Source: Bacteroidia bacterium | GTDB lineage: Bacteria; Bacteroidota; Bacteroidia; J057 | Length of the DNA: 64,000 nt | Direction of reading: 5' to 3' | NCBI GenBank assembly: GCA_022760475.1 | Contig: JALEFZ010000037.1 | Location: 1 to 64,000 of the forward strand | Shown here: one piece after another, positions 1-64,000 of the stretch | Position numbering within the stretch: position 1 is the first letter of the stretch | Layout of the letters: every line of letters begins with the position of its first letter | Translations under genes and position numbers: made by a program | The notes under the pieces: generated by a model | Told to the model about the DNA's origin: nothing | The model's database searches: none | Seen by the model: the letters and a program-made list of their open reading frames with translations, nothing else

Positions 1-67
1 AAGCCACCTTCGCTGCGCTCAAAAGGGTAAGCCGATCTGCGATCGGCAGTAAAAGCGCAAAGGGTAA
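1..67. repeat. Left-edge intergenic DNA with a small palindrome and a direct repeat
   Basis: This short stretch follows the stop codon of the minus-strand FGE-like gene. It holds a perfect 7-bp inverted repeat with a 3-nt loop (GCCGATC at 31-37, GATCGGC at 41-47). This is bracketed by two copies of AAAGGGTAA at 22-30 and 59-67. It may be the end of a dispersed intergenic repeat or a weak hairpin terminator, but the window edge cuts it off and no run of T follows the stem. Confidence 0.3.
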
Positions 68-832
68 TCAAGCAGGGCGGTACCAGCAGAAACGAAAGCC
101 GAAATTAACGTTGCGATCGTAGGGTTGATTGTAGTCGCGACTCGACACGCGGAAGTAGTCAAAGTCATGAAGGTCCCACGAGCCCCCACGAAGAACTCGA
201 AAACTTCCATTAGGCGGACCTTTCGGGTCCACGACAAGTCCTTTCCCTGCACAAACTTCATAGTATTCACTCCCGTACCAGTCTTGACACCATTCCCTTA
301 GATTCCCTGACATGCCATAAAGTCCAAGCTCATTGGGACGAAGCAAGCCTAAAGGATGTGTTTCACCAAAGCTGTTGTGATCACCCCAGGCGACCTCTGC
401 CAGTTCATGGCTTCCAGCGTAGGGGTAATCTTCCTCTCTTGATATTTCGGATTGCCTATACCTTCCCCCGCGAGCAGCATATTCCCACTGAGCTTCCGTG
501 GGCGAGCCATATGAATATCCAGTAAGTTCATTGAGTTTTTGTAAAAAAAGCTGAGCATCATCCCAGGAAACCCGCTCTACAGGACGAGAAAGATCTTGGG
601 AATAGGCTTTCTCAGGATAGTTACCCATTACCTCAACCCACAGAGCCAGGCTCACGGGATAGCGATATAGGTAAAAGTCATCCAGTTTGACGGCATGGAT
701 GGGTTTGGCCCTGTCAAACCAGTCTTCTCCCCCCATTTTAAAAGTCCCTCCTTCCACCAAGACCATTTCGGGATTGTCTTTGGGATGTTTTTTTAGGTCT
801 TCCAAGGTGATTTCCTGCCGGAGTTTTAGCAT
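68..832 (-). CDS. Formylglycine-generating-enzyme-like (SUMF1/FGE-sulfatase domain) protein
   Basis: This 254-residue protein is nearly all one FGE-sulfatase domain. It opens with the usual EGGTFKMGGEDWFDRAKPIH segment (about residues 27-46). The middle has the AQWEYAARGG motif and the end has LRGGSW and NFGFRFC. True formylglycine-generating enzymes carry two active-site cysteines in the segment after GGS(F/W). Here that stretch reads WDLHDFDYFR and has neither, so oxidation of a sulfatase cysteine is unlikely. No signal peptide is visible, so it is probably cytoplasmic. Proteins of this fold without the cysteines serve varied roles, and no sulfatase gene is nearby. It is divergent from the SWIM protein gene with about 96 bp between the starts. 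Confidence 0.85.
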   Translation of the reverse strand: MLKLRQEITLEDLKKHPKDNPEMVLVEGGTFKMGGEDWFDRAKPIHAVKLDDFYLYRYPVSLALWVEVMGNYPEKAYSQDLSRPVERVSWDDAQLFLQKLNELTGYSYGSPTEAQWEYAARGGRYRQSEISREEDYPYAGSHELAEVAWGDHNSFGETHPLGLLRPNELGLYGMSGNLREWCQDWYGSEYYEVCAGKGLVVDPKGPPNGSFRVLRGGSWDLHDFDYFRVSSRDYNQPYDRNVNFGFRFCWYRPA

Positions 833-877
833 TTGGGTATGGGTTTATCCTTTATCAGAAAAAACACAATTTCCTCC

Positions 878-903
878 AAACTTCAAAAAGTTTCCTAACT
901 TCG
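878..903 (+). promoter_or_regulatory. Candidate promoter/operator between the FGE-like and SWIM genes
   Basis: The short divergent spacer contains a palindrome (AAACTT at 878-883 and AAGTTT at 888-893, 4-nt spacer). TAACTTCG at 896-903 differs by one base from the Bacteroidota -7 consensus TAnnTTTG and lies 26 bp before the SWIM start. No clear -33 element was seen. It is a candidate only. Confidence 0.25.
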
Positions 904-928
904 TAGGTATTAGCCAGACAGCTTGCTT

Positions 929-2695
929 ATGCGTCTCAAACTAGATGAAATTCAATCTTATATAGACTCCAAGATCTTCAAACGTGGGCAGGCATACTTC
1001 AAGCAGGGAGCAGTTGTAGATATCGAGCTTCGAAATTTCACCTGGCATGCCGAAGTCGAAGGAAGTGATCTCTATGAAGTAAGCCTCGAAGTCGTAGAAG
1101 GGGAAATTCAAAACTGGGCTTGTACCTGCCCCTACGACTGGGGCATCATGTGCAAGCATATGGTCGCCGTCGCCCTGACCGTCCAGGAGATGGAAGGAGT
1201 AGCCCTGGAAGAGGTGGAATTAAAAGATGTAGCGGAAGCTCCAGCTCCCCCTAAGCCTAAACCTCCGAAAAGCCGTAAGTCCCCCAAAAAGAAGTCTGAC
1301 CTGCAAAGCGTACTGGCTTCCATGAGTGAAGCAGAATTGCGCAAGGAACTCCTCAAGTTGGCCCAGCAATTTCCCGAAATCAAAAGCCAGCTCCTGCTTC
1401 GATACAGCCATTACGCAGATGCCCAGGGAATCACATTTTACAAAGACCTCATTTCTTCCCTCATAAAAAATGCCAAAGGTCATTATCGCTTCATCGAGTA
1501 TAGGGATGCCTCCTCCCTGGGAAAAAGGATTTCCCAATTGCGGCAAAACCATCAGGGAGACCTCCACACATCTATCCATCTCTGCCAATTGATCATCAGC
1601 CAAATGGCCAAGGCCATCCAGCATGCAGACGACTCTGACGGTTATATGGGAGGGGCCATCTCTGAGGCCTTTGAACAGTTGCAACATATCACCAAAGACG
1701 GGAATCCCGACTACCTGAAAGAGTTTTTTAAGCTCGCCATCAAAGAGCATGGCAAAAAACATTACCAGGGCTGGGATTGGGCAAGTGACTGGCGAATGCT
1801 GGCATTCCAATCTACTCAAACTGCACAAGAGGCTAAAAAACTGTTGGGCCAGTTGGATAAAGTCATCGCAGAACAAGCACTCATCGATCAGGAAAGTCCA
1901 TTCTCACGCCATTACAGCTACGATCATGAATTCGCCACGGTACTCAAGTGGCAATTACTCGTCCAATGGGAAACAGCCGAAAGCGAGGCTTTTATGGAGG
2001 CCAACCTCCGATTCTCCAAGATGCGGGAAATCGCCATCAAAGACGCGATGGCTGCGGGCAACTATGAGCGGGCTTTTAGACTAGCCGAAGCGGGCCTCGC
2101 CCAGGACAAGGCCAACAGGCTACCAGGCCTTGTATCCCAGTGGCAAAAATACCTGGTCCAGATTGCTCAACAAACCAAAGACAAAAGTTTCCTCATCAAG
2201 ATCAGGGAGGAACAATTTCTGAGCTTCGGAGACATCGAGGTCTACAGGGAGTTGAAGAAGCTCTTGCCCAAGGCCGATTTTTTGCAGGAAAAAGAAAGTT
2301 GGATCAAGGCTCTGAGAGAGAAAAGCACCTATCGGGGAGGCTTTTTCTATTTTCCTGAAGAGGTTGCCAGGATCTACATCGAAGATAAGCAATATGACAG
2401 ATTGATGGGACTTCTCGAAGAATTTCCAGATTTGGCTCTCCTGGATAGGTACCATGAACTTCTGGCCAAACAATATCCTGAGTTTTTCGTCTCGATGTAC
2501 AATGGTTTGGTCCGAGACTTCATGGATCAGCAGGCCAAAGACCGCAAGGCCTACAAACTGGCCTGCCAATACCTTGACAAAATTGTGAAATTGGGGGGCG
2601 TAGATGAGGCCCTGACCACAGTGGAGCTTTGGCAGCAGCAGTACGCCCGGCGTAAGTCGCTGATGGATGAACTGGGCAAGCTGGCTTGGCTTTGA
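929..2695 (+). CDS. SWIM zinc-finger protein
   Basis: The 588-residue protein has an N-terminal SWIM zinc-binding motif. It is CxC-x7-CxH, read as CTCPYDWGIMCKH with C65, C67, C75 and H77. SWIM domains are known to bind DNA or protein partners, as in SWI2/SNF2 ATPases and MuDR. A Lys/Pro-rich linker (about residues 105-130) follows, then a long helical region that looks like TPR/HEAT-type solenoid. Many bacterial SWIM proteins are separate partners of SNF2 helicases, but none is next to it here. I place the start at ATG 929; an in-frame TTG six bases upstream is less likely. It converges on dnaE with 94 bp between the stops. Confidence 0.85.
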   Translation: MRLKLDEIQSYIDSKIFKRGQAYFKQGAVVDIELRNFTWHAEVEGSDLYEVSLEVVEGEIQNWACTCPYDWGIMCKHMVAVALTVQEMEGVALEEVELKDVAEAPAPPKPKPPKSRKSPKKKSDLQSVLASMSEAELRKELLKLAQQFPEIKSQLLLRYSHYADAQGITFYKDLISSLIKNAKGHYRFIEYRDASSLGKRISQLRQNHQGDLHTSIHLCQLIISQMAKAIQHADDSDGYMGGAISEAFEQLQHITKDGNPDYLKEFFKLAIKEHGKKHYQGWDWASDWRMLAFQSTQTAQEAKKLLGQLDKVIAEQALIDQESPFSRHYSYDHEFATVLKWQLLVQWETAESEAFMEANLRFSKMREIAIKDAMAAGNYERAFRLAEAGLAQDKANRLPGLVSQWQKYLVQIAQQTKDKSFLIKIREEQFLSFGDIEVYRELKKLLPKADFLQEKESWIKALREKSTYRGGFFYFPEEVARIYIEDKQYDRLMGLLEEFPDLALLDRYHELLAKQYPEFFVSMYNGLVRDFMDQQAKDRKAYKLACQYLDKIVKLGGVDEALTTVELWQQQYARRKSLMDELGKLAWL

Positions 2696-2789
2696 GGGTG
2701 GTGTAAAATCATGGAATATGTGCCACCTGCGGTACGAAGAAGGATCTATCATCTTTTAGGCGCTGCACAGTCAAGCCCTTTATGCCCCC

Positions 2790-5747
2790 CTAGCCCACCA
2801 GGCGCGGATCACTGGCAAACAACCACTTCTTCATATACATCAATTCCAAACTGAAATACCCAAATTCCTCCACGACCATACCTGTAATCATATAGATTCC
2901 AGGCCCCACAATGGGGTACTGCTTCACTTCCTGCGGAAAGATCGTCACATCGAAGGTCTCCCCTTCCCTATCCAGAAAGTTGGCAAACTGCATCGGCTCG
3001 CCCCGAACGGTCTTTGTCGTCTTGGCGCAGACGAAGTAGCCCGCCATGCAGACCACCTGGTTTACATGGACAGCAAGATTGCGCGTAAGGGTGCCTGTAT
3101 CCGGCAGATTAGGGACAAGCTCGAAGGGCGAGCAGAGCGGATAGCCCAGCAATTCCATTTCGTCATAAGCATCCTCCAACTGGCTCTGGGGAAGATCAGG
3201 GATCTCAAATTCTTGCTGCTCTGGCGCAAATAACATCTCTTGCTGCGCTTTGCCATGGCCATTCAGGCCGACGGCCTTGAGCTTCGCTTCCCATAACAGA
3301 CTCTTTTTGCTCTTGCCCGTCGAACGGAAAGCCCCAATCCGCACCAGGATGGCCAACTGCTCCTCGCCAGGTCCCATTCGATAACGAAAATCCGTCAAGT
3401 CACTGAAGGTTCCCCGCAAGCCTCGCTCTTGCTCAATCCGCTTTGCCAAATCCTTTTCCAGATCCTTTACATGAATAAAGCCCAAATAGATGTCATCCCC
3501 TTCCAGCCTCGTCAGGTAGGTGCTTTCCTGTACACAGGGGGCATGAACCTTCCCTCCCAACCTCCTCGCTTCATGCAAATAAAATTCTGTGGCATAAAAG
3601 CCACCAAAATTGTTGATCACCGCCACCATGAATTCCAGGGGATAGTAGGCCTTGAGGTAAAGGCTCTGAAAACTCTCCACCGCAAATGAGGCAGAATGAG
3701 CCTTGGAAAAAGAGTAACCCGCAAAACTTTCAATCTGACGCCAGATTTCCTGGATTTTTTCTTCGGGATACTCCTGATCTCGACAGGCCTGAAGGAATTT
3801 TTCCTTCATCACCTCAAAGCCATTGGGGCCGCGGGTCTTGCCACTCATGGCCCTGCGCAACAGGTCTGCGTCCGCCAAATCCAGCCCGGCGAAGCCGTGT
3901 ACCACCTTCAAGACATCTTCTTGATAGACCATGATGCCGTAGGTCTCTCCCAACAATTCTTCGAGTTTGGGATGTGTGTACTCGAAGGGAAGGCCATTGT
4001 GTCGCTCGATGAAGGAGCGCATCATGCCCGAACGGGCTACTCCGGGGCGAATTACCGAAGAGGCCGCTACCAGCGTGAGGTAATTGTCGCAGCCCAGTTT
4101 GCGGATAAGGCCGCGCATGGCTGGAGATTCGATGTAAAAGCATCCCACCGTGCGCCCGGACTTCAACAGATCCCGAACCTTCGGATCGCGCATGAAGTCC
4201 CTGACCTTGTGGATGTCTATCAGTTTTTCCTTGTTGTCGAGGACAAGGTCGATCCCATCCCGGATGTGTCCGAGTCCTCGCTGGCTCAGGATGTCAAACT
4301 TGTGCAAACCAATGTCCTCCGCCACATACATGTCAAAATGCGAAATGGGAAAGCCCTTGGGAGGCAGGTCGGTTGCAGTATAGGAATGTATCGGTGCATC
4401 GGAGATCAACACCCCTCCAGCATGAATGCTGAGGTGATTGGGAAAACCTTCTATAAGCTGGGCATACTGCAGAATGCGCTGAGAGGTCTCGTCTTGCACC
4501 TTGCCAGCCAAACTTCCCCAGGAAGGTACCTGGGTGAGCTTGTCGATCTCCCGCTTGGGCAAACCAAAGACCTTTCCCAATTCCCGAATCGAACTTCGTC
4601 CTTTGAAGGTATTGTAGGAGGCCAGGAGTGTGGCATGTGTAGTTCGATAACGCTTCAATACATAATCCAGGACATCATCTCGATCTTTCCAGGAATAATC
4701 AATGTCAAAATCGGGGGGAGAAGTTCGTTTGGGATTGAGAAAGCGTTCGAAATACAGATCCAGTTCGATGGGATCGACATCTGTCAGGCCGAGGCAATAG
4801 GCCACGATAGAATTGGCACCACTCCCCCGCCCCACATGAAAAAAGCCCCTCGCTTTGCCGTAGCGGACGAAGTCCCAGGTAATCAAAAAATAGGCATTGA
4901 AGTCCAACTGGTCTATGATTTCCAGTTCACGCTCGATTCTCCGCTGCGCTTCGCGATGGTAATTGCCGTAGCGGACCAGCATGCCTTCACAGGCCAGTTT
5001 CTCCAGCAACAGCATGTCGTCGTACTTTGATCCTGTGTAGGCCTGCTTGGTCAGATTTTGCCCAAAGACAAAGTTGAAGCTGCAATCGCTAAGAAGACGC
5101 TCAGTGTTGGCAATGATTTGGGGATAGCTTTCAAATACTTTCCGAAGTTGCTCAGGTTCTATGAATCGTTCATCCTCCCCTGCCTGCTGGCGTTGCATGA
5201 GTTTATCCAACAAGGTATTGTGATCGACCGCCCGCAACAGACGATGCACATGCTGCCCCAGCGCTCCATCGAAGGTCATGGGTTGATGGACCACAAGGCG
5301 GTCTTGCCGATGGCGATAACGCGAGCGCAGCAGTTGTCGAACCTGATGAGGCTTGATACCCAAAAACTCCCGTTCTGACAAGCTCACCTGATCCCTCCTT
5401 TCCCAGGGATAGATGATAAATGCATCATTCCAATAGGGGGGCAAATCGGGAAAGGGTCTTTTCTGATGGGCATATTTGGAGTAGAATGTATTGATCTCAC
5501 CGAAACCATTGAGATTGCGGGCCAAGGCAATGTACAGCAGTTGATCATCCTTGCGAAACTCCATACCAATCACGGGATCGATCTCCGCCTTCCTGCAAGC
5601 CTTCACAAAGTCATAACAGGCAGAAGTATTGTGAATATCCGTCAAAGCCAGGCTACGAATGCCGTATTGCTTCGCCAGGTCAACCAATTGCTGAACTGAA
5701 AACGTGCCATATCGCAGGCTAAAATATGTATGACAATTCAAATACAT
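2790..5747 (-). CDS. dnaE: DNA polymerase III alpha subunit, short DnaE-type (probably error-prone/TLS)
   Basis: This is a C-family polymerase of 985 residues, shorter than replicative DnaE (E. coli about 1160). An N-terminal PHP domain (1-115) keeps NCHTYFSLRYG and ALTDIHN, but the first His of the usual HxH is Asn. The palm has the catalytic PDFDID motif (D346, D348), and the third acid lies in HKFDIL (D485). A helix-hairpin-helix region and a C-terminal OB fold (about 890-975) follow. QQEMLF near residue 830 resembles a beta-clamp-binding motif. It is divergent from dinB across about 300 bp. A short DnaE paired with a Y-family polymerase suggests an inducible translesion synthesis module, as with ImuB/DnaE2. 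It could instead be the cell's only DnaE, which the window cannot decide. Confidence 0.93.
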   Translation of the reverse strand: MYLNCHTYFSLRYGTFSVQQLVDLAKQYGIRSLALTDIHNTSACYDFVKACRKAEIDPVIGMEFRKDDQLLYIALARNLNGFGEINTFYSKYAHQKRPFPDLPPYWNDAFIIYPWERRDQVSLSEREFLGIKPHQVRQLLRSRYRHRQDRLVVHQPMTFDGALGQHVHRLLRAVDHNTLLDKLMQRQQAGEDERFIEPEQLRKVFESYPQIIANTERLLSDCSFNFVFGQNLTKQAYTGSKYDDMLLLEKLACEGMLVRYGNYHREAQRRIERELEIIDQLDFNAYFLITWDFVRYGKARGFFHVGRGSGANSIVAYCLGLTDVDPIELDLYFERFLNPKRTSPPDFDIDYSWKDRDDVLDYVLKRYRTTHATLLASYNTFKGRSSIRELGKVFGLPKREIDKLTQVPSWGSLAGKVQDETSQRILQYAQLIEGFPNHLSIHAGGVLISDAPIHSYTATDLPPKGFPISHFDMYVAEDIGLHKFDILSQRGLGHIRDGIDLVLDNKEKLIDIHKVRDFMRDPKVRDLLKSGRTVGCFYIESPAMRGLIRKLGCDNYLTLVAASSVIRPGVARSGMMRSFIERHNGLPFEYTHPKLEELLGETYGIMVYQEDVLKVVHGFAGLDLADADLLRRAMSGKTRGPNGFEVMKEKFLQACRDQEYPEEKIQEIWRQIESFAGYSFSKAHSASFAVESFQSLYLKAYYPLEFMVAVINNFGGFYATEFYLHEARRLGGKVHAPCVQESTYLTRLEGDDIYLGFIHVKDLEKDLAKRIEQERGLRGTFSDLTDFRYRMGPGEEQLAILVRIGAFRSTGKSKKSLLWEAKLKAVGLNGHGKAQQEMLFAPEQQEFEIPDLPQSQLEDAYDEMELLGYPLCSPFELVPNLPDTGTLTRNLAVHVNQVVCMAGYFVCAKTTKTVRGEPMQFANFLDREGETFDVTIFPQEVKQYPIVGPGIYMITGMVVEEFGYFSLELMYMKKWLFASDPRLVG

Positions 5748-6050
5748 TACTCACAGCTTTTGGGGGAATAAAAGGCCATAGGTCTACAAGCATACGCCCA
5801 GCAAGACATATAAAGCAGCCATTTTTCAGTAAGAGCAGTCAAAAGCCTCATCGAAAACTTCTTTAGCAAAAAGAATATCCACACATCATTGCTAATTATT
5901 CTAGCACTTAACGAAGGCTTAACAAAAATATTAACATTTTTACTAAAAAAATAGACAATTTTTTGTTATTTTTAGCGTAAAACCATTCGATATGCCAAAT
6001 AAATTAGCCAACACCAAAGAGGAAGGGATTTCTAAGAATCAGAAAAGAGT
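5748..6050. promoter_or_regulatory. Divergent dnaE-dinB intergenic region
   Basis: The 303-bp AT-rich spacer must hold both promoters. It contains an AAAAAT/ATTTTT inverted repeat around 5933-5950 and an A/T-tract-rich core up to the dinB leader. I see no exact TAnnTTTG element and no recognisable LexA-type box. Nothing else coding is convincing. Confidence 0.35.
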
Positions 6051-7226
6051 ATGCAAAGAGAAGGGGAGCGATCAATCTTACACATGGACCTGGACGCATT
6101 CTTTGTTTCAGTGGAGCGACTTAATGATAGCCGCCTGGAAGGCAAGCCACTTATCATCGGAGGTACGGGAGATCGAGGAGTTGTAGCCTCCTGCAGTTAT
6201 GAGGCACGGCAGTTTGGTGTCCATTCAGCCATGCCCATGCGGATGGCACGCAGGCTCTGTCCTCATGGAATCATCATTTCGGGAGATTTTGATTCTTATA
6301 CAACATATTCACAACAGGTCACTGAAATCATTCGTGAAGACTCTCCCCTGTTTGAAAAGGCCTCCATTGATGAGTTTTATATCGACCTCACGGGAATGGA
6401 GCGATTTTATGGCTGCTGGAAATATGCCCAGCACCTTGGAGGACGGGTATTACATGAGACAGGTTTGCCTATTTCCTTTGGTTTGTCAGTCAACAAACTC
6501 GTGTCCAAACTTGCCACAGGCGAAATCAAGCCCAATGGCAAGCTTGAGGTTCCTGCCCCGAAGGTCTCCGGCTTTCTGGCACCTCTCTCCGTTCGGAAAA
6601 TTCCCTCCGTAGGGAAGCAAACGACCCAGGAATTGGTCAATATGGGGGTGCGCACAGTCGCCGAACTTCGTCAGATTCCCCGGCCCATCCTTCGGCGGGT
6701 ATTCGGGAAGTCCGGGACATCCCTCTATCACAAAGCCCGTGGAGAGGACAACAGCCCCGTCGAGGCCTTCTCGGAGAAGAAGTCCATTTCAAAAGAGCGG
6801 ACCTTCAGCCAAGACACCACCAACATCTACGAACTCAAGTCCATTCTTACCCAAATGGTAGAACAACTAGCCTTCCAGCTACGCAACGAGCAAAGGCTTA
6901 CCGCCTGCGTCGCCATAAAGCTACGCTACGCCAACTTTGACACCGTCAGCAAACAAAAACGCATCGCCTACTGTGCCAATGATGAAATTCTACTAGAAAA
7001 AATGATGGGAATGTTTGAACAGTTGTATGATCGAAGGTTACGAATCAGACTGGTAGGGATTCGTTTCAGCCATCTTGTACCGGGAGGAACACAGATTTCC
7101 CTTTTCCAGGATCAACCCAGACAGGTCGATCTCTATCAGGCAATAGACCAGCTCAAATCCAAATATGGCAGTAAAATACTGGGACGAGCCAGCGGACTAC
7201 AAAAAACAAAGGGACATTCTGACTGA
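6051..7226 (+). CDS. dinB: DNA polymerase IV (Y-family, DinB)
   Basis: The 391-residue Y-family polymerase has every catalytic acid. HMDLDAFF carries D13, with the adjacent steric-gate aromatic F18, and SIDEFYID carries D107 and E108. Palm, fingers, thumb with helix-hairpin-helix (SVGKQTTQELVNMGVRTV) and little-finger domain follow in order. QISLF at 348-352 is a beta-clamp-binding motif. Pol IV extends and bypasses damaged templates. The intact active site separates it from inactive ImuB relatives. It is divergent from a short dnaE, which supports a joint role in mutagenic repair. The start is ATG 6051, preceded by an A/G-rich stretch. The gene ends inside a hairpin terminator. Confidence 0.95.
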   Translation: MQREGERSILHMDLDAFFVSVERLNDSRLEGKPLIIGGTGDRGVVASCSYEARQFGVHSAMPMRMARRLCPHGIIISGDFDSYTTYSQQVTEIIREDSPLFEKASIDEFYIDLTGMERFYGCWKYAQHLGGRVLHETGLPISFGLSVNKLVSKLATGEIKPNGKLEVPAPKVSGFLAPLSVRKIPSVGKQTTQELVNMGVRTVAELRQIPRPILRRVFGKSGTSLYHKARGEDNSPVEAFSEKKSISKERTFSQDTTNIYELKSILTQMVEQLAFQLRNEQRLTACVAIKLRYANFDTVSKQKRIAYCANDEILLEKMMGMFEQLYDRRLRIRLVGIRFSHLVPGGTQISLFQDQPRQVDLYQAIDQLKSKYGSKILGRASGLQKTKGHSD

Positions 7227-7240
7227 ATGTCCCTTCTTAT
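7204..7240. terminator. Bidirectional terminator between dinB and the collar genes
   Basis: A perfect 10-bp stem (AGGGACATTC 7210-7219, GAATGTCCCT 7225-7234) with a 5-nt loop overlaps the dinB stop codon. An A-rich run lies to the left and a T-rich run to the right, so it can end both convergent transcripts. Confidence 0.8.
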
Positions 7241-7263
7241 ATGAAGTTTATGTGAACCGATGA

Positions 7264-7803
7264 TTAGTTCCTAGATGGGAAGTTTCCCTGAAGGGCAATG
7301 ATGAAGTTTACACACTCGAAAGGCTGTACGTTATTGATTGCCTGATTTGCGCCCGTATTACTCATACTAATCGCAACATTATCAGCTTGCATTAACTGAT
7401 TGGGAGATGAAGTTGAATACTCATCACCTTCGGCGTTGGCAAAGTTATGCCCCGTAGGAGTATCCTGATCACCACCTCCAACAAATACCTGAACTGTACC
7501 AGCAGCTGTGTGATTATGGGAAGGCATCTGGTTAATGTTGAGTACGTTTAATTCAGTACCTCCTTTTTGCCCCAAAAGTCGAGAACTCAGGCCTGCACCA
7601 TGTCCTGGATGCATCGATCCACGGCTACGTAGGTCTGGTAAAGCAAAAGTTGTACGTCCATCACCTCCATAGGTAGTTCCAAGGAGGGAAAACAGAGCTT
7701 GATGCTGATTAATTGGGAGCAGTTGTCCATCGCAAAGTGCCCAACCACGGGGGGCGAAATTGCCACCAAACATGGATATTTCTGCTAAAAATAGAGAATT
7801 CAT
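7264..7803 (-). CDS. Tail-collar domain protein (microcystin-dependent protein family), copy 2
   Basis: This 179-residue protein has the phage tail collar domain (PF07484 type) at its N-terminus, with ISMFGGNFAPRGWALCDGQL and then TYGGDGRTTFALPDLRSR. The C-terminal half is Gly/Asn/Thr-rich with TPTGHNFAN. It has no signal peptide. It is a tandem paralog of the gene 43 bp upstream and both end in NFIIALQG or NYIIALQG followed by FPSR. Outside phages this family is known as Mdp-type proteins of unclear function. No other phage or contractile-injection genes lie nearby, so I do not call it a virion protein. Confidence 0.85.
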   Translation of the reverse strand: MNSLFLAEISMFGGNFAPRGWALCDGQLLPINQHQALFSLLGTTYGGDGRTTFALPDLRSRGSMHPGHGAGLSSRLLGQKGGTELNVLNINQMPSHNHTAAGTVQVFVGGGDQDTPTGHNFANAEGDEYSTSSPNQLMQADNVAISMSNTGANQAINNVQPFECVNFIIALQGNFPSRN

Positions 7804-7846
7804 ACCTTAAAATTTGTTAGAAAATTGAAAATAAGGCGAAGGCACA

Positions 7847-8383
7847 TTAGCTTCTGGATGGGAATACTCCCTGAAGAGCAATGATGTAATTCACACAAAG
7901 AAAAGGCTGAACATTGTTCACGGATTGGTTAGCACCTGTATTGCCCACAGTAACACTCACATTGTTGGCCGCCATGGTTTGATTGTTGCTGTTGGTTGTG
8001 AAAGAATCTGACTCAGAATTGGCAAAGTTGTGTCCTGTTGGTGTGTCCTGATCACCGCCTCCCGCGAATACCCTAATGGTACCGGAAGCCGAGTGGCTAT
8101 GAGAAGGAAGTTGAGCAGCATTCAAAATATTGAATTCGGTACCTCCTCTTTCTCCAAGTCTCCTATCAGACAAGCCAGGACCATTTCCTGGGTGCATGGC
8201 AAGGCGTCCACGTAGATCGGGAAGGGCAAAGGTCGTACGTCCATCACCACCATAGGTAGTACCAAGAATAGAGAAAAGTGCTGTGTTTGAGCTGATGGAC
8301 AGCAACTGACCATCACAAAGCGCCCAACCACGAGGAGCAAAGTTTCCACCAAACATGGTGATTTGACCGATAAATGGTTCCAT
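7847..8383 (-). CDS. Tail-collar domain protein (microcystin-dependent protein family), copy 1
   Basis: The 178-residue protein shares its full length with the downstream collar protein: GQITMFGGNFAPRGWALCDG, TYGGDGRTTFALPDLRGR, TPTGHNFAN and a NYIIALQG end. I use ATG 8383 because it aligns with the start of the paralog; an in-frame ATG at 8458 would add 25 unrelated residues. The two genes probably form one operon read from a promoter in the palindrome-rich region upstream. The function is not known. The fold resembles short-tail-fibre collars that trimerise. The two copies look like an old duplication, since their linker regions differ. Confidence 0.85.
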   Translation of the reverse strand: MEPFIGQITMFGGNFAPRGWALCDGQLLSISSNTALFSILGTTYGGDGRTTFALPDLRGRLAMHPGNGPGLSDRRLGERGGTEFNILNAAQLPSHSHSASGTIRVFAGGGDQDTPTGHNFANSESDSFTTNSNNQTMAANNVSVTVGNTGANQSVNNVQPFLCVNYIIALQGVFPSRS

Positions 8384-8452
8384 AAATAAATTAAATTTAG
8401 GGGTTTGAGAATATGTGAAATTGTGTTTTGCTAAATCGGAGTTAAAATGTGT

Positions 8453-8468
8453 TGCCAAAAATTTGGCA
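8453..8468. promoter_or_regulatory. Palindromic operator-like site upstream of collar genes
   Basis: TGCCAAA-AA-TTTGGCA is a 16-bp palindrome with perfect 7-bp arms, 70 bp upstream of the first collar gene. Size and symmetry fit a dimeric regulator site. No bound factor is identified. Confidence 0.35.
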
Positions 8469-8604
8469 CAAAAAGTCTTGCTTCGATCGGGAATGACCGA
8501 AGATCAGCAGCAGTAGTCCCTGTCCAACAAAGTTTTACAGGTAATTTTCAATACAGAGCTTATATCTGACTCTCAGCAGTTACAGGCACTGAGGACGGTT
8601 TTTT

Positions 8605-8629
8605 TGATGTGTCTATTTTCGACACATCA
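8605..8629. repeat. Perfect 9-bp inverted repeat
   Basis: TGATGTGTC (8605-8613) and GACACATCA (8621-8629) are separated by 7 nt. A T-run precedes the stem on the plus strand rather than following it, so on neither strand is this a standard terminator. It could be a regulator site or an mRNA hairpin. Confidence 0.4.
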
Positions 8630-8702
8630 GAAGGAACATGAAGCGCAAGTAAGGGATACAACCATGTTCACGATATTTTTTTATAAAAAACCTTTTTCAG
8701 AT

Positions 8703-8747
8703 TTACATGATCTATTTACAAAAAATATCTCACATTTGATCATGTAA
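8703..8747. repeat. Perfect 10-bp inverted repeat with 25-nt spacer
   Basis: TTACATGATC (8703-8712) and GATCATGTAA (8738-8747) are exact reverse complements. The rest of 8384-8850 holds no convincing gene. The element lies between the collar operon and the 3' end of the membrane-protein gene. Confidence 0.4.
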
Positions 8748-8850
8748 TATTCATTTTTTGTAAAAAGGGAGAAAACCCCCATGCGTATAAATACCTATGT
8801 AAAAACAGAAATCAGGTAGAAATAGGATTTGAATGGGAAGGTAAGGGAGG

Positions 8851-10143
8851 TTAATAGGGATTTTTACCCGTTTTGACTGCTTCCCACCAATGCCACCATG
8901 ACCAGGCATCATTGCTCCAGGAACCGAAATAAGCAAGTCCCATACGGATGGTGTACCAGACAAAAGTCGCCAAAAGCACATAAAAAAGGATTCGAAGGAC
9001 AATGTGCCACTTCAAACTGGATTTTAAGACATATGCAAATGGAAATGCCAAAACCGTCATGAACTCAATCACAGGCCTGTATCCAAAGGCTCCTCCAAAT
9101 CGCCACATGTGCCAGCTACCATTGACCCATAAAAATAAAAGCATCAGCAAAAGCACTCCCAAGCCACTCAGCTTGTTTTTAATAGCAAGCCAAATAACTC
9201 CAAGTAAAGGTATGATCATGAGTGGACTGTAAATGATCATTCCATTCCATCTGGAAAAAAGCAGAGAAATGATATATGGTGATTTCCAATGGGTAAAGCC
9301 TTCATCTTCATAAGAATAATATAGCCATTGACCATATTGTAATTTCCAATAATACATCTGAGGCAACAGCACCACAAAAAACATCAGGGGTATCCAGGCC
9401 CATTTGTTCCTTTGATCCCAGACAAACTGCATCCTTTTCCTGAAGTCCTCTTTGGAGGACACTTCAAATAGCAAGGGATAAAGGGCAAGCATCAAATTGA
9501 CTGGACGGATTACAGTGATCAAACCCATCACCAAAGCCATCAAAATCATCTTGCCATGGGTAGGATTTTCCAAAAATCGGGGAGTAAGCCATACAATGAC
9601 CGCAAAGAGGAAAAACGAGTAGGCATGTGACATGCCCGATTGGTCCAGGGTGTAAAACCAGAGATTGGTCCCAAAATACAGCAAGCTCACCGCCAACATG
9701 GAGATGGGCTTAGAGAAATACCGCTGCAAAGCCAAAAAGACCAGCCAGAGTCCCCACATCACATAAAAAATCGCTGCAAATAATATGGACTCATTGTAAG
9801 ACTTGGAATAACCATTGGGATCGCTGCTGTTAAACCAACCATTAGACGTGATCAAATGTGCCACTAAAAAGAATGGAGCTTCCAATACCGATACCCCATA
9901 GGTGTATTTGTTGATGTACATGCCCGTCTCAGGGTTGATCAGGTACTGGTCGGTGGTATTGACAGGAATGTCATTGTAAAAACCACCATAGATAAATACC
10001 GCAGGCAGGTACATGTAGTAACCTTCAGCATCAGACCAAATGCGGTTCTTACGGGTGTCCGTAAGGCTAAGGCTAATCCCGAAAATCACCAGAATGAAGA
10101 TCCAGTAGTTCTTGTCAATCCAGGAAAAAAGGCCTTTCAACAT
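8851..10143 (-). CDS. Polytopic membrane protein, glycosyltransferase-39-like
   Basis: The protein of about 430 residues has many hydrophobic segments, probably 9-11 transmembrane helices. An early loop contains RIWSDAEGYYMYLPAVF, a pattern like the first periplasmic loop of GT-C/ArnT/PMT-type enzymes, where an acidic residue is catalytic. That would suggest transfer of sugar from a polyprenyl carrier, but the match is weak and the function stays inferred. I choose ATG 10143; a start 15 bases upstream is also possible. It is monocistronic and divergent from the PhoD gene. No terminator was seen directly after it. Confidence 0.7.
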   Translation of the reverse strand: MLKGLFSWIDKNYWIFILVIFGISLSLTDTRKNRIWSDAEGYYMYLPAVFIYGGFYNDIPVNTTDQYLINPETGMYINKYTYGVSVLEAPFFLVAHLITSNGWFNSSDPNGYSKSYNESILFAAIFYVMWGLWLVFLALQRYFSKPISMLAVSLLYFGTNLWFYTLDQSGMSHAYSFFLFAVIVWLTPRFLENPTHGKMILMALVMGLITVIRPVNLMLALYPLLFEVSSKEDFRKRMQFVWDQRNKWAWIPLMFFVVLLPQMYYWKLQYGQWLYYSYEDEGFTHWKSPYIISLLFSRWNGMIIYSPLMIIPLLGVIWLAIKNKLSGLGVLLLMLLFLWVNGSWHMWRFGGAFGYRPVIEFMTVLAFPFAYVLKSSLKWHIVLRILFYVLLATFVWYTIRMGLAYFGSWSNDAWSWWHWWEAVKTGKNPY

Positions 10144-10351
10144 TAGAATGATGATCAAATTGGGTTAAAACTCAGGACAAATATTCTAAAAATACTCCTA
10201 GCAACCAATCACTACTTGTCTTCACCACATTTTAACTATATTGAAAAATGCCCATATAATTTTAAAAAAAATGAAAGCTCTTCCCCCCAACTTAACATCC
10301 AGTTTACATCTTTTGACGTCCTTGATCCAATCATTGAAGAACTTACAACAA

Positions 10352-11971
10352 ATGTTGGGCGTTTCAAGACTATCTTACCCCATTGTTTTGCTTTTGCTTT
10401 GCATGGTGTCAGCCGACAGCTTTACCCAGGCAATCGGGCAGGAAAACCCATCTTTGAACGATTATCCTGAACCCGTAGACTTATACGACGCTTCTATGAA
10501 ACCATTCTACCACGGAGTGGCATCAGGAGATCCTCTTTCAGATCGGGTAATCATCTGGACACGCATCACTCCTGACAAGCCAGTAGAGCAGATCACAGTC
10601 GAATGGATAGTAGCCGCAGACAAAGGATTTGATGACATCATCAAGAAGGGGAGCTATACCACACATCCAGGGAAGGACTACACCGTCAAGATAGACGTAG
10701 ATGGGCTTGCTCCAAATAGCACTTACTACTACCAGTTCACTCATTTGGAGAGCCGCTCTATCATCGGCCGAACCAAAACCTTGCCTGTTGGAGATGTCTC
10801 CAGGGTAAAACTGGCGGTCTCGACCTGCTCCAATTATGAAGGGGGCTTCTTCAACGCCTATGCAGCCATCGCCAAAGAGGATGTAGATGCCGTGGTCCAC
10901 CTTGGAGACTATATCTACGAATACGAAACAGGGCACTACGGCCTGAAAGAACTAATCAAAGATGGCCGCCACCATCGCCCCATAACCGAGATTATCAAAC
11001 TCCCGGATTACCGTCAGCGATATTCTCTCTATCGCACCGATAAAATGCTTCAGGCTGTTCATCAGAACCACCCTTTCATCACCATTTGGGATGACCATGA
11101 AACCGCCAACAATTCGCACAATACCGGAGCAGAAAACCACCAGGTAGAGTCTGAAGGGAACTGGGAAGCTCGCAAACAGATGGCCCAAACAGCCTACTTT
11201 GAGTGGATGCCTATTAGAGATAACAAGGAAAAAAATATCTACCGCTCCTTCAATTTCGGGAACCTCATGAAGCTGATCATGGTAGATACCCGCATCATCG
11301 GAAGGTCGCCACAAGTAGCCAACATGAAGGCGGAGGATTATCTTTCAGAAGAGAGGACCTTACTTGGTGATACTCAGCGACAGTGGCTTACACAAGAAAT
11401 GAAGGATTCCACTACCTGGAAAATCATTGGTAACCAGGTAATGGTTTCGCCTATGGATGTTTCCTTCTTCCGTTTTCTGGGAGTTATCAGAATTCCATTT
11501 TATCCAGGTAAAAAGCGAAACATGGATCAATGGGATGGCTATCCAGCAGCCAAGGATAGGGTGATGGACTTTATCAAGAGGGAAGGCATACAGAATGTGG
11601 TTTTCCTCACTGGGGATGACCATGCCTCTTACGCTTATGAAGTGGCAGGCGAAAAGGAAAACCCAATTGAAGCTTATCAAAATGGCACCCCTCCACTGGC
11701 AGTTGAGTTGGTTACACCAAGTATTTCTTCTGCCAATTTTGATGAATACCTCCCCAGGTTTTACCTAAACAAGCTCAGGAGAAAGTTTCCCAAAAAGAAT
11801 CCCCACCTCCAATGGTTTGACTTGACTAACCATGGCTACATCAGCCTGGAAATCACGCCCGAGGCTACGACAGCTACCTGGAATTTCATGGAGAGCATCC
11901 GAGAAATAAACGATGGCCAGCGAAAAGCAAAGACCCTCCAGGTGAAAGCAGGTAGCAATAAGTTAGAATAA
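10352..11971 (+). CDS. phoD: PhoD-like alkaline phosphatase/phosphodiesterase
   Basis: The exported metallophosphatase of about 539 residues begins with a hydrophobic signal segment (SYPIVLLLLCMVSADSFTQA). An N-terminal Ig-like domain (FYHGVASGDPLSDRVIIWTR) precedes the PhoD catalytic domain. Metal-site motifs are CSNYEGG, VVHLGDYIYEYE, WDDHE and TGDDHASYAYE. PhoD enzymes release phosphate from mono- and diesters using Ca/Fe. ATG 10352 puts the signal peptide at the N-terminus, whereas in-frame ATGs at 10241 and 10271 would bury it behind a polar extension. No Pho-box-like site is apparent. The short gap to the next gene could allow co-transcription. Confidence 0.88.
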   Translation: MLGVSRLSYPIVLLLLCMVSADSFTQAIGQENPSLNDYPEPVDLYDASMKPFYHGVASGDPLSDRVIIWTRITPDKPVEQITVEWIVAADKGFDDIIKKGSYTTHPGKDYTVKIDVDGLAPNSTYYYQFTHLESRSIIGRTKTLPVGDVSRVKLAVSTCSNYEGGFFNAYAAIAKEDVDAVVHLGDYIYEYETGHYGLKELIKDGRHHRPITEIIKLPDYRQRYSLYRTDKMLQAVHQNHPFITIWDDHETANNSHNTGAENHQVESEGNWEARKQMAQTAYFEWMPIRDNKEKNIYRSFNFGNLMKLIMVDTRIIGRSPQVANMKAEDYLSEERTLLGDTQRQWLTQEMKDSTTWKIIGNQVMVSPMDVSFFRFLGVIRIPFYPGKKRNMDQWDGYPAAKDRVMDFIKREGIQNVVFLTGDDHASYAYEVAGEKENPIEAYQNGTPPLAVELVTPSISSANFDEYLPRFYLNKLRRKFPKKNPHLQWFDLTNHGYISLEITPEATTATWNFMESIREINDGQRKAKTLQVKAGSNKLE

Positions 11972-12016
11972 AGTTTTCTTTGGGATAGACAAAATCACCC
12001 CTTAGCCATACATACC

Positions 12017-12982
12017 ATGAAAAATCTTCTTACAATCCTACTTCTCTGTGTGCTGGGAGTTTGCCACGCCCAACAGATTCCCAATGCGGATTTTGACAGC
12101 GTGTACATCGGGGGGATTGACCGCATTTTTCAGTGGACCACCGCCGATGGAGTGATCATGTATTCCGGAGAACTTCAAAATGAAGTATTTCCCATGGTGG
12201 CTGATAGCCAGTATATGGGACCGGGCTTTCTTTTTTCAGAAATGGTATGGATCAACCGCATAGCCTATCAAGACCCATTTTCCAAAAACTCCATTCAAAT
12301 AGTTACAGATCTGAATCGCAGGAAATCGGATAGCACTTCCTTTCCGAGCTTCATTTTATCAGGAGAAAGTTTTGCGACAGACAATCAGGGATACATAGAT
12401 TTCTTCAAAAGTGGCTATGATTTCTCCTACCGCCCTGACAGCATCAAGGGTTACTACAAATTTGAAGACTCGTTACCCAATGTTGAAAATACAGGCAGAA
12501 TTCTCCTTTATCTAAAAAAATACAAGCTCCAAAGCGGACAAACTGACACCATTGCCTACCTCAACTCTACAAAAGCCCTTACCACAAGCTCAAACTGGCG
12601 TCCATTTTCGGTGGCGATACCCTACCTGAGCAATGAAATACCTGATAGCCTTTCTCTGAGTTTCTTTTCCAGTAGCATGGACAGCAGCTTTGGTATGCTT
12701 TGGCTGGATGAAATCGAATTTGTGTACAGCAGTGTGCGATCTACTCCGCCAATCAAAGCTGATATCAAACTTTTTCCCAATCCCTGCCAGGATATCCTTC
12801 ACATTCAAAACAAGGATAGGAAATGGACAATCATGGAAATCGTTCACATTACAGGAAAAAGCATGTTGAAGGGACGTTTTACTTCTACCATTTCTGTCTC
12901 GGGCTTGCCATCGGGTTATTATTTCCTAAAACTAAATGACCTGTATGGGAATTCATTTTACCAGGCATTCCAAAAAATCTAG
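12017..12982 (+). CDS. Secreted protein with T9SS C-terminal sorting domain
   Basis: This 321-residue protein has a signal peptide (MKNLLTILLLCVLGVCHAQQ) and a type A T9SS sorting domain over the last 75 residues, containing LFPNPCQDILHI, GLPSGYYFLKL and a lysine near the end. The body (IPNADFDSVY...) looks like a beta-sandwich with no recognised catalytic motif. Such domains target cargo through the PorV/Sov translocon to the surface or medium. It lies 45 bp after the PhoD gene, so read-through is possible. The function is unknown. Confidence 0.82.
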   Translation: MKNLLTILLLCVLGVCHAQQIPNADFDSVYIGGIDRIFQWTTADGVIMYSGELQNEVFPMVADSQYMGPGFLFSEMVWINRIAYQDPFSKNSIQIVTDLNRRKSDSTSFPSFILSGESFATDNQGYIDFFKSGYDFSYRPDSIKGYYKFEDSLPNVENTGRILLYLKKYKLQSGQTDTIAYLNSTKALTTSSNWRPFSVAIPYLSNEIPDSLSLSFFSSSMDSSFGMLWLDEIEFVYSSVRSTPPIKADIKLFPNPCQDILHIQNKDRKWTIMEIVHITGKSMLKGRFTSTISVSGLPSGYYFLKLNDLYGNSFYQAFQKI

Positions 12983-13035
12983 CTTCCCAACCCTGCCCCT
13001 TTCAGCTTTATCTATTTGAAAAGACTTACAAAAAA

Positions 13036-13536
13036 ATGCACATGAAAACCAAACTGATTTTTCTTTCCATGGCTACCATTTTCCTTCTAAATGCCTGTAG
13101 TAAATATTCATATTGGGATATTTCTGAGTTCAATATGGATAGCAATGCATTGGAGAATAATGAAGAGATAAAATTGATATATTCAAGCAATGGTCCCAAT
13201 GACAACAAAGAAAGAACCTACTATTACCACATCATTGTGGTCTCCCAAAAGTCAGGCGATACGGTTAACGTGTTGACTACGCTAAATCATGGATTCAACC
13301 GGAAGGACATGACAAAAATTTTCCACTTCTTCAATGAAGACCACCCTGCCTCCAAGCTGTTACAGATGGACCTCAAAGATTTGGCAAACCTTAAATCAAT
13401 AGATAACTCCGATAGACCCCAAACCAAAAAGATTATGAGGGTAGCCAGAGATCCAAATTTTGACCACATCGCCCAAAACAGTTTCCCTACCATCATTGGA
13501 ACCATAGGGAACTTAAGTATAGAAAAAGGTGAATAA
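13036..13536 (+). CDS. Hypothetical lipoprotein
   Basis: This protein of about 166 residues begins with a signal sequence ending in a lipobox, FLLNAC, with the lipidated Cys at residue 21 (19 from the alternative ATG at 13042). The mature part is polar, with KLIYSSNGPNDNKERTYYYH, and has no domain I recognise. It follows the T9SS cargo gene by 53 bp on the same strand and may share its transcript. It is a membrane-anchored periplasmic or surface protein of unknown role. Confidence 0.65.
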   Translation: MHMKTKLIFLSMATIFLLNACSKYSYWDISEFNMDSNALENNEEIKLIYSSNGPNDNKERTYYYHIIVVSQKSGDTVNVLTTLNHGFNRKDMTKIFHFFNEDHPASKLLQMDLKDLANLKSIDNSDRPQTKKIMRVARDPNFDHIAQNSFPTIIGTIGNLSIEKGE

Positions 13537-13609
13537 GTAAGGCAAGATTTAAGGAGGTAAAGCGTTCTAAATAGCTCAATTGGCATCTTTCCAATGGTAA
13601 ACATTGCAA

Positions 13610-13637
13610 ATCATGGAATCTTTTTGGATTTTATGAT
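13610..13637 (+). repeat. RNA-type hairpin between lipoprotein and transpeptidase genes
   Basis: ATCATGGAATC (13610-13620) can pair with GATTTTATGAT (13627-13637) through a 6-nt loop using two G-U pairs. No T-run follows. It may be a 3' or 5' UTR structure for the neighbouring genes. Confidence 0.25.
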
Positions 13638-13706
13638 ATTGCCAAGCAACGGTTTGCGCTCCGGCCTTGTAACATAAATAAGAAGTCCCAATTAATTCCC
13701 AAGCAA

Positions 13707-14801
13707 GTGTATACCCCTAGATTGAAAAAGCTAATCTTCCTACTCTTTTTTTTGCCAATCCTGGGTTTTGCCCAGAAGAATATTGTTCTGGTCTATGCTT
13801 ACTCGCAGATGCGGGGAACCATTTACCTATTGGAAGACCAGAAAACGGGTTATTACGTCAAAGAAGTCTTCCCCTGTCGCTTCGGCTATAATGGCCTTAG
13901 AAAGCGTCGAATGGGAGATGGCAAAACACCCCTGGGTCATTACAAGGTGCTCGAGGAGCGACCAAAAAGCCTGCGCAGCCGCAAGCAGCTAAGCGAATTT
14001 GGAGGATATTTCCTGCTCATCGACTACCCCAATTACTGTGACAAAAGAGATGGCAAATCAGGCGGCGCCATCGGTCTCCACGGCGGAGACAACAACAACA
14101 CCAACGGATGTATCCGTGTCCTCGATCCCGGAAGCCCCCGCATCAATAAGGTCGCAATCGCCAAGATTGCCCGATTTACCCGTTATGGGACCGATGTCAT
14201 CGTTACGGATCGCCTGTCTACGCGCATGGTCAGTGGCCAAGGCAGAAAACTTGATGCAGAAACCAGCAAGTACTGGAAAAACCTCGTCAGCAGGAGAAGA
14301 TGCTACAGCGAAATCATCAAAGGAATGGGTTCAGGCAGTCGCCCCATTGCCAAAGGCAGCAGTTCTTCGGAAGTCAATCCCAACCTCATTTATCTAGGAT
14401 CTTTGCTCAACTCCAGAGGGAGTTCTACCCTTCGCGAAGAGAAAAACTTCAACTCCAAGGTAATTGGTAACATCAAAGGCAGTGAAACCTTCGTTTTCTT
14501 AAGAGAACACAAAGAATGGTACACCGTCATCAAACAGGACGGAACGCAGGGCTACCTTCCCAAAAGCCGAATCCGCAGGTTATGCGAATCGCCAAGTGGC
14601 ACTGGCCAAATCAACGATCCCGATGGCTATACCAATCTCCGCTATGGCCCCTCTACCAGATCAACAGTGATCAGGAAGATAGAAAGGGGGGAAATATTTT
14701 TCTACAAGGAAAGAAATGATTCCTGGTGGGAAGTAATCACCCTGGATGGCAGGAAAGGCTATATGCACTACACCAGGGTACAACCTGTACAGGAAGAATA
14801 G
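13707..14801 (+). CDS. L,D-transpeptidase (YkuD family) with two SH3b domains
   Basis: The 364-residue exported protein has a signal peptide (LIFLLFFLPILGFAQ) and a YkuD domain (about 25-170). The catalytic signature is HGGDNNNTNGCIRV, with His125 and Cys135. Two SH3b repeats follow (about 235-290 and 300-362, with STLREEKNFNSKVIGNI and NLRYGPSTRSTVIRKI). YkuD enzymes form or edit peptidoglycan cross-links or attach proteins to the wall, and SH3b domains commonly bind wall or peptide ligands. The first codon is GTG (13707), with a TTG at 13722 as alternative; no in-frame ATG fits the signal peptide. It converges on ruvX. Confidence 0.88.
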   Translation: MYTPRLKKLIFLLFFLPILGFAQKNIVLVYAYSQMRGTIYLLEDQKTGYYVKEVFPCRFGYNGLRKRRMGDGKTPLGHYKVLEERPKSLRSRKQLSEFGGYFLLIDYPNYCDKRDGKSGGAIGLHGGDNNNTNGCIRVLDPGSPRINKVAIAKIARFTRYGTDVIVTDRLSTRMVSGQGRKLDAETSKYWKNLVSRRRCYSEIIKGMGSGSRPIAKGSSSSEVNPNLIYLGSLLNSRGSSTLREEKNFNSKVIGNIKGSETFVFLREHKEWYTVIKQDGTQGYLPKSRIRRLCESPSGTGQINDPDGYTNLRYGPSTRSTVIRKIERGEIFFYKERNDSWWEVITLDGRKGYMHYTRVQPVQEE

Positions 14802-14809
14802 CCATAAAA

Positions 14810-15217
14810 CTATTGTCCAAGGTATTCCTGCAACATAATTGTTGCACTCAACTTATCCAGTTGTCCTTTCTGACGACGTTTTTTCTTGCTCATCCCTCCA
14901 TCCAGCATGGCTTGCATGGCCATCCGGGAGGTGAATCGCTCATCCCAAAGCTCCAGCTTGATCTCGGGATAAGTTTTCTCAAGGTAAGACGCAAAATTCC
15001 GGACATCCTGTGTGACATGGGTATCTGAGCCATCAGTACGCGTTGGATATCCTAGCAGGAATTTCTCTATCGCTTCATTCTGGATCAACTTCCCTAGGTG
15101 ATCTTTCAATCCCGATGTATCTACGGTATCCAGCGCCGTAGCAATGATCTGCATGGGGTCAGTCCAGGCAAGCCCTGTCCGCTTTTTTCCGTAATCTATG
15201 GCTAGAATCCTTGGCAT
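14810..15217 (-). CDS. ruvX: Putative pre-16S rRNA nuclease / Holliday junction resolvase-like RuvX (YqgF)
   Basis: The 135-residue RNase H-fold protein matches the family's usual length. The first acid lies in LAIDYGKKRTGLAW (D8). The second motif is LELWDERFTSRMA, and the last acid is in KLSATIMLQ, preceded by QLD. YqgF/RuvX proteins process 16S rRNA 5' ends and have been proposed as resolvases. The gene is monocistronic. Its stop lies 8 bp from the end of the convergent transpeptidase gene. Confidence 0.93.
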   Translation of the reverse strand: MPRILAIDYGKKRTGLAWTDPMQIIATALDTVDTSGLKDHLGKLIQNEAIEKFLLGYPTRTDGSDTHVTQDVRNFASYLEKTYPEIKLELWDERFTSRMAMQAMLDGGMSKKKRRQKGQLDKLSATIMLQEYLGQ

Positions 15218-15620
15218 ATGGACAATTTAGGTTCTTTTTAAAAGAATTTCATAATCCAATCTTCATGCGCAGTTGGAAGGAAAAAAATACTGGACTTTAT
15301 TTGTTGAGAGATTTAGTTCATAGAAAATAAAAAATCCACCTAAATGAACTGTACACTCAACTAATTAGCACAAATTGAGGCCTGATTTCAATAGGTCAAT
15401 AGGCGCATTTGAAATAAATCATGAACAACAAACAAACTCCCCTAGCCTCCCCCAGGCAAAGATTCGTTTTCTCTTCAACATACAAATGAGATTATCAAAA
15501 GTGTAGACGACTAAAGGTATGTAGGTTGAATGATCGCAGAATACATTTGGGAACCCTAAAGCTGATACCCAAAAACCTGCAAGGGCTCTTGACAAAAATG
15601 ACAAACAAACGATTTCAAAT
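15218..15620. promoter_or_regulatory. Intergenic region upstream of the TonB receptor, with candidate promoter
   Basis: This 403-bp spacer between divergent ruvX and the TonB receptor holds TACATTTG (15542-15549), an exact TAnnTTTG -7 match that would give a leader of about 65 nt. The nearest TTG is only 13 bp upstream, so the -33 is not convincing. An inverted repeat AGTTCAT (15315-15321)/ATGAACT (15344-15350) is also present. No gene was seen. Confidence 0.35.
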
Positions 15621-18008
15621 ATGAAGCAATTTCTTTGGAGCTTTTTTTTGATTTTTGGGCTGCTGTCTCCCACGGCAAAGGGGCAGTATGTCCAGGGATA
15701 TATTGAAGATGCTGATAGCAAAGAAAGGTTGATTGGTGCCAGCATTAGCTTCCCTGAGCAAAAATTCCTTACCTATACCAATCAATATGGCTTTTTCCAA
15801 CAGAAACTCCCAGGTGGTAAAACCAGGCTAAACATCAATTTTGTAGGTTATGAAAAGGTCGAACTTGAGTTCTTTCTGGAAAAGGATACAACTCTTCTGA
15901 TAGCACTTCGTCCAGAGGTAAAAAAGCTGGAAACCATTGAAATTATAGCCGAAAAAGGAATCAGCGGGGGGACAATCGGGAAAATGTCTCTCAGTCAGGA
16001 AAGGATCAAAGAGATCCCACTCATAGGCGGTGAAGCTGATGTTACCAAAGCCCTCCAACTTTTGCCGGGCGTTCAGGGGGGGACCGAAGGAAGCAGTGGC
16101 TTGTTTGTTCGAGGGGGGAGCCCAGACCAAAACCTCATCTTGCTGGATGGCGCCCCTGTCTACAATACCGCACATGCCTTTGGCTTATTCTCCGTTTTCA
16201 ACCCTGCTGCCATAAAGGATGTATCCCTCTACAAAGGAGGAATTCCTGCCCAGTATGGAGAGCGACTGTCCTCAGTTATAGACATTAGTTTGAAAGAAGG
16301 AAATCGAATATATACCCGCGGAAACCTGGATTTGGGTCTATTGGGAGTAAAAGGCTTGGTTGAAGGTCCTCTGGGGAAAAGAAAGACGAATGGCAATTCA
16401 TCAACTTCCTACCTGCTTTCAGGCAGAAGAACCTTCCTCGACCTTTTTACCCGTCCGTTTCAGGTTTTTTCAGGAACAGATAATCGTACTGGTTTTTATT
16501 TTCATGATCTTTCCGCCAAACTTAACCACCAGTTCAATCCCAACAATCAAATCTTTTTTTCCTTCTATACCAGCAGGGACCAGCTTGACCTTGGAAATCG
16601 TAGCAGGAGCCAGACCGACTCCACAAGTATTGACAGCAGATTGACCCAACGGGTAAACTGGAGCAATCAGACAGCCGTACTTCGCTGGAACAAACTAATC
16701 TCCAACCGGATTTTCAGTAAGCTTTCGCTTTACTACTCCAGGTACAGGCTGGGCGCTGACCTGAGAAACAGGGTTGCGACTACTGGCAATGGCATGGAAT
16801 CAAGCACGGAAGAAGGATCACTCTTCCAGTCCAACCTTCAAGAAATCAGTGCCAATTGGAAGTCATCATGGAACATTACTGCACAACATAACCTTCGGAT
16901 GGGCTTGGGTATCCAGGCTTACCAATTCAATCCTGGAGCTGTCCAATTTAAAACACAGGGAGATAGCCTTGCCAGGGGGGATTCTTTGCTCGAAGCTCCG
17001 ACACAACGCCTATTGGTGGGAACAGCCTATATCTCAGACATTTTCCAGTTGGGTTCAAAGATCAAGGGGCATGTTGGTGTACGTTTATCCGCTGCCCAAG
17101 TCTCGGAAGATATTTTGCCCTACATCCAACCAAGAGCCAGGATTCAATGGCAAATGACAGATCGAATAAACTTTCAGGCAGCCTATACACAAAGTGTTCA
17201 ATTCCTGCATTTACTTGCCAATTCCAATCTCCCTTTACCAGTTGATTTATGGGTACCGTCTACAGAGAGGGTTGCACCAGCTACTTCTCGCCAACTTTCG
17301 GCGGGTGTGGCAGGTAGCCTAAAACAGGGCGTGTGGACTTGGCAGATTGAAGGATTTTATAAGGAAATGGAAGACCTCATTACCTATGAAGAAGGGGCAA
17401 ATTTCTTTGAAGAAGAACCTACTCCTGGCAATATCGCACCTTCCAGCAATTGGGAAGATGAGGTAGAAATCAATGGCAAAGGATTGGCTTATGGAGGAGA
17501 ACTGCTCGTTCAGAGAAACCAGGGTAGACTCAAGGGTTGGCTAGCCTATACACTGAGTTGGAATTGGCGAGAGTTTGAAGGATTAAATCAAGGAAAGCGT
17601 TTTCCATTTACTTTCGACCGAAGGCATGACTTGAGCATTGTGGCAGATTTCAGTCTCAATGAAAAGCGATCCATCCAGGTCAATTGGGTATTTCAGAGCG
17701 GACGAGCCACGACGCTTCCTGTAGGGGAATTTATCTCTGTAAATGGGTCAACAGTTCAGCTATTCGGTGAGAGGAACTCATTCCGATTTCCTATGTATCA
17801 TCGATTGGATATAGGTTACAGCAGCAAAAAAGACAAGTCCTACGGACAACGGGTCTTTCGAGTAGGTGCCTACAACGCCTACAGCAGGCTTAATGCCTAT
17901 TCTGTTTCTGTTTTTACTTCGAATGGAGAGCCTACCCTATTCGCCAACTCTCTCTTTCCAATCCTACCTTATATCAGTATTGAGTGGATTTTTGACAAAA
18001 AGAAATAA
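15621..18008 (+). CDS. TonB-dependent receptor with carboxypeptidase-regulatory-like domain
   Basis: The 795-residue outer-membrane receptor has a signal peptide ending near residue 22 (SPTAKGQ). A CarboxypepD-reg-like beta-sandwich follows (about 23-105, LIGASISFPEQK, NQYGFFQQKLPGG). Then come the plug (about 120-230, LQLLPGVQGG, FVRGGSPDQN, LLDGAPVYN) and a large beta-barrel to the end. It imports a ligand across the outer membrane using TonB energy; the substrate is unknown. The DUF4249 lipoprotein gene starts 3 nt after its stop, the standard arrangement of this receptor subfamily, which differs from SusC by its shorter barrel. Confidence 0.92.
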   Translation: MKQFLWSFFLIFGLLSPTAKGQYVQGYIEDADSKERLIGASISFPEQKFLTYTNQYGFFQQKLPGGKTRLNINFVGYEKVELEFFLEKDTTLLIALRPEVKKLETIEIIAEKGISGGTIGKMSLSQERIKEIPLIGGEADVTKALQLLPGVQGGTEGSSGLFVRGGSPDQNLILLDGAPVYNTAHAFGLFSVFNPAAIKDVSLYKGGIPAQYGERLSSVIDISLKEGNRIYTRGNLDLGLLGVKGLVEGPLGKRKTNGNSSTSYLLSGRRTFLDLFTRPFQVFSGTDNRTGFYFHDLSAKLNHQFNPNNQIFFSFYTSRDQLDLGNRSRSQTDSTSIDSRLTQRVNWSNQTAVLRWNKLISNRIFSKLSLYYSRYRLGADLRNRVATTGNGMESSTEEGSLFQSNLQEISANWKSSWNITAQHNLRMGLGIQAYQFNPGAVQFKTQGDSLARGDSLLEAPTQRLLVGTAYISDIFQLGSKIKGHVGVRLSAAQVSEDILPYIQPRARIQWQMTDRINFQAAYTQSVQFLHLLANSNLPLPVDLWVPSTERVAPATSRQLSAGVAGSLKQGVWTWQIEGFYKEMEDLITYEEGANFFEEEPTPGNIAPSSNWEDEVEINGKGLAYGGELLVQRNQGRLKGWLAYTLSWNWREFEGLNQGKRFPFTFDRRHDLSIVADFSLNEKRSIQVNWVFQSGRATTLPVGEFISVNGSTVQLFGERNSFRFPMYHRLDIGYSSKKDKSYGQRVFRVGAYNAYSRLNAYSVSVFTSNGEPTLFANSLFPILPYISIEWIFDKKK

Positions 18009-18011
18009 AGC

Positions 18012-18914
18012 ATGACAATCAAAACACATATCGGGGGAATTCTTGTGCTGCTATTAGGACTTAGTTCCTGTACCATCACCCAGGAATTGGACTTACCAAC
18101 TGTAGAGCGCAAGCTCGCAATCAGCGGTTTGGCCTCCTTTGGAGATATCTTTGTAGATACTGCCGTGACAGGAGGCAATGACCTGTTAATCTCCAGGGTA
18201 AAAAGTTATGCCAATGAAGAACAGGATACCATCATTCAGGGAAGTATAGTTGTTAGAGGAGGTACAGAAGATATTACAATCCCTCAACTCCCCTTCAAAA
18301 GTATCTTTGGATACAATTACCGGATGGATGTGCCCTGGATTCCAGGTGAGACTTATTCCCTTGAGGTTGATTTCCCTACTTATCCTCAAGCCAATTGTAC
18401 CTTCAATGTACCTCCTAAGGTGGAGATTCTAAATCTAGACATTCAGGAAGCGATCTCTGCCTCCAATCCTGCAAGGGTAGCGTTTGAAATTACCCTCCAG
18501 GATCCAGAACCCAATGCCCCTAACTTCTTCCAACTCAACCTCAATGCCTTACATACAGATAATGAAGGCAATACCTTTTCGAACAACATCGGTTGGTTCA
18601 TCGAAGACCCCTTAATTCAGACTGGATCTCGTTATGTATCAGATGAGATTTTTGTGAATGGCCAGTATACATTCAGGCAAGAGCTGGATTTATCCTTTCT
18701 CCCTTTTGCCCCTTCATTCTGGCAAAACTGGGAGTTTACTGTACAGTCTATCAATCAGGAAAGCTTCAATTACCTGGAGGAACTCAACCTGCATACACTT
18801 GCTTTGGACAATGATCTTTTTGGCCAGCCAAAACCATTGCCTGGAAATATAGAAGGTGCCGAAGGCTTTTTCGGTGTGGTGGTAGTCAGTGCAGATACCA
18901 TTCCATGGCCCTAG
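18012..18914 (+). CDS. DUF4249 family lipoprotein
   Basis: The 300-residue lipoprotein has a lipobox LLGLSSC with Cys20. The mature domain shows features typical of DUF4249: an early ERKLAISGLASFGD segment, a two-sandwich layout and the late DNDLFGQPKPLPGNIEGAEG motif leading to FGVVVVSA. DUF4249 proteins are encoded next to TonB receptors and are thought to be surface ligand-binding partners. Spacing of 3 nt to the receptor indicates a single operon, ended by the hairpin terminator just downstream. Confidence 0.87.
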   Translation: MTIKTHIGGILVLLLGLSSCTITQELDLPTVERKLAISGLASFGDIFVDTAVTGGNDLLISRVKSYANEEQDTIIQGSIVVRGGTEDITIPQLPFKSIFGYNYRMDVPWIPGETYSLEVDFPTYPQANCTFNVPPKVEILNLDIQEAISASNPARVAFEITLQDPEPNAPNFFQLNLNALHTDNEGNTFSNNIGWFIEDPLIQTGSRYVSDEIFVNGQYTFRQELDLSFLPFAPSFWQNWEFTVQSINQESFNYLEELNLHTLALDNDLFGQPKPLPGNIEGAEGFFGVVVVSADTIPWP

Positions 18915-18930
18915 CCCTAGGTACAAACAT

Positions 18931-18965
18931 AAAAAAAGGTCAGTCCATATTGGGCTGACCTTTTT
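18931..18965. terminator. Bidirectional terminator
   Basis: AAAAAGGTCAG (18933-18943) pairs with CTGACCTTTTT (18955-18965), and the inner TCCA/TGGG nearly pairs. A and T runs flank both sides. It separates the convergent DUF4249 and coiled-coil lipoprotein genes. Confidence 0.88.
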
Positions 18966-18983
18966 GATATTTTCGGGCATTAA

Positions 18984-19634
18984 CTAGCTGCCGATTTTTC
19001 CAATTTTCTGATCGTACAATGCCTTGGACTCATCAACAGTTTCGGTAAGCTGATTCATGATGTCCTGAACACGAGATTCGATGCTGGCAAGGGATTCATT
19101 GATGTTCTGGAATTCTCCCATTGCTACAGCTACTTCAAGGGCTTTGATCACATCCTGTGCTTCGTCATATAGTTTTCGAAGGTCATCGATAGACTGCTTG
19201 GTGCGATTCAGGGTCTCGGTGTAGTCGGTACGTGTGGTACGAAGGGCGGACTCAAGTTGCCCCCTTGTTTTGGGATCGCGCAGAGAGGCTGTCTGGCGCT
19301 CCATAGCTCCAAATAAATTTTCAGCATCGGTCTTAAGCGCTCCATATTCTTTTTCAAGGTCGTTTACCTGCTTGGAAACTTTTTCCCATTTGGTATAGAC
19401 AGCTGCAAACTCTTTGTCTACATTTCTAGCGGTTTCCAAAGCTTCCTTAATTCCGGTAAGCATGGAAACTCCATCCTCAACCTTGTTGTCAGTTTCGGTT
19501 TTTACTTTTTCAAAGCTGGCAATCTGAGTACGAAACTTCTTTTTATACTTTGGAAGTTCCTCAGGGCTTTTTTGTTTACACCCCACTCCAATCAGCATGG
19601 CAGAGAGGATTAGAAGGATACTTAGGTTTTTCAT
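18984..19634 (-). CDS. Coiled-coil lipoprotein of unknown function
   Basis: This protein of about 216 residues begins with a lipoprotein signal (MKNLSILLILSAMLIGVGC, Cys19). The rest is almost wholly helical and charged, with heptad-like stretches (KVKTETDNKVEDGVSMLTGI, KLYDEAQDVIKALEVA), so an extended coiled coil is likely. I choose ATG 19634, because a start at 19697 would place 21 polar residues before the signal. No family is recognised. It is anchored in the envelope and could be a structural or tethering protein. Confidence 0.72.
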   Translation of the reverse strand: MKNLSILLILSAMLIGVGCKQKSPEELPKYKKKFRTQIASFEKVKTETDNKVEDGVSMLTGIKEALETARNVDKEFAAVYTKWEKVSKQVNDLEKEYGALKTDAENLFGAMERQTASLRDPKTRGQLESALRTTRTDYTETLNRTKQSIDDLRKLYDEAQDVIKALEVAVAMGEFQNINESLASIESRVQDIMNQLTETVDESKALYDQKIGKIGS

Positions 19635-19965
19635 TGTTATGGAGTTGGCAAATGATGTATGATATTGTTCAAGAATTCGTTTTAAATATACTGGCAAATT
19701 TTTTCCTCAACAAAAAAAGAAATAAACAATGCCTAATGGGCCGAAGGGAATGAATCCTGGGCCTTCACTCGTTCAAATTATTCTTAAGAAATTATCCACG
19801 AGCTATATTTTCGGCATAGTTTTTTCAATGGCAGCAGGGATAATAAGTCAAAAAATAGCTTACAAATTGTCAAACCCGGTTGCTTATATTTTCAGTGGTT
19901 TGGATTTGTAGTTTTCTTCAAAGTCACCTAAAGTTGTTTAGGTAGAAGATCCTTTTTTTTAGACA

Positions 19966-21372
19966 GTGAATCGCAGTATGAAGCGAATTGGTACATTGAC
20001 GCAAGGTTTTCTTACAATTCTCCTATCAGCTATCCTGGTAGGGTTAGGAGAATGGTACACTTCTGAACCTGTCATCCGTTCAGAACCACTTCCTCCATTC
20101 GTAGCTACACAGGCTCCACTTCCTGCTCCTGTGGACAGCTATTTGGCGGGCATCATCATGCATGATCCGGAAATCTGGAATACCAGCCGCAAAGAGGAAA
20201 CCGAACTAGGGCCTCCACTGGCCAGGTTCTTTGCTTCTCTCCAGCAATTGGAAATGAAGCCTGACCGGTCCAAAGTGCGCATTGCTTATTTTGGAGACTC
20301 CATGATCGAAGGTGATCGAATTACACAATCTTTGAGGAATGACCTTCAAAAAATATTTGGAGGAAATGGTGTGGGCTTTGTCCCCGTCGTATATGCCAAC
20401 TATGGAGACCGCAGGACGATATGGCACCGCTTTTCCAGCGATTGGGAAGACATGAATTTCATGAAACCCTCTCGCCCGAAATATGGACTTGGCATCTCAG
20501 GGGAGTATTTCCTAACCAGCCAACCCAGAACCGCAGGCCGTACCTGGGTTCGGTACAAGGGATCAAATGAATACAATACCACCAAGGTTTTTGAACAGGT
20601 GAGGCTGTTTTATGGTAAGAAAGCCAAGGAAAAAACCAAGCCCAGCGATTATTTTGTTGCTGTAAAAACCGAACAGGTCAAGGATACATTCTTCCTCAAT
20701 GGAAACAATGTGGTCAATGAAAAACTGATTTCTTCTGTGCCCACCAAGGAAGTCAAATTGAATTTTCGCATACCTAAGGATATGCCTGTATACGGGCTGA
20801 GTTTTGAGAGTCCCTCCGGGATTTTTGTAGACAATTTCTCTGCAAGGGGCCACAGCGGGATGAACCTCATTGAGATCCCGGGTGAAAACCTCTCCGAGTT
20901 TTCTCATCTTCTGGATTATGACCTGATTGTACTACAATTCGGGCTAAATGTAGTCTCTACCAAACGCAAAGACTTTTCCAGCTACGAAAAGGGAATGAAA
21001 AGAGTGGTAGAGCATTTCAAGAAACATGCTCCCAACTCTGCCATTCTAATGGTGAGTGTAAGCGACAAGAGTACACGCATCCAGGGATCTCTTCAGACAG
21101 ATCCTTCTGTACCACTCATCGTGAAAGCCCAGGAAAGGGTAGCCATGCAGACCAATTCTGCCTTCTTGAATCTCTACGAAAGCATGGGAGGGCGCAATTC
21201 CATGATCCAGTGGGTGAAGTCCAAGCCTTCATTGGCCAGAAATGACTACGCACACCCCAACAGGCGTGGAGCCATAAAAGTAGGAGACATTGTGAAACAT
21301 TACCTTCTACAAGAATATTCAGCGCATACTGGCAAGGAAATACTTCCCCCAGGCTCCATGGCCATCAAGTAA
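19966..21372 (+). CDS. SGNH/GDSL-like hydrolase, membrane-anchored or secreted
   Basis: The 468-residue protein starts with a hydrophobic segment (FLTILLSAILVGLGEW), then a Pro-rich linker. An SGNH-fold domain follows, with AYFGDSMIEGDR (nucleophile Ser112), LDYDLIVLQFGLN (block III Asn) and NDYAHPNRRGA (Asp and His). Families of this fold are esterases or O-acetyltransferases acting on polysaccharides or peptidoglycan. No MBOAT acetyl-donor gene is adjacent. The first codon is GTG at 19966; ATG 19978 (MKRIGTL) is an equally good start. It converges on the PLD-like gene with 7 bp between the stops. Confidence 0.8.
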   Translation: MNRSMKRIGTLTQGFLTILLSAILVGLGEWYTSEPVIRSEPLPPFVATQAPLPAPVDSYLAGIIMHDPEIWNTSRKEETELGPPLARFFASLQQLEMKPDRSKVRIAYFGDSMIEGDRITQSLRNDLQKIFGGNGVGFVPVVYANYGDRRTIWHRFSSDWEDMNFMKPSRPKYGLGISGEYFLTSQPRTAGRTWVRYKGSNEYNTTKVFEQVRLFYGKKAKEKTKPSDYFVAVKTEQVKDTFFLNGNNVVNEKLISSVPTKEVKLNFRIPKDMPVYGLSFESPSGIFVDNFSARGHSGMNLIEIPGENLSEFSHLLDYDLIVLQFGLNVVSTKRKDFSSYEKGMKRVVEHFKKHAPNSAILMVSVSDKSTRIQGSLQTDPSVPLIVKAQERVAMQTNSAFLNLYESMGGRNSMIQWVKSKPSLARNDYAHPNRRGAIKVGDIVKHYLLQEYSAHTGKEILPPGSMAIK

Positions 21373-21379
21373 TTGGTAT

Positions 21380-22060
21380 TCAAAGGTGTTCCAACCTTTT
21401 CCATAGTTTTCTAAACTCCTTTTGAAAAGGAGCAACAATTTCCGGTTGGTTGGTGATCAGGATATTTTCTTCATTGTGATTGGCAGCGGACACAGTCCAA
21501 TTGTAGCTACCTGTCAGCAGCAGGTTGTTGTCGAAGATGGCAAACTTGTGATGCATATGATTGGACGTATCGTCTAACTTGACGCTCAGTCCCCTGCTTG
21601 CCATTAAGACCACATCAGACCCCTTGTCAAAACTCTTGTCATTGTCGGAAATGATCCTGACATCTATCCCACGCTTTTCGGCAGCCTCTATCGCCCTTGA
21701 GATTCGATTATCGCTGATTGTGAATACACAAATATCCATAGAAGCTCTTGCTTCTTCAATACACTTGATAATGGCTCTTGGGCAATCGTCATCCGGCGAA
21801 AAATATACATCATACCTGAAGGCAGGAGCTCCGTCCGGCAAAAGCAACTTGACAGCCTGGCGAAGCCATTCCAGTACACGATCCGCATCCGTATCGTCCA
21901 ATTCGTCCATCGCAATGTTGAAGACCTTGCTCCGCAGGATGCCCAACTCCTTTTCGTCGAGGTTTTCCTCTTGAAGTATCTTGGCCATGGCACGGCGCTC
22001 ATCTCGGGTAAAAACGTGGTCATCAAAAGTCTGACGGAATAGATCTTCTAGGGTAGACAT
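21380..22060 (-). CDS. Phospholipase D-like (single HKD) protein
   Basis: This 226-residue protein has a single HKD motif, H170-x-K172-x4-D177, in NHMHHKFAIFDNNLLLTGSYNWT-type context. The preceding domain begins at about residue 84 (DVYFSPDDDCPRAI). Residues 1-75 form an acidic helical extension. Single-HKD proteins dimerise to form one active site; relatives include the Nuc endonuclease and mitochondrial cardiolipin hydrolase/Zucchini. There is no signal peptide, so a cytoplasmic nuclease or phosphodiesterase role is plausible. It lies 47 bp downstream of dprA on the same strand, so a shared transcript is possible. Confidence 0.82.
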   Translation of the reverse strand: MSTLEDLFRQTFDDHVFTRDERRAMAKILQEENLDEKELGILRSKVFNIAMDELDDTDADRVLEWLRQAVKLLLPDGAPAFRYDVYFSPDDDCPRAIIKCIEEARASMDICVFTISDNRISRAIEAAEKRGIDVRIISDNDKSFDKGSDVVLMASRGLSVKLDDTSNHMHHKFAIFDNNLLLTGSYNWTVSAANHNEENILITNQPEIVAPFQKEFRKLWKRLEHL

Positions 22061-22107
22061 GTTTCGGCTATTTGTGTATTCCCTAATTTAATCGAACAAA
22101 TTAAATA

Positions 22108-23220
22108 TTACATCATTCGCCTGTACCTCTTGCCAGGCATTTGTCGAATAATCCCTTTAAACTCCAAAGCCAACAATGAAGCAGAAAGCCTGGAAAAAGG
22201 AATGCCTGTCTTGATGCTGAGCTGGTCTATCAACTCTTCCCCATTGTTCAGAACATTGATAATCTTCAGTTCAAGGTCGTTTAGGTTGGGAGGCACCTTC
22301 TCAAAAAGCGATAATTGGCTGACTTTTTTGCTATGGTGGCTCCAACTGATTTCAAGATCTTGCAGTACTTCTTCAGGACTGGAAACCAGCTTAGCCAGGT
22401 TGTCTCTAATCAGGGCATTACAACCCACCGAAAAAGGATCTCCAAGGCGACCAGGAATGGCATAGACCTCTCTGTTTTGGTCAAAAGCATATCTCGCCGT
22501 AATGAGTGCACCTCCACTTTCTCCTGCCTCTATGACTACTACGGCACGAGACATACCCGATATGATTCGATTCCTAGCCGGGAAATGAGGGGCATCAGGC
22601 TTGGTTCCGGTAAAATACTCCGTCAACAGAGCTCCCTGCTCTATGATCCTCGCCGCCTGAGATGCATGGCTCCAAGGATAGATGCTATCCAATCCATGCG
22701 CCAGTACGGCTGTGGTCTTACCTCCCGAACTTAAGACCGCTTTGTGGGCACAGATATCAATCCCGTAAGCCAGTCCGCTGATTACATTAATGCCTTGTGC
22801 TGAAAAAAAATCGGCAAACTTTCGAGCAAGTTCCTTGCCGTAAGGTGTAGCCCTACGGGTTCCTACGATGGCTATTCCTACAAAATCATTGAGTTTCAAC
22901 TCTCCACGCTGAAACATTACCAAAGGAGCATCGTGGATATATTTGAGGGCTTTAGGATAGGCTTTATCCAGGTAGGACAGAATTTTTATTCCTTTTCTCT
23001 GGCAGAATTCAAGTTCTTTTTCTGCGCGGCCTTTGTCTATTTGCTTTCTCAGTATTTCGACAGTCCGTCGACCAATTCCGGGTGTCCTGAGCAGCTTTGA
23101 ATCATTGGCATTGAGGACTTCCTCGACTCCCCCACAGTGAGCAATGAGGTTTTTGATGGATACAGGCCCCAGTCCTTTGGTCAAAGCCAAGGCCAATAAG
23201 TTGAGTTTAGTTGTGCACAT
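22108..23220 (-). CDS. dprA: DNA processing protein DprA (Smf)
   Basis: The 370-residue protein has the full DprA layout. It runs from an N-terminal helix-hairpin-helix region (LLRTPGIGRRTVEILRK) to a Rossmann fold (about 110-300, VGTRRATPYG, ISGLAYGID, GESGGALITARYA, AIPGRLGDP). A C-terminal winged helix follows (about 310-368, LSIKTGIPFSRLSASLLAL). DprA loads RecA on incoming single-stranded DNA during natural transformation. The start codon lies only 6 nt after the poly-U tract of the upstream terminator. Other competence genes are not in the window. Confidence 0.95.
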   Translation of the reverse strand: MCTTKLNLLALALTKGLGPVSIKNLIAHCGGVEEVLNANDSKLLRTPGIGRRTVEILRKQIDKGRAEKELEFCQRKGIKILSYLDKAYPKALKYIHDAPLVMFQRGELKLNDFVGIAIVGTRRATPYGKELARKFADFFSAQGINVISGLAYGIDICAHKAVLSSGGKTTAVLAHGLDSIYPWSHASQAARIIEQGALLTEYFTGTKPDAPHFPARNRIISGMSRAVVVIEAGESGGALITARYAFDQNREVYAIPGRLGDPFSVGCNALIRDNLAKLVSSPEEVLQDLEISWSHHSKKVSQLSLFEKVPPNLNDLELKIINVLNNGEELIDQLSIKTGIPFSRLSASLLALEFKGIIRQMPGKRYRRMM

Positions 23221-23226
23221 ACTTAT

Positions 23227-23258
23227 AAAAAAAAGGGAGGAAAAAATTTCCCTCCCTT
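23227..23258 (-). terminator. Terminator of the sigma-factor gene, immediately before dprA
   Basis: AAGGGAGG (23233-23240) pairs with CCTCCCTT (23251-23258). The A-run at 23227-23234 is a poly-U on the minus strand. It lies between the sigma gene stop and the dprA ATG at 23220. Confidence 0.8.
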
Positions 23259-23347
23259 GTAAAGATAAGATTTTGGCGCTTCAATTTTCAGGATTACTAT
23301 CTATATCATGCTCCTATCACTATTTATTTATCAATTGCCCAAATGTC

Positions 23348-23956
23348 TTAGCTCATTACGACAGTGCGCTTCTCTGTCTCCTGCATAATGGCTTTCAATC
23401 TTTTCCTTGCTCTGGCCAGCCTCATTTTCACAGCACTCTCAGAAATACTTAGGTAATCCATCAGTTCCTTGATTGAAGAATTCTGCTGATACTTCATTTT
23501 CAGGATTTCCTTGTCCTCATGTGAAATCTGGTTCAGAGAGTGATTCAAGCAATCTTTTCTTGTTTCAAATCGGGCGTCTTCATCAGCATTATCAAACTCA
23601 GGAAGTTCTGCTCCTTCTGTAATATCAACCTTGACGTAGCGAGAATTTTTCCTGTAATGCTCTACACAGTAATTGTAAGTAATGGCGTATAACCAGGTCG
23701 AAAAACGGCTGTTCCCTTTGAATTTTCCAAGTTGAGAGTATGCCTTGATAAGGACATCCTGAACCATGTCATTGGCGATGTCTGCATCCTTCACAAAGGA
23801 CATACACTTGCGATAAACCTTATCGCTGTATCTTTTATAAATGATTCCGAAAAGTTCGGACTGAGCTTCATTCTTGATGAGCTCAATCAGTTGTTCATCA
23901 GAAAGGGTGTTTTTGTTAGGTTTCAAGTTTGCTATGTTGAGTGTGTGAATTGACAT
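23348..23956 (-). CDS. RNA polymerase sigma-70 factor, ECF subfamily
   Basis: The 202-residue ECF sigma factor has region 2 (about 22-95), with DMVQDVLIKAYSQLGKFKGN and RFSTWLYAITYNYCVEHYR. Region 4 (about 140-190) reads QISHEDKEILKMKY, then LSISESAVKMRLARARKRL, a DNA-binding helix-turn-helix. No anti-sigma gene is adjacent: the neighbours are dprA downstream and pdhB upstream, each separated by a terminator. It is probably an ECF of the free-standing Bacteroidota type; its regulon is unknown. Confidence 0.92.
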   Translation of the reverse strand: MSIHTLNIANLKPNKNTLSDEQLIELIKNEAQSELFGIIYKRYSDKVYRKCMSFVKDADIANDMVQDVLIKAYSQLGKFKGNSRFSTWLYAITYNYCVEHYRKNSRYVKVDITEGAELPEFDNADEDARFETRKDCLNHSLNQISHEDKEILKMKYQQNSSIKELMDYLSISESAVKMRLARARKRLKAIMQETEKRTVVMS

Positions 23957-24073
23957 AGTAGTAATGTTGATCTTAATGGTTTTGTGTTTGTTTCTATTGC
24001 AATTTACGAAGGTGAGGCATCAGAGTAGGATCAATTTTCACACTTTTTAGGACGTCTGATTTAAAATTTAAAC

Positions 24074-24110
24074 AAAAAAATCTCCTCTTAATCAATGATT
24101 TAAGAGGAGA
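24074..24110 (-). terminator. Terminator of pdhB
   Basis: A perfect 11-bp stem (TCTCCTCTTAA 24081-24091, TTAAGAGGAGA 24100-24110) with an A-run at 24074-24080, which is a U-run on the minus strand, lies 35 bp past the pdhB stop. Confidence 0.88.
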
Positions 24111-24144
24111 AATTGGATCAAATTCTTATCAAACTAGATGTATC

Positions 24145-25122
24145 CTAGCGATACATAACTGAGTTTACCGCTTCAATAATACGCTTAACGCTCGGTAAAT
24201 AGTAGTCTACCAAAGGTTGAGAGAACGCCACAGAAGTGTCTCTTCCGGTAACTCTAGTAACAGGTGCATCGATAAAGTCAAAAGCTCTTTTCTGGATCAT
24301 GTAAGCCAATTCACCGGAGAAAGACGCCAATGGCCAACTCTCTTCTACAACCACACATCTGTTGGTTTTCTTTACAGAGTTGATGATGGTATCATAATCA
24401 ATTGGTCTTAGGGACCTCATATCGATAACCTCAGCACTTACACCTTCTTTTTCCAATTCTGCTGCGGTTTCCAGACAAGTGTGTACCATTTTACCGAAAG
24501 TTACGATAGTTACATCGCTACCTTCTTTTTTGATATCTGCTAATCCGATTGGGATCAGGTATTCTTCTTCAGGTACCTCACCCTTCCAACCGTACATTTG
24601 CTCTGACTCCATAACCAATACAGGATTTTCATCCCTGATGGCAGTTTTAAGGAGTCCTTTGGCATCTTTGGGAGTTGAAACAGATACAACTTTTAGTCCA
24701 GGAGTATTTGCATACCAGTTTTCGAATGACTGAGAGTGAGTTGCCCCCAACTGCCCTGCAGTCTGGCTTGGTCCACGAAATACAATAGGAATATTGAATT
24801 GTCCTCCACTCATCTGATACATCTTTGCTGCATTGTTGATGATCTGATCAATGGCTACCAGAGAAAAGTTAAAGGTCATAAATTCAATGATTGGCCTTAA
24901 TCCAATCATTGCTGAACCTACACCGATACCGGCGAATCCAAGCTCGGAAATAGGGGTATCAACCACTCTTTTAGCACCAAACTCAGCCAACATCCCTTCA
25001 CTTACTTTGTAAGCACCATTATACTCAGCAACCTCTTCCCCCATGAGATAGACACTTTCGTCTCTTCTCATCTCTTCAGTCATGGCTTCGCGGATGGCTT
25101 CTCTAAATTGAATTTCTCTCAT
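24145..25122 (-). CDS. pdhB: Pyruvate dehydrogenase E1 component, beta subunit
   Basis: The 325-residue protein is a complete E1-beta. The pyrimidine-binding domain (about 1-180) contains MGEEVAEYNGAYKVSEG, VVDTPISELGFAGIGVG and RGPSQTAGQLGATHSQ. The C-terminal transketolase domain (about 195-320) has VTIVTFGKMVHTCLETA and VTRVTGRDTSVAFSQPL. With E1-alpha and thiamine diphosphate it decarboxylates pyruvate and transfers acetyl to lipoyl-E2. E1-alpha is not adjacent, a common split in Bacteroidota. The residues suit pyruvate dehydrogenase better than branched-chain dehydrogenase, but this is inferred. Confidence 0.93.
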   Translation of the reverse strand: MREIQFREAIREAMTEEMRRDESVYLMGEEVAEYNGAYKVSEGMLAEFGAKRVVDTPISELGFAGIGVGSAMIGLRPIIEFMTFNFSLVAIDQIINNAAKMYQMSGGQFNIPIVFRGPSQTAGQLGATHSQSFENWYANTPGLKVVSVSTPKDAKGLLKTAIRDENPVLVMESEQMYGWKGEVPEEEYLIPIGLADIKKEGSDVTIVTFGKMVHTCLETAAELEKEGVSAEVIDMRSLRPIDYDTIINSVKKTNRCVVVEESWPLASFSGELAYMIQKRAFDFIDAPVTRVTGRDTSVAFSQPLVDYYLPSVKRIIEAVNSVMYR

Positions 25123-25562
25123 TTTTTAATGTGTAGGCGTGTATTAAAGTAATTCTTCCGAAAATTAACTTTTTTTTCTAAAGTCGTAAAACTTCTGATC
25201 AAAATGGTCAAGAATTATGAGTGTTTGGTGAAATTTAAAATCTCAATCAACGAGGCTTTCTTCCTCAGCTTGATCATAAGCGAGAATTCTTCGATACGAA
25301 AGTCCTATGCCAATCCTGATATACGCACCCTAAAGGCCGATTTCCAACATAAAAGTATGTAAGATTACTTCATTTTGAGTATTTTTTTGTCAGAAAAAAA
25401 ATATGTCTTTGGTGTAAGTTATTTGAGCATTAAAAAGAATCGTATTAATTCAGAATTATTCTCATTGGTGAATGGTTTATTACAGAATGTTTTTTCAATT
25501 TGTATATTGAAAAATATCTGAGGGATTTGAAATACAAATTTCTACTAATCCACCTAATTTAA
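25123..25562. other. Intergenic region between pdhB and the response regulator
   Basis: This 440-bp spacer lies between divergent genes. It includes a minus-strand stretch (25243-25350) that reads like a beta-strand-rich protein end but is broken by a stop at 25330-25332. An AT-rich inverted repeat TTTTTCAAT (25491-25499)/ATTGAAAAA (25506-25514) lies 49 bp before the response regulator. No complete gene was seen. Confidence 0.4.
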
Positions 25563-26012
25563 ATGAGAAAGACTATTCAAACTGTACGCATTCTGCTCGT
25601 TGAAGATAACCCTGGTGACGTAAGGCTAACTCAGGAAGTATTGAAGGATGGAAAATACCAATACGACCTCGAAGTAGTTACAGATGGAGAAGAGGCGCTG
25701 GAGTACTTATTGAAAAGGGGAGATAAATATGCAACCGCTACCACCCCTGACATCATTTTTCTTGACTTGAACTTGCCAAGAAAAGATGGTAGAGAAGTGC
25801 TCGGAGAGATTAAGAGTCATGAAAAGATTAAGCACATACCGGTGGTGGTATTAACGACTTCGGAAGCAGGTCCCGACATTATGCACAGTTACCAGCTTCA
25901 TGCAAATTGTTATATAACCAAACCGGTTGATATAAACAGATTCAATGAGGTTATCCGAGGAATTGAAAACTTTTGGTTCAATATTGTCACACTCCCATCA
26001 TACAACCCCTAG
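25563..26012 (+). CDS. Single-domain response regulator (Rcp1/CheY-like)
   Basis: The 149-residue protein is one receiver domain. The acidic pair is in LLVEDNPGDV (E14, D15), the phosphoacceptor is D68 in IIFLDLNLPRKDG, the Thr is in VVVLTTSEAG and the Lys in CYITKPVD. The long beta4-alpha4 region and NPGDV motif are typical of Rcp1-type regulators of phytochrome-like kinases. There is no output domain, so it acts by contact with a partner. The downstream hybrid kinase overlaps its last 68 nt, so the two should be co-translated and function in one phosphorelay. Confidence 0.92.
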   Translation: MRKTIQTVRILLVEDNPGDVRLTQEVLKDGKYQYDLEVVTDGEEALEYLLKRGDKYATATTPDIIFLDLNLPRKDGREVLGEIKSHEKIKHIPVVVLTTSEAGPDIMHSYQLHANCYITKPVDINRFNEVIRGIENFWFNIVTLPSYNP

Positions 26013-28416
26013 ATCTAAGCCGGGAAGTGAAAGATATGTCATATCAATCCTTTTGGTGGAAGACGTCCTAAGCGATCAAATTCTTATCACCAGACTGATC
26101 CAGTCTATTCGTCATCAGGATTACAACATTCACAAGGCCACAACTTTAGCTGATAGCCTCCAAATACTATCCAAACACCACATTGACATTGTCCTTCTTG
26201 ACCTGAAACTTCCCGACAGTTCGGGCCTCGATACCTTTGACAATATAAATAGAAGCTACCCCAATACCCCCGTCATCATCATGACAGGGGAAAAGGTGGA
26301 AGAGGAGATTGCCCTGGTTGCCTTGGAGAAAGGAGCGCAGGATTACCTTGAAAAGGATAAGCTTTCAAGCGCCATTCTTCGAAAAGCCATCCAATATGCC
26401 ATCAAAAGGAAAGAGATGGTAAGAGGTCTTGAGAACGCACAAAGATTGGGTAAACTCGGCTTTTGGGAAGTAAATCCCTATCACATGAGCTGGCAAGCCG
26501 CTCCCTTCACCAATGAGTTGCTCGGTAGGACACAACTAAATCCCATTACCAAGCTCTCTGAATTTCTGGATATGGTACATCCGGAAGAACGTCAGGTAGT
26601 TAAAGAAAAACTAAGGGCTGCAGCAGTTATCAAAAAGCCCTTTGAACATATCCTGAGAGTCATCCTGAAAGATGGACAAGAAAAGCTAATTTCCCTTCAA
26701 GGCAAAGCAGTTCTGGATCATGAAAACAGTGTAAGGCACCTGGAAGGTACCATTCAGGACATTTCTGATAGGCAAAAACTCCGTATTGCAGAGCAGGAGA
26801 AGGAATTGGCTCAGAAAAAAGCCAAACTAAGACAGGAGTTCCTAGCAAAAACCAGCCATGAAATCAGAACCCCACTCAATCCCATTCTGCTACTCACTGA
26901 CCTACTGCTGGATGATAAATTGTCTTCTGAACAGCGAAAACACATCTCAACCATTAAATACGCCGCCAGTACCCTGCTGGCTTTGGTTAATGACATCCTG
27001 GATTTATCCAAAATAGAGGCTGGTAAAATCGCTTTTGACAAAAAGCCATTTTCTATACCCATCCTTTTCGATCAAATCAAAGATCTCCTAAATATTTATG
27101 CTGAAAACAAACGGCTTTACCTGAATTTCAACATCAAAGGCCATGTGCCACGTTTTGTTTCAGGTGATGTTGTCAGGCTTTCCCAAATCCTCATCAACTT
27201 GAACTCAAATGCCATTAAGTTTACCACTGATGGCAGCGTAAGTACCACAGTTTCTGTACATAAGGAAGAGGAAAAATTGATCTGGCTAAAATTTGAAGTT
27301 GCAGATACAGGCATTGGAATCCCTAAAGACCAACTGGATCGCATTTTCAATAGTTTTGAGCAACTGAAAAGCCGCAGCCAAATCCACTCAGAGGGTACAG
27401 GTTTAGGCCTGACCATTGTAAGGCAATTGGTTCATTTGCAAGGAGGAGATATATCAGTTCAAAGCGAACTCGGAAAGGGTTCTACCTTTAGCTTCATTAT
27501 GCCATTTAAAATACATCAAACCCAACTTCCTTTAAAGCTCGAAAACCAAAATGAGGCTCCAAATCCTCAATTCGAAGATGAACGCGACCTCAACGGCTTG
27601 CGTATTCTCTTGGTAGAGGATGATCCCCTTAATCAATTGGTGACGGAAAAGTTGCTGGATCGCTGGAATGCCAGCGTGCGCATCGCCAACCATGGTCAAG
27701 AGGGACTTGAGCTGCTTCAAAAACATCCTTTTGACCTGGTCTTGATGGACATCCAGATGCCTATCATGGATGGGCTGGAGACTAGCAAAGCCATCCGAAA
27801 TACCTTACTTCCTCCAGTACGTGATATCCCCATAATAGCCCTCACAGCAAATGCAATCAGTGGCAGTGATGACGAATGTTTTACCGTTGGGATGAACGAT
27901 TATGTATCTAAGCCCATAGAAACTGATATTTTTTATCGTAAACTTGTATCTTACAAAAAAGGAGAAACTGAGCAGCTTCAAAGTGACCTTGATCTTAATG
28001 AAGCTGGCGCGGGAGTTGGTCCCGAAGCACAAAACGCAATTCAATCTTCTATGGCCACAGATAGATATACAGACCTTTCAGCACTGACAGACATGTATGG
28101 GGGAGACCAGATGTTGGTAAAAAAGACCGTCAGTAAAATCGTTGATAAAGTACCCGAATACCTCAATGACCTTAATAACTATAGAGCAGATGAAAATTTC
28201 AAGAAGGTCTCTGAAGTAATCCATAAACTGAAGGCCAATGTGGTTGGCTACATGGGCATCAATGAGTTTTCAGAATCAAGCCTTGATTTTCTTATCCAAA
28301 ATATCAAAAACAACGAAATCAGCATTGATGAGCTTGACAGCTTCCTCAAAAAATTCAATGAGGTAGTAAATGCAGGCATTGAGGAGCTTAAAGCTGATCT
28401 TGACAGTTTTGTTTGA
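25945..28416 (+). CDS. Hybrid sensor histidine kinase (REC-PAS-HisKA-HATPase-REC-Hpt)
   Basis: The 823-residue cytoplasmic hybrid kinase has, in order, a receiver (about 33-150, D86), a PAS-like domain (about 165-280) and HisKA with TSHEIRTPLNP (H305). HATPase follows (about 405-522; N box ILINLNSNAIKFT, G1 DTGIGIP, G2 GTGLGLTIV). A second receiver (about 552-670, D602 in VLMDIQMPIMDG) and an Hpt domain (about 715-820, H760 in VIHKLKAN) complete it. A full multistep phosphorelay is thus in one protein. No transmembrane segment is seen. ATG 25945 overlaps the response-regulator gene by 68 nt; only TTG alternatives exist before the receiver core. It probably passes phosphate between itself and the single-domain regulator. 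Confidence 0.92.
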   Translation: MRLSEELKTFGSILSHSHHTTPRSKPGSERYVISILLVEDVLSDQILITRLIQSIRHQDYNIHKATTLADSLQILSKHHIDIVLLDLKLPDSSGLDTFDNINRSYPNTPVIIMTGEKVEEEIALVALEKGAQDYLEKDKLSSAILRKAIQYAIKRKEMVRGLENAQRLGKLGFWEVNPYHMSWQAAPFTNELLGRTQLNPITKLSEFLDMVHPEERQVVKEKLRAAAVIKKPFEHILRVILKDGQEKLISLQGKAVLDHENSVRHLEGTIQDISDRQKLRIAEQEKELAQKKAKLRQEFLAKTSHEIRTPLNPILLLTDLLLDDKLSSEQRKHISTIKYAASTLLALVNDILDLSKIEAGKIAFDKKPFSIPILFDQIKDLLNIYAENKRLYLNFNIKGHVPRFVSGDVVRLSQILINLNSNAIKFTTDGSVSTTVSVHKEEEKLIWLKFEVADTGIGIPKDQLDRIFNSFEQLKSRSQIHSEGTGLGLTIVRQLVHLQGGDISVQSELGKGSTFSFIMPFKIHQTQLPLKLENQNEAPNPQFEDERDLNGLRILLVEDDPLNQLVTEKLLDRWNASVRIANHGQEGLELLQKHPFDLVLMDIQMPIMDGLETSKAIRNTLLPPVRDIPIIALTANAISGSDDECFTVGMNDYVSKPIETDIFYRKLVSYKKGETEQLQSDLDLNEAGAGVGPEAQNAIQSSMATDRYTDLSALTDMYGGDQMLVKKTVSKIVDKVPEYLNDLNNYRADENFKKVSEVIHKLKANVVGYMGINEFSESSLDFLIQNIKNNEISIDELDSFLKKFNEVVNAGIEELKADLDSFV

Positions 28417-28480
28417 CCAGGGTAAGGTATTTTTTTATTAATATTGAGGATAGGTCTCATTTATCCTTGAAACATCCTCC

Positions 28481-29317
28481 ATGCGTACCGACTATTCTTT
28501 TCAGACTTCCCTTGAAAACGAAATTTCCCTGAGCCTTTATTCCGAATTGCCCTTCGGTCAACAGCCTTGTGTGATTTATATTCATGGTTTCAAAGGTTTC
28601 AAAGACTGGGCTTTTGTACCCCATGTGGGAAAACAATTCGCCGAAAATGGCCTTGCATTCCTATGCTTTAACTTTTCCCACAATGGAATTGGTGAGGACA
28701 TGGAAAGATTTACCGAGCTGGAAAAATTTGAGCAGGACACCTACAGCCTACAGCTAGCTGAGCTACGAGAGATCATCCAAGCCACCTGCCATACAGATTT
28801 CTTCGGAGGAAAAGCCCATGCAGGACTGGGTTTATTAGGACACAGCCGAGGAGGGGGGGTGGCACTTTTGGCAGCTAGCCAGCAAGCTGAAATTCAGGGA
28901 GTCTGCACCTGGGCAGGAATTTCTTCTGTAGATCGATACAGCAAATCCTACATGCAGGACTGGGAAAAGAAAGGCTATACCGAAGTAAAAAATTCTCGAA
29001 CAGGGCAGGTATTAAAGATGGGCACTCCCATGCTAAAAGACATTCAAAAGAATGGAAAGAAATCCCTCAACATACTTAATGCAGTGAAGTCGCTTGAGGT
29101 CCCATTGATGATTATTCATGGCCAAAAAGATACTTCTGTGCCTCCACATGAGGCGGAGCAACTGAGTATCTTTGCCAATGCATCGAAAAGTAGCATGCGG
29201 ATGATCCCCAATGCCAACCATACTTTTGGAGCAGTTCACCCTTTTGCAGGTAGTACGCCATCACTTGATATGGCTATAGAACAGAGCATTGAATTCTTTA
29301 GGGCCCACTTGAGCTAG
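28481..29317 (+). CDS. Alpha/beta-hydrolase (dienelactone hydrolase/esterase-like)
   Basis: This 278-residue protein has an alpha/beta-hydrolase fold. The oxyanion region is VIYIHGFKGFKDW, the nucleophile elbow is GHSRGGG (Ser122), the acid is in IIHGQKDTSVPP (Asp217) and the His is in NANHTFG (His247). There is no signal peptide, so it is cytosolic. The family includes esterases, peptidases and thioesterases; the substrate cannot be read from the sequence. It follows the kinase gene by 64 bp, perhaps by chance. Confidence 0.87.
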   Translation: MRTDYSFQTSLENEISLSLYSELPFGQQPCVIYIHGFKGFKDWAFVPHVGKQFAENGLAFLCFNFSHNGIGEDMERFTELEKFEQDTYSLQLAELREIIQATCHTDFFGGKAHAGLGLLGHSRGGGVALLAASQQAEIQGVCTWAGISSVDRYSKSYMQDWEKKGYTEVKNSRTGQVLKMGTPMLKDIQKNGKKSLNILNAVKSLEVPLMIIHGQKDTSVPPHEAEQLSIFANASKSSMRMIPNANHTFGAVHPFAGSTPSLDMAIEQSIEFFRAHLS

Positions 29318-29338
29318 CCAAACTTAGATTGCAAATTC

Positions 29339-30196
29339 TTATTTCATCGCCTTCAATGAAATGTCAAGGCTGCTAATGGAATGGGTCAAGGCTCCCATGG
29401 AAACAAAATCTACCCCGGTTTCGGCGAAACCTCTTACGGTTTCCAGGGTGATGCCACCCGAAGCTTCAGTTTCAGCCCGACCATCAATAAGCTGAACAGC
29501 TTTTCTCATGTCATCGTGCTTATAATTGTCGAGCATGATGCGGTCTACCCCACCCTCAGCTAGTACCTGTCGTACTTCATCCAGATTTCTGGTTTCTACT
29601 TCAATTTTCAGCTTGAGGTCATTCTGAGACAAATAGAATTTGCATGCCCTGATAGCATTGGCTATACCCCCAGCATAATCGACATGATTATCCTTGATCA
29701 TGACCATGTCATACAGCCCAAAACGATGATTCGTTCCTCCTCCAATTTTCACAGCCCATTTTTCCAGATGTCTGATTAGGGGAGTAGTTTTTCTGGTATC
29801 CAATACCCGACAGGAAGTTCCTTCCAGGAGATCTACCACCTTGCGTGTCATGCTGGCAATACCGGACATGCGTTGCATGATGTTGAGCAGCAACCTCTCA
29901 GCCTGAAGAATAGACCTGGGATCACCTTCAACATAGAAAGCTATATCCCCAAAACTTACCCTTGATCCGTCTTCCAGGAGCTTCTCCATTTTCAGTTTTT
30001 GATCCACTGCCTCGATTACCTTTCCTGCTACATCTACACCAGCCAAAATCCCATCACCTTTGATCAGGCATCTTGCCTTGGAAGTAAGGCCTTCTGGAAT
30101 GGTGGAAAGAGAAGTAAAATCACCGGGGCCAATGTCTTCCTTCAATGCCTCCTGGATAATTCTGTCTGTCTCGGGATGGTTCAGGAAATCTATCAT
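29339..30196 (-). CDS. nadC: Nicotinate-nucleotide pyrophosphorylase (carboxylating)
   Basis: The 285-residue quinolinate phosphoribosyltransferase is complete. An N-terminal sandwich domain (1-110, EDIGPGDFTS) precedes a TIM-like barrel with RVLDTRKTTPLIRHLEKWAV, GGGTNHRFGLYDMVMIKDNH and VDRIMLDNY. The DTRKT and KIGGGTNHR segments bind PRPP and quinolinate. It makes nicotinate mononucleotide in de novo NAD synthesis. nadA and nadB are not adjacent. The next gene upstream on this strand (DUF4783) is separated by a terminator. Confidence 0.95.
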   Translation of the reverse strand: MIDFLNHPETDRIIQEALKEDIGPGDFTSLSTIPEGLTSKARCLIKGDGILAGVDVAGKVIEAVDQKLKMEKLLEDGSRVSFGDIAFYVEGDPRSILQAERLLLNIMQRMSGIASMTRKVVDLLEGTSCRVLDTRKTTPLIRHLEKWAVKIGGGTNHRFGLYDMVMIKDNHVDYAGGIANAIRACKFYLSQNDLKLKIEVETRNLDEVRQVLAEGGVDRIMLDNYKHDDMRKAVQLIDGRAETEASGGITLETVRGFAETGVDFVSMGALTHSISSLDISLKAMK

Positions 30197-30285
30197 CTGG
30201 ATAATCTTGGATCAATGAAAAAATAAACGTGTTGGCAAAATAGAATTTAAAAAATTCCAAGGAAATGATAGAGGCATTAAAATGC

Positions 30286-30311
30286 AAAAAAGCGACCTGT
30301 CGGGGGTCGCT
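30286..30311 (-). terminator. Terminator of the DUF4783 gene
   Basis: AGCGACC (30291-30297) and GGTCGCT (30305-30311) form a GC-rich stem. The A-run at 30286-30291 gives poly-U on the minus strand, 29 bp past the gene's stop. Confidence 0.85.
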
Positions 30312-30339
30312 CTTTATACATATGTCATCGCTAAAAATT

Positions 30340-30750
30340 CTATCCGTCCTTTCGGGCGAACCTCAGTTCTGTTACCTGCCCGGATGTGAGTTTGATAAAG
30401 ATGTTTACTTCGAAGGTACCTGCAGAACTTCGATACTCACCTAGGGCATAAAGGGTGCCGCTTGCTTCACCTTGGTGTAAGGTATTAAAAGAGCTAAAGG
30501 GGAACTTTGAAAAAAAGCGTTCCATTACATACTGTGCCTGAGTGCGGCTAAGCACTTGATTTTTCCCCAAAATCACCAGCTCCACCTGATCTCCGAAGTA
30601 GCCAGACAATCGGTCGGAATCCGAATTTGTCAAGCTTTCTACAACCTCGTTGAGGGTGGTTCGTGCTGGAATTTGAGATTGAGCAGTAGCCTCATTCAGA
30701 CCCAGGAAAAACAGAAAGCCCAGTAATAAAACTATATGTGAAAGTCTCAT
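30340..30750 (-). CDS. DUF4783 family exported protein
   Basis: The 136-residue protein has a signal peptide (LLLGFLFFLGLNEATAQ) and one small NTF2-like domain. TTLNEVVESLTNSDSDRLSG, ALGEYRSSAGTFEVNI and LRFARKDG match DUF4783, a Bacteroidota-specific family often found near nadC. It is probably periplasmic, and the role is unknown. It has its own terminator before nadC. Confidence 0.82.
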   Translation of the reverse strand: MRLSHIVLLLGFLFFLGLNEATAQSQIPARTTLNEVVESLTNSDSDRLSGYFGDQVELVILGKNQVLSRTQAQYVMERFFSKFPFSSFNTLHQGEASGTLYALGEYRSSAGTFEVNIFIKLTSGQVTELRFARKDG

Positions 30751-30952
30751 ATTGGAAAGAAACCTTGGGTATCTATTGATTTAATTGGTCACACTTGAAG
30801 TACCATAACCGTGCCAAACAAGGGATAAAGGCGTCTATGAGGATGCCCAAGCTAGGTTTTCGATGATTTTTTACGAAAAATCTATGATTTGCATCACATC
30901 AGAATTTACCATTCAGCAGTTCAGAATTGCAGAATAGTCTTACCTTTACACC

Positions 30953-32494
30953 ATGGACACACAAAAATTAATTCTCATCATCATGGATGGCTGGGGCTTG
31001 GCCGAAGACGAATCCGTCAGCGCTATCCAGGCGGCTCATACGCCATTCTTTGACTACGCTCTGAAACATTATCCCATGATCAAGCTAAGGGCTTCCGGAC
31101 TAAGGGTCGGATTACCCGATGAGCAAATGGGTAACTCAGAGGTTGGTCATATGAACATAGGTGCTGGAAGAGTCGTCTATCAAGACCTTGTAAGAATTAA
31201 CCTTGAATTGGAACAAAACATATTTGAACACAATAATCAGTTCAAAGACCTGATCCAATACTGCAAAACAAACCATGCTCCTCTTCACCTCATGGGCCTA
31301 CTTTCTGATGGCGGAGTCCACAGTTCCATCGAGCACCTAAAAGGTATCCTTAGGGTGTTGGGCGATTCCGGTATCAAAGAGGTTTACCTCCACTGTTTTA
31401 TGGATGGTAGAGACACCTCGCCTACCGGAGGTGCCGCTTACCTTGAAGATCTTCAACAGTGTATAAACGAAAATGGCGTAGGGAAAATTGCCACAATTAT
31501 TGGGCGTTACTTTGCCATGGATAGAGACAAAAGGTGGGAACGCACCCGCAAGGCATATGACCTTATAGTAAAAGGTGAAGGAAAGGAGTTTAGCAGTGCC
31601 CAAAATGCCATCTTAAGGTCTTATGACCATGGTACCACAGACGAATTTGTAGAGCCATGTGTCATTACAGAAAATGGCAAGCCTGTTGGAAGCCTCAAAT
31701 CAGGAGATGCGGTATTGTTTTTCAACTTCCGAACTGACCGTGGAAGGCAGTTGACCACTGTATTGACACAGCAAGACATGCTTGAGCATGAAATGCAAAG
31801 CCTTGACCTGCATTTCACAACCATGACAAGGTATGACCAGACTTTTGAAGGTGTGAACGTCCTTTATGAAAAGGAGGAAATCAAAAATGGCCTGGGAGAA
31901 GTGCTTGCCAATGCAGGTAAAAAGCAGATTAGAATTGCCGAGACAGAAAAGTACCCACACGTTACCTTCTTCTTTAATGGTGGCCGCGAGGAGCCAATGG
32001 CAGATGAGCTACATATGATGTCTCCTTCTCCAAAAGTGGCAACTTATGACCTGGCTCCTGAAATGAGCGCCCATGACCTAAAGAATAAAATCATTCCAGA
32101 ACTCAAAAGTAAAAGCGCAGATTTCATCTGCCTGAACTTTGCCAATCCTGACATGGTAGGCCATACAGGAGTATTCGATGCAGCTGTAAAGGCCTGTGAG
32201 GTAGTGGATAAATGTACCCAGGAAGTAACTGAAATTGCCCTTGAAAATGGATATGCCGTTTTGATTACGGCTGACCATGGGAATGCCGATAAAATGAGAA
32301 ATCCTGACGGTAGTCCTCATACTGCACATACAACTGCTTTGGTTCCGTTTTTCTTGGTAGATTCGAATGCCAAATTCAAACTGAAACCAACACTTGGAAA
32401 ATTAGGAGATATTGCTCCTACCATCCTTGAAATAATGGGAATGGACATTCCAAAAGAAATGGATGGTAGCATTCTCGTAGAAGCCAACTCATAA
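30953..32494 (+). CDS. gpmI: 2,3-bisphosphoglycerate-independent phosphoglycerate mutase
   Basis: The 513-residue protein is a full-length iPGM of the alkaline-phosphatase superfamily. The metal Asp is in LIIMDGWG (D12), the phospho-serine is in QMGNSEVGHMNIGAG (Ser62) and the substrate-binding region includes CFMDGRDTSP. Later metal-site motifs are LNFANPDMVGHTG, ITADHGNADKM and PHTAHTT. It interconverts 3- and 2-phosphoglycerate in glycolysis using two Mn ions. TACCTTTA (30941-30948) just before the ATG resembles a -7 element; if so the leader would be almost absent. Confidence 0.96.
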   Translation: MDTQKLILIIMDGWGLAEDESVSAIQAAHTPFFDYALKHYPMIKLRASGLRVGLPDEQMGNSEVGHMNIGAGRVVYQDLVRINLELEQNIFEHNNQFKDLIQYCKTNHAPLHLMGLLSDGGVHSSIEHLKGILRVLGDSGIKEVYLHCFMDGRDTSPTGGAAYLEDLQQCINENGVGKIATIIGRYFAMDRDKRWERTRKAYDLIVKGEGKEFSSAQNAILRSYDHGTTDEFVEPCVITENGKPVGSLKSGDAVLFFNFRTDRGRQLTTVLTQQDMLEHEMQSLDLHFTTMTRYDQTFEGVNVLYEKEEIKNGLGEVLANAGKKQIRIAETEKYPHVTFFFNGGREEPMADELHMMSPSPKVATYDLAPEMSAHDLKNKIIPELKSKSADFICLNFANPDMVGHTGVFDAAVKACEVVDKCTQEVTEIALENGYAVLITADHGNADKMRNPDGSPHTAHTTALVPFFLVDSNAKFKLKPTLGKLGDIAPTILEIMGMDIPKEMDGSILVEANS

Positions 32495-32564
32495 TTTTTC
32501 GCTTTTTGTACAATTATTCATAAAAACTCACATGCCCGGAATCTCCTTCAGAATATGTAAGAAA

Positions 32565-33188
32565 ATGTCTCTCCAGAGCCCATTTTTTAAAATTCGGAGA
32601 GCTTCCGGGTATTTTGTTCTTCTATTTACCTCATTATTTGCTACCGCCTGCTCATCCAGCGGAAGCAAAAAAATGAGTCCTCAGTTCCAGCAAGTCGAAA
32701 GCCAACTCGCAAGTAGCAGTTCTCAAATACAATTGTACTCCAAGAAATTTCAAAACTTGCAGGAGCCCGAAAGTGATGCTGAGCTTATCAACTTTTCCCT
32801 GGACTCCCTGGACAAGGATAGCCTTACCCACCAATTGTCAGATGACTTGGCTTATCTATTTGATGTGTATTATAAAGATCCTTCAATTGCTGAATACATG
32901 GATACCACCTACCTGGGAGATACCTTACTGGCAACAGTAAAGCCGGGCATGGAAAAAAAATCCAAGTTGCATAGCCAGAAGATACTGAAAGACGAAGCGG
33001 GCAACTACAGGTCTATCAGCACCCTCACAAGAAGCTCGAACTGGCTCTATGAGCTTGAAATATCTATACAGGCTAATTTTGATAGCCTGTCCCGATACGA
33101 GGCACATAGCCTCTATCTTCGCAACAAGGTCCACTACCTCAACGAGACCATTGAAACAAGAATCACAGGTAAAGCAAGCTATAAATGA
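32565..33188 (+). CDS. Hypothetical lipoprotein coupled to crcB
   Basis: This protein of about 207 residues has a lipoprotein signal with lipobox LFATAC (Cys29 from ATG 32565). An ATG at 32532 adds 11 residues and is possible. The mature part is Ser/Gln-rich, then contains DLAYLFDVYYKDPSIAEYMD and a helical C-terminus. No family is recognised. Its stop overlaps the crcB start (ATGA), so the two are translationally coupled. It lies 70 bp after gpmI and may be in the same operon. Confidence 0.7.
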   Translation: MSLQSPFFKIRRASGYFVLLFTSLFATACSSSGSKKMSPQFQQVESQLASSSSQIQLYSKKFQNLQEPESDAELINFSLDSLDKDSLTHQLSDDLAYLFDVYYKDPSIAEYMDTTYLGDTLLATVKPGMEKKSKLHSQKILKDEAGNYRSISTLTRSSNWLYELEISIQANFDSLSRYEAHSLYLRNKVHYLNETIETRITGKASYK

Positions 33189-33553
33189 TGAGTTTCCTTG
33201 CAGTATTCATCGGGGGAGGATTGGGAAGCATCTCTCGCTTTGCCATATCCCTGGCATTCAATAAAGGAACGGGGGATTTTCCCCTTGCCACCCTCATCGC
33301 AAACTTCCTTGCTTGCATTGTTCTGGCAGCAGGATTTGTCTACTTCCAAAAGCATGTTGACCTCAATCCTCAGTGGAAACTATTCTTGCTAACAGGTTTT
33401 TGCGGAGGATTTTCCACCTTTTCAACTTTCAGTATGGAAAGTTTTCTCCTCTTTCAACAAGGACAAACAAGCATGGCACTGGCCTATATGTTGGCCTCGG
33501 CAATTAGCTGTATTCTGGCCATCGCTATTACCCTTCGCATTTTAAGTATGTAA
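33185..33553 (+). CDS. crcB: Fluoride channel CrcB/Fluc
   Basis: The 122-residue protein has four transmembrane segments, the normal Fluc size. Family signatures are IGGGLGSISRFA, TLIANFLACIVL (pore Asn) and GFCGGFSTFSTFSMES (the Na-site and phenylalanine-box region). Fluc dimers export fluoride. I see no fluoride riboswitch before the operon. The start overlaps the lipoprotein stop by 4 nt; a second ATG follows at once (33188). Confidence 0.94.
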   Translation: MMSFLAVFIGGGLGSISRFAISLAFNKGTGDFPLATLIANFLACIVLAAGFVYFQKHVDLNPQWKLFLLTGFCGGFSTFSTFSMESFLLFQQGQTSMALAYMLASAISCILAIAITLRILSM

Positions 33554-33615
33554 GATTTTTTCTTCGACAACTTAAAATCTTCACTCTCTGATAGAAAAGA
33601 AAGCATAAAATCCTG

Positions 33616-33646
33616 AATAATTATTTTGACTTATAAAATAATTATT
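33616..33646. repeat. AT-rich inverted repeat with 12-bp perfect arms
   Basis: AATAATTATTTT (33616-33627) and AAAATAATTATT (33635-33646) are exact complements with a 7-nt loop, 63 bp past crcB. It could be the crcB 3' hairpin or an operator for the unit that follows. Confidence 0.45.
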
Positions 33647-33675
33647 GAGGGACGAACGTTTTTTTTATACCTTTA
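33645..33675 (+). promoter_or_regulatory. Candidate promoter of an orphan short transcript
   Basis: TTG (33645-33647), a 20-nt spacer and TACCTTTA (33668-33675) fit the Bacteroidota -33/-7 pattern with one mismatch in the -7. The predicted start near 33682 lies about 50 nt before a strong terminator hairpin. Confidence 0.4.
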
Positions 33676-33681
33676 ATTCGA

Positions 33682-33770
33682 AGGCCATCATGTGGTTTTC
33701 TTATTAACCTACCTAATACCCCAAACTCAATGTGCTCCGTCATTACCCCAGACGGAGCCTTTCTTTTTTA
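33682..33770 (+). ncRNA. Putative small RNA or leader between crcB and the thioredoxin gene
   Basis: This stretch of about 90 nt has a candidate promoter at its left and a textbook terminator at its right, but no gene of normal size. Inside are two tiny reading frames, ATG 33690 (MWFSY) and ATG 33730 (MCSVITPDGAFLF, running through the terminator). The next gene is on the other strand, so it is not an attenuator for it. No known RNA family is recognised. Confidence 0.35.
33734..33770 (+). terminator. Orphan intrinsic terminator
   Basis: GCTCCGTC (33734-33741) and GACGGAGC (33751-33758) form a perfect 8-bp GC-rich stem followed by CTTTCTTTTTT. It lies 180 bp after the crcB stop, far for a normal 3' end. 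Confidence 0.8.
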
Positions 33771-33842
33771 AAGAAAAAAGCCGGAATGACAATTATCATT
33801 CCAGCTCCTTTTCATGAATTTCATAAAATTCCTGACAGAGAC

Positions 33843-34448
33843 TTACTGCTGTACCCATTTGATGGTACATCCAATAGCCCTGGTGGTAGTTTTTTCGATT
33901 TTCTTACCCGCCTTCAGGCTATTTATGGCATTCTCGAGGAATGGCTCCTCTACTCCTTTTGCATCTCTGTAATTGTCATCAATTGCTCCGATATATGCCA
34001 CTTCAAGATCCTTGTCTTGCTTATTCAAAAGAAAGACGTGTGGGGTGTATTTTGCACCATAAGTACGAGCGACCTTTGAATCTCCATCTACCAGATAAGG
34101 AAAGGTAAATCCCTTTTCTTTGGCTCTAGTCTTCATATTTTCAAATGAATCATCCTCTACCTTCTTGGCATCGTTTGGATTGATCGCGATTACGGGATAT
34201 CCCTGAGAAGCGTATTTCTTATCCAATGCGACGATACGATCTTCATATGCCTTCGCATAAGGACAGTGATTACAGGTAAAAATGACAACAAAGCCCTTGG
34301 CATCTGCATAATCTGCCATAGAAACCATTTCACCATCAATGTTTTTCAATTTGAAATCGGTGGCCTTGTCTCCAACTTTGTAACCACTCTGTGCCAAAGC
34401 TGCTACTCCAAGCAACAAGGCAAGGCTAAAGGAAATTAGTTTTTTCAT
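33843..34448 (-). CDS. Exported thioredoxin-fold (AhpC/TSA-like) protein
   Basis: The 201-residue protein has a signal peptide (MKKLISFSLALLLGVAALAQ). A peroxiredoxin/TlpA-like thioredoxin domain carries a CxxC in FTCNHCPYAKAYE (C59, C62). Later motifs are AINPNDAKKVEDDSFENM, YGAKYTPHVFLL and the C-terminal AIGCTIKW with a further Cys. It is a periplasmic redox protein of the family paired with tlpA-like genes. It shares nearly every motif with the cytosolic paralog at 35058-35600, including the end. It lies 50 bp after the TlpA-like gene on the same strand, so one operon is likely. Confidence 0.87.
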   Translation of the reverse strand: MKKLISFSLALLLGVAALAQSGYKVGDKATDFKLKNIDGEMVSMADYADAKGFVVIFTCNHCPYAKAYEDRIVALDKKYASQGYPVIAINPNDAKKVEDDSFENMKTRAKEKGFTFPYLVDGDSKVARTYGAKYTPHVFLLNKQDKDLEVAYIGAIDDNYRDAKGVEEPFLENAINSLKAGKKIEKTTTRAIGCTIKWVQQ

Positions 34449-34498
34449 AATTTGATTATTCGGTAAATAGTTGATTTAAAGGTAGTTATTTAAATTTT

Positions 34499-35002
34499 TC
34501 ATTTATCTCTTTCAGCAATCAATTCTTCGATCCACTTAGATAACTCGTCATAAGTAAAGGATTGCTCTTTGAATGCCCTGAGTTTCTTACTAGGCTCTAC
34601 CACCAGGGTAGCGGGAATTGCTCCAGACCAGCTTTCATCGACTTTGGGAATCCAATCATTCTGCTTGTGATCGGTCATCACTACCACCTCTTGGGTGATT
34701 TTACGCCTCTCAATGAAGGGTTTGACCCTTGTATCAATCAATTTGGGATCGTCAATGCTGACGAGGATTACCTTTACCTTCTGAGATTTGAAGGCACTGT
34801 CAGCCTTAGCGAAATAAGGCAGTTCCTTCACACATGGGCGACACCAGGTAGCCCAAAAGTTGAAAACCAGAAGGGTATCCCCCTGAGATGCTTCCAACAT
34901 CGGCTCGAATTCTGCAAATGTAGGGAAATGCCTTACATCCTGCCCCATGCCAAAACTGAAGGAGGCAAGAAGAATAATTATTAATAAGAAGTTTTTGATC
35001 AT
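34499..35002 (-). CDS. TlpA-like exported thioredoxin-family protein
   Basis: The 167-residue protein has a signal peptide (LLIIILLASFSFGMGQ) and a thioredoxin fold with FNFWATWCRPCVKELPYF (C54, C57), followed by SIDDPKLIDTRVKPF and a cis-Pro loop in SGAIPATLVV. WCxPC suits a disulfide reductase of the envelope, such as those serving cytochrome c maturation or outer-membrane protein repair. It is divergent from the cytosolic thioredoxin-like gene and upstream of the exported one. Confidence 0.88.
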   Translation of the reverse strand: MIKNFLLIIILLASFSFGMGQDVRHFPTFAEFEPMLEASQGDTLLVFNFWATWCRPCVKELPYFAKADSAFKSQKVKVILVSIDDPKLIDTRVKPFIERRKITQEVVVMTDHKQNDWIPKVDESWSGAIPATLVVEPSKKLRAFKEQSFTYDELSKWIEELIAERDK

Positions 35003-35057
35003 ATCTACACAACTAATTTATTTTGAAAATAGTTAAGAGCAGAAAAAATAACGACAA

Positions 35058-35600
35058 ATGAGCAACTTTTCCTTACATAACTTAAACTTCAAACTTCCCA
35101 GTGTCTCTGGTGAGGAAATCTCCCTGGCTAATTATTCCCAATCAAGTGCAATTATTATAATTTTTACATGTAATCATTGCCCCTATGCCATTGCCTACGA
35201 AGAAAGATTAATAAAACTGGCAAAAACTTACAGCCCCAAAGGCATCCCCCTCATTGCGATAAGTTCAAACGACGCCAAACAGTACCCCCAAGACTCCTTT
35301 GAAAGGATGAAAGAGAGAGCTGCCGAGAAAGGCTTCAATTTCCCCTACCTTTATGATGAAAGTCAGGAGGTTGCAAAATCCTTTGGTGCAAAACGTACTC
35401 CGCATGCCTTCATTTTAAAGGCTGAATCAGAGGACATGTGGCAAATATTGTACAGTGGTGCAATCGATGACAATTATAAAAATGAACAATTTGTCAAAAA
35501 ATCTTACTTATCAAACAGCCTGGATCAACTTTTAGCCCAAGGTAAACTTGCCCCTTGGCACACAGAATCCATAGGGTGTACCATAAAATGGAAGATGTGA
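35058..35600 (+). CDS. Cytosolic thioredoxin-fold (AhpC/TSA-like) protein
   Basis: This 180-residue protein is a paralog of the exported protein at 33843-34448 but lacks a signal peptide. It keeps FTCNHCPYAIAYEER (C38, C41), AISSNDAKQYPQDSFERM, FGAKRTPHAFIL, YSGAIDDNYKNE and the C-terminal SIGCTIKW. Conservation of the third cysteine suggests it acts in catalysis or resolution. Placed divergently from the exported pair, it may be the cytosolic counterpart of the same redox function. The substrate is unknown. Confidence 0.86.
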   Translation: MSNFSLHNLNFKLPSVSGEEISLANYSQSSAIIIIFTCNHCPYAIAYEERLIKLAKTYSPKGIPLIAISSNDAKQYPQDSFERMKERAAEKGFNFPYLYDESQEVAKSFGAKRTPHAFILKAESEDMWQILYSGAIDDNYKNEQFVKKSYLSNSLDQLLAQGKLAPWHTESIGCTIKWKM

Positions 35601-35650
35601 CTACTTTAGCCAACGGAAATCCAACATTTGGATAATTAATTGATAATACT

Positions 35651-36916
35651 TTGATAAAATCAAATATAACATCCAGAGGACTTGAGAATTCTTCCCTCGA
35701 ATCTGTCAAGAATTCACTGCTATCCTGGGCCATGAACTTCCCCTTTATTTGTGCCCTGGACAATTGCAATCACGAAATAGACAGATATGGAAGATTCGAA
35801 TTTCTGCTGGGAGTTTCATCAAAAAAAACTGCATTATTTAAAAATTGGAATGAAATACAAGAATATAAAGGGTCATGGTTGATGGGCTTACTGCCTTATG
35901 AACTGAAAGATCAATTTGAGAAGCAAATTTTCACCTCTAAAGAAGCCAGCATTACCTTCCCACTCATACCCTTATTTGAACCGGAATTTGTCGTGGGAAT
36001 AAAAAGAGGTAGTCAAGATGCTGAGATCCTAAAAGGCAATCCAACTGGCTTACTAGAATCCAGTCCCCTTCAGAAACCGCCAAAGCAGGCATGGAAATTT
36101 CAACCCAACTTTACAAAAGAAGGATACCTCAAAACCATCAAAAAGCTCCAGCAGCATATCGTTGATGGCGATATCTATGAAGTAAACCTTGCCCAAGCCT
36201 TTACGGCCAAAGGCAAACTTCAAGAGCCTGACTTTTGGTTTCGCCAATTAACCAAAGTTTCTCCTGTTCCATTTGCGGCATTTATTAGGTGGGAGGATCA
36301 ATATCTACTATGTGCTTCTCCAGAAAGATTTCTTCAACACAAAGATGGCATTCTGCGGACTCAACCCATCAAAGGGACAGCCCCTCGAAGTGCCAATCCC
36401 ACAAAGGATAAAGCCCATTTTGACTACCTCTATGGTTCTGAAAAGGAAAAAGCAGAGAATGTCATGATTGTGGATCTCTCTCGCAATGACCTTTACAGAT
36501 CAAGTATTCCTCACTCAGTCCATGTTCCCCATCTATTTGAAATTCAGGCATTTCCTCAGGTTTACCAAATGGTGTCAACCATCGAGGGGCAAAAAGACCC
36601 AGCATTGCCTTGGCATGAAGTCATATCCAGATGTTTCCCTCCTGGTTCCATGACAGGAGCCCCCAAGGTCAAAAGCATGGAGTTGATTGACAGATATGAG
36701 CCATTCAGTCGAGGAATATATGCTGGTTCTGCAGGCTATGTCATGCCAAATGGCGAATTTGACTGGAATGTGATCATTCGATCCCTGGTGTATGACGATG
36801 CCCGAGAATTACTTTCTTATCATGTGGGTGGAGCCATCACCTACGACTCCGATCCCATGATGGAATATGAAGAAACCCTGCTAAAAGCAAGTGCGCTTAG
36901 GCGAATATTTGGATAG
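35651..36916 (+). CDS. pabB: Aminodeoxychorismate synthase component I
   Basis: The 421-residue chorismate-binding enzyme has IVDGDIYEVNLAQAF, RTQPIKGTAPRSAN, VMIVDLSRNDL and CFPPGSMTGAPKVKSMELI. PIKGT, with the lysine that attacks chorismate C2, separates PabB from anthranilate synthase TrpE (PIAGT). It makes aminodeoxychorismate for folate. The first codon is TTG at 35651, because an in-frame stop lies at 35633-35635 and no ATG precedes the conserved N-terminal segment (next ATG 35732). The amidotransferase (PabA) and lyase (PabC) genes are not adjacent. Confidence 0.92.
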   Translation: MIKSNITSRGLENSSLESVKNSLLSWAMNFPFICALDNCNHEIDRYGRFEFLLGVSSKKTALFKNWNEIQEYKGSWLMGLLPYELKDQFEKQIFTSKEASITFPLIPLFEPEFVVGIKRGSQDAEILKGNPTGLLESSPLQKPPKQAWKFQPNFTKEGYLKTIKKLQQHIVDGDIYEVNLAQAFTAKGKLQEPDFWFRQLTKVSPVPFAAFIRWEDQYLLCASPERFLQHKDGILRTQPIKGTAPRSANPTKDKAHFDYLYGSEKEKAENVMIVDLSRNDLYRSSIPHSVHVPHLFEIQAFPQVYQMVSTIEGQKDPALPWHEVISRCFPPGSMTGAPKVKSMELIDRYEPFSRGIYAGSAGYVMPNGEFDWNVIIRSLVYDDARELLSYHVGGAITYDSDPMMEYEETLLKASALRRIFG

Positions 36917-37099
36917 AGATCGGAAGAAATATTTTCTTGGCGAGACAAGCCTAGCTTGCCAAATAATTCTAAATATTGGATTATTTCAAAATAAATAGCT
37001 ATTTTAATTATCGTAGTATTTAGGTTAATTATTTATCCTCACCTACTTCCCGCATATAGCCTCCTATTTAGTTGTAAAGGCCACATAATACAAGAAGTC

Positions 37100-37180
37100 C
37101 TGACTAACTTTTTTTGGTTAGTCAGAGGAATTGTGCGCAAGTGATAATGCCGCTAAGAAACAATTATCACATGATATTTG
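37100..37180 (+). promoter_or_regulatory. Double-hairpin region and candidate promoter before the T9SS cargo gene
   Basis: The 293-bp spacer after pabB holds two perfect inverted repeats. One is CTGACTAAC (37100-37108)/GTTAGTCAG (37117-37125) with an 8-nt T-rich loop. The other is GTGATAAT (37141-37148)/ATTATCAC (37163-37170). GATATTTG (37173-37180) is one base off the TAnnTTTG -7 consensus, 30 bp before the start. The first hairpin may end pabB, although no T-run follows; the second lies where an operator could sit. Confidence 0.4.
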
Positions 37181-37209
37181 GCTATTTCTAAATTAACCAA
37201 CCTATATCT

Positions 37210-38793
37210 ATGAAACGTAGAAGCATTACCATTTTTGCAGGACTCTTTTTCCTGCTTAGCAATTTTTTATCTGCCCAACAAGCTGCCATTCTCGATAGCA
37301 ATGATGTAAGTATTCGAATCAATCCGGCTGGTACCATTTCGTGGGACCTCGTAGGCTTTCCAGGCTGTGAGATTCCAAAAGGAAGTGGTTCACATTGCCT
37401 TTTTGCCGGGGAACTATGGATGGGAGCCATTGACGATGGAGGCAGCTTAAGGGTCTCAGCACAAACTTACCGCCAGAGTGGTGTTGATTTTGATGCGGGG
37501 CCCATTGCCAAAACCTATTCCACAGCTTATGATTCTATTTACAACCGAGTCTGGGAAGTAAGTATGACTGAAATCATTCAACACCAAAACCTTGTAGGTT
37601 CGCCCAATTATGTGGTACCCGAAGCCATTGAAAACTGGCCTGCATTTGGGGACACACTCAATGGCATGACCTATGAATTGGCCCCTTTTTTCGATGTTGA
37701 TAACAATGGACTCTATGAGCCAGCAAAAGGAGACTATCCTTCTATCAAGGGAGATAAAGCGGTCTTTTTTATGTTTAATGACCTCAGAAATCCCAATACT
37801 GAAACTTTAGGAATGTCTCTGGGTGCAGAAATTAAGGGGCTGGTCTACCAATTTGACCAGGCTACAGGAGATCCGTTGGACCAGACTGTTTTCTTTTCCT
37901 ATTCGATCAGCAATAAGTCAAATTCTCCATGGAATGACTATTATGCCTCACTATGGCTAGATGTAGACCTGGGGAGTTTCAATGACGACATGGTTGGGAC
38001 AGACTCTTTGAGAAATACTGTATTTGCCTACAATGGAGACAATGACGATGCGGGTACGGGAGGATATGGGATCAATCCTCCAGCTATCGGGCTAAGCTAC
38101 CTGAATCAGGATCTTGCCTATTCAATTAAGTATGTAAATAATTTTTCACCTTCAGGGAATCCTCAATCGCCGCAGGATTATTACAATTACTTAAGGGGTA
38201 GGTGGAAAGACAGCACAAGTTTGACCTTCGGAGGAAATGGTTATGGAGGAAATATTCCTACCCGCTATATCTTTCCAGGCAATGTCACCGATTCAAGTCA
38301 ATGGTCAGAAATATCTTCGGGCAATTTTCCTGCTGATACCAGGGTGATGGGATCTGTAGGCCCATTTACAATTCTTCCTGGAGAAAGTCTCTGCATGGAT
38401 ATGGCATTGGTATTTGCCAGGGGAGACACCACCGATCATCTTGAAAATGTCCTGCTCCTGGGAGACAGGATTGACGAAGTCATAAACTTCTTCGGGGAAC
38501 AATCCTCATTATGCAATTTTCCGATAGGAAATGTGAGTAATGAGGAAATTGTTGGTGAAAATTGGGCAATTGGCCCTAATCCCGTCGGTCAGGAACTTGG
38601 CATTCATTATACCGGCGAAGCCATGAAGCCTACAATCCTGCGCGTATTCGCAGCCAATGGGAGCCTCATCGATAGGGTTTTGCTGACTAAAAATAGTACC
38701 CAGCTTAATTGGAGCGACTATAGCCCAGGCATATATTACCTGATGATTCAACAGGGATCACAGTCATTTTATAAAAAACTACTCAAGGAATAA
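37210..38793 (+). CDS. Large secreted protein with T9SS C-terminal sorting domain
   Basis: The 527-residue protein has a signal peptide (GLFFLLSNFLSAQQ) and a long body rich in Asp, Gly, Asn and aromatics. Examples are DVDNNGLYEPAKGDYPSIKG (possible Ca-binding type III-like segment) and GNGYGGNIPTRYIFPGN. The last 75 residues are a type A sorting domain (IGPNPVGQELGIHY, SPGIYYLMI, FYKKLLKE). It is thus exported through T9SS. The body pattern is common among large Bacteroidota secreted proteins of unknown function; no catalytic site was seen. Confidence 0.82.
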   Translation: MKRRSITIFAGLFFLLSNFLSAQQAAILDSNDVSIRINPAGTISWDLVGFPGCEIPKGSGSHCLFAGELWMGAIDDGGSLRVSAQTYRQSGVDFDAGPIAKTYSTAYDSIYNRVWEVSMTEIIQHQNLVGSPNYVVPEAIENWPAFGDTLNGMTYELAPFFDVDNNGLYEPAKGDYPSIKGDKAVFFMFNDLRNPNTETLGMSLGAEIKGLVYQFDQATGDPLDQTVFFSYSISNKSNSPWNDYYASLWLDVDLGSFNDDMVGTDSLRNTVFAYNGDNDDAGTGGYGINPPAIGLSYLNQDLAYSIKYVNNFSPSGNPQSPQDYYNYLRGRWKDSTSLTFGGNGYGGNIPTRYIFPGNVTDSSQWSEISSGNFPADTRVMGSVGPFTILPGESLCMDMALVFARGDTTDHLENVLLLGDRIDEVINFFGEQSSLCNFPIGNVSNEEIVGENWAIGPNPVGQELGIHYTGEAMKPTILRVFAANGSLIDRVLLTKNSTQLNWSDYSPGIYYLMIQQGSQSFYKKLLKE

Positions 38794-38797
38794 GTTA

Positions 38798-38844
38798 AAA
38801 GCATAAGGCATCCCATTATTGAGATGCCTTATGCTTTATTTTTT
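38798..38844 (+). terminator. Terminator of the T9SS cargo gene
   Basis: AAAGCATAAGGCATC (38798-38812) and GATGCCTTATGCTTT (38823-38837) form a perfect 15-bp stem followed by ATTTTTT. It also lies just past the stop of the convergent NHL gene and may act for it weakly. Confidence 0.92.
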
Positions 38845-38862
38845 GACCTGCTGATATTCCAA

Positions 38863-40065
38863 TTACCTGAAATCCGAGCTTAGCCTAAAGCGAAGAATAC
38901 GTCCGTTCCCACCATCTGCCACGTAGAGAATTTCATTGTCGTAGGTAACAGCCCTTGGATTGTCAAACTGGGACAGACCTTCTCCTCGTCCACCAAAGGA
39001 AACTCTGATGTTTCTATCAGTGTTAAATACTGCTGGAGGATTCACTCCTTCGATTCCAGTACCACTGAACTGGAAAACTGAGTCTTTTGCCTGGTCAACG
39101 ACCCATACATAGTTGGTACCATCACCTGCAACAGTTACATCTACAGGCCTTTCAAACTTAAAGGGTTCCAGCAAAAATCCGTCTCCGATGGAACTATCAC
39201 CCACAATCAGTGGAGCTGTTTCAAAGTTAGCCCCAAAATTCCCAAATGTGAGTATTACCTTTTGAACTCGAAGAACATTATCAGGATCTATGGAAGTATA
39301 ATAGAAATCCTGTACTTCCAATTGATTCAGAGCAATGTTTCCCTGAGGGGGTTGAATCATGGACGAAATCCCCTGTGGTTTTTTGAAAAAGTCCCTGAAT
39401 GTCCCGATAGAGGTAACAATGGAAACCGGAGAAACCAACTCATCCTGTGCATTGAACAATAGAATCGCATCGTCCGGCCCACCAAACTGTATGGTGGTAT
39501 TATCCGGACCATTCCTCGAGACATAGAAATCTCCAAGGCCAAGCGGTGCCATTCCCCTAAAACTTACCTCCTCATCTGTTGGGTCTGGAATTCCGGTTTT
39601 GAAATAGAAAGGATGGACAATTTTATTCTCAATGAATGCATTCTTCAATCCATATCCTCCAGTTCCGGTTTTATTCAAATCCAGCCTATAAATCGTTGGC
39701 AAAGTAAAAGTGTCCCTTACAATTACGGTATCGAGGGTACCAGAAGCTAGGATATCGAGGCTTCTGTCCTGGGCAATAGCAATCAGGCCAGGAATTTTGA
39801 ATCTCCCAAGCTCATTGCCAGCCTGGTCATAAGAAATGATCTCTTCTGCAACTGAATCCGCAATATAGATTAGCTCATCCCAACCCACGATAATATCAAC
39901 CGGATATTCCATATCATCCCAGACAGGCAAAATAGGCACATAACCAATCTCACTTTCTTCAAAATTGGGTTCATCCAAAAAATCAATTTTGGTCTTTTCA
40001 CCGAAGAAGTTTTCGCAACCCAGCGAAAGAAGAATCAAGGGGAGTAGTATGACTAAATATTTCAT
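38863..40065 (-). CDS. NHL-repeat beta-propeller lipoprotein
   Basis: This lipoprotein of about 400 residues (lipobox LLSLGC, Cys17) has NHL/6-bladed propeller repeats. Examples are DDMEYPVDIIVGWDELIYIA, RPVDVTVAGDGTNYVWVVD and FDNPRAVTYDNEILYVADGG. Such surface propellers mediate binding. I use ATG 40065, because the earlier ATG (40101) would overlap the upstream gene and put polar residues before the signal. The upstream gene encodes a PorV/PorQ-family barrel, with 10 bp between them, so a joint envelope role is likely. Confidence 0.84.
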   Translation of the reverse strand: MKYLVILLPLILLSLGCENFFGEKTKIDFLDEPNFEESEIGYVPILPVWDDMEYPVDIIVGWDELIYIADSVAEEIISYDQAGNELGRFKIPGLIAIAQDRSLDILASGTLDTVIVRDTFTLPTIYRLDLNKTGTGGYGLKNAFIENKIVHPFYFKTGIPDPTDEEVSFRGMAPLGLGDFYVSRNGPDNTTIQFGGPDDAILLFNAQDELVSPVSIVTSIGTFRDFFKKPQGISSMIQPPQGNIALNQLEVQDFYYTSIDPDNVLRVQKVILTFGNFGANFETAPLIVGDSSIGDGFLLEPFKFERPVDVTVAGDGTNYVWVVDQAKDSVFQFSGTGIEGVNPPAVFNTDRNIRVSFGGRGEGLSQFDNPRAVTYDNEILYVADGGNGRILRFRLSSDFR

Positions 40066-40075
40066 TTTCAATGGT

Positions 40076-41092
40076 CTAATTGGAGTTGGAACGATCAGCA
40101 TTGTTCAAGGTAAAGTTAAGTCCAACCCTGTGCACCTGCCCAAGAAAGCGATGGGGCGTAAGGCTATAATCGAACATTAGGGGATTCCTTCCAAGCCTCG
40201 TTCTGATGCCAAGCCCTGCGGTGGGAAAGTCCTGATCAGCAACATTGATCTGATATCCTAAACGAAGGAAGATCAACTTACGGTATTCGTACTCCAAGCC
40301 AAATCGAAGGTTTTCCGAATTGTCATTGGGGTGATTCAGTTGGAAGAGGGTAGTCAAGGATTGGGTGCCGTCTTCCTTTTTCCATGGGACCAATGACAAA
40401 CCTACCTTAAATACAGTAGGAGCAGGATAAGCTTCAAGGGTAACTGGACCTGTATTGAAGATATCCTCCTGGTCAATCGTCCCTCCCAGACGGGAATTGG
40501 GTCCAAAGTTCTGAACAAGCACTGCAAATCGAAGGTCTTTGACATCCAGTCTATAGAGAAATCCGATGTCGAGTACCCCGGTATTTGCTGTTAATTCAGC
40601 TAATTGTTCATGAACATATTTGAAGGTGGCTCCCCAGGAGAATCGCTCGGTAAGTTGTTTGCTGTAAGAAAGGCCAGCAGCATAATAGTTTGCATAGAAT
40701 CTCTCACCTGTTCCATTGGGCTGAAAAACAGTCCTTACTTCCATAGGGCCGGAGTTTAGTGAAGAAACTGACAAGCCCATTGTTCCCCACTTAAATGGCT
40801 GATTTACACTTAAAAAGGCATAATTGATATCGGCAAACCAAAAAGTATTTGCTGCTGCGACAGAAAGCCCATCAATTTCGTCCAGGGCTGCTGGATTTAC
40901 AAAGGAAGAGTATCCATCTCCACTTAAGACAACGTTGGCGCCTGCCAATCCCGCAGCTCTGGGATTCACTTCCATTTTCAGGAAGGTAAGGCTTGAAATT
41001 CCTGCTCTTTGCCCTCCAAGGTTGGGAAATAGTTGGGCATAACTCAGATTTATTCCAAAAACCAATACAACAATTAGGGTAAAAATTCGCAT
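40076..41092 (-). CDS. PorV/PorQ family outer-membrane protein
   Basis: The 338-residue beta-barrel protein has a signal peptide (FTLIVVLVFGINLSYAQ). The family's N-terminal signature is FLKMEVNPRAAGLAGANVVL, then SSFVNPAALDEI. The rest alternates as barrel strands. PorV-family proteins work with the type IX secretion system: PorV shuttles cargo to the attachment complex. The two T9SS cargos in the window make this relevant, but this paralog's exact role is not known. The start is ATG 41092 rather than a TTG six bases upstream. The NHL lipoprotein gene follows at 10 bp. Confidence 0.87.
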   Translation of the reverse strand: MRIFTLIVVLVFGINLSYAQLFPNLGGQRAGISSLTFLKMEVNPRAAGLAGANVVLSGDGYSSFVNPAALDEIDGLSVAAANTFWFADINYAFLSVNQPFKWGTMGLSVSSLNSGPMEVRTVFQPNGTGERFYANYYAAGLSYSKQLTERFSWGATFKYVHEQLAELTANTGVLDIGFLYRLDVKDLRFAVLVQNFGPNSRLGGTIDQEDIFNTGPVTLEAYPAPTVFKVGLSLVPWKKEDGTQSLTTLFQLNHPNDNSENLRFGLEYEYRKLIFLRLGYQINVADQDFPTAGLGIRTRLGRNPLMFDYSLTPHRFLGQVHRVGLNFTLNNADRSNSN

Positions 41093-41290
41093 AAACAAGC
41101 TTGTGGTATTTGTAAGGACAATATGCTCCGGTTTGAAGCGTCAAGTTATACAATACAACGTGCCGAAGCGTAAAGAAATGATTAAATGTGGCATGAAAAT
41201 CAGATTTTTTTGGAATGCCAGCAGAATTATTCCGTTATTTCATTAGCTCATTTCTGAAAACGCGCTGGCAAAGGCTTCAAAATTGACCAT

Positions 41291-41950
41291 ATGCCATTTT
41301 TTGAAGGATTTTTAGTGGGCTTGGCCTTTATAGGTTTTTTTGGCCCTGTATTTTTCACGCTTATCTACAGTACCCTCGAGTATGGATGGCGTTCGGGACT
41401 TGCGGTTGTAGCGGGTATTTTCACCGGAGACGCATTGGGAGTTCTGGTGCTGGAATTCTTGGGCATTAAAAGCCTGATCATTCAGCCCCAAAATATGTGG
41501 TACATCGGGATCATTGGTGGTATCATTGTCATTGGTCTGGGTATCAAATTTTTAGTTCGCCCTCAAATGAACATGGGGGAAGTCAAAAAGCTAAAAGCAG
41601 GAAATTTTCTTGGATTTTGGTCTCAGGGTTTCCTCGTAAATTTCGTCAACCCCTTTCTATTTGCAGTTTGGCTCCTCCTGATGGCAGGGGCAACCAGTAC
41701 CTTTCCTGACACCAACGACTATTATTGGTTTTTGGCAGGGGTTTTACTTGGAATTCCTACCCAGGATGCGAGCAAAGTCCTCCTTTCTCACAAAATAAAG
41801 TACCTCCTCAGCAACAATTGGCTGAAATGGATTTACCGAAGTGTTGGTATCATTTTGGTTATCTTTGGAACCTGGATCATGTTCAAAACCAATCAAAATC
41901 CCGACATTACCCAATGGGAAACTCCGCAGCATACTGGATTACAAAATTAG
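41291..41950 (+). CDS. LysE/RhtB family amino-acid exporter
   Basis: The 219-residue membrane protein has about six hydrophobic segments. The N-terminal LysE-type motif is LVGLAFIGFFGPVFFTLI, followed by GLAVVAGIFTGDALGVLVLE. SQGFLVNFVNPFLFAVWLLL matches the central conserved Asn-Pro segment. LysE transporters export amino acids or their analogs; the substrate is unknown here. Its last 37 nt overlap the next gene's start in a different frame, giving translational coupling with a DUF985 cupin. Confidence 0.86.
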   Translation: MPFFEGFLVGLAFIGFFGPVFFTLIYSTLEYGWRSGLAVVAGIFTGDALGVLVLEFLGIKSLIIQPQNMWYIGIIGGIIVIGLGIKFLVRPQMNMGEVKKLKAGNFLGFWSQGFLVNFVNPFLFAVWLLLMAGATSTFPDTNDYYWFLAGVLLGIPTQDASKVLLSHKIKYLLSNNWLKWIYRSVGIILVIFGTWIMFKTNQNPDITQWETPQHTGLQN

Positions 41951-42423
41951 GACTGGAAGAGCATCCTGAAGGAGGATTCTTCAGGGAAGTCTATCGCTCT
42001 GATGAACAGATTACGCAATCGGGATTGCCTGAGCGATATTCTGGTGAGCGAAGCATATCGACCAGCATTTACTTTTTGCTTACCTCCGAAAAATTTTCTG
42101 CATTCCATAAGGTAAATAGCGATGAAGGCTGGCATTATTATCAAGGGACTCAACCGGTTATCCTATACATCATTTCGCCCGAAGGAAAATTATCCAAGGT
42201 AATGCTCGGCCCAGCCTTTGAGTTGGGACAAAAGTTCCAGCACGTAGTTCCTGCTAATCACTGGTTTGCAGCTGCAATCCCTGGAGAAGGAAACTATGCC
42301 TTGGTAGGCTGTACAGTCGCTCCTGGATTTGATTTTGAAGATTTTGAATTGGCAAAAAAAGATAAGCTACAAAAGAAGTTTCCTTCACATAAAAGCCTGA
42401 TCAACAAAATGTGCAGGTCATGA
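41914..42423 (+). CDS. DUF985 cupin protein
   Basis: The 169-residue protein is a cupin of the DUF985 (Cupin_5) type. LGLEEHPEGGFFREVYRS is the family signature, with SIYFLLTSEKFSAFHKVNSD (His ligand) and NHWFAAAI and VGCTVAPGFDFEDFELA towards the end. Start ATG 41914 overlaps the LysE gene by 37 nt; an in-frame ATG at 41725 would overlap much more of it and add residues foreign to the family. The enzymatic role is unknown. A perfect hairpin terminator follows. Confidence 0.88.
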   Translation: MGNSAAYWITKLGLEEHPEGGFFREVYRSDEQITQSGLPERYSGERSISTSIYFLLTSEKFSAFHKVNSDEGWHYYQGTQPVILYIISPEGKLSKVMLGPAFELGQKFQHVVPANHWFAAAIPGEGNYALVGCTVAPGFDFEDFELAKKDKLQKKFPSHKSLINKMCRS

Positions 42424-42445
42424 TTGTGTGGAAGTAAAAGAATAG

Positions 42446-42483
42446 AAAATGGGCAATAGAAATAATTCCTATTGCCCATTTGT
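42446..42483. terminator. Bidirectional terminator
   Basis: ATGGGCAATAG (42449-42459) and CTATTGCCCAT (42469-42479) are perfect 11-bp arms with A and T runs outside. It lies between the convergent cupin and GH3 genes. Confidence 0.88.
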
Positions 42484-42497
42484 ATATAGAAAGATGA

Positions 42498-44780
42498 CTA
42501 TTTCAATTCAAAGTCCACCTTCTGATCACCCACCATTACGCTAAACTTACCTGGCTCAAGCACCCATTTGTTGTCTCTCCCAACAAAGGAAAGCTCCGAA
42601 GGCATGATAGTAAAGGTTAGCACTTCCTCAAATTCATTTTCCAGCTCAACCCTTTTAAAAGCTCTTAGCCTCTTTACAGGTGGAGTAATGCTGGCAACAT
42701 GGTCTTTCACAAATACCTGAACAACCTCAGTCCCGGTTCTGGAGCCTGTATTTTTCAAATTTACACTGATCTCGATGGGATCATTTTTGCGATATACAGA
42801 CCTGTTTAGTTTAAGCTTGCTGTATTCAAAGCTTGTATAGCTCAATCCTGAGCCAAACTCAAATTGAGGATTGAAGCCAAATGGGCCCCCGATTTCGTCC
42901 GTTCCCTTATGGTCATAAGTCACCAGGTCATTCGCGAATCTTGGATAAGTAATTGGGAATTTCCCACTTGGATTTACATCTCCAAACAAAACATCAGCAA
43001 TGGCTAGTCCGCCCTCATCTCCAAGGAGAAAACTTACCAGTATCCCATCCAACTCAGGCTCTATGGCAGAGATAATCCTGGGACGGCCTTCAGTCATCAC
43101 AGCTACCATGGGTTTTCCGGTAGCGGCAAGTGCCTTAACCAGCTTCTGCTGAGGCATGGGTAAATTGAGGTCATTCATGTCCCCCATTCCTTCAGTATAA
43201 GAAAACTCTCCCAGGCACAATACAATTACATCCACCTTTTTGGCTGCCCGTACAGCTGCCTTAATATCTATCTCGCTATCTACCTTATTGACAATTTTGG
43301 TCCCAGGCACATAACGCACATTGGACTCTCCAATCTTTGCCTGAATGGCTTGAAGGATGTTTTTCTTCCCCTTGGTCTGTCTTGAGGCATCGTCTCCTTG
43401 CCAGGTGTGGGTCCATCCTCCATTCAATGGTATCATGGAATTGGCTGTAGGCCCCGTAACAAGGATCTTCTTATTTTTTGCTAATGGAAGGATGTTTTTC
43501 TCATTTTTAGCCAGAATCACGGACTGCTGAGCAGCTTCCAGGCATAGCTGGCTATACTTCTCCCCACCGAAATCAGGATATTCTGCCTTGGGATATGGAT
43601 TTTCAAATAGTCCCAAACGCACCTTTACAGTAAGTATGCGTTCTACGGCCTCATCAATGCGTGAAATGGGGATTTCACCTTCTTCAACCAACTCTTTCAA
43701 AAGTACAGGGAATTCAAGGTCAGCAGGAACCATACTCATGTCTATACCTGCATTGATGGCTTGCTTGATTGCTTCTTTGTAATCCTTGGCTGTTCTATGG
43801 CGCTGGTAAAGGAAGTTGATGTCGTTCCAGTCAGTAACAGCAAGCCCTTCAAACCCCATTTCTTTTCTAAGGATATCAGTCAGAATTTTTTCGTTGTTGT
43901 GAACAGGGATACCATTCATTTCTCCTGAGCAAATCATGATGGTACTTGCGCCTGCATCAACTGCGGCCTGAAAGGATGGCAGGAAATACTCCCTAAGTTG
44001 TCTCTCAGGAATCCATGCTTGGGTGCGGTCTTTGCCCCTGAGCGGGCTGCTGTATCCCAGGAAATGCTTAAGGCAAGAAGCTACCCTGTAATCATTTGAA
44101 ATATCATCTCCCTCAAAACCCTTTACCATGGCTACCCCCATTTGGGTTACGAGGTGTACATCTTCTCCGAAGGTTTCCCAAATTCTTGACCAGCGTGGGT
44201 CCCTTCCCAAGTCCATTACAGGCGAAAAGGTCCAGGGAATGTGTGAAGCCCTGGTTTGGTAGGCAGTCATTTCGGCCAATTCTTCAGCCATGGCTGGATT
44301 GAAGGAAGCTGCCATTCCCAACTGCTGGGGATGCAAATTCGCACCGGTGGTGAAGTTTGTACCGTGAATAGCGTCAATCCCATAGATTACAGGTATGCCC
44401 GAAGCCTTCTCGGTGGTTGCAATCCTTTGGATGGTTCTGATAATTTCATTCCAATGCTCTACCGTATACTCCGAAGCACCGATATTGAGGATAGATCCAA
44501 CCCTCAATTCTACAAGTGCTTTACGTAATTTGGCAGAGTCCAACTGATGGGGACTTGCAAGATTGAAAGGCTCCCCTACAGAGAGCATGTCCAACGTAAG
44601 TTGGGTCATTTCACCCACCTTATCTGCAAGGTCCATTTTTTCCATGATGGCTGCTACCCTGGCTTTGATCTCCTTGTCCTTGTCTTCAGTAGGAACAGGA
44701 GTCCTATCCTTGACTGTCCATCCTCCGCCCAGAGAAATAGCAAGCATGCAAAGAATCGCTATAAAGGCCGTATTTTTCAT
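42498..44780 (-). CDS. bglX: Glycoside hydrolase family 3 beta-glucosidase-like enzyme
   Basis: This 760-residue exported enzyme has a signal segment (FIAILCMLAISLGGGWT), a GH3 (beta/alpha)8 domain (about 35-380), a C-terminal GH3 domain (about 420-640) and a fibronectin-III-like end (about 675-755). The catalytic nucleophile is D317 in GLAVTDWND. Other family motifs are GIPVIYGIDAIHGTNF, SPVMDLGRDPRWSRIWETF and SCLKHFLGY. It probably releases glucose or another monosaccharide from beta-glucans or oligosaccharides in the periplasm. The symbol is by similarity of layout to BglX. No SusCD pair is adjacent. Confidence 0.92.
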   Translation of the reverse strand: MKNTAFIAILCMLAISLGGGWTVKDRTPVPTEDKDKEIKARVAAIMEKMDLADKVGEMTQLTLDMLSVGEPFNLASPHQLDSAKLRKALVELRVGSILNIGASEYTVEHWNEIIRTIQRIATTEKASGIPVIYGIDAIHGTNFTTGANLHPQQLGMAASFNPAMAEELAEMTAYQTRASHIPWTFSPVMDLGRDPRWSRIWETFGEDVHLVTQMGVAMVKGFEGDDISNDYRVASCLKHFLGYSSPLRGKDRTQAWIPERQLREYFLPSFQAAVDAGASTIMICSGEMNGIPVHNNEKILTDILRKEMGFEGLAVTDWNDINFLYQRHRTAKDYKEAIKQAINAGIDMSMVPADLEFPVLLKELVEEGEIPISRIDEAVERILTVKVRLGLFENPYPKAEYPDFGGEKYSQLCLEAAQQSVILAKNEKNILPLAKNKKILVTGPTANSMIPLNGGWTHTWQGDDASRQTKGKKNILQAIQAKIGESNVRYVPGTKIVNKVDSEIDIKAAVRAAKKVDVIVLCLGEFSYTEGMGDMNDLNLPMPQQKLVKALAATGKPMVAVMTEGRPRIISAIEPELDGILVSFLLGDEGGLAIADVLFGDVNPSGKFPITYPRFANDLVTYDHKGTDEIGGPFGFNPQFEFGSGLSYTSFEYSKLKLNRSVYRKNDPIEISVNLKNTGSRTGTEVVQVFVKDHVASITPPVKRLRAFKRVELENEFEEVLTFTIMPSELSFVGRDNKWVLEPGKFSVMVGDQKVDFELK

Positions 44781-44937
44781 AATATATAGTGGTTATCGGT
44801 TCCAAAATTCGCCTGAAACTACATATTCATTTCCAAACTCTAAAAAATATAGGTGCATAATCGGGCCCTTGATGCTTTATCCACCCTTGTGGGCAAACTT
44901 ATTTCTCCTTTGATGTGAGATGAATTATTTTCGAGTC

Positions 44938-45954
44938 ATGAGCTTTAACCAGATTATCCAGGAAATTCAACAACAGAAATTCAAACCTGTCTATTATTTG
45001 CATGGAGAGGAGTCATATTTTATAGATAAAATAAGCAAGGCATTGGAAGCTCCGGGAGTTGTTCTGAATCCGGGTGAAGAATCTTTCAACAAGGAAGTCC
45101 TATACGGCCCCGAAACCAATTTTTCCAAAATAGTAAATGCTTGCAGGAGCTTCCCCATGATGGCTAAATACCGTCTTGTAGTTTTGAAGGAGGCACACCG
45201 ACTAAATAAGGCCGAAAATGAAAAACTGATCAAATACCTGGCCCAACCTGTCCCTTCCACAATTTTTGTCATGATCTATAAAGACAAAAGGGCTGGTCTG
45301 GGTAAAAAAGCAGCTGATGCCGTAAAAAAAGTCGGAGTCGATTTTCACTCCAAAAAGCTCTACGAAAAAGATGTCCAACAAGTGGTGAGTGGCATGCTAA
45401 AGCAATCGGGTTTCGAAGTGGAAGACGGAATTGCAGGAATTCTGGTTACTAATCTTGGGCTGAACCTGAATCTGATTGAAAATGAATTGAATAAAATGTT
45501 TGTCCTCCTTAAAGCTCAACAACAGAATAAACTCAACAAAGCATTTGTCTATGAAATGATCAATGTTGATAAGGAGTTTAACACCTTTGAGCTGATAGCC
45601 GCACTGAGCGAAAAGAAGGTCTTCAGGGCACACATGATCATAGATCGGCTGACACAAAATGCAAAGATAAATCCTCCAACCCTCATTGTGAGCGGCCTGT
45701 TCAGGTTCTTCCACCATGTTGCCCTTGTCCATAAGTACCAGTTCAAAGATCCAAACTCCATCAAAAATCAGTTGAAGGTAAACTACTTTCAGGCCAAGGA
45801 CTACCTCAATGGAGCCAGACATTATAACCTGAGAAGGACTTACAGGAATCTTGGATTCATAGAAGAAGCCGACAGAAGCTTGAAAGGGATGAACCCTACC
45901 AATATGGATCAGCGGCATTTGCTCAAAACACTTGTATGGAAAGTCTTGGCCTAA
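44938..45954 (+). CDS. holA: DNA polymerase III delta subunit
   Basis: The protein of about 338 residues has the HolA layout. The N-terminal AAA+-like part is FKPVYYLHGEESYFIDKI, and EVLYGPETNFSKIVNACRSF and YRLVVLKEAHRL follow. Then come TIFVMIYKDKRAGLGKKAA, the FELIAALSEKKVFRAHMIID lid and a helical collar domain. It is a clamp-loader component that opens the beta clamp. The normal length is near 340. ATG 44938 is preferred to ATG 44920 by alignment to the typical start. The gene stands alone. Confidence 0.92.
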   Translation: MSFNQIIQEIQQQKFKPVYYLHGEESYFIDKISKALEAPGVVLNPGEESFNKEVLYGPETNFSKIVNACRSFPMMAKYRLVVLKEAHRLNKAENEKLIKYLAQPVPSTIFVMIYKDKRAGLGKKAADAVKKVGVDFHSKKLYEKDVQQVVSGMLKQSGFEVEDGIAGILVTNLGLNLNLIENELNKMFVLLKAQQQNKLNKAFVYEMINVDKEFNTFELIAALSEKKVFRAHMIIDRLTQNAKINPPTLIVSGLFRFFHHVALVHKYQFKDPNSIKNQLKVNYFQAKDYLNGARHYNLRRTYRNLGFIEEADRSLKGMNPTNMDQRHLLKTLVWKVLA

Positions 45955-46080
45955 GAATTACTTTCTATTCCACTACCCACACAACCGCCCAATCTTTTTC
46001 CTCGTCTTTTGGTTACAAGCATGAAGTTCAACGTGAAATTCTTCAGATTTGTGTAGTTTCACCCCACTAAATTGAAAGAC

Positions 46081-46785
46081 ATGAGACGAATTCTACTTCT
46101 TATAGTTTTTGCTTTGACCGTAATGACAAGCTTTGGTCAAGGAAACGAAGCCAATGTATCTTTGCAGATAGGCTACAACTTCTCCAACATCAATCCCACA
46201 CAATACAACATCGCCCTTGATAGTTTTAATGTTGTCAATAATGGACAACTAAGTGATGCGCGCTGGGGATCAGGTCTAACGGGAGCTCTTGCACTTCATA
46301 GAGGTAGAGCAAGTTTTCGTGTGCAAGGAAGACTTTTCTCTACCCAGTCAAATGCAGTTAATATAGTTTCCGGGGAGGAATTGAGAACTGATATTTCCTT
46401 GTATGGAGGGCACATCTCTGTAGACCTAACTTCCAAATTATTGGATATTGGCCGATATACGGGAATTTATGTAGGCGCAGGAGTTAGTGGAAATTACTTC
46501 GAGACAGCTACAGCTACGGTACCTCTCGAGGAGTACGAGCGTGATGATCCGCTGACTGCCACCACCCAGGACTGGAGGGTCGGTTTCAAACTTCATATTC
46601 CCTACCGAGTGGTAATTCCAAAAGCTCATGTGGGATTTTCTCTTGAACCCTACTTCGTGGTATTTTTCTCAAATGTGGATGTTGCACCTTTCAGCGAGGC
46701 CATCAACGGCCCCCTTGAAAGGACCTTTTCTGACTCCATGGATCACTTTGGAATCAGTGGAAGTATCATGATTTTCCTTAGATAA
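46081..46785 (+). CDS. Small outer-membrane beta-barrel-like protein
   Basis: The 234-residue protein has a signal peptide (LLLIVFALTVMTSFGQ). Alternating hydrophobic strands suggest an 8- to 10-stranded barrel (VSLQIGYNFSNINPTQYNI, GIYVGAGVSGNYFETAT, HVGFSLEPYFVVFFSNVD, HFGISGSIMIFLR with C-terminal aromatic/Arg end). It resembles the general OmpA-barrel/outer membrane protein beta-barrel class but no family is certain. Start ATG 46081; a TTG nine bases earlier is the alternative. Confidence 0.72.
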   Translation: MRRILLLIVFALTVMTSFGQGNEANVSLQIGYNFSNINPTQYNIALDSFNVVNNGQLSDARWGSGLTGALALHRGRASFRVQGRLFSTQSNAVNIVSGEELRTDISLYGGHISVDLTSKLLDIGRYTGIYVGAGVSGNYFETATATVPLEEYERDDPLTATTQDWRVGFKLHIPYRVVIPKAHVGFSLEPYFVVFFSNVDVAPFSEAINGPLERTFSDSMDHFGISGSIMIFLR

Positions 46786-46795
46786 AAAGCAAGTT

Positions 46796-46829
46796 GCATG
46801 TGCGATCTCTGGAAAAAGTTCGCACATGC
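46796..46829. terminator. Hairpin terminator between convergent genes
   Basis: GCATGTGCGA (46796-46805) and TCGCACATGC (46820-46829) form a perfect 10-bp stem, followed by CATTTCTTT. The T-run is weak but position and stem fit a shared terminator. Confidence 0.65.
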
Positions 46830-46836
46830 CATTTCT

Positions 46837-47700
46837 TTACTTATAGACAACTAGAGCTATATATTTGCCATCAGGACTCATGCTAACTCGATAGAATTTA
46901 CCCACTTCAGGCCTGGCAAATTCTTTCCAGTTTCCATCCTCATAAGGGTCACGGAGATAGAGCTTGCTTCCATCTCCCATGATCAAACTTCCATCAGGCG
47001 TCCAGCAAAAGTCTTCCTGACCATCGAGGGTCCTCGCCAGTTTTTTCACCTCTCCAGTTGAAGGAGCCCAGGTCTTGATATACCAGTCGTCCTCCGTTTC
47101 TTTTTGTACAAAACTCAGGGTATCACTTCGGCCTTGGAGAATGATACACCTTCCAATATTTTGGCTAATAACTTTTGGCTTCTGCCTTTTTCTATGGGTC
47201 CTCTGAAGTGAAAATGGATCTGTCAAAATAAACATGGCAAGTTTCTTTTTATGGTACCATGCATAATACCCTATGCTGTCAATTTTGGGCATGAGGACCT
47301 TTCCTGCAGCTTCTTTCTGAAGAGGAAAATACCAAAGTCTTTGGGTGGAATCCTTTTCTACCGTAACCACAGAAAAATACTCTCCTCCCGGCATCACCTT
47401 CGGTGAATATTCACTTCGATACTTGGATCGGGTAAGCTGAATGGATGAACCCGCCTGAATGTTGTATTGGAATACATCGGTTTGCCCCTTGCTATCGGCT
47501 GCCACATAGAGGATCGATTTGCTATCTGTTGTAAAGTAAGGCTGGTTGTCATATCCCTTTCGGGGGGTGATATTCTTGCCTTCTCCCAATTGGTAAGAAT
47601 CTCCGGATTTGATGACTTCAAATAAAAAAATATCTGTTTCAGGCTGTGCGAATAGAATTCCTGAATAAAATAACAGGGATATAAGTAGAAAGTTTCTCAT
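46837..47700 (-). CDS. TolB-like (WD40/PD40) beta-propeller exported protein
   Basis: This 287-residue protein has a signal peptide (LLISLLFYSGILFAQ) and propeller repeats of PD40 type. They include QPYFTTDSKSILYVAADSKG, YSPKVMPGGEYFSVVTVEKD, FCWTPDGSLIMGDGSKLYL and YRVSMSPDGKYIALVVY. Such propellers bind peptides or proteins in the periplasm. No enzyme domain follows. It is divergent from the ABC ATPase gene and shares a terminator with the convergent barrel gene. Confidence 0.82.
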   Translation of the reverse strand: MRNFLLISLLFYSGILFAQPETDIFLFEVIKSGDSYQLGEGKNITPRKGYDNQPYFTTDSKSILYVAADSKGQTDVFQYNIQAGSSIQLTRSKYRSEYSPKVMPGGEYFSVVTVEKDSTQRLWYFPLQKEAAGKVLMPKIDSIGYYAWYHKKKLAMFILTDPFSLQRTHRKRQKPKVISQNIGRCIILQGRSDTLSFVQKETEDDWYIKTWAPSTGEVKKLARTLDGQEDFCWTPDGSLIMGDGSKLYLRDPYEDGNWKEFARPEVGKFYRVSMSPDGKYIALVVYK

Positions 47701-47923
47701 TTCTTTGGGTTGATAAGCGGTTGAAATAATGATTCAGATCAAAGATAAGGTTGCTTTTTCGTGCAGCTAAAAGAATTTCTTATGTCGATAAGATCCATAA
47801 AATCATAGATAAAAATGACCATAATTCCATAAAGCTGAAAAAAACGACATCTTTTATAGTAATTATTAATGGAGCCACCTTTTTGTGTTCCACACTACTT
47901 ATAATCTACAGACGTTGAATCCT

Positions 47924-48811
47924 ATGCAACTAACTATCCAGAATTTATCAAAAACATATCCCAATGGGGTACAGGCTTTGAAAAATGTAAACCTGGAAAT
48001 TCCTACAGGAATGTTTGGCCTTCTTGGCCCCAATGGAGCAGGTAAATCTACACTGATGCGTACCATTGCGACATTACAGGAAGCAGACGAGGGTAGCATC
48101 CAGCTGGGAGAACTTGATGTTCTTCGACAAAAATCTGAGGTCAGGAAAATTTTGGGATACCTGCCACAGGAGTTTGGTGTCTATCCCAAGGTGCCTGCAG
48201 AAATTCTTCTTGACCACCTCGCAGTCCTGAAGGGAATCACCAACAGCCGTGAGCGAAAAGAAGTCGTTCAAGCCCTTCTACATAAAACCAACCTTTACCA
48301 ACACAGAAAGAAAAACCTTGGGGGATACTCAGGAGGGATGAAGCAGCGATTTGGGATAGCCCAGGCCTTGCTGGCGAATCCAAGGTTGATCATCGTAGAT
48401 GAGCCCACCGCAGGTCTTGATCCCGGCGAAAGAAACCGCTTCCACAACCTTCTGGTAGAACTTGGCGAAAACGCTGTGGTCATCCTTTCTACACACATCG
48501 TAGATGATGTAAAGGAATTATGTACCGCCATGGCCATCATCAATCATGGAGAAATTCTGATGACAGGCAACCCCATTGAAACCCTCAAGAGCATGGAAGG
48601 TAAGGTCTGGAAGAAGAAAGTAAACAAGGCAGATCTTGAATCATATAAGCAGAAATACAATGTCATCTCTGATAAAATGATTTCTGGTAGCCCAGTCATT
48701 CACATCCTGAATGAAAATGATCCAGGTGAAGGTTTCATTTCCACAGAGCCAAATCTGGAGGATGTTTACTTCTCCCACATCTTTAATCATAAAGTACCTC
48801 AACCTGCCTAA
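47924..48811 (+). CDS. ABC transporter ATP-binding protein
   Basis: The 295-residue ATPase has Walker A GPNGAGKST (35-43), Q-loop GYLPQEFGVYP, signature GGYSGGMKQR (about 133-142), Walker B LIIVDE (E160) and H-loop STHIVDD. Its C-terminus (about 225-295) is an extension typical of CcmA/NatA-type exporters. It is followed after 10 bp by the permease/M1-peptidase fusion, its natural partner. The start is ATG 47924; an upstream GTG adds 13 residues outside the family pattern. Confidence 0.93.
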   Translation: MQLTIQNLSKTYPNGVQALKNVNLEIPTGMFGLLGPNGAGKSTLMRTIATLQEADEGSIQLGELDVLRQKSEVRKILGYLPQEFGVYPKVPAEILLDHLAVLKGITNSRERKEVVQALLHKTNLYQHRKKNLGGYSGGMKQRFGIAQALLANPRLIIVDEPTAGLDPGERNRFHNLLVELGENAVVILSTHIVDDVKELCTAMAIINHGEILMTGNPIETLKSMEGKVWKKKVNKADLESYKQKYNVISDKMISGSPVIHILNENDPGEGFISTEPNLEDVYFSHIFNHKVPQPA

Positions 48812-48821
48812 CCCATCAAAT

Positions 48822-51800
48822 ATGCTACTTAGAATTACACAATTTGAATTGAGGTACAGGTCAAAGCGTCCCGCAACCTACCTCTACTTCTTCGTCATGT
48901 TCATTGTCTGCTTTTTTGCAGTGGTTTGGGAACAACTTTCCATTGGAGGGGCGACAGGGCAAGTCAAAGAGGATGCAGCAGCAGTTATTATGAACCAGTC
49001 TGTCACCATGTCTTTGATAGGCTTGTTTATCAGTTCAGCCATCATGGGCGTCTCCATCCTGCGCGATTTTGAGCATAAAACATCTGCCATGATGTTCACA
49101 GCTCCAATCAAAAAGCGGGATTACCTTTTTGGAAGATTCCTGGGGTCATTCATAGTTCTAGCATTGGTTTTGACAAGTATTCCCCTTGGTTTGATGCTTG
49201 GAAGACTTACTTGTGAATTATTACCCCCACCAGCAGGAGACATGGAAAGGTTCTTACCTGTTTTCCATCCTGAATTTTACTGGCAACCCTACTTCATGTT
49301 TATCCTTCCTAATGCTTTTATCAGTGGAGCTATTTTCTTCTTGAGTGGCGCCTTAAGCAAAAGGTTACTTTTTGTTTTCTTACAGGGAATCGGATTATTC
49401 TCGCTATACCTGATGACACGTCAGATGGTAGGAAGGCTGGAAGACAGGGAGCTAGCTGCACTTTTGGACCCATTCGGCTTAAGGCTTTCTACTGTCATAA
49501 GCCAATATTGGTCTATCGCCGAGCAAAATTACCAAATGATTCCCTGGGACGGTTTGGTCATTCAAAACCGATTGTTGTGGATAGGGATAGGGATTATTTG
49601 TATGATATTGACCTACTTCCTATTTACCTTTACCACCCCTTCCAAAAAACAAAAGAAGAAAAAAACTTCTACAGATGGGTACTCTTCGGATGGGGTAGAA
49701 ATCCCTACTGGCATGAGCCTGGCTTTTGATGGGTTCCAGATTCAATACCAAAGAATTTCTGCCCTGGTCAAACTTTACTATCGCGAAATTGTACTCTCCA
49801 TTCCTTTTATCGGTATTGCACTTTTTGGATTCATCATGCTGGCAGTGAATTCAAGAAGTATGGGAGAAGTTTTTGGTACCCCCACTTTTCCCACTACTTA
49901 CCTTATTCTGGAACTTTTGACTGGTTACTTCCTCTTCTTCTTTATCATCATCATATTCTACTCTGGCGAGTTGATCTGGCGAGAACGAGACCTGAAAGTA
50001 CACCAAATCTATGATACACTGCCCATCCCTGACGCTGTTGGATTGGTAAGTAAGTTCCTGGCCTTCGTTTTGGTACATGCTACATTGTTGCTGTGCCTGA
50101 TTGTTCTGGGAATCACGATCCAGGCCTCAAAGGGATACTATAATTTTGAATTGGGAATTTATTTCACCGAGCTGTTTACCAATACGTTTATCTCCCTGAT
50201 TCTCTTCACCTTACTCACCTTCTTTGTCCAGGTGATAGTTAACAACAAGTTCCTGGGACATGGCTTGATGATTCTCATATTTATTGTAAACATCATCCTG
50301 GCCGAAGTTGGAGTTGAACATACCCTTTTGCGCTTTGACAGTGGAGACCTTGATGGATATTCTGACATGAACCTGTATGGGGACTCTTTCTTCAAATTCA
50401 GTTGGTTAAAAGCATACTGGTTTGGGTTTACCATGCTCCTATTTGGCTTGGCGGTAGCATTTTCAGTTCGAGGTACGGACACCATTATGAAGACCAGAGC
50501 AAAATTGGCAGGAATGCGTTTCGTTCGTCCTCTACTGATTTTTACAATCGCTGCAGTCCTCCTTTTTGCGGGTACAGGGATTTACATTTACTATAATACT
50601 ACGGTAGTCAATGAGTTTGCCAAGTCCGACACCCAGGAAAAAGATCAGGCAAACTATGAAAAGGAGCTGAAGCAATATCAATTCCTGAATCAACCCAAGA
50701 TTGTAGAAAACAACCTGCATGTAGATATCTTCCCCAAAGAGCGAGATTATGCTGTTGAGGGTGAATACATCCTCAAAAATAAGAGCAAGGAACCAATCTC
50801 TGTACTCCATATCCAGTCCTCTGTGGATGAAGACCTGACCTTTGAGCCTTTTGAGTTTGAAATGCTGGATTCATTGAAGCAAGAAGGAGAAGAGTTTAAA
50901 TTGGCTCAAAACTTTGAACGCTTTAGTTATCTGATATATGAGCTTCCCAGGCCCCTGATGCCGGGTGATAGCCTCAGGATGTTATTTTCAGGAAAATTTG
51001 ATACCAAAGGATTTAAAAATGGCGGAACAAACACTGCAGTTGTTCATAATGGTACTTTCTTCAACAACTTCAATTTCCCATCCATTGGCTACAATCCATC
51101 ATTTGAATTGGGGTCTGATGACGACAGGAGGAAAAATGACCTTCCAAAGAAACAGCGTCAAATGGAGCGAACAGATCCGCAGGGAATTATGCTGCAAGAC
51201 TTTATTTCGGATGCGGATTGGATTCGCTTTGATGTAACCATGAGTACCAGCAATGATCAGATTGCCATTGCACCGGGTTACCTCCAAAAGTCGTGGAATG
51301 AAGGAGACAGGCGTTATTTTCATTACAAAATGGACAGACCCATTCTGAAATTCTACTCCATGATTTCTGCACGTTATGAAGTAATGCGTGATTATTGGGT
51401 GAGGCCAAATGGTGATTCTGTCAGCCTGGAAATTTATTACCATAAGGGACATGAATACAACCTGGACAGGATGATGGACGGTATGAAGCATTCCTTGGCT
51501 TATTTCTCCGAAATCTTCAGCCCATTCCAGTACAGGCAAATGCGAATCATGGAGTTTCCACGATATTCGAGTTTCGCGCAATCCTTCGCCAATACCGTTC
51601 CTTTCTCTGAAGGGATTGGCTTCATAGTAGATGTGGATGATGAAAAGGATGTGGATATACCTTATTATGTAACCTCCCACGAGGTTGCGCACCAGTGGTG
51701 GGCGCATCAGGTAATCCCGGCCAATACCAAGGGTGGTACCATGATTGTAGAAAGCCTGGCCCAATATTCTGCTCTGATGCTCATGAATAAGCATTACGGA

Positions 51801-52457
51801 CCGGAAAAAATGCGTGACTTCCTGAAGGAGGAGTTAGACCGCTACCTGGGTGGACGTAGTTTCGAACGCAAAAAAGAAATGCCGCTGGTAGAAGTGGAGA
51901 ACCAGCAGTACATCCACTATGGAAAGGGAGCCGTTATCTTTTATGCCTTGCAGGATTATATCACAGAGGATAGCCTAAACAAGGCATTGAGGAAATTCAT
52001 TGATGAATGGGCCTATGCCGAAGGCCCCTACCCTACTACCCTTAACCTGATGGAATATATCTATGATGTTACTCCGGATAGTTTGACTTCCATTGTTAAG
52101 GATATGTTTGAAAGGATCACCTTCTATGAAAATAAAATGTTGAAGGCTGAAATGGTAGAGCAAAGTGGGCAATTCAAGGTAGATATGACCTTGAATACCG
52201 TAAAAATGCTGGCAGATAGCCTTGGTAATGAGCAGCCCATTGACCTAAAAGAATGGATGTATGTAGGCTTGTATGGCAATGGTCAGAAAGGAAAAGATAG
52301 CCTGATCTATATGCAAAAGCATTACTTTGACTCAGACACTACCCAGCTTTCTATCAGTCTGGATAGTAAGCCGACCAAAGCCATCATTGACCCCATTAGC
52401 ATCCTCATTGACAAGCATCCTAAAGACAACTCAAAGACCATATCTGTTGTCGACTAG
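48822..52457 (+). CDS. ABC transporter permease fused to M1-family aminopeptidase
   Basis: The 1211-residue protein joins two parts. The N-terminal region (about 1-600) has two sets of roughly six transmembrane segments, the ABC-2-type permease. The rest is an extracytoplasmic M1 metallopeptidase with zinc motif HEVAHQWW (His953, Glu954, His957) and the third ligand Glu977 in VESLAQYS. This fusion is known in Bacteroidota but its substrate is not. The ATPase gene is 10 bp upstream. Start ATG 48822 is used; an in-frame ATG at 48711 lies inside the ATPase gene. The C-terminal 30 codons recur in a degraded copy just downstream. Confidence 0.9.
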   Translation: MLLRITQFELRYRSKRPATYLYFFVMFIVCFFAVVWEQLSIGGATGQVKEDAAAVIMNQSVTMSLIGLFISSAIMGVSILRDFEHKTSAMMFTAPIKKRDYLFGRFLGSFIVLALVLTSIPLGLMLGRLTCELLPPPAGDMERFLPVFHPEFYWQPYFMFILPNAFISGAIFFLSGALSKRLLFVFLQGIGLFSLYLMTRQMVGRLEDRELAALLDPFGLRLSTVISQYWSIAEQNYQMIPWDGLVIQNRLLWIGIGIICMILTYFLFTFTTPSKKQKKKKTSTDGYSSDGVEIPTGMSLAFDGFQIQYQRISALVKLYYREIVLSIPFIGIALFGFIMLAVNSRSMGEVFGTPTFPTTYLILELLTGYFLFFFIIIIFYSGELIWRERDLKVHQIYDTLPIPDAVGLVSKFLAFVLVHATLLLCLIVLGITIQASKGYYNFELGIYFTELFTNTFISLILFTLLTFFVQVIVNNKFLGHGLMILIFIVNIILAEVGVEHTLLRFDSGDLDGYSDMNLYGDSFFKFSWLKAYWFGFTMLLFGLAVAFSVRGTDTIMKTRAKLAGMRFVRPLLIFTIAAVLLFAGTGIYIYYNTTVVNEFAKSDTQEKDQANYEKELKQYQFLNQPKIVENNLHVDIFPKERDYAVEGEYILKNKSKEPISVLHIQSSVDEDLTFEPFEFEMLDSLKQEGEEFKLAQNFERFSYLIYELPRPLMPGDSLRMLFSGKFDTKGFKNGGTNTAVVHNGTFFNNFNFPSIGYNPSFELGSDDDRRKNDLPKKQRQMERTDPQGIMLQDFISDADWIRFDVTMSTSNDQIAIAPGYLQKSWNEGDRRYFHYKMDRPILKFYSMISARYEVMRDYWVRPNGDSVSLEIYYHKGHEYNLDRMMDGMKHSLAYFSEIFSPFQYRQMRIMEFPRYSSFAQSFANTVPFSEGIGFIVDVDDEKDVDIPYYVTSHEVAHQWWAHQVIPANTKGGTMIVESLAQYSALMLMNKHYGPEKMRDFLKEELDRYLGGRSFERKKEMPLVEVENQQYIHYGKGAVIFYALQDYITEDSLNKALRKFIDEWAYAEGPYPTTLNLMEYIYDVTPDSLTSIVKDMFERITFYENKMLKAEMVEQSGQFKVDMTLNTVKMLADSLGNEQPIDLKEWMYVGLYGNGQKGKDSLIYMQKHYFDSDTTQLSISLDSKPTKAIIDPISILIDKHPKDNSKTISVVD

Positions 52458-52521
52458 GAAGAGAAGCAACATAAAAATCGATGCAAAAAAGGCTGTTCCG
52501 TTCGGGCAGCCTTTTTTATGT
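52365..52521 (+). repeat. Tandem repeat unit 1: 3' end of the permease/peptidase gene plus terminator
   Basis: The first copy covers the last 30 codons (SKPTKAIIDPISILIDKHPK...), the TAG stop, the AAAAATCGAT element and the hairpin terminator. It aligns without gaps over 93 nt to the next unit, with about 67 identical bases by hand count. Confidence 0.75.
52485..52517 (+). terminator. Terminator, copy 1
   Basis: AAAAAAGGCTG (52485-52495) pairs with CAGCCTTTTTT (52507-52517). It ends the ABC/M1 operon 28 bp after the stop. Confidence 0.9.
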
Positions 52522-52522
52522 T

Positions 52523-52681
52523 AGCAAACCAACCAAAGCCATCATTGCCCTTGGGAGCATCCTCACTAACAAGTATTTTAAGGATTATTCAAAATCCATA
52601 TATGCTGTCAGGCAGGAAGAAAGTCCAAATAAAAATCGATATAAAAAAAAGGCTGCCCCATCGGGACAGCCTTTTTTATGT
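52523..52681 (+). pseudogene. Tandem repeat unit 2: remnant 3' end of a second permease/peptidase gene plus terminator
   Basis: Read in the same frame, 52523-52615 encodes SKPTKAIIALGSILTNKYFK, then DYSKSIYAVRQ, colinear with the end of the intact protein. The stop codon has become CAG. No upstream part of a gene precedes it, and the junction lies directly after the first terminator. The AAAAATCGAT spacer and terminator also recur. Many differences fall in third codon positions, which suggests the copy diverged while it was still part of a coding gene. It is probably what is left of a deleted tandem paralog. Confidence 0.65.
52643..52677. terminator. Terminator, copy 2 (also for the susD operon)
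   Basis: The A-run 52643-52650, GGCTG/CAGCC stem with inner CCC/GGG and T-run 52672-52677 work on both strands. On the minus strand it lies 18 bp after the susD stop. Confidence 0.9.
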
Positions 52682-52694
52682 CAACAGACCGAGA

Positions 52695-54032
52695 TTAGTT
52701 ACACAGACAACAGTTGTTCTGTGCAAGATTTGGGTTACGGTCGATGTCTCTCTGTGGAATTGGCCAAACATCATTACAGGTATCATATCCAGTAATTTCT
52801 GAAGTTTTACCAAGACGACGTAGGTCAAATAGACGGTGAGGACCTTCCATTGCAAGCTCTACCAAACGCTCCTGAAGGATCAAGTCAACATAGTTGCTAG
52901 ACTCAAGGGTTCCATCAGCAAGACCAGCTCTGTTACGAACCTGGTTGTAGTAGGTATTTGCTTTGGTAAAGTCTCCGGTAGCTGCAGCCGCTTCAGCAGC
53001 GATCAAGAAGATCTCAGCATGGCGGATGAAGTATACAGGGTCAGTACCTGCTCCCTGAGCACCACCAGCGAAGTCCTGGTACTTCACACCGTGTACGATG
53101 GAAGAAACCGCTCCAGTAGTATCGATCGAACGATCAAAACGAGTATCGCCAGCTTCATAAGCAGCAACCAGTTTAGCAGAAGGAACAAGGTCGATACGTC
53201 CTCCTCTTTCGTCAGGACCAAAGAAGAAAGGAAGAGAGTTTCCATCAGTGCTGATGAACTGCAGAGAGAAGATCTGGTCAGCAAGATAAGGTACTGTAGT
53301 CAAATCAATACCAGTGATAACCTCTTCTGCTTTGCTCAAAGCAGTAGCGTTGTCTCCTCTGTAAAGTGCAATTCTAGCCTGAAGTGCAGTTACCGCAAGG
53401 GTATTAGCAAATCCAACAGAAGTTGTAGTGATGTTAGCTTCTGCCTCTCCAAGGTCAGTATCAATCTGATTGTAGATATTCTCTACAGAAGACTTAGGCA
53501 AGTTCAAAGCCTCAGGAGTTACCGCACGAGTAGGTTCAGTAATCAATGGTACCTCACCGAAGTAGTTTACCAGGAACCAGTAAGTAAGGGCACGAACAAA
53601 TTTTGCCTGACCTACTGCATCGTTTTTCTCAGCATCTGAGAAAGTAACGTCTTCTACAGTAGGGATGATTTCGATCACGTTGTTAGCAACGTTGATTACA
53701 TCATAGAAGTCAGTAAATACATCATCCAAAGTTCCGTTTGAAGGGAATACGTTGATGTTCATGAATTCCAGACGAGATGGGAAAGTTCCTACGAAATCAG
53801 TCTCATCAGCGTAGAATGATGAAAGTCCGATGTATCCGTCGTATACAAGAGTTGGATCCTGTAACTCATCATAAAGACCATTCAGAGCTGCCAAAGCAGA
53901 AGACTTGGTCGTAATCCCACCGTCAGCTGGGATAGAGTTGATGGGAGCTAGCCCATCCAGTTCAATGGCTTCACAAGCAGGGAAAAGAATCGCTGCGAAG
54001 CTTATGCTAAGAATTAGAATTATTTTTTTCAT
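52695..54032 (-). CDS. RagB/SusD family nutrient-binding outer-membrane lipoprotein
   Basis: The 445-residue lipoprotein (lipobox ILFPAC, Cys20) shows the SusD helical TPR fold: SSALAALNGLYDELQDPTLV, QAKFVRALTYWFLVNYFGEV, IFLIAAEAAAATGDFTKANT and RLVELAMEGPHRLFDLRRLG near the end. SusD proteins form the hinged lid on the SusC transporter and capture glycans or peptides. The cognate SusC gene is 27 bp upstream. The substrate is unknown; no glycosidase flanks it. Confidence 0.94.
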   Translation of the reverse strand: MKKIILILSISFAAILFPACEAIELDGLAPINSIPADGGITTKSSALAALNGLYDELQDPTLVYDGYIGLSSFYADETDFVGTFPSRLEFMNINVFPSNGTLDDVFTDFYDVINVANNVIEIIPTVEDVTFSDAEKNDAVGQAKFVRALTYWFLVNYFGEVPLITEPTRAVTPEALNLPKSSVENIYNQIDTDLGEAEANITTTSVGFANTLAVTALQARIALYRGDNATALSKAEEVITGIDLTTVPYLADQIFSLQFISTDGNSLPFFFGPDERGGRIDLVPSAKLVAAYEAGDTRFDRSIDTTGAVSSIVHGVKYQDFAGGAQGAGTDPVYFIRHAEIFLIAAEAAAATGDFTKANTYYNQVRNRAGLADGTLESSNYVDLILQERLVELAMEGPHRLFDLRRLGKTSEITGYDTCNDVWPIPQRDIDRNPNLAQNNCCLCN

Positions 54033-54059
54033 GAATCTTAATTTTTTCTCAAACCGTTA

Positions 54060-57000
54060 TTAGAATCCAAGATTGATACCTCCACCTATGGTACGGGCTT
54101 GAGGATAAGTCAAGAAGTCAGTACCCTGGGCACTGTTAGAGTTACCAAATGTAGATACCTCTGGATCAAACCAAGAATAGTTAGTAAACGTCAACAGGTT
54201 CTGTCCGAAGAAGTACACACGTACTTTCTCAGTGTTGAACTTGCGAGTTACGCTATTTGGCAGGGTGTAAGAAAGAGTTAGGTTCTTCAACCTGATGTAA
54301 GAAGCATCCTCTACGAAACGGTCAGAGTTACGACGGTTCTGGTTAGGGTCTCCGGCAACAGCTCTTGGGAAATCTTCGTCATCCCCTTCCTGAGTCCAGC
54401 GACCTTCCCATGCACGCTGAGTAACGCTAAACAATGAAGAGTGCATACCTTCAGCAAACTCACCGTTGTTGTTGTAGATGCTGTTACCCCAGTTGAACTG
54501 GAAGAAGAAGTTCAGCTCTACACCTTTGTAAGAAAGGATGTTAGTGATACCACCTGAGAAAGGAGCAATCGCAGTTCCTAGGAAGGTACGGTCAGCGTCG
54601 TTGATAATTCCGTCTGGTGGCAAGTCGTCATCAGTGTTAGGAATTCCGTCTGGTCCAGGACCACCACTGATATCTTTGAAACGGATATCACCAGGGGCAG
54701 TACCATTAGTCTGGAATGCGTGAGCATCAATCTCTTCCTGGTTCTGGAAGATTCCGTCAGTCTGGTATCCGTAGAACGCACCTAGAGGCTGTCCTTCCGC
54801 AATCCTTGATCCAAATCCAGCGTCAATTGGCTGGCCGTCGAATAGCTCAGTAATTCTGTTCTGCAGGATACCGCCATTGAATACGATCTCCCAGTTGAAT
54901 CCGTCTCTTCCACCAGCTACAGGTAGGAAGTTCAACAAGATGTCAATACCACGGTTCTCCATTCCACCAATGTTCTGGATTACAGTTGTAAATCCGGAAG
55001 TAGTTGGGATAGGACGATCCAAAAGAAGGTCAGAAGTTTGCTTCAAGAAGAAGTCGATAGAACCACCGATCCTTGAATCCAGGATAGCAAAGTCAACACC
55101 GATGTTGGTCTGAGCAGTAGTCTCCCAACGAAGATCAGGATTACCCAACTGCGTAGGTACGATACCAGGAACACCTGATCCATCGATCACATAGTTTACA
55201 CCAGCAGCACCCAACAACGGTAGGTTGTCGAAGTTTCCGATCTGGTTGTTACCATTGATACCGAATCCAGCTCTCAGCTTCAACTCGTTAAAGAAGTCTC
55301 CGATGAAGTCTTCATTGTGAAGTTTCCAAGCAGCAGAGAAACCTGGGAAGAAAGCGTATCTGTTGTTCACACCGAATCTTGAAGACCCATCCGCACGTGC
55401 AGTAACAGTCAAGAAGTACTTATCTGCGTAGTTGTATACAACGTTTCCAAAGAAAGAGTTGATTCTGTCTCCAGTAAACGCACCAGTTACACCAGTAGGT
55501 GTAGCACCTGAGCTAAGTCCGGTAAAGTCATCAGTTGGGAAGTCTACTACAGTAGCAGAGTTCTGGTTCTGAGCATCTTCCTGGAAACCAACACCAACAA
55601 GAGCGTTCAAGCTGTGGTCAGAGAAGGTCTTGTTGTAGTTCAGGGTATATTCTTGCAACCAACGTAGACGGCTGGTATTTGCTTCAACCAACTGTCCGGT
55701 AGGAGCTCCATTCAATACTGAAGGTTGGAATTCAGTCTCACGAAGGTCAATCGCATCAATACCTACAGTAGCTTTGAAATCAAGACCATCGGCAATGTTG
55801 TAGGTAGCGTAAGTGTTACCAATTACACGGTTGGTAGTGATGAAGTTTTTGTAGTTCTCAATGTTATTAACAGGGTTGTTCCATCCGAATGCAGATGCGA
55901 AGCTTCCGTCTTCGTTTCTTACAGGGATGGTAGAAGGCCAAAGGATAGATACAGATACTACCCCACGGATGTTGTTGTCATTTCTTTGACGCTGGTTGAT
56001 AGAACGAGTGAAGCTCAGGTTGGTTCCTACAGTGAAACGCTTACCTGCTCTGTGAGTTACGTTCAAACGACCGCTGTAACGCTCAAATCCAGTGTTTCTG
56101 ATGATACCCTGGTTGTTGAAGTAAGAAGCAGAAGTATAGAAGTTAGTCTTCTCGTTACCACCACTAACGTTGAAAGAGTAGTCCTGAACGGATCCTTGTC
56201 CAAAGACAGAATCCTGCCAGAAAGTGTTACCATTCAAAGCACCAACAAGTGTAGTTCTGGAACCGGTGATTTCTTCAAGGAAGTCTCTGAACTGGCCAGA
56301 GTCAGCCATAGGGATCAATCTCCAAGCTTCCTGTACACCGTACTGAGCGTTGAAGTTAACTTTGGTATTTCCAGCTCTACCTTTTTTAGTGTTGATCAAT
56401 ACCACACCGTTTGCAGCACGAGTACCGTAGATAGCAGTCATAGATGCATCTTTCAATACCTCAATGCTCTCGATGTCATTAGGGTTAAGGTCAGCAAGTG
56501 TATTTTGGTCCTGACCACCAACACCTACCTGTGCAAGGTTGGCAGAGATGATAGGTACACCATCAACTACATATAGCGGCTGGTTTGAAGCCGTAATAGA
56601 AGTAGATCCACGAAGACGTACGTCGATAGAAGATCCAGGAGTACCTGAAGACTGAATTACGTTTACACCAGCAACACGACCACGAAGTGCAGTCTGTACA
56701 CCGATACCAGGAACATCAGCGATGTCTTCAGCAGATACACTACCTACAGCACCTGTGATGTCTCCACGACGCTGGGCAAGATAACCGGTAATTACTACCT
56801 CGTCTACACCCAAAATGTCTTCTTCTAGAGTAACAGAAAGGCTTTTTTGGCTTCCTACAACAATCTCTTGAACTTTGTATCCAATGTAGCTGAATACAAG
56901 GACATCATTGCTGTTAGGAACTTCCAGGGTGAAAGTACCATCTGCACCAGTGAACTGACCGACGGTAGTTCCTTTGATAAGAACAGCAACACCTTCCAGA

Positions 57001-57104
57001 GGCTCACCATCCGTACCAGATACTTTACCGCTTACACGGCCTTGTGCCCACGCGATACTTAGCCCCATTGCTAGCATGCATAGCACGAGTAAGATTCTTT
57101 TCAT
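54060..57104 (-). CDS. SusC/RagA family TonB-linked outer-membrane transporter
   Basis: The 1014-residue protein has a signal peptide (ending SIAWAQ) and a carboxypeptidase-like beta-sandwich (about 22-100, GVAVLIKGTTVGQFTGADG). The plug (about 105-240) includes VDEVVITGYLAQRRGDITGA, LRGRVAGVNV and IEVLKDASMTAIYGTRAANG. A 22-strand barrel ends in TIGGGINLGF. TAIYGTRAANGVV is the SusC signature. It moves captured ligand across the outer membrane with TonB energy and pairs with the SusD gene 27 bp downstream. Its leader and promoter resemble those of the second susC. Confidence 0.95.
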   Translation of the reverse strand: MKRILLVLCMLAMGLSIAWAQGRVSGKVSGTDGEPLEGVAVLIKGTTVGQFTGADGTFTLEVPNSNDVLVFSYIGYKVQEIVVGSQKSLSVTLEEDILGVDEVVITGYLAQRRGDITGAVGSVSAEDIADVPGIGVQTALRGRVAGVNVIQSSGTPGSSIDVRLRGSTSITASNQPLYVVDGVPIISANLAQVGVGGQDQNTLADLNPNDIESIEVLKDASMTAIYGTRAANGVVLINTKKGRAGNTKVNFNAQYGVQEAWRLIPMADSGQFRDFLEEITGSRTTLVGALNGNTFWQDSVFGQGSVQDYSFNVSGGNEKTNFYTSASYFNNQGIIRNTGFERYSGRLNVTHRAGKRFTVGTNLSFTRSINQRQRNDNNIRGVVSVSILWPSTIPVRNEDGSFASAFGWNNPVNNIENYKNFITTNRVIGNTYATYNIADGLDFKATVGIDAIDLRETEFQPSVLNGAPTGQLVEANTSRLRWLQEYTLNYNKTFSDHSLNALVGVGFQEDAQNQNSATVVDFPTDDFTGLSSGATPTGVTGAFTGDRINSFFGNVVYNYADKYFLTVTARADGSSRFGVNNRYAFFPGFSAAWKLHNEDFIGDFFNELKLRAGFGINGNNQIGNFDNLPLLGAAGVNYVIDGSGVPGIVPTQLGNPDLRWETTAQTNIGVDFAILDSRIGGSIDFFLKQTSDLLLDRPIPTTSGFTTVIQNIGGMENRGIDILLNFLPVAGGRDGFNWEIVFNGGILQNRITELFDGQPIDAGFGSRIAEGQPLGAFYGYQTDGIFQNQEEIDAHAFQTNGTAPGDIRFKDISGGPGPDGIPNTDDDLPPDGIINDADRTFLGTAIAPFSGGITNILSYKGVELNFFFQFNWGNSIYNNNGEFAEGMHSSLFSVTQRAWEGRWTQEGDDEDFPRAVAGDPNQNRRNSDRFVEDASYIRLKNLTLSYTLPNSVTRKFNTEKVRVYFFGQNLLTFTNYSWFDPEVSTFGNSNSAQGTDFLTYPQARTIGGGINLGF

Positions 57105-57112
57105 AAATAATT

Positions 57113-57143
57113 AGCTTTAGTTTGACGTAATGGAAAAGAACAA
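57113..57143 (-). promoter_or_regulatory. Conserved susC leader element (first copy)
   Basis: AGCTTTAGTTTGACGT (plus strand, 57113-57128) and GAAAAGAACAA (57133-57143) recur before the second susC at 63028-63043 and 63055-63065. In the mRNA they read as ACGTCAAACTAAAGCT next to the start, preceded by TTGTTCTTTTC. They may control translation. Confidence 0.6.
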
Positions 57144-57203
57144 AAGAACTGTAAAGACTTTAAAGACATCCATTAATGCCCCTACTTGAGCCTTTAAGAA
57201 TTC

Positions 57204-57234
57204 CTAATTTATAGACTTGGTCTATAACGACCAA
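57204..57234 (-). promoter_or_regulatory. Candidate promoter of the first susC operon
   Basis: On the minus strand TTG (57234-57232), a 20-nt spacer and TAAATTAG (57211-57204) fit TTG-N20-TAnnTTTG with one mismatch. The predicted leader is about 93 nt. TATAGAC/GTCTATA at 57210-57226 forms a palindrome inside the spacer, a position suited to a regulator. Confidence 0.5.
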
Positions 57235-57504
57235 TCAAATTTTTCACATATACAGGATTTCGCATACCTTCAAAAAGGACTTAAATCCAAAATATTCGGC
57301 TTAAACTGCCAAAACTTTTACTTAACCTGCTTACCTGAACTTAGTCTGAATATTCACAAAACCTTAACGTAAAGGAGGGCCTAAAGAGTTGCTAATCCAG
57401 TAGAAAATGATCAACAACTTATTCCATAAACTGAATTTAACGGGTATTCCATTTGACATTTATACCCTTTTCCTGCCCTTCCTGTATTAACTATTAAGAA
57501 ATAA
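57235..57504. other. AT-rich spacer upstream of the first susC
   Basis: No gene was seen. GGGTAT...ATACCC around 57440-57466 may form a weak 3' hairpin for the hypothetical gene next to it. Confidence 0.3.
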
Positions 57505-58221
57505 TTAACTGTTTTTAGAATTAAGGTAATTGAATATTTTTAGCAAGTCTGACCTTTTCTTGCACTTGATTTTATTCTCCTTCATAAAGGCAGTCGTCCC
57601 TTTTTTTTCCTTTTCAAAAAATGTGATGGCTTCACTTTTCTTTTTAGGAATTCGAATCAATTCACCATTTTTCAGCATGAAATAGGAGTGCTTTTTCACA
57701 AATTTATCCCTTGAACTACCAGCATCATGGGTCGCTACATAGTTTGACCTCAATAGCTCAGTTTCCATTTTTCCAAGTAGAATCAGATCCCCGACTGCGA
57801 TGATCTCAAAAAAACCTAACTGATAGGTATTGACTTTCAATTCCGAATTCAAATCAACAAACCTTCTGTTTCCTGCCGTATGATACAAGGTGAACTCTTT
57901 GATTAGATTGCCAGGAAGAACTTTGACAGAATCGCCATATTGAAGGTCAATGTTATGATTGACCACATCGTACTTGAATTTATACCCGGTCAGCTTACCT
58001 CCACCCTTGGTAATGACTTCTCCAGGGTACCAATCATCCAACCAATAAGTAGTGTTTAATGGATCCTTTGAGCGCAAGTCAAAAACCCGGACTGCTTCAC
58101 CAGCCACCAATTCATTGGCAGGAGCAGAAAACATAGGGTTGGCTCGCTGGGCAAAAGTAGCAGTGAAAGATCCCAGAATTAGTGCAACCAGCAGAAGGAA
58201 AGGAATTGTTTGCTTATTCAT
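57505..58221 (-). CDS. Hypothetical exported protein between the two SusCD systems
   Basis: The 238-residue protein has a signal peptide (FLLLVALILGSFTATFAQ). A beta-rich middle (EVITKGGGKLTGYKFKYDVV, EFTLYHTAGNRRFVDLNSEL) is followed by a basic C-terminal tail (AFMKENKIKCKKRSDLLKIF). The pattern resembles a widespread, unnamed Bacteroidota exported family, and no function can be assigned. It has its own candidate -7 element and is separated from both SusCD pairs. Confidence 0.72.
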   Translation of the reverse strand: MNKQTIPFLLLVALILGSFTATFAQRANPMFSAPANELVAGEAVRVFDLRSKDPLNTTYWLDDWYPGEVITKGGGKLTGYKFKYDVVNHNIDLQYGDSVKVLPGNLIKEFTLYHTAGNRRFVDLNSELKVNTYQLGFFEIIAVGDLILLGKMETELLRSNYVATHDAGSSRDKFVKKHSYFMLKNGELIRIPKKKSEAITFFEKEKKGTTAFMKENKIKCKKRSDLLKIFNYLNSKNS

Positions 58222-58266
58222 GTGCTTGAGGACTATTAGAGAGGAACAATATTATGCAAAGAGCCC

Positions 58267-58274
58267 CAAATATA
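58267..58274 (-). promoter_or_regulatory. Candidate -7 element of the hypothetical exported protein gene
   Basis: TATATTTG on the minus strand is an exact TAnnTTTG match that predicts a leader of about 40 nt. No clear -33 TTG at 17-23 bp was found. Confidence 0.35.
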
Positions 58275-58351
58275 ATTAGAAGGACTTAATATAAAAGTGA
58301 TTTTTGAAGGTGCTTGAAAAATTATACTGCCCTCCAAATATTCATATATAG

Positions 58352-58380
58352 AAAAAGGGGCTTCAAGAAGCCCCTTTTTT
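58352..58380 (-). terminator. Terminator of the second SusCD operon
   Basis: AAAAAGGGGCTT pairs with AAGCCCCTTTTT around a CAAG loop (58352-58380), 33 bp past the susD stop. It is symmetrical and could act on both strands. Confidence 0.9.
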
Positions 58381-58412
58381 ATTCAAATCAAGTTAGTACT
58401 CAGTTTATTCCA

Positions 58413-59825
58413 TTACTGGAAAGACCACAGCTCAGTGTCCAACAAGTCAGGACCCTGGTTAGTTACTGCATTCTGCCATTCTGCATTGTTCAACTGGTTT
58501 TCAGAAGAAGGATACAGGTAACGGCGAGGAATTCCACCGGAAGGATTCAAACCACCTGATCCATTCGCATCAGGAGTAAGAGCTGGATATCCAGTCTTAC
58601 GGTAGTTGGTCCAGGTCTGTAGGAAAGAAACACCATAGTAAGAGAAATACGCCTCTGTGATGATTTTTTCCATTTTCTCGTCATCAGTCATACCCGCAAG
58701 TGCAGAGTTCGCAGTTACGTAATCATCTCCGGAAACACCTAACTGATCCATAGATGCCTGGATAGCAGCAGTCAAGGCAGCCTCAACTTCTCCTTCAGAA
58801 GCACCGGTCAACTGAAGGGCCTCAGCTTCCATAAACTTAAGCTCAACATAAGAGATCAAAGGAATAACCGAGTTGTTCTGCGCCCAGTACAGGTTAGGGT
58901 TTGCACCACTGTGGTAAGACTGGCTGTCAGTGTGAACATAAGAAGTGAATCTTGGGTCTTGATTGTCAATCAGTTTCTGCACAAAGCCAGCAGACATAAC
59001 CAAAGTATTTGGACGCTCGATACCGAATTTAGCCAATGGGTTGTTACCGATCTGGTTGTCCTCAAAAGCAAAGTTAGGCTGTCCAGCGATGCCAGTGAAA
59101 GCATTTCCAAGTGCATTAAGGGCCAGGGTTGCATTATTGGCATCACGCTTGGTCAGGTGCATGTAGTACCTTGCTTTCAAAGCGTAAGCAGTTGCAATCC
59201 AGGAAGCAGCATCTCCACCGTAGATAAGATCGTCAGATCCAGGTCCCAATGGGACTGCAGGCTGGCTCAACAATTCGATAGCCTGGTCAAGAAGGCTCTG
59301 AACACCTCCGTATACAGACTCTTGAGAGTCGTAAGAAGGCTTCAGTGCTGCCTGATCAGTCAAGTTATCAGGAGTCAGCTTGTTGGCGCTGGAGAAAGGA
59401 ATATCACCAAACATGGCAGTTGCCTGTCCAAACTCATTAGCCTGGATAATCTTGGCAATTCCCTCATAGTAAGGCTGACCTTCCTCCTGGGCTTTGTTGA
59501 TGATTGAGTTACAATCTTTCAACACACCAGCATAAAGACCTGTTCTCCAGTAGTTGTTGAAGGTGATCTCAGGCATGTTGTACTGAGTGTACGCAACCTG
59601 CTGAGCGTCAAACCCTTCAAACTGTTGCATGATGATACCCGCAACACGCGCAGGGTTGGCTGACTGGTTGAAAGCAGCCTGAGACAACATTGAAGGCATG
59701 ATCAGCTTCAAAGTTACGTCAGTCTGGCTAGTTGGGTCAATGTTCGTATCTACCAGGTTACACGATGACAAGAACGTAGCAACCGCAATGGTAAGTACTG
59801 CAATTATATAAGTTAATTTTTTCAT
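58413..59825 (-). CDS. SusD/RagB-like (SusD-like_2 type) outer-membrane lipoprotein
   Basis: The 470-residue lipoprotein (lipobox TFLSSC, Cys22) belongs to the SusD-like_2 branch: IMPSMLSQAAFNQSANPARV, MQQFEGFDAQQ, NEFGQATAMFGDIPFS, and later SYVELKFMEAEALQLTGASE and a long C-terminal loop. It differs in architecture from the SusD of the first system. It partners the SusC gene 19 bp upstream. The ligand is unknown; SusD-like_2 pairs are often linked to uptake of peptides or other non-starch substrates, which is inference here. Confidence 0.92.
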   Translation of the reverse strand: MKKLTYIIAVLTIAVATFLSSCNLVDTNIDPTSQTDVTLKLIMPSMLSQAAFNQSANPARVAGIIMQQFEGFDAQQVAYTQYNMPEITFNNYWRTGLYAGVLKDCNSIINKAQEEGQPYYEGIAKIIQANEFGQATAMFGDIPFSSANKLTPDNLTDQAALKPSYDSQESVYGGVQSLLDQAIELLSQPAVPLGPGSDDLIYGGDAASWIATAYALKARYYMHLTKRDANNATLALNALGNAFTGIAGQPNFAFEDNQIGNNPLAKFGIERPNTLVMSAGFVQKLIDNQDPRFTSYVHTDSQSYHSGANPNLYWAQNNSVIPLISYVELKFMEAEALQLTGASEGEVEAALTAAIQASMDQLGVSGDDYVTANSALAGMTDDEKMEKIITEAYFSYYGVSFLQTWTNYRKTGYPALTPDANGSGGLNPSGGIPRRYLYPSSENQLNNAEWQNAVTNQGPDLLDTELWSFQ

Positions 59826-59844
59826 CTTGATTCTTTGCTAGTGA

Positions 59845-62800
59845 TTAGAAGGTTACACGAATGCTACCACCGTAACTTCTGGTATTAGGCATGTTGAAAT
59901 AGTCAAGACCAAACCCGTTTGTTGCACCGGTAAGGTTTGTTTCAGGGTCAATACCAGGATATTCAGTGTTCAACCAAAGGTTACGACCTGAAAGGGTCAA
60001 GGTGATGTCACCAGCCTTTAGAGAGTTAGCAACGCTCTTTGGTAGAGAGTAGCTCAGTGTTAACTCACGTAGACGTACCCAAGAAGTGTTGTAGATACTC
60101 ATTTCAGTGATACCACCGAATCCATAACGGATGAAGTAGTTACCACCCAATCCATTTGCAGGATCAGCATAAGAAACCTCAGTAGTGTTCGCAGATCCGT
60201 CAGCTTTTACACCATCAAACACTACAGTTTGATCACGTAGGTCTCCAGATTGCTTGGAAGTACCGAAGTAGTCAATTACACCACAAGTACCACACCACAT
60301 ATCACCGCCTTGACGGATGTCAACAAGGGCAGATACAGATAGTCCTTTGAAAGTGAAAGTGTTTCTCAAACCAGCAATCCAGTCTGGGTTAGGATTTCCG
60401 AAGATTCGAGTCTGAGGATCCTGTAGAGGCCATCCATTTTCACCGATGATGGTGTTTCCATTCTCATCTCTCTGGAATCCAGATCCGAAGATCGCACCGA
60501 ACTGCTCACCTACAACTACACGAGAGGAAGTTGAGGTAAATCCAGCCAGGAATACCTGAGAAATACCCTCACCCAGTGTGTCAACAGTGTTGGTGAATGT
60601 AGTGAAGTTCAGGTCAATGTTCCATTCGAAGTCTCTATTACGCACAGGAATAGCATTCAATACAACTTCCCATCCCTGGTTGGTGATCTGACCAGCATTC
60701 TGGATGACAGAAGTAAAGCCGGTAGTCGCAGGAAGCGTTACTGAAAGTACAATGTCTCTTGTAACAGAATTGTAGTAAGTCGCATCCAAGCCCAAGCGTC
60801 CCTGGAAGAACTTCAATTCAGCACCCAACTCCAAAGTGGTAGTTGTCTCAGGACGTAGATCAGGGTTGCCCAATGCAGTACTCAATTCGAAAGCGTTGGT
60901 TCCCAAAGCAGGATATCCAATACCGGAGATAAATCCATCACCATCAGAAGTGGCAGAGTTGAAGTAGTTCGCAGTTGCATAAGCAAATGGCGCATCGTTA
61001 CCTACCTGACCTAGAGAAGCACGGATCTTACCGTATGGAAGGATATTGTTATCAGTCATACCCAAAGCCTCAGTGAATGCAAAACCTACAGAAACTGCAG
61101 GGTAGAAAATGCTGTTGGTGTTCGCTCCAAGAGTAGAAGACCAGTCATTTCTAGCAGATACGTTCACAAATAGGTAATTATCATAAGAGAAGTTAGCTGT
61201 ACCGAATACACCTACCAGTTCTCTCTGGAATACACCTTCACCAGCCTGGATGTCAGAAGCATTTGAAATGTGGTAGAAGTCAGGAGCAGCAAGGGTAGTA
61301 CCGTTGAAGCTCTGAGTTACTACTCTGGTGCTAAAGTAGTTGTGTCCTACAGTAGCGTTTACATTTACTTTAGATCCGAAGTTCTTATTAAACTGCAATA
61401 GGAAGTCAGAGTTCAAGTCATTAGAAGACTGGAAAGAGTTGTATACCTCACCTACACTCCATCCTGGGTTGATGTCAAATGCACCATTCCTGCGGTCAGT
61501 GTAGAAGTCAGTTCCCAGTTTATAAGTAGCGCTCAACCAGTCGTTGAACTCATACTTCAACTGAGCATAACCGATGATACGGTTTACATCATCTCTAAAT
61601 GGGTTCTTGTTGATGGTCCAGTATGGGTTGTCATAAATACCATAGCGGTAAGAACGCTGGTCTCCGTTTGAAAGCTCAAAAGCAGCTTTGTCAGTAGGGT
61701 CAGCGTTTCCTGCTCCACCATTGCTGTTGTCAAAAGTAGGAGTGGTACGCAATAGACCTAGCATGATACCATCAAGGTTAGAACCACGCTGGATACGGTT
61801 ACCACCAGAGTTGATGAAGTTAGCAGACATTTCTGCACTCAACTTGCTGTTGATTTTAGTTCCAGCCTTTACTTTGAAAGTACTTCTATTGAAGGTAGCG
61901 TTAGGTACTACACCAGTAGACTGAAGACGACCTCCAGAAATGTAGTAAGTGCTTCTGTTGTTACCACCAGAAACAGACGCGTTAAGGTCAAGGGTGTTAC
62001 CGTTTACGAAGAAATCGTAAGGGTCATAAGCCTCAGCAGGAGTTCCGTCTCCGCTTCCAGCAGCAACAAGGCTACCTCTACTGTCAAATGGGTAATCCTG
62101 ATCACCGTCGAATTCAAGATCTGAAATCGCAGGTCCCCAAGAGAATCCTTCGAAAGTAAATGGACCTCTATAGGTAGGTACGCCACCGATAGGACGTCCC
62201 TGAGCGAAAGAAGACTGACGCTCTGGAAGTTTGTTAACCTGATCTACTGTGTAAGAAGCAGATACAGTTACCCTTGGCTTACCAGCCTTACCTGATTTGG
62301 TTGTGATGATAACCGCACCGTTCGCAGCACGGATACCGTAAAGAGCTGTCGCAGCAGCACCTTTCAATACAGATAGAGACTCAATGTCGTTAGGGTTTAC
62401 GTCAATCGCACGGTTTGACTGGTCAACACCAGCAACACCGTTTCCAGATTCAGAGTTGTCAATGGGTACACCGTCCACTACGAATAGAGGAGCGTTGCTA
62501 CCATTCACAGATACAGATCCACGGATACGGATGTTTGCAGAAGATCCAGGAGAACCTGAAGAGCTTACTACAGTTACACCAGCGACTTTGGAGTTCAATG
62601 CATTAACGAGGTTAGTCTCGCGCGCATTTACAATGTCATCAGATTTTACGTTCTGGATAGAATATCCAAGAGAACGTCTGTTGGCTTCAAGACCGACGGC
62701 AGTTACTACTACCTCGTCAATCGCCAGGAAGTCTGGCTCAAGCTTAACGTTGATGGTAGAACGTCCATCAATGCTTTGCTCAACGGTCTTTTTTCCAAGG

Positions 62801-63021
62801 AATGTGAATAGGAGTGTGGTGTTTCCTTCAGGAACTTCAAGGGTATACTTACCATTGTTGTCGGTAAACATACCTACAGTAGTACCTTTGATTAGGACAG
62901 CTACACCCTGTAAAGGATCCCCAGATTCGGCATCAGTAACAGTTCCTGATACTTTACTTTGGGCAAAAGCTATCCCGATCCCTAGCCCAATAAGGGCAAG
63001 AGTTAGTAATAATCTTTTCAT
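59845..63021 (-). CDS. SusC/RagA family TonB-linked outer-membrane transporter (second)
   Basis: The 1058-residue transporter has a signal peptide (ending GIAFAQ) and a carboxypeptidase-like domain (GVAVLIKGTTVGMFTDNNG). The plug includes VDEVVVTAVGLEANRRSLGY, LNSKVAGVTVVSSSG and LSVLKGAAATALYGIRAANG, followed by a large barrel. A Cys pair occurs in GDMWCGTCGVIDYFG, where most SusC proteins have WNGTRG-like residues, so a disulfide in an extracellular or barrel loop is possible. The partner SusD-like_2 gene follows at 19 bp. Confidence 0.95.
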   Translation of the reverse strand: MKRLLLTLALIGLGIGIAFAQSKVSGTVTDAESGDPLQGVAVLIKGTTVGMFTDNNGKYTLEVPEGNTTLLFTFLGKKTVEQSIDGRSTINVKLEPDFLAIDEVVVTAVGLEANRRSLGYSIQNVKSDDIVNARETNLVNALNSKVAGVTVVSSSGSPGSSANIRIRGSVSVNGSNAPLFVVDGVPIDNSESGNGVAGVDQSNRAIDVNPNDIESLSVLKGAAATALYGIRAANGAVIITTKSGKAGKPRVTVSASYTVDQVNKLPERQSSFAQGRPIGGVPTYRGPFTFEGFSWGPAISDLEFDGDQDYPFDSRGSLVAAGSGDGTPAEAYDPYDFFVNGNTLDLNASVSGGNNRSTYYISGGRLQSTGVVPNATFNRSTFKVKAGTKINSKLSAEMSANFINSGGNRIQRGSNLDGIMLGLLRTTPTFDNSNGGAGNADPTDKAAFELSNGDQRSYRYGIYDNPYWTINKNPFRDDVNRIIGYAQLKYEFNDWLSATYKLGTDFYTDRRNGAFDINPGWSVGEVYNSFQSSNDLNSDFLLQFNKNFGSKVNVNATVGHNYFSTRVVTQSFNGTTLAAPDFYHISNASDIQAGEGVFQRELVGVFGTANFSYDNYLFVNVSARNDWSSTLGANTNSIFYPAVSVGFAFTEALGMTDNNILPYGKIRASLGQVGNDAPFAYATANYFNSATSDGDGFISGIGYPALGTNAFELSTALGNPDLRPETTTTLELGAELKFFQGRLGLDATYYNSVTRDIVLSVTLPATTGFTSVIQNAGQITNQGWEVVLNAIPVRNRDFEWNIDLNFTTFTNTVDTLGEGISQVFLAGFTSTSSRVVVGEQFGAIFGSGFQRDENGNTIIGENGWPLQDPQTRIFGNPNPDWIAGLRNTFTFKGLSVSALVDIRQGGDMWCGTCGVIDYFGTSKQSGDLRDQTVVFDGVKADGSANTTEVSYADPANGLGGNYFIRYGFGGITEMSIYNTSWVRLRELTLSYSLPKSVANSLKAGDITLTLSGRNLWLNTEYPGIDPETNLTGATNGFGLDYFNMPNTRSYGGSIRVTF

Positions 63022-63027
63022 AGAAAA

Positions 63028-63065
63028 AGCTTTAGTTTGACGTTAGTACATGCTGAAAAGAACAA
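63028..63065 (-). promoter_or_regulatory. Conserved susC leader element (second copy)
   Basis: AGCTTTAGTTTGACGT (63028-63043) is identical to 57113-57128, and GAAAAGAACAA (63055-63065) is identical to 57133-57143. The spacing differs (11 versus 4 nt). Identity limited to these blocks points to selection rather than recent duplication. Confidence 0.6.
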
Positions 63066-63116
63066 GATAATCTAATTTCTGTCCCGAATAAGACATACAT
63101 ATAGGTTATCAGTATG

Positions 63117-63147
63117 TTAATTTAGGGAGAAAAAATTATCAATCAAA
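63117..63147 (-). promoter_or_regulatory. Candidate promoter of the second susC operon
   Basis: On the minus strand TTTG (63147-63144), a 19-nt spacer and TAAATTAA (63124-63117) resemble the -33/-7 pattern. The same TTTGATTG and TAAATTA words occur before the first susC. The predicted leader is about 89 nt. Confidence 0.5.
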
Positions 63148-63389
63148 TGATCGCTTCAATATATGTTGTTTTTTTTACCTATTAACTAACAGTCGTAAGC
63201 CTGTCATATCTTGTCGTTTGGAACAGAAAATCAACGATTTGTCTAATTAGCAACTATCCCTATTGTATTAACAAGCTGTTAAAAAAAATTATCTAAAAAA
63301 TTCTATATAAATTCTATCTAATTCTTGACAAGGCCTCAATATTTGGGGTAATAGTCTAAAAATATTGCAAAGCGAAACCCATATACCCA
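63148..63389. other. AT-rich gene-poor spacer
   Basis: No gene or clear hairpin was seen. It contains homopolymer A and T tracts. Confidence 0.3.
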
Positions 63390-63605
63390 TTGATTTTTAT
63401 CATCATAGCATTTTGTAGTAGTAATTCGGAAAACGCAGAGAACACCCCAGGTCATAAAAATGAAAAATTGTGTAGAAGTAATCGTAAAGCTGATTTGAAA
63501 ACCTATCAAAAAGAAGGCAATACCTACCTGTATAGAGGGGAGGGAGAAAACAAGGAATTCAATACTTATTACGCGTCCCTGACTCATTGTAAAATAAAAG
63601 ATTAA
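63390..63605 (+). CDS. Possible small lipoprotein
   Basis: The 71-residue frame starts at TTG with a hydrophobic leader and lipobox-like IIAFC (Cys9), then a charged polar tail (KNEKLCRSNRKADLKTYQKE, YLYRGEGENKEF). An in-frame stop at 63357 rules out an ATG start upstream. The leader is short and lacks N-terminal Lys/Arg, so it may be the rest of a truncated gene. The opposite strand also has an open frame of 96 residues that looks less protein-like. Confidence 0.3.
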   Translation: MIFIIIAFCSSNSENAENTPGHKNEKLCRSNRKADLKTYQKEGNTYLYRGEGENKEFNTYYASLTHCKIKD

Positions 63606-63928
63606 TGACTTGAATGCTGTTTCCATGTACGTTACGCTGTACCCCTAATCTTCAGCACAAGTAGTATTTGCCCACCACTGAGATCCGCATTAAGGAAAAA
63701 TTGAAGAAGCTAACAACCTTTACCTCCCCAAAAAAGGCTCTTAAGATTCTTAATAAATTCCTTTAGCAAAGATTTTCCTTCATCTTTTGCCAATGATCTA
63801 ATGTTTCGTATCCAACTTTTTCCAAAACCTAAGGACAAGTCGTCACAGTTTTCCTTTAAGATTGGTCATCTTAACAGGATTAAATCCTGAATAAGCTAGG
63901 TGCCATAGGGTATATTTCGAAGTATTTT
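63606..63928. other. Spacer without a recognised gene
   Basis: I see only short frames here, such as ATG 63801 with 29 codons ending at 63890. There is no strong hairpin or repeat. Confidence 0.3.
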
Positions 63929-63929
63929 T

Positions 63930-63956
63930 TTGCACTGGTATCTTTCTTTATATTTG
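63930..63956 (+). promoter_or_regulatory. Candidate promoter of the right-edge gene (accD)
   Basis: TTG (63930-63932), a 16-nt spacer (slightly short) and TATATTTG (63949-63956), an exact -7 match, lie 20 bp before the ATG at 63977. Confidence 0.5.
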
Positions 63957-63976
63957 TATACTAATACAATAAGTTC

Positions 63977-64000
63977 ATGAGCTGGTTTAAAAGAGCAAAA
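63977..64000 (+). CDS. accD: Start of acetyl-CoA carboxylase carboxyltransferase beta subunit (partial)
   Basis: Only eight codons are in the window, reading MSWFKRAK. Bacteroidota AccD proteins usually begin MxWFKRxxKGI, so the match is suggestive but short. A good candidate promoter precedes it. AccD carries the zinc-ribbon carboxyltransferase of fatty-acid synthesis, and none of that is visible here. Confidence 0.5.

Follow-up and report, generated by a model that had tools for sequence, protein, structure and literature searches.

Two Tandem susC/susD Pairs with Matching Leaders

The question raised by this locus is why two tandem transporter genes with well-diverged coding sequences should carry identical words in front of their start codons. 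The locus lies in a 64,000-nt window (the whole stretch of DNA that was analysed) of a Bacteroidia bacterium, whose genome is here called G000. The first susC gene (SusC1, 1014 aa) is an ORF at 54060..57104 on the minus strand, scoring 872 bits with TIGR04056 and matching PF13715 and PF07715. The second (SusC2, 1058 aa) is an ORF at 59845..63021, also on the minus strand, with 665 bits and matches to PF13715, PF07715 and PF00593. Both are over the TIGR04056 cut-off for the SusC/RagA TonB-linked transporter (368 bits) and have a susD gene directly downstream on the same strand (52695..54032, with PF07980 and PF14322, after SusC1; 58413..59825, with PF12771 and PF12741, after SusC2), and are thus SusC/RagA members. 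SusC1 is made up, in this order, of signal peptide, CarboxypepD_reg-like domain, plug and barrel, with no STN domain found in it, and SusC2 has the same domain order. A predicted exported protein of 238 aa without a Pfam family (57505-58221) is encoded between the two SusC/SusD pairs, and a 1248-aa protein combining ABC-2 type membrane segments with a peptidase M1 domain is encoded at 48711-52457.

In full-length trees including genomes from other genera, SusC1 groups with the SusC1 genes of G010 and G001, and SusC2 with the SusC2 genes of G012, G001 and G008, both groups being supported at 100/100. SusC1 and SusC2, 30% identical as proteins, are paralogues of long standing from well-separated SusC clades, in agreement with the diverged coding sequences pointed out in an earlier sequence-only reading of this DNA.

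Identical Blocks before the Two Start Codons

Two blocks are exactly shared by the leaders, both within 45 nt of the ATG in both genes. The first, here termed box 2, is the 16-mer ACGTCAAACTAAAGCT (plus-strand reading AGCTTTAGTTTGACGT), found on the minus strand at 57113..57128 in the SusC1 leader, 8 nt from the ATG at 57104, and at 63028..63043 in the SusC2 leader, as ACGTCAAACTAAAGCT(TTTT), 6 nt from the ATG at 63021. The second, box 1, is the 11-mer TTGTTCTTTTC, at 57133..57143 and 63055..63065 respectively, again on the minus strand. The gap between 11-mer and 16-mer is 4 nt in SusC1 and 11 nt in SusC2, and an extra GTTCTTT copy stands directly before box 1 of the SusC1 leader (57143-57149). 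Both identical blocks and their unequal spacing had been described in the sequence-only reading, and all three observations hold. A common word of at least 16 nt was obtained in 1/20000 Markov simulations of two 200-nt leaders. A chance resemblance of two AT-rich leaders, with which the chance-level promoter words flanking the blocks would agree, is refuted for the two main blocks by this simulation, by their conservation in relatives and by their SusC specificity (see below), and has next to no probability left.

The promoter layout proposed for both genes did not survive. The words TTTGATTG (57232-57239 and 63140-63147) and TAAATTA (57205-57211 and 63118-63124) do exist upstream of SusC1 and SusC2, but at 101-135 nt from the start instead of the claimed 90 nt or so. 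Each occurs 8 times within the window, and both are covered by the longest common word expected by chance in 200-nt leaders (8-9 nt in Markov simulations). Since they are chance-level words, and their start-to-start spacing is unequal (28 nt vs 23 nt), the layout was rejected as not meaningful.

The sequence-only reading had further suggested a common control of SusC systems, a view to be given up if the 16-mer was absent before the other susC genes of the genome. It is absent there. The exact 16-mer has only two sites in the whole 6.86-Mb genome, both in the leaders of the window, and is therefore not a general SusC control element; likewise, the remaining SusC leaders that were read contain neither the 16-mer nor the 11-mer block or GTTCTTT. 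What stands of that claim is a plausible shared leader function of a translational or post-transcriptional kind, the blocks being kept in relatives.

A Two-Box Leader in the Family

SusC start regions were gathered from further genomes of the same family, all from other genera, for a total of 133 SusC genes including those of the window's genome; gene starts were chosen by rule, and several of the family genomes are fragmented. Of the 133 genes, 18 have GTTCTTT at 15-75 nt upstream of the start, compared with 1 in antisense and 1 in a control region further upstream. Among approximately 190 non-SusC open frames in long family stretches, from which SusC genes were told apart by eye, it precedes a single one, probably not a gene. 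The word mostly has a C in front, giving (C)GTTCTTT. TAnnTTTG is the -7 element of Bacteroidota. In four leaders GTTCTTT begins 6 nt after a perfect TAnnTTTG box, and therefore (C)GTTCTTT is probably located at the transcript start.

The leader consists of two boxes, namely (C)GTTCTTT and AACGTCnAACnnAAGCTTTT, the latter adjoining the ATG. AACGTCnAACnnAAGCTTTT is kept before the SusC2-type genes of G012 and G011, and shortened forms of box 2 (AAAGCTTTT) are present in G008, G009, G006 and G001. The two-box pattern yielded 12 matches inside the family, with 0 control matches, and 7 of the 12 precede susC; the other five, read individually, fell before unrelated genes or in coding frames and were discarded. 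In the class outside the family, the pattern occurs at about the level of the reversed control, and the leader was not found in contigs of more distant relatives, which are too distant to carry it. Two single candidates were also set aside, a G001 near-match of the 16-mer that sits within coding sequence and a G006 GTCAAACTAAA-ATGAAA match with an unrelated secreted-protein gene downstream. The open-access literature searched yielded no description of a conserved leader box of susC genes or of exchange of their 5' ends.

The core of box 1 recalls the Nus-factor boxA, and NusB and S10, by binding it, might control antitermination or translation in the way known from the suhB leader of E. coli (PMC5725501). 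Indeed, GTTCTTT fits the GYTCTTT of the gamma-proteobacterial boxA consensus (PMC5725501) and, like the suhB element, lies close to the start codon within a short 5' UTR. Upstream of the 16S rRNA genes in L173-L182, GTTATTTGACAT or GTTCATTGACAT was seen at the boxA-like place, with one base changed within the usual boxA core. These are the words of the family rRNA leaders (five genomes, the host's own not among them, as a search of its assembly for 16S found none), whereas the element before susC is GTTCTTT followed by pyrimidines, without the GACA part. Given this unlikeness the boxA reading is not supported, and we regard it as very unlikely.

Other short words characterise the family. CTAAC, AACCTA, ACTACTA and AAAGCTT are common directly before SusC starts, the first three being rare in antisense (for ACTACTA, 13 sense vs 1 antisense in the 133 leaders). 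In another SusC class of the family, AACTACTA stands directly before the ATG (last 30 nt; L280, L266, L041, L283 and L243). SusC leaders thus seem to divide into sequence classes.

Neighbouring Genes Share the Longest Leader Words

The 16 nt before the ATG shared by SusC1 and SusC2 in G000 have counterparts elsewhere. The corresponding neighbours of G001 (genus g2) share a different 17-mer before the ATG, and two adjacent susC genes of G011 (genus g9), 29% identical, share 30 nt. These three words are the longest of 998 within-genome pairs; in a further tandem pair of G001, G001b, the leaders have no long word in common. Fourth in length comes the 14-mer ATTCTAATCTAACG, which precedes the ATG of two non-adjacent G010 susC genes, G010_C1 and G010c (L170 and L158).

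Both leaders could in principle be inherited, with no exchange, from an ancestral SusC leader held by strong purifying selection for translation initiation, which in this phylum proceeds without Shine-Dalgarno signals. The four short words common before family SusC starts speak for such inheritance, as does the retention of AACGTCnAACnnAAGCT by SusC2-type leaders across genera. However, neighbours at approximately 30% protein identity share longer leader words than orthologues at 53-60%, and the mosaic N-termini (see below) point the same way as the leaders, which makes this explanation improbable, if less so than boxA.

Mosaic N-Termini and a Probable Exchange of a 5' Module

Residues 1-60 of SusC1 are 52 and 62% identical to SusC2 vs 29 and 43% to the orthologue G010_C1, and beyond residue 100 the order is reversed (42-49% to SusC2 vs 68-72% to G010_C1). 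When 127 N-termini were ranked, the best match of the SusC1 N-terminus was SusC2, with G010_C1 in position 39. G000 SusC1, G001 SusC2 and G011 c3 each find their best N-terminal match in the tandem neighbour (about 127 N-termini). The AU test on residues 1-95, applied to clades named after the full-length tree was seen, rejected both orthologue clades (p = 0.004 and p = 0.0004) and did not reject the neighbour pairs; the N-terminal alignment is short, and most inner branches of its tree are weak. As expected for gene conversion, residues 1-95 have a phylogeny at odds with that of the remaining gene, one in which neighbours come together. Codons 1-95 of SusC1 (56820..57104, minus strand), comprising the signal peptide and the CarboxypepD_reg-like domain, are of the neighbour's type according to the N-terminus ranking and the AU test, and from segment identities and trees those of SusC2 (62737..63021, minus strand) represent the probable donor type of the common 5' module. 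Leader type and N-terminal type agree, both being SusC2-type on G000 SusC1 and SusC1-type on G001 SusC2.

Third codon positions in these modules are near saturation, so the probable exchange is old. A near-identical tract was observed in G011 only, from about -60 to codon 4; apart from it, no recent contiguous conversion tract over leader and coding start was seen, the other modules being too old to show one, and leader and domain may therefore not have been transferred together. The boxes must have been under selection, because the leader words are intact beside these near-saturated positions and because the block spacing differs between the two G000 leaders.

The reading we favour, with a probability of about 0.6, is an old gene conversion that passed a 5' module from one tandem susC gene to the other, with selection keeping the leader boxes. 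The module would extend from near (C)GTTCTTT, through the short 5' UTR and the box beside the start codon, to the signal peptide and the CarboxypepD_reg-like domain. Its past exchange between adjacent susC genes, by gene conversion or similar recombination, would have run from SusC2 to SusC1 in G000 and from SusC1 to SusC2 in g2 (G001), with a comparable pair in g9 (G011). Afterwards the coding part would have diverged to near synonymous saturation, with the leader boxes retained by purifying selection. Recombination as the cause of both neighbour sharing and mosaic N-termini is what we infer from these sequence comparisons.

The picture resembles the gene conversion and mosaic evolution of tandem paralogues, in which a single segment is likewise closer between neighbours than between orthologues. 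It differs in what the segment contains, here the front part of an outer-membrane transporter gene (leader, signal peptide and first domain), and in the age of the probable exchange, which is old and has left the leader as the best-preserved part. Comparable too are the surface-protein shufflons and promoter inversions of Bacteroides (PMC4747536, PMC5729914), where a front end with promoter or leader can come to stand before different genes for outer-membrane proteins; at this locus, by contrast, both genes are intact and in the same direction, with direct repeats of only 16 nt, and neither a recombinase nor an inverted repeat is part of the exchange pictured here.

Possible Role of the Boxes in the mRNA

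In the simplest scheme, transcription would start near GTTCTTT and produce a leader of approximately 40-50 nt ending in box 2 beside the start codon, and box 2 would either set translation initiation or be bound in trans. At the mRNA level, the boxes would perhaps control translation initiation or a post-transcriptional step, imposing the same output control on both SusC/SusD systems, a role to which we give an even chance.

In Bacteroides thetaiotaomicron, FopS sRNAs repress susC mRNAs at the start-codon region, and the RRM protein RbpB takes part (PMC11697453). By analogy with FopS/GibS, an sRNA or an RNA-binding protein might recognise the ATG-side box, with neighbouring mRNAs kept matched to the local regulator while the sequence drifts by genus, and no leader recombination. 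The box lies over the translation initiation region, as do the FopS targets in susC mRNAs (PMC11697453), and genome-specific words are common to neighbours, intact next to synonymous sites near saturation; moreover, the genome has two RRM_1 matches, as expected of RbpB-like proteins. On the other hand, the genome holds no further copy of the 16-mer or its complement beyond the two leaders, near-matches with up to 3 mismatches are fewer than in the reversed control (nearly all those inspected fall in long open frames), and no Rfam family is present within the window. No RNA gene complementary to box 2 was found by this search, which covered the 16-mer, its complement and near-matches genome-wide and Rfam in the window, shorter seeds being outside its reach. 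Furthermore, the sharing concerns adjacent genes and not scattered targets, and a trans-acting regulator leaves the mosaic N-termini unexplained. With respect to the FopS/GibS and RbpB system, RRM_1 proteins are similarly present; no sRNA was found here, and the candidate box is common to one tandem pair and varies by genus. Regulation in trans with no leader exchange thus appears unlikely, though less so than plain inheritance.

Module exchange and regulation in trans might also be combined. The leaders of tandem susC genes would then form a code peculiar to each genome, deciphered by an RNA or RNA-binding protein that acts in trans and co-evolves with it, and the leader would travel from one transporter gene to another together with the signal peptide and first domain, as a regulatory cassette; we put this forward as a speculative extension, with a low chance of being correct.

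SusC/SusD systems serve Bacteroidota as their principal gates for nutrients. Exchange and retention of a common 5' module by neighbours, if real, could bring barrels with different substrates under one output control, and the leader would show where a search for the regulator should begin. A SusC protein's signal peptide and first domain need not share the history of its barrel, so orthology calls based on the N-terminus can mislead.

As regards RNA structure, a structured leader of the riboswitch type is not supported, since the folds of six leaders were not better than those of their shuffled versions (z from -0.7 to +1.8). The 11-mer could pair with ATGAAAAGA, forming a hairpin of 9 and 8 bp in the two genes of the window; this start-codon hairpin was rejected, because pairing with the own start, compared over 19 leaders, was not better than pairing with shuffled partners (p = 0.36).

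Lastly, a perfect inverted repeat, TTGGTC-GTTATA-GACCAA, is present upstream of SusC1 only (57217-57234) and also scores as a terminator-like site on the plus strand; it may serve as an operator or terminate an antisense transcript that runs across the leader of SusC1.
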